Shown one piece after another: positions 1 through 11,266 of a stretch of DNA of 11,266 nt (the first letter of the stretch is position 1; every line of letters begins with the position of its first letter). The stretch covers positions 1 through 11,266 of the forward strand of contig NJEK01000059.1 in NCBI GenBank assembly GCA_002255105.1. The letters are read 5' to 3'. The notes beneath the pieces are model-generated. The model saw only the letters and a list, made by a program, of their open reading frames with translations. It made no database searches and had not been told where the DNA came from. A program made the position numbers and the translations under genes. The DNA comes from Candidatus Wolframiiraptor sp. EX4484-121 (lineage in GTDB: Archaea; Thermoproteota; Nitrososphaeria_A; Caldarchaeales; Wolframiiraptoraceae).

Positions 1-247
1 CGTCGAACTTCGGCCTTATGGGCCCTCCCCCGCCCTCTGGATACAGCTCCACACCCATTATCTTCACAGGCGTATCCCCAACGTTCCTCACGTGGAGGAT
101 GCATTTTCCATTGCTCATGTAGCCGAGGTCCACGCTTATCGAGGACTGAACTTGGGCGATGGACTCATCGGTCTCATGGGTGAATTGGAGGGAGGAGGAG
201 AACGACCAACCCACCTCACTTATCGCGCCCCGACTCCCTCCACGCAT
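1..247 (-). CDS. Type IV pilin-like protein, partial, lacking its hydrophobic helix
   Basis: Reverse-strand reading frame from an ATG at 247 that runs off the left edge (82 residues visible). It opens with MRGGSRGAISEVG, which resembles an archaeal class III prepilin site (basic residues, Gly, then SEV). The part from DESIAQVQ onward (residues 27-70) aligns by eye with the pilin encoded just upstream: DESI/DRSI, GKCILHVRNVG/GTCILFIRNYG, and VELYPEG/AYIYPAD. Between SEV and DESI there are only 14 residues, mostly polar, where the neighbour has 36 that include the membrane/assembly helix. About 22 residues (66 nt) are therefore missing in frame. The start is supported by a TTATAA box 28 nt upstream, giving a leaderless transcript. 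As it stands the product could be secreted or assembled poorly, or not at all. It is either a real degenerate paralogue or an assembly deletion. The family assignment rests on the neighbour comparison. Confidence 0.6.
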   Translation of the reverse strand, partial: MRGGSRGAISEVGWSFSSSLQFTHETDESIAQVQSSISVDLGYMSNGKCILHVRNVGDTPVKIMGVELYPEGGGGPIRPKFD

Positions 248-270
248 CCAGGCTTAAAAATGCGGGTCAA

Positions 271-280
271 AATTATAAGT
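271..280 (-). promoter_or_regulatory. TATA-like box for the partial pilin gene
   Basis: Read on the minus strand as ACTTATAATT, centred 28 nt upstream of the ATG at 247. It overlaps the stop codon of the upstream pilin gene. The spacing predicts transcription starting at or within a few bases of the start codon. Confidence 0.45.
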
Positions 281-282
281 TT

Positions 283-792
283 TTAGCTGTGGGCCAAAGC
301 CGTGCGTATGCTGAACCATCTGCCGAACTGCGCATATTCGGAGGGTGGTGAGGTGGATGAGTGAAGCCTGCTTGGGATCGCATAGACCTTCGCTACGACC
401 TCATCGGCGTTAACGCAATCTCCGCAAGTTAAGGCGACCTTCCCAAGCTCCCCTCTCCGGATTGGTATGCTGAGGTTGAAGCTGAGGCCGACGTTCACCG
501 AGGAGTCTGCGGGATAGATATAGGCATCGGTTATCAACGCATCTTCCCGACCATAATTACGTATGAAGAGGATGCACGTCCCATCGGGCTTTACATGGAT
601 GTACTCTATAGAGAGACGTAGATTCTGCTGGACTATGCTCCTATCTATCTCCTGCCTATAGAGGTTGCCGTACACGTTGGCCATACCCCCCACGGCGAAG
701 TAAACGGCCATTCCCACGGCGAGGACCGTCATCGCTAGGAGAGCCGCCGCCGTTACCTCGCTTAACCCCCTTAAACGCCTATCCCTCAACAT
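283..792 (-). CDS. Type IV pilin / archaellin-like protein with class III signal peptide
   Basis: A 169-residue product from the ATG at 792. It begins MLRDRRLRGLSEV, a short basic leader with a predicted prepilin peptidase cut after Gly (RG/LSEV). A hydrophobic helix of about 20 residues follows (AAALLAMTVLAVGMAVYF), then a beta-rich extracellular domain. That domain holds two cysteines close together (TCGDC, near residue 124) and one in GTCILFIRNYG. This is the layout of archaeal type IV pilins and archaellins. The frame stays open to a GTG at 828, but the ATG at 792 gives a normal leader length and lies about 24 nt from a TTTATTTA box. It sits 42 nt downstream of the AmrS-type gene and directly upstream of a paralogous pilin gene. 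It is a probable substrate for the pilus ATPase and platform protein encoded further right. The exact filament (adhesive pilus or archaellum) cannot be told from the sequence. Confidence 0.72.
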   Translation of the reverse strand: MLRDRRLRGLSEVTAAALLAMTVLAVGMAVYFAVGGMANVYGNLYRQEIDRSIVQQNLRLSIEYIHVKPDGTCILFIRNYGREDALITDAYIYPADSSVNVGLSFNLSIPIRRGELGKVALTCGDCVNADEVVAKVYAIPSRLHSSTSPPSEYAQFGRWFSIRTALAHS

Positions 793-812
793 GATAAACA
801 TGTTTATGCGGC

Positions 813-820
813 TAAATAAA
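813..820 (-). promoter_or_regulatory. TATA-like box for the pilin gene
   Basis: TTTATTTA on the minus strand, about 24 nt upstream of the ATG at 792 and inside the longer open frame that begins at 828. This is the main reason to prefer the downstream start. Confidence 0.4.
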
Positions 821-834
821 CATGACACCGGGAG

Positions 835-1866
835 TTAGCCGGGCATGGGCTTCCCCTCGATGAAACTCCCCCTAATCGGTATCCTCTGGCCGCATCTCGG
901 ACACCTGTCGCCGTCAAGCCGATAGTAGGTTACCCGATAATGGTGGCGCGCTATGAGAACTTTCCCACATCCCGGGCACCTCGTCTCCTCAAGCTCTGGG
1001 ATACCGACGTTACCAACGTAAACGTAATTTATCCCGATGCTTTGAGCCCTCTCCTTTATCCTGAGAAGCTTCGGGAGAGAGGTAGGGGGCTCCTTCCAAG
1101 CATGCGCGGGATAATATCTATTTATGTGGAGGGGGATGTCTGGGCCAAGCAGGTCGACATGTTTTCCTAGAATCCACTCAACGCATTCTTCATCGTCGTT
1201 GAACCCGGTTACAACCAAGTAAACCATCTCGACGTGCCCGCCCAAGTCTATCAGCCTTCTGGCATTCCTGAAGATCTTCAAATGGTCTATCGTTGCGAGC
1301 GCCCCACGCGCCTTCGGACACCCCTTAATATCCACGCTATATCCATCCGCCCCAGCCTCCATCAAATTCTCTAGGGCCTTCTCAGTGAAGTATCCGTTCG
1401 TGACCAACACTCCGTATAGGTTGTTTCGCTTACCGAGCTCGAATAGATCCAGCAGATAGTCGTATAGGGTTGCGGGCTCATTAAAGCTCGCGCACAATCC
1501 CTCATCACCTACCTTAAGCGCGTATTCGACGAGCCTCTCCGGCGGAATCCTCCTCGGATCTCTTGGGAGATTTGAGAAGCTCAGGTGATTGTTTTGACAC
1601 CATGGGCAGTAGAAGTTGCATCCATAGCCTGAGAAGGTTAGGGCTGTGCTGTTCGGCCAATAATGGAATAATGGTTTGATCTCTATCGGCCTGCTCTCAA
1701 CAGCGCTCAAGACGCCGTATCCTACATGGATGAGCTTCCCAGACAGATTCCGGTAATTCTTGCAGACGCCGGTCTGACCTGGCTTGAGGATGCATCTTCT
1801 CTCACAGACTAGACATCTTATGACATTATCCTCAACCCTCTCATAAAGCCGCGCCTGAAACTCCAC
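835..1866 (-). CDS. amrS: AmmeMemoRadiSam system radical SAM enzyme (AmrS-like)
   Basis: A 343-residue iron-sulfur protein of the AmrS family, related to pyruvate formate-lyase activating enzymes. The radical SAM cluster motif is C83-NFY-C87-PW-C90 within GYGCNFYCPWCQNN. Upstream is a cysteine-rich N-terminus (C18, C21, C25, C35) typical of AmrS. After the barrel, which includes the ASFNEPA, VTNGY and SVDIKG strands, comes a C-terminal CxxC/CxxC zinc-ribbon-like tail (C297/C300 and C322/C325). The family often occurs with Memo and AMMECR1 proteins, and its reaction is not settled; neither partner is visible here. Translation starts at a GTG at 1866, supported by a TTTTATTT box 25 nt upstream. 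It reads toward the pilin genes. A functional tie to pili is not supported by anything beyond proximity. The family call is firm. Confidence 0.88.
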   Translation of the reverse strand: MEFQARLYERVEDNVIRCLVCERRCILKPGQTGVCKNYRNLSGKLIHVGYGVLSAVESRPIEIKPLFHYWPNSTALTFSGYGCNFYCPWCQNNHLSFSNLPRDPRRIPPERLVEYALKVGDEGLCASFNEPATLYDYLLDLFELGKRNNLYGVLVTNGYFTEKALENLMEAGADGYSVDIKGCPKARGALATIDHLKIFRNARRLIDLGGHVEMVYLVVTGFNDDEECVEWILGKHVDLLGPDIPLHINRYYPAHAWKEPPTSLPKLLRIKERAQSIGINYVYVGNVGIPELEETRCPGCGKVLIARHHYRVTYYRLDGDRCPRCGQRIPIRGSFIEGKPMPG

Positions 1867-1887
1867 AAAACGACTTACGTAATCCGG

Positions 1888-1895
1888 AAATAAAA
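1888..1895 (-). promoter_or_regulatory. TATA-like box for the AmrS-like gene
   Basis: TTTTATTT on the minus strand, centred 25 nt upstream of the GTG at 1866. It is flanked by a perfect palindrome, TAAAACGTTTTA at 1891-1902, that overlaps the box and could be either chance or an operator. Confidence 0.45.
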
Positions 1896-2002
1896 CGTTT
1901 TAACGGCAGATCGCTCTAAGCGCTGAATCTCATCCTCAAGGGGTTCTTAGAATATTGATTGCATCGAATCCTTCTTTTGCTGAGTATGTTTTGTGTAAAA
2001 AG

Positions 2003-2010
2003 ATTTATAC
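2003..2010 (+). promoter_or_regulatory. TATA-like box for the SPASM radical SAM gene
   Basis: ATTTATAC preceded by an A-rich stretch (AAAAAG). Transcription would begin near 2030-2034, just ahead of or within the sequence GGGAGGAT at 2032-2039, which resembles a Shine-Dalgarno site. The rest of the 1867-2039 divergent spacer shows nothing else recognisable. Confidence 0.45.
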
Positions 2011-2039
2011 GGATCTGATCGGTCAAATAGCGGGAGGAT

Positions 2040-3158
2040 ATTCCTCAGAAACTCTGCGCGCCATTCGTCATAGTCTGGAATTTCACGAATGCATGCAACC
2101 TGAGATGTAAGCACTGTTATCAAAACGCCGGGCCTAAGCCTCTCCCAAACGAGCTTACATTCGAGGAGAAGTTGAATGTCTTGAATCAGCTCGATGAGAT
2201 GGAGATACCTCTGATAGCGTTCAGCGGCGGCGAGCCTACGATCCACCCAGACTTCATACCGATGGTGAAGGAAGCGACGAGGAGGGGGATCTATGTAGCC
2301 GTCGCGACTAATGGGCTGGCCTTCGCGAGCGAATCCTTCACGGATAAGGCGTTGAAGGCGGGGTTGAAGTATGTTGAGGTGAGCTTGGACTCCACGGATC
2401 CAAAGGTTCACGACGAGTTTAGGGGGGTTAAGGGGGCTTGGGAGCTCGCGGTCAAGGGGATTAGAAATGTGGTGAAGCATGGGGGCGCGTCAACGGGGAT
2501 AGCCATGACCCTGACAAAGCTCAATAAGGATCAGATAGGCGACATGGTTAGGCTCGGAGAGGAGCTTGGAGTGACTAGGGTGATCTTCTTCAACTTCATA
2601 CCGACCGGAAGGGGGAAGGAGAATGTTAGTCTCGACCTAACGCCGGAGGAGAGGGAGGAGGCTCTAAGATGGATTTATCGAGAATCCCGTAGATCGAGCG
2701 TCCAAGTCGTCTCAACAGCTCCCCAGCTCGCAAGAGTTTCATGGCAGATGAGCCGGGGAGAGGATGTTCTACCAACCCACTTCACCGTTCCGAAAAGCCA
2801 AACCCTCAGAGGCCTGGCGGAGTTCATCGGCGGATGCGGAGCTGGAAGGATCTACGCAGCGATCCAGCCAGATGGAAAGGTAACTCCATGCGTCTTCATG
2901 CCGATAGTGGTTGGCGACCTGAGGAAGCAGACGTTTAAGGAGATTTGGGAGAATAGCGAGGTCATGCTCAAACTCAGAAACAAGGATCTGATCAAACCCC
3001 CATGCGGGGAATGCCCTTATCGATATGTCTGTGGAGGATGTAGGGCCAGAGCCTACTCGTATTACGGGGACTATCTCGCCCCAGATCCAGGATGCCTCAG
3101 GGGATTGATGGTCAGCCGGGGGATGAGGGAGGAAGTCCTGGCCACCGTGGAGAGATAA
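2040..3158 (+). CDS. SPASM-domain radical SAM protein (AhbD/NirJ/Cmo-like)
   Basis: About 372 residues if read from the ATT at 2040. The cluster motif C19-NLR-C23-KH-C26 lies in NACNLRCKHCYQNAG, followed by the SAM-binding SGGEP motif at residues 62-66. The C-terminal SPASM region has seven cysteines (266, 284, 322, 325, 331, 334, 352), including GKVTPC, CGECPYRYVCGGC and PDPGC, expected to bind extra 4Fe-4S clusters. This combination resembles heme biosynthesis enzymes AhbD/NirJ and the tungsten-oxidoreductase cofactor-modifying proteins; the substrate cannot be decided. The frame is open only from 2031 (TAG at 2028-2030) and contains no ATG, GTG or TTG before 2172. Starting at the TTG at 2172 would delete the cluster cysteines, so it is not credible. 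Either a rare ATT start is used after GGGAGGAT or a sequence error hides the start. Its promoter is separate from that of the divergent AmrS-like gene. Confidence 0.8.
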   Translation: MPQKLCAPFVIVWNFTNACNLRCKHCYQNAGPKPLPNELTFEEKLNVLNQLDEMEIPLIAFSGGEPTIHPDFIPMVKEATRRGIYVAVATNGLAFASESFTDKALKAGLKYVEVSLDSTDPKVHDEFRGVKGAWELAVKGIRNVVKHGGASTGIAMTLTKLNKDQIGDMVRLGEELGVTRVIFFNFIPTGRGKENVSLDLTPEEREEALRWIYRESRRSSVQVVSTAPQLARVSWQMSRGEDVLPTHFTVPKSQTLRGLAEFIGGCGAGRIYAAIQPDGKVTPCVFMPIVVGDLRKQTFKEIWENSEVMLKLRNKDLIKPPCGECPYRYVCGGCRARAYSYYGDYLAPDPGCLRGLMVSRGMREEVLATVER

Positions 3159-3165
3159 CCAAACG

Positions 3166-3175
3166 TTTTTAATTT
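3166..3175 (+). promoter_or_regulatory. TATA-like box for the winged-helix gene
   Basis: TTTTTAATTT placed about 24 nt upstream of the GTG at 3195, and only 7 bases beyond the stop codon of the radical SAM gene. It suggests that the regulator has its own transcript. Confidence 0.4.
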
Positions 3176-3194
3176 CATCGAGTCGAGCGGTGGG

Positions 3195-3803
3195 GTGATC
3201 TATGTGAAAGAATTATCCGAGATTCTCGGATTAAGCTATAAGCAGACCCTCGATCTTATGACTAGGCTCAGGAAGCGGGGTCTCGTCATCAGGAGAGGTA
3301 TAGGGGTATATAGCTTAACGGAGAGGGGGTGGAAATTATGCGACTTGATGAAGAACCTTAAACCCTCTATTAAGTCCCCATTTAAGGTCATCAGATTATT
3401 ATTGATCGCTGGAAGCGGGCCAGGCAATAAGCTCCCGCTCAAGAGGCTTATGAAACTGTCGAGAATGGGGAGAGACGAGCTCATCGAGATCTTATCTGAC
3501 TGGGGGAGATTCTATGAAGAAGATGGAGAAGAATACTTTGAGTTTAGCGAGGAGAGAGAGAAGCAGTTTAGGGAGCTTATACGCGTCCTTGGTATAGGAC
3601 CTCTAACCCTTAGAATATTGACGTTTCTGACAAGGGGACGTGACCTGTCATCGATACTAATGAGATTTCTGATAATTTATCTCTCAGTTTCCATACTAGT
3701 AATATATGATATTCTCACAGCTCATGTTCTTGGGGTGATCGCCGCGTTACTCTGGATGGCCGTAACGATGATATTCATAATATTATTCGCTTCCAAGAAA
3801 TAG
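3195..3803 (+). CDS. Membrane-anchored winged-helix regulator (ArnR-like architecture)
   Basis: A 202-residue protein. Residues 5-45 form a winged helix-turn-helix (ELSEILGLSYKQTLDLMTRL as helices, then RRGIGVYSLTERG as the wing). Residues 60-125 may form a second, weaker helix-turn-helix-like domain (KLPLKRLMKLSRMGRDELIE). The C-terminus has two hydrophobic helices at about 155-173 and 176-198, ending in KK. A DNA-binding head plus two C-terminal membrane helices is the layout of ArnR/ArnR1, the membrane-bound archaellum regulators of Sulfolobus. Homology to them is not shown, only similar architecture. The GTG at 3195 fits leaderless initiation. A GTG at 3204 preceded by GGTGATC, which matches the archaeal 16S rRNA tail, is a good alternative. 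The gene converges on the Roadblock gene with one base between the stop codons. Given the nearby pilus genes, it may regulate them. Confidence 0.6.
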   Translation: MIYVKELSEILGLSYKQTLDLMTRLRKRGLVIRRGIGVYSLTERGWKLCDLMKNLKPSIKSPFKVIRLLLIAGSGPGNKLPLKRLMKLSRMGRDELIEILSDWGRFYEEDGEEYFEFSEEREKQFRELIRVLGIGPLTLRILTFLTRGRDLSSILMRFLIIYLSVSILVIYDILTAHVLGVIAALLWMAVTMIFIILFASKK

Positions 3804-3804
3804 C

Positions 3805-4185
3805 TTATCCCAAAACGTCCTTAATGTCCCTCACAATGTTCGTCGCATCTATCAGTATTAGCCCGAGATTCGCGTTGGGCTTCATCAATATCACCAAGGA
3901 TGATTTCCTACCAGAGCACACTAATGCTCCACCGTTTTCAGAAAGTATTATCAGCTGAGCCACGTTTCCGAACCCCACCTGCTGAGATGCTCTCTCAGCA
4001 ATACTCATAAGTGCTGCGAAGGCCGCTGAGACTAAATCTTCATCCATATTTTTCGGGATCTCCCCCGCTAACATGAGTCCCTCGTTGCTCACTACCGCCG
4101 CTCCCAAGATATCTTGGTTCGCCTCCGGAAGCCTCCTTAAAATCTCATTGACCTTACTCATCTCGATCGGCGGCAACTCCCTCAT
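3805..4185 (-). CDS. Roadblock/LC7 domain protein (orphan copy)
   Basis: A 126-residue protein covering one Roadblock/LC7 domain. It has a first helix (SKVNEILRRLPEAN), strands ILGAAVVSNEGLMLAGEIP, a long second helix (DEDLVSAAFAALMSIAERAS), strands LIILSENGGALVCSG and SLVILMKPNANLGLILI, and a last helix (ATNIVRDIKDVLG). The KPNANLGLI segment closely matches KPNPNLGFI in the Roadblock protein encoded at 9581-9943. Such proteins dimerise and act on small Ras-like GTPases as partners or activators, as MglB does. The ATG at 4185 is chosen because CATATATG sits 24 nt upstream. The frame extends to an ATG at 4236, and an ATG at 4161 is also possible. It lies 69 nt after the unknown gene at 4255-4878 and may be co-transcribed with it. 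Its partner GTPase is probably the one encoded at 9940-10485. Confidence 0.8.
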   Translation of the reverse strand: MRELPPIEMSKVNEILRRLPEANQDILGAAVVSNEGLMLAGEIPKNMDEDLVSAAFAALMSIAERASQQVGFGNVAQLIILSENGGALVCSGRKSSLVILMKPNANLGLILIDATNIVRDIKDVLG

Positions 4186-4205
4186 CTTATAAGTCAATCG
4201 AGCCT

Positions 4206-4213
4206 CATATATG
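4206..4213 (-). promoter_or_regulatory. TATA-like box for the orphan Roadblock gene
   Basis: CATATATG, centred about 24 nt upstream of the ATG at 4185, consistent with a leaderless transcript. It overlaps the longer open frame that begins at 4236. Confidence 0.33.
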
Positions 4214-4254
4214 CGTTTCCAAACCAACAACCTCATGAGGCATATTATTGAGCC

Positions 4255-4878
4255 TCAGCCGACGTCTAGGAGCCTGATCCCTAAAAGCTTGACATAGATT
4301 CCCCTGAGCTTCTCATATTTCACATCATCTATTTTCTTCTCGAGCTTGAGCTTATCCAGCTTTCTCATCAACTCCTCAAACACGTGCTTGCAGAGGCCGG
4401 CGACCGCCGGGCTCCCCCCATATACTTTAGATTCCTCAGAGCGCTTGGCCTCAACCCCATTAAAGCTCCCCATCTTGCGGGCGCGACGTAGCAGACGATC
4501 AACTACTTGCTCGGAGTTTAAGCGGCCTCTGCTGCTTATTAGCATGGAGTACAGTTCTGATGCCATGTCCACAGCCTCCTCGCCAAAGTAGTCGCATCCC
4601 CCTAAGCTGACGGCTGGAAAGAGGGGTATATTGAATACCGGTTTATACCTCTCCTTATATAATTCCGATATCGAGTACACTATCACCTTCAAGGTGTCAC
4701 ATCTCCTCGCAGAGTTTGGCCTCAACGCTATCTTAAGCTCGGTGAGTATGGCTCCGAGATATCTTTGGGAGCTGAGCTTCACCCCGCCGTCCAATTCCCC
4801 GATCAATTCATCGAGAATCGCCGCTATACTATAGGACAAGTCGTCTTCCGCTAGGAAGAATATTATGTGCTTTTCCAT
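4255..4878 (-). CDS. Hypothetical protein, 207 residues
   Basis: I do not recognise this family. It starts with MEKHIIFFLAEDDLSYSIAA, has no signal peptide or convincing membrane helix, and looks mostly helical. Residues about 1-85 could form a mixed alpha/beta domain (IIFFLAED and TLKVIVYSI as strands). Residues 95-140 are helical (GEEAVDMASELYSMLISS, then VVDRLLRRARKMG). The tail at 160-200 is a charged amphipathic helix rich in Lys/Glu (MRKLDKLKLEKKIDDVKYEK) that may be coiled-coil. The ATG at 4878 is about 30 nt from a weak CCTTAAAC element (around 4905-4912); GCTTATAT further up (about 4938-4945) is another candidate. It lies between the pilus ATPase gene and a Roadblock gene on the same strand, so a role with the Roadblock/GTPase switch is possible but unproven. 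Confidence 0.6.
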   Translation of the reverse strand: MEKHIIFFLAEDDLSYSIAAILDELIGELDGGVKLSSQRYLGAILTELKIALRPNSARRCDTLKVIVYSISELYKERYKPVFNIPLFPAVSLGGCDYFGEEAVDMASELYSMLISSRGRLNSEQVVDRLLRRARKMGSFNGVEAKRSEESKVYGGSPAVAGLCKHVFEELMRKLDKLKLEKKIDDVKYEKLRGIYVKLLGIRLLDVG

Positions 4879-4977
4879 CCCCGCGTCTCACAGTTCTCGC
4901 GTGAGTTTAAGGCTTTCTTTGCTTGGCCGGATCCTCGATATAAGCGGATTATTTTGGGGTATTTGATCTGGGAATCG

Positions 4978-6900
4978 CTAAACCTTCTTAAGCTTTATGA
5001 GACCCTCCGACACCTCTATCTTACCTTCACTCCTTAACCTCAATAAGGCCTTCACGACGAGATCCTTGGGAATGGAGGCCTTAGCGAATATCTGCCAATA
5101 TGGGATCGAGCCGTTACTCATTGACAGAAGCTCTATCACATGGTTTACAGCGTCCTCCACTCCCTTGGCCTCGGTTTCCTCGATGGGCTTCCTGACGGGG
5201 ATTGAGGGAGTCTTCGGAGTTGGGGACCAAGATGCCAGAACCTCTCCCTTAAATCCGACGGATGGAGCTGCGGCAACCACCTCTATCCCATGATCCTTAA
5301 GGAACTTCTCCGGATTCGTGTAGTATGAGTAGACCACGTTTGCGACGTCCTTCAATTCAACCACATTATTTCTGATCATCCACTCCAATACCGCCTTCCT
5401 CCTCCAAAGCTCTTCTAGGACGTCCTCCTTAGACTTCCCCATCCTCAACGCTATTCTATCGAGTATTATGCTCGCCGGGAAGTCTGTTCTGAACGTGTCG
5501 CTTAGAGGATCCCATTCGGCTATCGTGATATATCTACCATAATCCGCAACCTCCCAGACGGATCGAACCCTCCTGCCGAACGCCCTGCCCTTAAACGGCT
5601 TCGGGAGATAAACCCTCTCAATCAATATGAAGGCGTCGAGGAGGGAGATGTGGCTCGGTGGGATGTTCATCGGAGGGCTGACAAGCCTCTTGATAGCAGA
5701 CTCAACGCTCTCTGCGTGGATGGTCGACATACCCCCATGGCCAGTCGCGATCGACTGGAATAAGACGAAGGCCTCCTCTCCCCTCACCTCGCCAACTATT
5801 AGATAGTCTGGCCTATATCTGAGACTCGTCCTCACCAGGTCGAATAGAGTTATCTGTCCGGTCTTCGTGGTTCCAAGCCCATAGCTCTCACGGGTTACGA
5901 ACTTCACCCAGTTCTCGGTTGGGAGGTTGAGTTCGGCGGTCTCCTCGCATGTAACTATCTTCATCCTAGGCTTGATGAAGCAGGCTAAGGCGTTTAGAAG
6001 GGTTGTCTTGCCGCTTCCGGTGGCTCCGGCTATCATTATGTTCGCCTTATGCTCTAAGAGTATCCAGAAGTATGCAGCCATCTCGGGGCTCATTAAGTTG
6101 CTCTCAAGGAGCTCAATTATGCTGAACGGCTTCTCCCTAAACTTCCTTATTGTGAACGTGCTCCCCCTCGGCGACACCTCCTCCCTGAAGGTCGCGGCGA
6201 GCCTATGTTTTCCATAGATCATCGCGTCGAGGATTGGGAACGCCGATGAGATATGTTTACCGGATTTGTGGGCCAGCTGTATTATGAAATCGTCCAAGAC
6301 ATCCCTGTCCGTGAACATTATGTTCGTTGGCATGCTCTCATAATCCCTATGCCAAACATAGACGGGGACGTTTACACCATCGCAGGATATGTCCTCAATC
6401 CTATAATCCTCCATTATGACGTTGAGAGGGCCGAATCCCATCATATCCCTCTCAAGATAGTAGATGAGCTTATCCCTCGATTCCTCGGAGACCCCGCCGA
6501 AAGCCCTCCTATACTTTTTCAGCAGTTTATCCGCCGTCTCGATCAATAGCTTTTTCACGTCCTCTTCTTCCCCGGGCTTCGGAGGCTCAAGTTCCTTTGA
6601 GAGCATGCCCTTCAACAATTCGAGGGCTTTTATCTCATGGGGTTCAAGCTGAACCTCTTTGACGAAATATGTTGGCTCAGGGGTTGGGCCTGGAGGGGTT
6701 GCGATCACGACTTCAGCATATCCTTCCCGTATAGGATAGCCGTCTATAACCTTGTAGTCTTTCGGAACGGGCTTGACCTCTATCCCCTTCCAGAAGAGCT
6801 CGTATTCCTCTTCTCCCTTGGACTTCTTTTTCTTACCCAAGCTCCTCCTACCCAACAATTTACTATCTTTAAGGGAGTAATATATCCTTCCCCGGAGCAT
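4978..6900 (-). CDS. Type II/IV secretion system (pilus) ATPase, TadA/FlaI-like
   Basis: A 640-residue hexameric motor of the PilT/VirB11/TadA/FlaI superfamily, expected to act at the inner face of the membrane and power filament assembly. Visible motifs are Walker A GATGSGKTT (292-300), an acidic box CEETAEL (318-324), Walker B YLIVGEVRGEE (366-376) and a His box TGHGGMSTIHAES (386-398). The N-terminal half (120-260) is the usual domain, containing MGFGPLNVIMEDYRIEDI. After the catalytic core there is a Pro-rich linker (559-572) and a small helical domain at 580-640 that looks like a winged helix (IFAKASIPKDLVVKALLRLR). This makes it longer than archaellum FlaI at roughly 500 residues. The ATG at 6900 directly follows the TAA of the permease gene, so translation is probably coupled. 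Its platform partner is likely the TadC-like protein encoded at 10485 onward. Confidence 0.9.
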   Translation of the reverse strand: MLRGRIYYSLKDSKLLGRRSLGKKKKSKGEEEYELFWKGIEVKPVPKDYKVIDGYPIREGYAEVVIATPPGPTPEPTYFVKEVQLEPHEIKALELLKGMLSKELEPPKPGEEEDVKKLLIETADKLLKKYRRAFGGVSEESRDKLIYYLERDMMGFGPLNVIMEDYRIEDISCDGVNVPVYVWHRDYESMPTNIMFTDRDVLDDFIIQLAHKSGKHISSAFPILDAMIYGKHRLAATFREEVSPRGSTFTIRKFREKPFSIIELLESNLMSPEMAAYFWILLEHKANIMIAGATGSGKTTLLNALACFIKPRMKIVTCEETAELNLPTENWVKFVTRESYGLGTTKTGQITLFDLVRTSLRYRPDYLIVGEVRGEEAFVLFQSIATGHGGMSTIHAESVESAIKRLVSPPMNIPPSHISLLDAFILIERVYLPKPFKGRAFGRRVRSVWEVADYGRYITIAEWDPLSDTFRTDFPASIILDRIALRMGKSKEDVLEELWRRKAVLEWMIRNNVVELKDVANVVYSYYTNPEKFLKDHGIEVVAAAPSVGFKGEVLASWSPTPKTPSIPVRKPIEETEAKGVEDAVNHVIELLSMSNGSIPYWQIFAKASIPKDLVVKALLRLRSEGKIEVSEGLIKLKKV

Positions 6901-7761
6901 TTAGATGGAGTTACCGAGGGCATATGCGAAGTTTTCCGAGGCTGAGAGGATCCTTCGTCTAAGGATTAGGAGGAGTGAGAGCGGGTAGGCCGCTAAAGGT
7001 GCTAGGAGCCATAGGGGAGGAGCCGCCGCCAAGGTCCCCAAGCTCCTTATGATGAGGATCGGGAGATCTAAGATTATCGACCCGGCCATGGGGATAACGG
7101 TGTATAGGAGAGCGAGGTGGGAGAGGGCGGCCGCCGGCTTCCCAGATCTCAAGGCCATGAGCATGGAGATCGTCGAGGACGTTATCGAGGTTGTTAGGGC
7201 GAGGAAGAGATCTAAGATCATAAATGGGTTCTCACCGATCATCACATTCATCAAGCCATAGAATGCCATCGCAAACAACGTCGAGACGATTATATATGAT
7301 AGGAGCATTCCATCGAGATAATTTCTCAATCCATTTGAGGATGAGGCCGGGGACCAGAGATTCATCCTCTCCGCAACACTCCAGTTTATGGTTAAGAGGG
7401 CTGGAATTAATGGTATGTAGAGGACTGTGAGGATTGTCGACGCCAGCTCGGGTCTTAACGAGCTCCAGGCAATCCTAGATAGGCTCATGTTCGCCGCGAC
7501 GAAAACGGCTAGGAAGAGCATCGAGGCGCCGAGGCTTCCATCCCTACAGATCCTCATCAGATGGAACTTGATGAGGTAGAGGCGGAGGGAACCCTTAGTG
7601 AAATCTAGCTCTAGGTGCGGGAAACTCGTCCGACGCGAACTCGGCTCCATGAAACCCTTAGTTAGAAAGGGATTCACGTTTGAGAAGACCTTAACTCTTA
7701 GTGCTTGAAGATATGATCCCAAGATCGCCGCGAGATATGCCGCAATGTTATCAAGGTCCAT
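6901..7761 (-). CDS. ABC-2-type exporter permease, C-terminal part
   Basis: A 286-residue, strongly hydrophobic product with about seven predicted membrane helices, among them GASMLFLAVFVAANMSL, STILTVLYIPLIPALLTI, LLSYIIVSTLFAMAFYGL and PLWLLAPLAAYPLSLLLIL. The first 64 bases overlap the upstream permease frame. Read across the two frames, TLITL from the upstream frame continues into AAYLAAILGSYLQAL here, giving one unbroken membrane helix. This suggests a single permease of about 460 residues interrupted by a one-base shift near 7743. The alternative is two coupled subunits, with this one starting at the ATG at 7761, which lacks a clear ribosome site. Its stop codon abuts the start of the pilus ATPase gene. 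The ATPase encoded at 8304-9029 is the obvious energy partner. The substrate is unknown. Confidence 0.65.
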   Translation of the reverse strand: MDLDNIAAYLAAILGSYLQALRVKVFSNVNPFLTKGFMEPSSRRTSFPHLELDFTKGSLRLYLIKFHLMRICRDGSLGASMLFLAVFVAANMSLSRIAWSSLRPELASTILTVLYIPLIPALLTINWSVAERMNLWSPASSSNGLRNYLDGMLLSYIIVSTLFAMAFYGLMNVMIGENPFMILDLFLALTTSITSSTISMLMALRSGKPAAALSHLALLYTVIPMAGSIILDLPILIIRSLGTLAAAPPLWLLAPLAAYPLSLLLILRRRILSASENFAYALGNSI

Positions 7762-8288
7762 CCTAGAGCCCTCGCAGACCTTCCATACCCCCTCACACCC
7801 AATACTCCGAGACCATGGGCCATAATCACCGCCATTAAGATCGAGACCTGGTAAACCATGAGGAATCTCAAGAGATATTGCTCCTCCGGATATAGTAATG
7901 TCGCGATAAATGTTGAGACTGCCGGCGTCAGAATCACGTTGAGGAATATCAGCTGGAAGATCAAATCCGCGATGAGATACGTTGATGGCTTAACAGGAGA
8001 TGGGAGGATGAAGTCCACCTCTGATCTCAGCGCCGTGATGCCCCCCTTCATCCCGAGATAGATCTCGAATATGAAGAGCGCCGAGAACGTGGATGCGATG
8101 GCCGTGATTATTTTGGGAAGATCCTCGACCCCCGCGATCCCGTATAGACCTCTCATTAGGGCCGCGGCCCCGGCGGCCGAGAACGTTATCAGCAGGTAGG
8201 TTATGATCGTCGAGATCCTTGCCGTGGATGAGATTCGTAGATTACCATAATATTGTTTGAGCTTGAAACCGAGGATCGGTTTTATCAT
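7698..8288 (-). CDS. ABC-2-type exporter permease, N-terminal part
   Basis: About 196 residues from an ATG at 8288, which is preceded by GGAGAT with suitable spacing. The GTG at 8297 is too close to that site. It contains about four membrane helices (STIITYLLITFSAAGAAAL, ITAIASTFSALFIFEIYL, DLIFQLIFLNVILTPAVSTF, YQVSILMAVIMAHGLGVLGV). The last roughly 15 residues (LRHISRRSWDHIFKH) are basic and look unlike a natural permease end, consistent with reading out of frame after about 7743. The gene follows the ABC ATPase gene by 15 nt and should form the membrane channel with the downstream permease fragment. The family call rests on topology and the ATPase neighbour rather than a conserved motif. 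Confidence 0.62.
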   Translation of the reverse strand: MIKPILGFKLKQYYGNLRISSTARISTIITYLLITFSAAGAAALMRGLYGIAGVEDLPKIITAIASTFSALFIFEIYLGMKGGITALRSEVDFILPSPVKPSTYLIADLIFQLIFLNVILTPAVSTFIATLLYPEEQYLLRFLMVYQVSILMAVIMAHGLGVLGVRGYGRSARALGWTLITLRHISRRSWDHIFKH

Positions 8289-8303
8289 ATAGCCCACATC
8301 TCC

Positions 8304-9029
8304 TCATCTCCCATTGACGAGCTTGATGAATGCCTCCTCCAAACTATTCGCGTTAACCATCTGTTTTATGGAGCTCACGTCGCCGCTCACGACCTCCCTC
8401 CCCCTATACATTATCGTCACGGTATCGCAGAATCTCTCAGCCATGTCAAGCATGTGGGTGCTGATGAGGGCAGCTCCCCCATCCCCGACGACCTCCTTGA
8501 CCATGAGCTTAACCTTTAGCTGGCCCTCCGGATCCAAACCCAGAAACGGTTCGTCGAGGATCAAGATCTTGGGCTTATGGATGAAGGCCGAGGCCACGGC
8601 CACCCTCTGCCTCAACCCCCTAGATAATGAGCCTATGAATTCGCGCCTAAGCTTCGTGAGGTTGAAGATCTCCATCAGCTCGCCGATCCTAGACTTAGCC
8701 TCCTGCGGTTTAACGGATCGAAGCCTCGCCAAGTATCCGAGGAACTCCTCAACGGTTAGATATTCCGGGAGAGCGGGATCTTCGGGCAGGTAGCCTATCA
8801 GGGACTTATAGCTTTCGGAGGACGTTATCTCCACGCCGTTCACCAAGACCTCGCCTTCATCCGGCCTCAGAAGCCCAACTATACACTTGACGACTGTAGT
8901 CTTTCCCGCGCCGTTCGGCCCCAGCAACCCATGGACCTCCCCAGCCTTTATTGAGAGGCTTAGGTCTGCTACGGCCAAGGTCTCTCCATAGCTCTTCCAA
9001 AGCCCCTTGACCCTCAGCAAGTCCTCCAC
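8304..9029 (-). CDS. ABC transporter ATP-binding protein (ABC-2 exporter type)
   Basis: A 241-residue nucleotide-binding subunit with Walker A GLLGPNGAGKTT (about residues 34-45), a Q-loop region replaced by the E-containing GYLPEDPALPEYLTV typical of the DrrA/CcmA-like exporter group, signature LSRGLRQRVAVA, Walker B ILILDEPFLGLD, and H-loop LISTHML. The C-terminus ends SLEEAFIKLVNGR, a common ending in ABC-2 ATPases. The GTG at 9029 is taken as the start, since the N-terminus MEDLLRVKGLWKSYG fits the family. It is the first gene of the leftward operon that continues into the permease parts and the pilus ATPase. A clear TATA element upstream is not seen. The divergent operon starts 87 bases away. 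Export of a drug, lipid or other substrate is possible and cannot be decided. Confidence 0.9.
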   Translation of the reverse strand: MEDLLRVKGLWKSYGETLAVADLSLSIKAGEVHGLLGPNGAGKTTVVKCIVGLLRPDEGEVLVNGVEITSSESYKSLIGYLPEDPALPEYLTVEEFLGYLARLRSVKPQEAKSRIGELMEIFNLTKLRREFIGSLSRGLRQRVAVASAFIHKPKILILDEPFLGLDPEGQLKVKLMVKEVVGDGGAALISTHMLDMAERFCDTVTIMYRGREVVSGDVSSIKQMVNANSLEEAFIKLVNGR

Positions 9030-9086
9030 GAGATATTCCCCAGCTATCTAAGATGAAAGTCTACCGTTTAGACCTAATTAGAAAGA

Positions 9087-9094
9087 GATATAAA
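9087..9094 (+). promoter_or_regulatory. TATA-like box of the Roadblock-GTPase-TadC operon
   Basis: GATATAAA, centred 26 nt upstream of the GTG at 9117, so the operon transcript is probably leaderless. It lies in the 87-bp spacer between two divergent pilus-related operons, a good place for shared control. Confidence 0.5.
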
Positions 9095-9116
9095 CCGCGC
9101 GGAGAAACTCTTTTAT

Positions 9117-9581
9117 GTGAATGGCTTAACCCCCGATCTATTCGCGATAGTTACGAATCCGCTGGTCACCTTCCTCATCCTAGTGGTAGTCTTAATAATC
9201 TCGATCACAGCCCTGATAACCTCACTCCTCACGGTTAAGAGGTTTTCCGAGCTCGTCTCACGGGAGGTTAAGGCCGCTGAGGGAGCTCCGGAGGGAAGGA
9301 TTGAGGAAGCCGCCAAGCAAGGTGGGGAGGCTGTGGAGGTCGAGTCTAAGAAGGCTCCGGAGGAGGCCGAGGTGATCAAGATCTCAGGCGGATTCGAGTC
9401 CCTGGGAGATCTGGCCACCCTAACCGGGATGGACTCCATCTTCCTCTTCAACCTCTCCGGGCTGCCGGTGGACTCGTATAACATGAAGGAGGGGGAGCGG
9501 GTCGCGGCATCTCTCGCGGACTTCATCCTAACCTTGAGGAGGCTCGGATTCCCGGCGGACACTAGGGGGAGGGAGGAGTGA
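9117..9581 (+). CDS. Membrane-anchored protein with partial Roadblock-like domain
   Basis: A 154-residue protein. Residues 12-40 form one strong membrane helix (VTFLILVVVLIISITALITS), followed by a short basic stretch (VKRF). Then comes a charged Glu/Ala/Lys linker (about 45-90), likely flexible. The C-terminal 60 residues resemble the first half of a Roadblock fold: helix ESLGDLATLTG, strand DSIFLFNLSG, strand LPVDSYN and a long helix GERVAASLADFILTLRRLG. The second half (remaining strands and last helix) is absent; the chain ends in a polar tail. It probably tethers the switch to the membrane. It starts at a leaderless-type GTG, and its TGA overlaps the ATG of the next Roadblock gene (TGATG), indicating translational coupling. 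The Roadblock assignment is by pattern only and is moderate. Confidence 0.62.
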   Translation: MNGLTPDLFAIVTNPLVTFLILVVVLIISITALITSLLTVKRFSELVSREVKAAEGAPEGRIEEAAKQGGEAVEVESKKAPEEAEVIKISGGFESLGDLATLTGMDSIFLFNLSGLPVDSYNMKEGERVAASLADFILTLRRLGFPADTRGREE

Positions 9582-9943
9582 TGTCGGCCACCTACGAGAC
9601 CTTCAACATGCTCATAGAGAATATAATGGTCAGCTGTAGGGGATGGCTCGACGCCATAGCGGTGGTCTCGGAGGATGGAACCCCGATAGCATATAGTGCA
9701 AACATAGACTTCAAGCCCGAGTTCATTGCCGCCGCCACCGCGGCGATAGGTGGAGCTGTTTCAGCCGTCATCGATCTATTGAACGCGAAGTCCTATGAGA
9801 AGGTGGATGTCCAGCTTCAGGATAAGAGGTATTTACTGATACGGAGCTATAAGTCGCACTACGTGGTTGGGTTGACGAAACCCAACCCCAATCTCGGGTT
9901 CATAAACCTGATTCTAGAGGCATATCTCTCAGGGAGATCATGA
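9581..9943 (+). CDS. Roadblock/LC7 domain protein (MglB-like)
   Basis: A 120-residue single-domain protein. It has an N-terminal helix (YETFNMLIENIMVSCRG), strands DAIAVVSEDGTPIAYS, a long Ala-rich helix (EFIAAATAAIGGAVSAVIDL), strands KVDVQLQDKRYLLIRSY and YVVGLTKPNPNLGFI, and a last helix (LILEAYLSG). This is the Roadblock/LC7 order, and the KPNPNLGF motif matches the orphan copy encoded at 3805-4185. The ATG at 9581 is preferred over the GTG at 9578 because GGAGGAG lies just upstream and the ATG overlaps the previous stop codon. Its own TGA overlaps the next ATG (ATGA). Roadblock proteins beside a small GTPase usually act as its partner or GTPase activator, as MglB does for MglA. Confidence 0.83.
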   Translation: MSATYETFNMLIENIMVSCRGWLDAIAVVSEDGTPIAYSANIDFKPEFIAAATAAIGGAVSAVIDLLNAKSYEKVDVQLQDKRYLLIRSYKSHYVVGLTKPNPNLGFINLILEAYLSGRS

Positions 9944-10485
9944 AGTCGTATAAGATCCTCGTGACCGGCCCGTTCAACGCGGGAAAGACCACCTTCGTGA
10001 GAACTCTATGCAAGGAGTATCTCGACACGGAGAAGAGATTATTTCGAAGAGCGGTGAAATCCGTGACCACGGTGGCCCTAGACTTCGGGGTAGTAAAAGT
10101 TGGCAAGAATAGATGTGTGAAGTTGTTCGGAACTCCTGGCCAGGAGAGGTTCTCATTTCTGTGGAGACCCCTCTCGATAGGGATGGATGGATATATCTTG
10201 ATGATAGATTCCGGAGACCTCGAGAGCGTCGAGAAAGCCGAGAAGATCTACAGATTCTTTAGGAAACTGGCTCCGAGAACCCCGCACGTCATCGCCGTCA
10301 ATAAGTACGATAAACCCGGATTCAAGATGAGCTGTGAGGATGTTAGGGGACTGCTGGAGGTCCCTCCAACCATCCCGGTGAAGGCGACGATAGCAACCGA
10401 TTATAATAGCGCGCTGAGCCTGGTCAACATGTTGTTAAAGCTTATTGATAGGGAAGGCTTGGTAACACTGAGGGAGGAGGTCTAA
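9940..10485 (+). CDS. Small Ras/MglA-like GTPase
   Basis: A 181-residue small GTPase. The P-loop is GPFNAGKTT (10-18), switch I is near TTVALDFG (43-50), switch II is LFGTPGQERFSFLW (62-75), the G4 motif is NKYD (121-124), and the G5-like segment is KATIATD (148-154). Gly replaces the usual Asp at the start of DxxG (GTPGQ), a variant known in the COG2229 family of prokaryotic GTPases related to MglA and SRP receptor beta. No lipid-attachment motif is seen. It is encoded between a Roadblock gene (4-base overlap) and the TadC-like gene (stop and start overlap as TAATG), so all four genes are probably made together. A switch controlling pilus location or activity is the natural reading, but this is inference. 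Confidence 0.88.
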   Translation: MKSYKILVTGPFNAGKTTFVRTLCKEYLDTEKRLFRRAVKSVTTVALDFGVVKVGKNRCVKLFGTPGQERFSFLWRPLSIGMDGYILMIDSGDLESVEKAEKIYRFFRKLAPRTPHVIAVNKYDKPGFKMSCEDVRGLLEVPPTIPVKATIATDYNSALSLVNMLLKLIDREGLVTLREEV

Positions 10486-11266
10486 TGGGGATAGTTGACA
10501 GCTTAGCCGGGTTCTCATACTCGAATTTCAGGGGACTTGGATCGCTAATTTTAAGGGTGTTTCCGCAGATCTCGGCGAAGCTTGAGAGCGCTGGAATAAG
10601 GATTCACCCCGAAGCATATGCGTCCGTCGTCGCCGCGACCACATTGATAAGCGCCATAGCCTGCATTCCGTCGGCGGTCATCATATACCTCTTGACCCAG
10701 AGCATAATCTACCCGATAATCGTGGGCATAATCCCGCTATTCATCCTATTGATGGGCGTGGCCTATCCATATGGGGAGGCGGCCTCGAAGGCCTCGGTTC
10801 TGGAGAGCGAGGTCCCCTATGCCGCAACCTATCTCGCCGTCATGGCGACCGGCGGGATACCCCCCTACACCAGCTTGAGGAGAATCGCGAGAAGTGAGCT
10901 TATGCCCAATCTGGCTAGGGCTGCTAGGATGGCCGAGATACAGGTCTCCGCGACCGGATTGGATCCCGTCACGGCTATGGAGAATATGGCCAAGGGGATT
11001 CCGTCGAAGGAGTATAGAGACCTGTTGATGGGCTATGCCTCAACCCTTAGAAGCGGTGGAGATGTTGTCCACTTCCTCATCAGGAAGACCGAGACGATCT
11101 TCGAGGCTAGGACGAATAAGATGAGGATCGTCGGGGAGAGGATGGGGATGCTGATGGAGGCTTATGCCGCGACCGTGATGATGCTCTCCCTAGTAGTCTA
11201 CATAATATACATAGTGTCTAGGGCGATGCCAACCCAATACATGATCCTCCCACCAGGCCAATTCGT
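10485..11266 (+). CDS. TadC/FlaJ-like type II secretion system F protein, partial
   Basis: An open frame from the ATG at 10485 that leaves the window after about 260 residues. Near the N-terminus (residues 20-42) is a helix with FPQISAKLESAGIRIHPEAY, typical just before the first membrane segment. Two membrane helices follow at about 45-69 and 74-94. A cytoplasmic T2SF-like helical domain covers 108-215 (EVPYAATYLAVMATGGIPPY, then YRDLLMGYASTLRSGGDVV). Another membrane helix lies at about 224-246. This is the TadC/PilC/FlaJ platform protein that works with the TadA/FlaI-type ATPase to assemble pilins. The ATG overlaps the GTPase gene's TAA, so the two are coupled. The C-terminal part is outside the window; many archaeal versions carry two T2SF repeats. 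Confidence 0.85.
   Translation, partial: MGIVDSLAGFSYSNFRGLGSLILRVFPQISAKLESAGIRIHPEAYASVVAATTLISAIACIPSAVIIYLLTQSIIYPIIVGIIPLFILLMGVAYPYGEAASKASVLESEVPYAATYLAVMATGGIPPYTSLRRIARSELMPNLARAARMAEIQVSATGLDPVTAMENMAKGIPSKEYRDLLMGYASTLRSGGDVVHFLIRKTETIFEARTNKMRIVGERMGMLMEAYAATVMMLSLVVYIIYIVSRAMPTQYMILPPGQF

Follow-up and report, generated by a model that had tools for sequence, protein, structure and literature searches.

An MglA/MglB-type GTPase-Roadblock cassette in an archaeal type IV pilus locus

In some bacteria, pairs of a small GTPase and a Roadblock protein set cell polarity and pilus activity, and in eukaryotes relatives of these proteins control signalling and the traffic of membranes. 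Titles and abstracts of the bacterial literature describe MglA as acting on type IV pili. Whether an archaeal surface machine could be served by a module of this kind is the question raised by a stretch of DNA of 11,266 nt (hereafter the window) from Candidatus Wolframiiraptor sp. EX4484-121 (assembly GCA_002255105.1, contig NJEK01000059.1), in which genes for two Roadblock proteins (Rob1 and Rob2), a small GTPase and a TadC-like platform protein stand in a row. A conserved GTPase-Roadblock module in a pilus locus would mean a GTPase-controlled archaeal surface machine, and such a module would offer an uncomplicated setting in which to study the way Roadblock-GTPase pairs functioned before there were eukaryotes.

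Genes of the locus and the pilus machine

The four genes all lie on the forward strand. Rob1 (9117–9581) encodes a membrane-anchored Roadblock protein, recognised from its ORF, its family and the fold of its relative in locus L001, and truncated in this contig (154 aa vs 205 aa in the protein P0131). Rob2 (9578–9943) encodes a soluble, MglB-like Roadblock/LC7 protein of 121 aa, recognised by Pfam and a family profile. They are followed by the gene of a small GTPase of 181 aa (9940–10485) and by that of a TadC/FlaJ-like pilus platform protein (10485–11266, identified by its T2SSF match and orthologues), which is cut by the window end. The ORFs overlap by 4, 4 and 1 bases, bearing out the overlaps of 1–4 bases given in a preliminary description of this DNA, and they overlap likewise in L001 (Thaumarchaeota archaeon isolate AUK008 in GenBank). 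The order Rob1-Rob2-GTPase-TadC is also found in both closest relatives, L001 and L039. Alignment of the window with these two relatives showed that the divergent intergenic region upstream of Rob1 (9030–9116) is conserved. It contains a TATA-like TATAAA at 9089–9094, about 25 bp 5' of the GTG start, and a search of the region for sigma-70 promoters and terminators gave no match. From the sequence we infer that the transcript of the four-gene row is probably leaderless.

The divergent row, on the reverse strand, opens with an ABC-transporter ATP-binding protein (8304–9029; ABC_tran 1.4e-33) and an ABC permease (6901–8297), which is here split into two ORFs (7698–8297 and 6901–7761) and is a single 526-aa gene in L001. 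The third gene of the row encodes a FlaI/TadA/GspE-type secretion ATPase of the pilus (4978–6900, 640 aa; T2SSE 3.9e-34). The preliminary description had placed this ATPase in the divergent row at a distance of 87 bp; its place in the row is confirmed, but the gene at that distance is the ABC-transporter ATPase and the pilus ATPase starts 2.1 kb further in. In L039 the pilus ATPase is likewise gene three of the divergent row, and in L040, L041, L042 and L044 it is itself the divergent neighbour. Beyond it follow g207 (4255–4878), with a possible thioredoxin/KaiB-like N-terminal domain of uncertain fold, and a third Roadblock/LC7 protein, Rob3 (3805–4236; Robl_LC7 2.9e-10, above cut-off). Farther off, on the same strand, lie a pilin-like protein (283–828), whose N-terminus looks type III-like on inspection and whose relatives occur in the pilus loci L041, L044, L048 and L050, and a second pilin-like protein (1–247), cut by the window end.

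This set comprises the parts of an archaeal type IV pilus machine: a FlaI/TadA-type ATPase, a TadC/FlaJ-type platform protein and pilin-like proteins, the last identified by inspection and profile. The ATPase matched PDB 2oap (5.7e-96) and FlaI 4ii7 (4.4e-68) in profile/structure searches. TadC scored over cut-off with Pfam T2SSF (3.6e-11) and is about 590–600 aa long in relatives; the window protein, incomplete at the window end, fell below cut-off with the ArlJ, BasF and UpsF models. We rejected an archaellum as the identity of the machine, with both archaellum models under their cut-off of 550 bits: ArlI scored 355, and ArlJ scored 66 on the protein cut by the window end.

The GTPase and the Roadblock proteins

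The GTPase scored over cut-off with NCBIfam small_GTP and with several Pfam GTPase families, and carries the motifs GPFNAGKT, TTV, GTPGQ and NKYD. Among 27 aligned members the P-loop, the switch I TTV and G[T/S]PGQ are kept in 27 and NKxD in 26; the G3 motif reads GTPGQ in 22 and GSPGQ in five (FGTPGQ in the window), and T43 and T44 are invariant (27/27). According to PMC4316618, MglA groups 2–5 are marked by GTPGQ in G3 and by a threonine replacing the arginine finger, and group 1, the motility MglA, by TVPGQ in G3 and an intrinsic arginine finger in G2. By motif alone, we assign the window GTPase to the MglA groups 2–5 type. Group 1 was rejected: TVPGQ and the arginine finger are absent, and the window protein has GTPGQ and TT. 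The small GTPase of MglA kind named in the preliminary description is thereby upheld by its MglA-family motifs, those of groups 2–5, not of group 1. Against the PDB, the GTPase profile matched MglA 3t12 (4.4e-16), second among the matches listed.

Like MglA/MglB of Myxococcus and Thermus, the window system joins a Roadblock partner to a small GTPase whose G3 motif is altered. It differs in having GTPGQ in G3 and a threonine for the group 1 arginine finger, and adds a membrane-anchored Roadblock protein and a siting inside a pilus locus. With MglA groups 2–5, which include CvnD of the actinobacterial conservon, it shares GTPGQ in G3, the G2 threonine and a GTPase gene adjoining a Roadblock gene, whereas the window GTPase adjoins a pilus machine. 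For group 4, mostly archaeal and mostly from methanogens, PMC4316618 reports no conserved neighbours. A conservon was rejected for the window, where ten proteins were scanned (including Rob1, Rob2, the GTPase and TadC) and no match to a histidine kinase or a CvnC-like protein was obtained.

Rob2 of the window matches Pfam Robl_LC7 under the gathering score; within its family, 32 of 36 members match at E <= 0.1 (best 4.8e-14), and in the Rob1 family 12 of 34 match at E <= 1 (best 3.9e-5). In the AlphaFold model of the L001 Rob1, a long N-terminal helix (residues 21–60), membrane-spanning by inspection, is followed by the succession helix-strand-strand-helix-strand-strand-strand-helix of the Roadblock fold. 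The top PDB match of this model is the Asgard Roadblock 7f8m; after it come chains from complexes of the Rag/GATOR kind and MglB of Myxococcus (6hjm, E 5.3e-5). Two marks of an MglB-type GAP are present, a Roadblock/LC7 fold and a gene adjoining a GTPase gene, with the window's own Rob1 truncated. This anatomy suggests a membrane-tethered Roadblock complex that may hold or regulate the GTPase near the platform protein. In Ragulator/LAMTOR, a membrane-tethered Roadblock dimer serves the Rag small GTPases, and Rag-Ragulator chains are among the structure matches of the Rob1 model. The window-type Rob1 differs in having its own transmembrane helix, and the GTPase is without a Roadblock tail; a Roadblock heterodimer would here be hypothetical.

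The preliminary description had regarded Rob1 as a half-Roadblock, a form that we find to be the product of a deletion of about 153 bp. Over its first 146 residues the window protein is 98.6% identical to the full-length P0131 (205 aa), and both proteins share the C-terminal tail RGREE; the 51 intervening residues are absent from the window. Alignment with L001, together with P0131, places the junction at 9562–9567, where the C-terminal half of the Rob1 Roadblock domain has been removed. Compared with L001, the window lacks ~330, 111, 127 and 153 bp near 2041, 3183, 7740 and 9563, respectively. The deletions near 2041 and 3183 take the starts of radical-SAM-like and HTH-like genes (named by inspection) and the ~127-bp deletion near 7740 splits the ABC permease; all three genes are undamaged in L001 and L039. 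Four clean losses within 11 kb suggest a faulty contig, with a damaged strain as the remaining alternative.

Distribution within and outside the class

Among 44 genomes examined from the class of the L001 genome, 26 contain the GTPase, and in 24 of these the Rob1-Rob2 pair immediately precedes it in the same orientation. The exceptions are G012, with a GTPase without an adjoining Roadblock gene, and G002, where the GTPase is short and stands apart from the sole Rob pair, which lies at TadC, with the ATPase between pair and GTPase. The GTPase is located in the pilus locus in 14 of the 26 genomes (G001, G002, G025, G026, G027, G029, G030, G031, G038, G039, G040, G041, G042 and G043), and its siting there varies. 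The GTPase may stand between Rob2 and TadC (for example in L041, L042, L044 and L048); its cassette may lie beyond the ATPase, and another Rob1-Rob2 pair then accompanies TadC (L047, L049, L050); or the cassette may adjoin g207, Rob3 and pilins (L045). Under random placement and with kinship ignored, the chance that 14 or more of the 26 genomes would have the cassette within ~25 kb of a pilus locus is P ~3e-18. The other 12 genomes (G011 to G022) gave no match to TadC, the ATPase, g207 or pilins in the 3 to 10 kb on each side of the GTPase, a search that more divergent relatives of the pilins may escape. Five of their loci were examined closely: in L032, L046, L052 and L055 the neighbours resemble DUF47 and tRNA-endonuclease proteins (by inspection), and in L033 neither is seen. 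TadC orthologues (E at most 1e-80) occur in 34 of the 44 genomes, 24 of the 26 with the GTPase and 10 of the 18 without it (Fisher p 0.008, kinship ignored). This difference favours a link of the GTPase with the pilus, and the 10 genomes with TadC and no GTPase count against it.

In a sample of 398 genomes drawn from the phylum, the GTPase profile matched in 71. At 40 of the 50 GTPase places outside the class, which were the ones examined, a Roadblock match was found in the surrounding stretch for 31 and TadC for three (L079, L113 and L114). In L079 (genome G383), TadC is followed on a single strand by five ORFs, some with pilin-like N-termini by inspection, and then by Rob1, Rob2 and the GTPase. 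In L113 and L114 (genomes G280 and G219), TadC and the ATPase are adjoined by a Roadblock gene and a different, Ras-like GTPase whose DxxG motif is normal (WDLGGEER); a GTPase of the window family (G3 GAPGQ) with Roadblock genes is close by. As a control we examined 60 further TadC loci outside the class, 40 of which had at least 3 kb on both sides of TadC; inspection of every profile and P-loop match yielded a small Ras-like GTPase in 0 of 60, and a Roadblock match was found in two (L124 and L170). The counts of three in 40 GTPase loci and none in 60 TadC loci indicate that the pilus link is real but lineage-restricted, and judging by these sequences it appears to have more than one origin. 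The adjacency of GTPase, Roadblock and pilus genes, as first put forward, is thus not unique to the window, being present in 14 of 26 genomes of the class, but the cassette lies elsewhere in the other 12 and the adjacency is rare outside the class.

In a tree of 69 GTPases, which has several long branches and parts that are unsure, the pilus-linked label requires 5 changes vs 17.5 in shuffles, so that pilus linkage is clustered by descent. When 48 Roadblock proteins from the class were placed in a maximum likelihood tree, a single branch (support 99/98) set off the 25 GTPase-followed rows, and another (100/99) set off 11 g207-linked rows along with three that were ungrouped; nine TadC-followed rows fall in between, with no single clade established for them. 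Rob3 of the window groups with the other g207-linked Roadblocks. Since these groups match the neighbours, gene neighbour and protein sequence go together. Such a pattern would be expected of Roadblocks whose partners differ between the GTPase-paired and the TadC-paired form, and the Rob2 tree predicts distinct binding partners for the two. In the clade of the window, it is the GTPase-paired form of Rob2 that holds the place beside TadC.

Possible roles of the cassette at the pilus

Roadblock proteins of arCOG02603 are already known from various archaeal type IV pilus loci (Makarova et al, 2016; PMC4858521), and the same paper names KaiC-like ATPases as possible pilus regulators; the one GTPase in its main text is FtsZ-like, with no small Ras-like GTPase. 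In Asgard MK-D1, small GTPase genes lie generally outside Roadblock operons, according to PMC10933270, and PMC10547907 records pilins in Caldarchaeales genomes and does not contain the word "GTPase". A literature search over titles and the starts of abstracts, covering few subscription papers and no supplements, returned no small GTPase in an archaeal pilus locus among the matches listed. What distinguishes the present locus is an MglA/MglB-type module with a membrane-anchored Roadblock protein in an archaeal pilus locus.

The genes and their families, the MglA-type motifs, the conserved cassette and its recurrent siting in the pilus locus are observed directly. We think it somewhat probable that they reflect an MglA/MglB-type switch module, tethered to the membrane by a Roadblock protein and recruited to the archaeal type IV pilus machine, with the GTPase controlling the pilus. 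Rob1, Rob2 and the GTPase would form one MglA/MglB-like switch, in which the N-terminal transmembrane helix and flexible linker of Rob1 would hold its Roadblock domain at the membrane. Rob1 and Rob2 would assemble as Roadblocks into a dimer or a larger complex, to which the GTPase would bind when loaded with GTP and which would govern its nucleotide cycle. After recruitment of the module to the type IV pilus-like machine in this lineage, the GTP-bound GTPase beside TadC and the ATPase would switch pilus assembly on or off, or pick the site of the machine. The pairing of Rob1 with Rob2, an action as GAP or exchange factor, a contact of the GTPase with TadC or the ATPase and the effect on the pilus are all hypothetical steps, and spatial polarity would be one conceivable output among others. 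The preliminary description was right to associate the GTPase and Roadblock genes with pilus genes; a direct coupling of the GTPase to the motor of the pilus, and a role in polarity, exceed the evidence. If the switch reading is correct, archaea known from metagenomes may control their pili with a bacterial-type molecular switch.

A more tentative reading, which we regard as possible, makes the membrane-tethered Rob1 and Rob2 a docking platform for GTPases, a minimal analogue of Ragulator. It would have been joined to type IV pili more than once and with at least two kinds of GTPase, the MglA-type one in the window's class and in G383 and the WDLGGEER Ras-like one in G280 and G219; GTPase control of an archaeal surface motor would then take place at the machine itself. 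It is also conceivable, although rather doubtful, that the pilus component is the Roadblock pair, a membrane-anchored dimer acting by itself as scaffold or regulator of TadC or the ATPase, and that the GTPase moves together with a separate Rob pair and can be spared by the pilus. This is consistent with G034, G035, G037 and G044, where the pilus locus has ATPase, Rob1, Rob2 and TadC in a row and a search of the genome found no GTPase (the completeness of these MAGs is not given, and TadC is cut by the contig end in two of the four); these four genomes count against the switch reading. It also fits the two Rob pairs of G038, G039, G040 and G043, of which the TadC-adjoining one is the pair without the GTPase, the distinctness of TadC-followed from GTPase-followed Rob2 in the tree, the position of Rob3 near the ATPase with no GTPase of its own, and the Roadblocks of varied pilus loci in the main text of PMC4858521, where no small GTPase is mentioned. 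In the window's clade, however, the GTPase-type pair has replaced the other at TadC and the GTPase gene stands between those of Rob2 and TadC, and G280 and G219 have a second kind of GTPase in their pilus loci.

Two further explanations place the function of the GTPase away from the pilus motor. The cassette could be a general membrane signalling module, conservon-like and with several outputs, whose siting reflects co-regulation of surface functions with no contact to the motor. The 12 of 26 cassettes that lie elsewhere, with DUF47/tRNA-endonuclease-like neighbours in four of the five examined closely (by inspection), point in this direction, as do the loci outside the class, with a Roadblock match at 31 of 40 and TadC at just three. 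We nevertheless consider it improbable, as the same pilus machine adjoins in 14 of 26 genomes despite rearrangements and the link to the pilus is seen in three lineages. A GTPase that remodels membranes and drives vesicle formation, like haloarchaeal ArvA/OapA, has a precedent in that a small archaeal GTPase with such a role is known (PMC10927574). The main text of that paper contains neither "Roadblock" nor "pili", the neighbours in the window are pilus genes, and we judge this explanation very improbable.

As a separate observation, a g207-type domain is fused to a Roadblock domain in L049, and this fusion ties g207 to the group of Roadblock-linked proteins.

Internal deletions in the window contig

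Alignment of the window with L001, which together with L039 represents its closest relatives among the fetched archaeal loci, identified four clean internal deletions of roughly 330, 111, 127 and 153 bp near positions 2041, 3183, 7740 and 9563, respectively. Each of these deletions damages one gene, and the same genes are intact in both L001 and L039. The four deletions probably reflect a faulty contig.

The pilus ATPase and recurrent neighbours of the pilus locus

The FlaI/TadA-type pilus ATPase is encoded by an ORF of ~1,090 residues in L042 (1242–4499), L047 (2129–5416) and L049 (4086–7364). The ORF owes this length to a long, intein-like in-frame insert within the ATPase domain. Upstream of the pilus ATPase, several genomes carry an ABC exporter permease: it is present in L051, L075, L076 and the window, and in the latter three its own ATPase accompanies it (window 6901–9029 for the two together). 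Two putative radical-SAM-like genes also repeatedly adjoin the pilus locus (window 835–3158; L001, L002, L049 and L050); their products may serve to modify a protein of the pilus or the cell surface.

Arrangements and fusions of GTPase, Roadblock and g207-type domains

In two loci outside the window's class, a Ras-like GTPase with a WDLGGEER motif (L113, 10173–11084; L114, 5046–6018) adjoins Roadblock, TadC and pilus ATPase genes. L088 (67–2693) contains three consecutive Roadblock genes followed by an MglA-type GTPase and a Rob1-like membrane Roadblock; TadC or ATPase matches were absent from the fetched stretch of this locus.

By inspection, a single ORF of L036 (9329–10886) combines KaiC-like ATPase and MglA-type GTPase domains. 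ORFs of similar length in L037 (8931–10488) and L118 (7311–8907) presumably encode the same fusion, and in all three loci a Roadblock gene overlaps the end of the ORF. A single ORF of L049 (11764–12609) joins a Roadblock domain to a domain of the type found in g207, a protein of the pilus gene row; in L050 the two are encoded by separate, overlapping ORFs.
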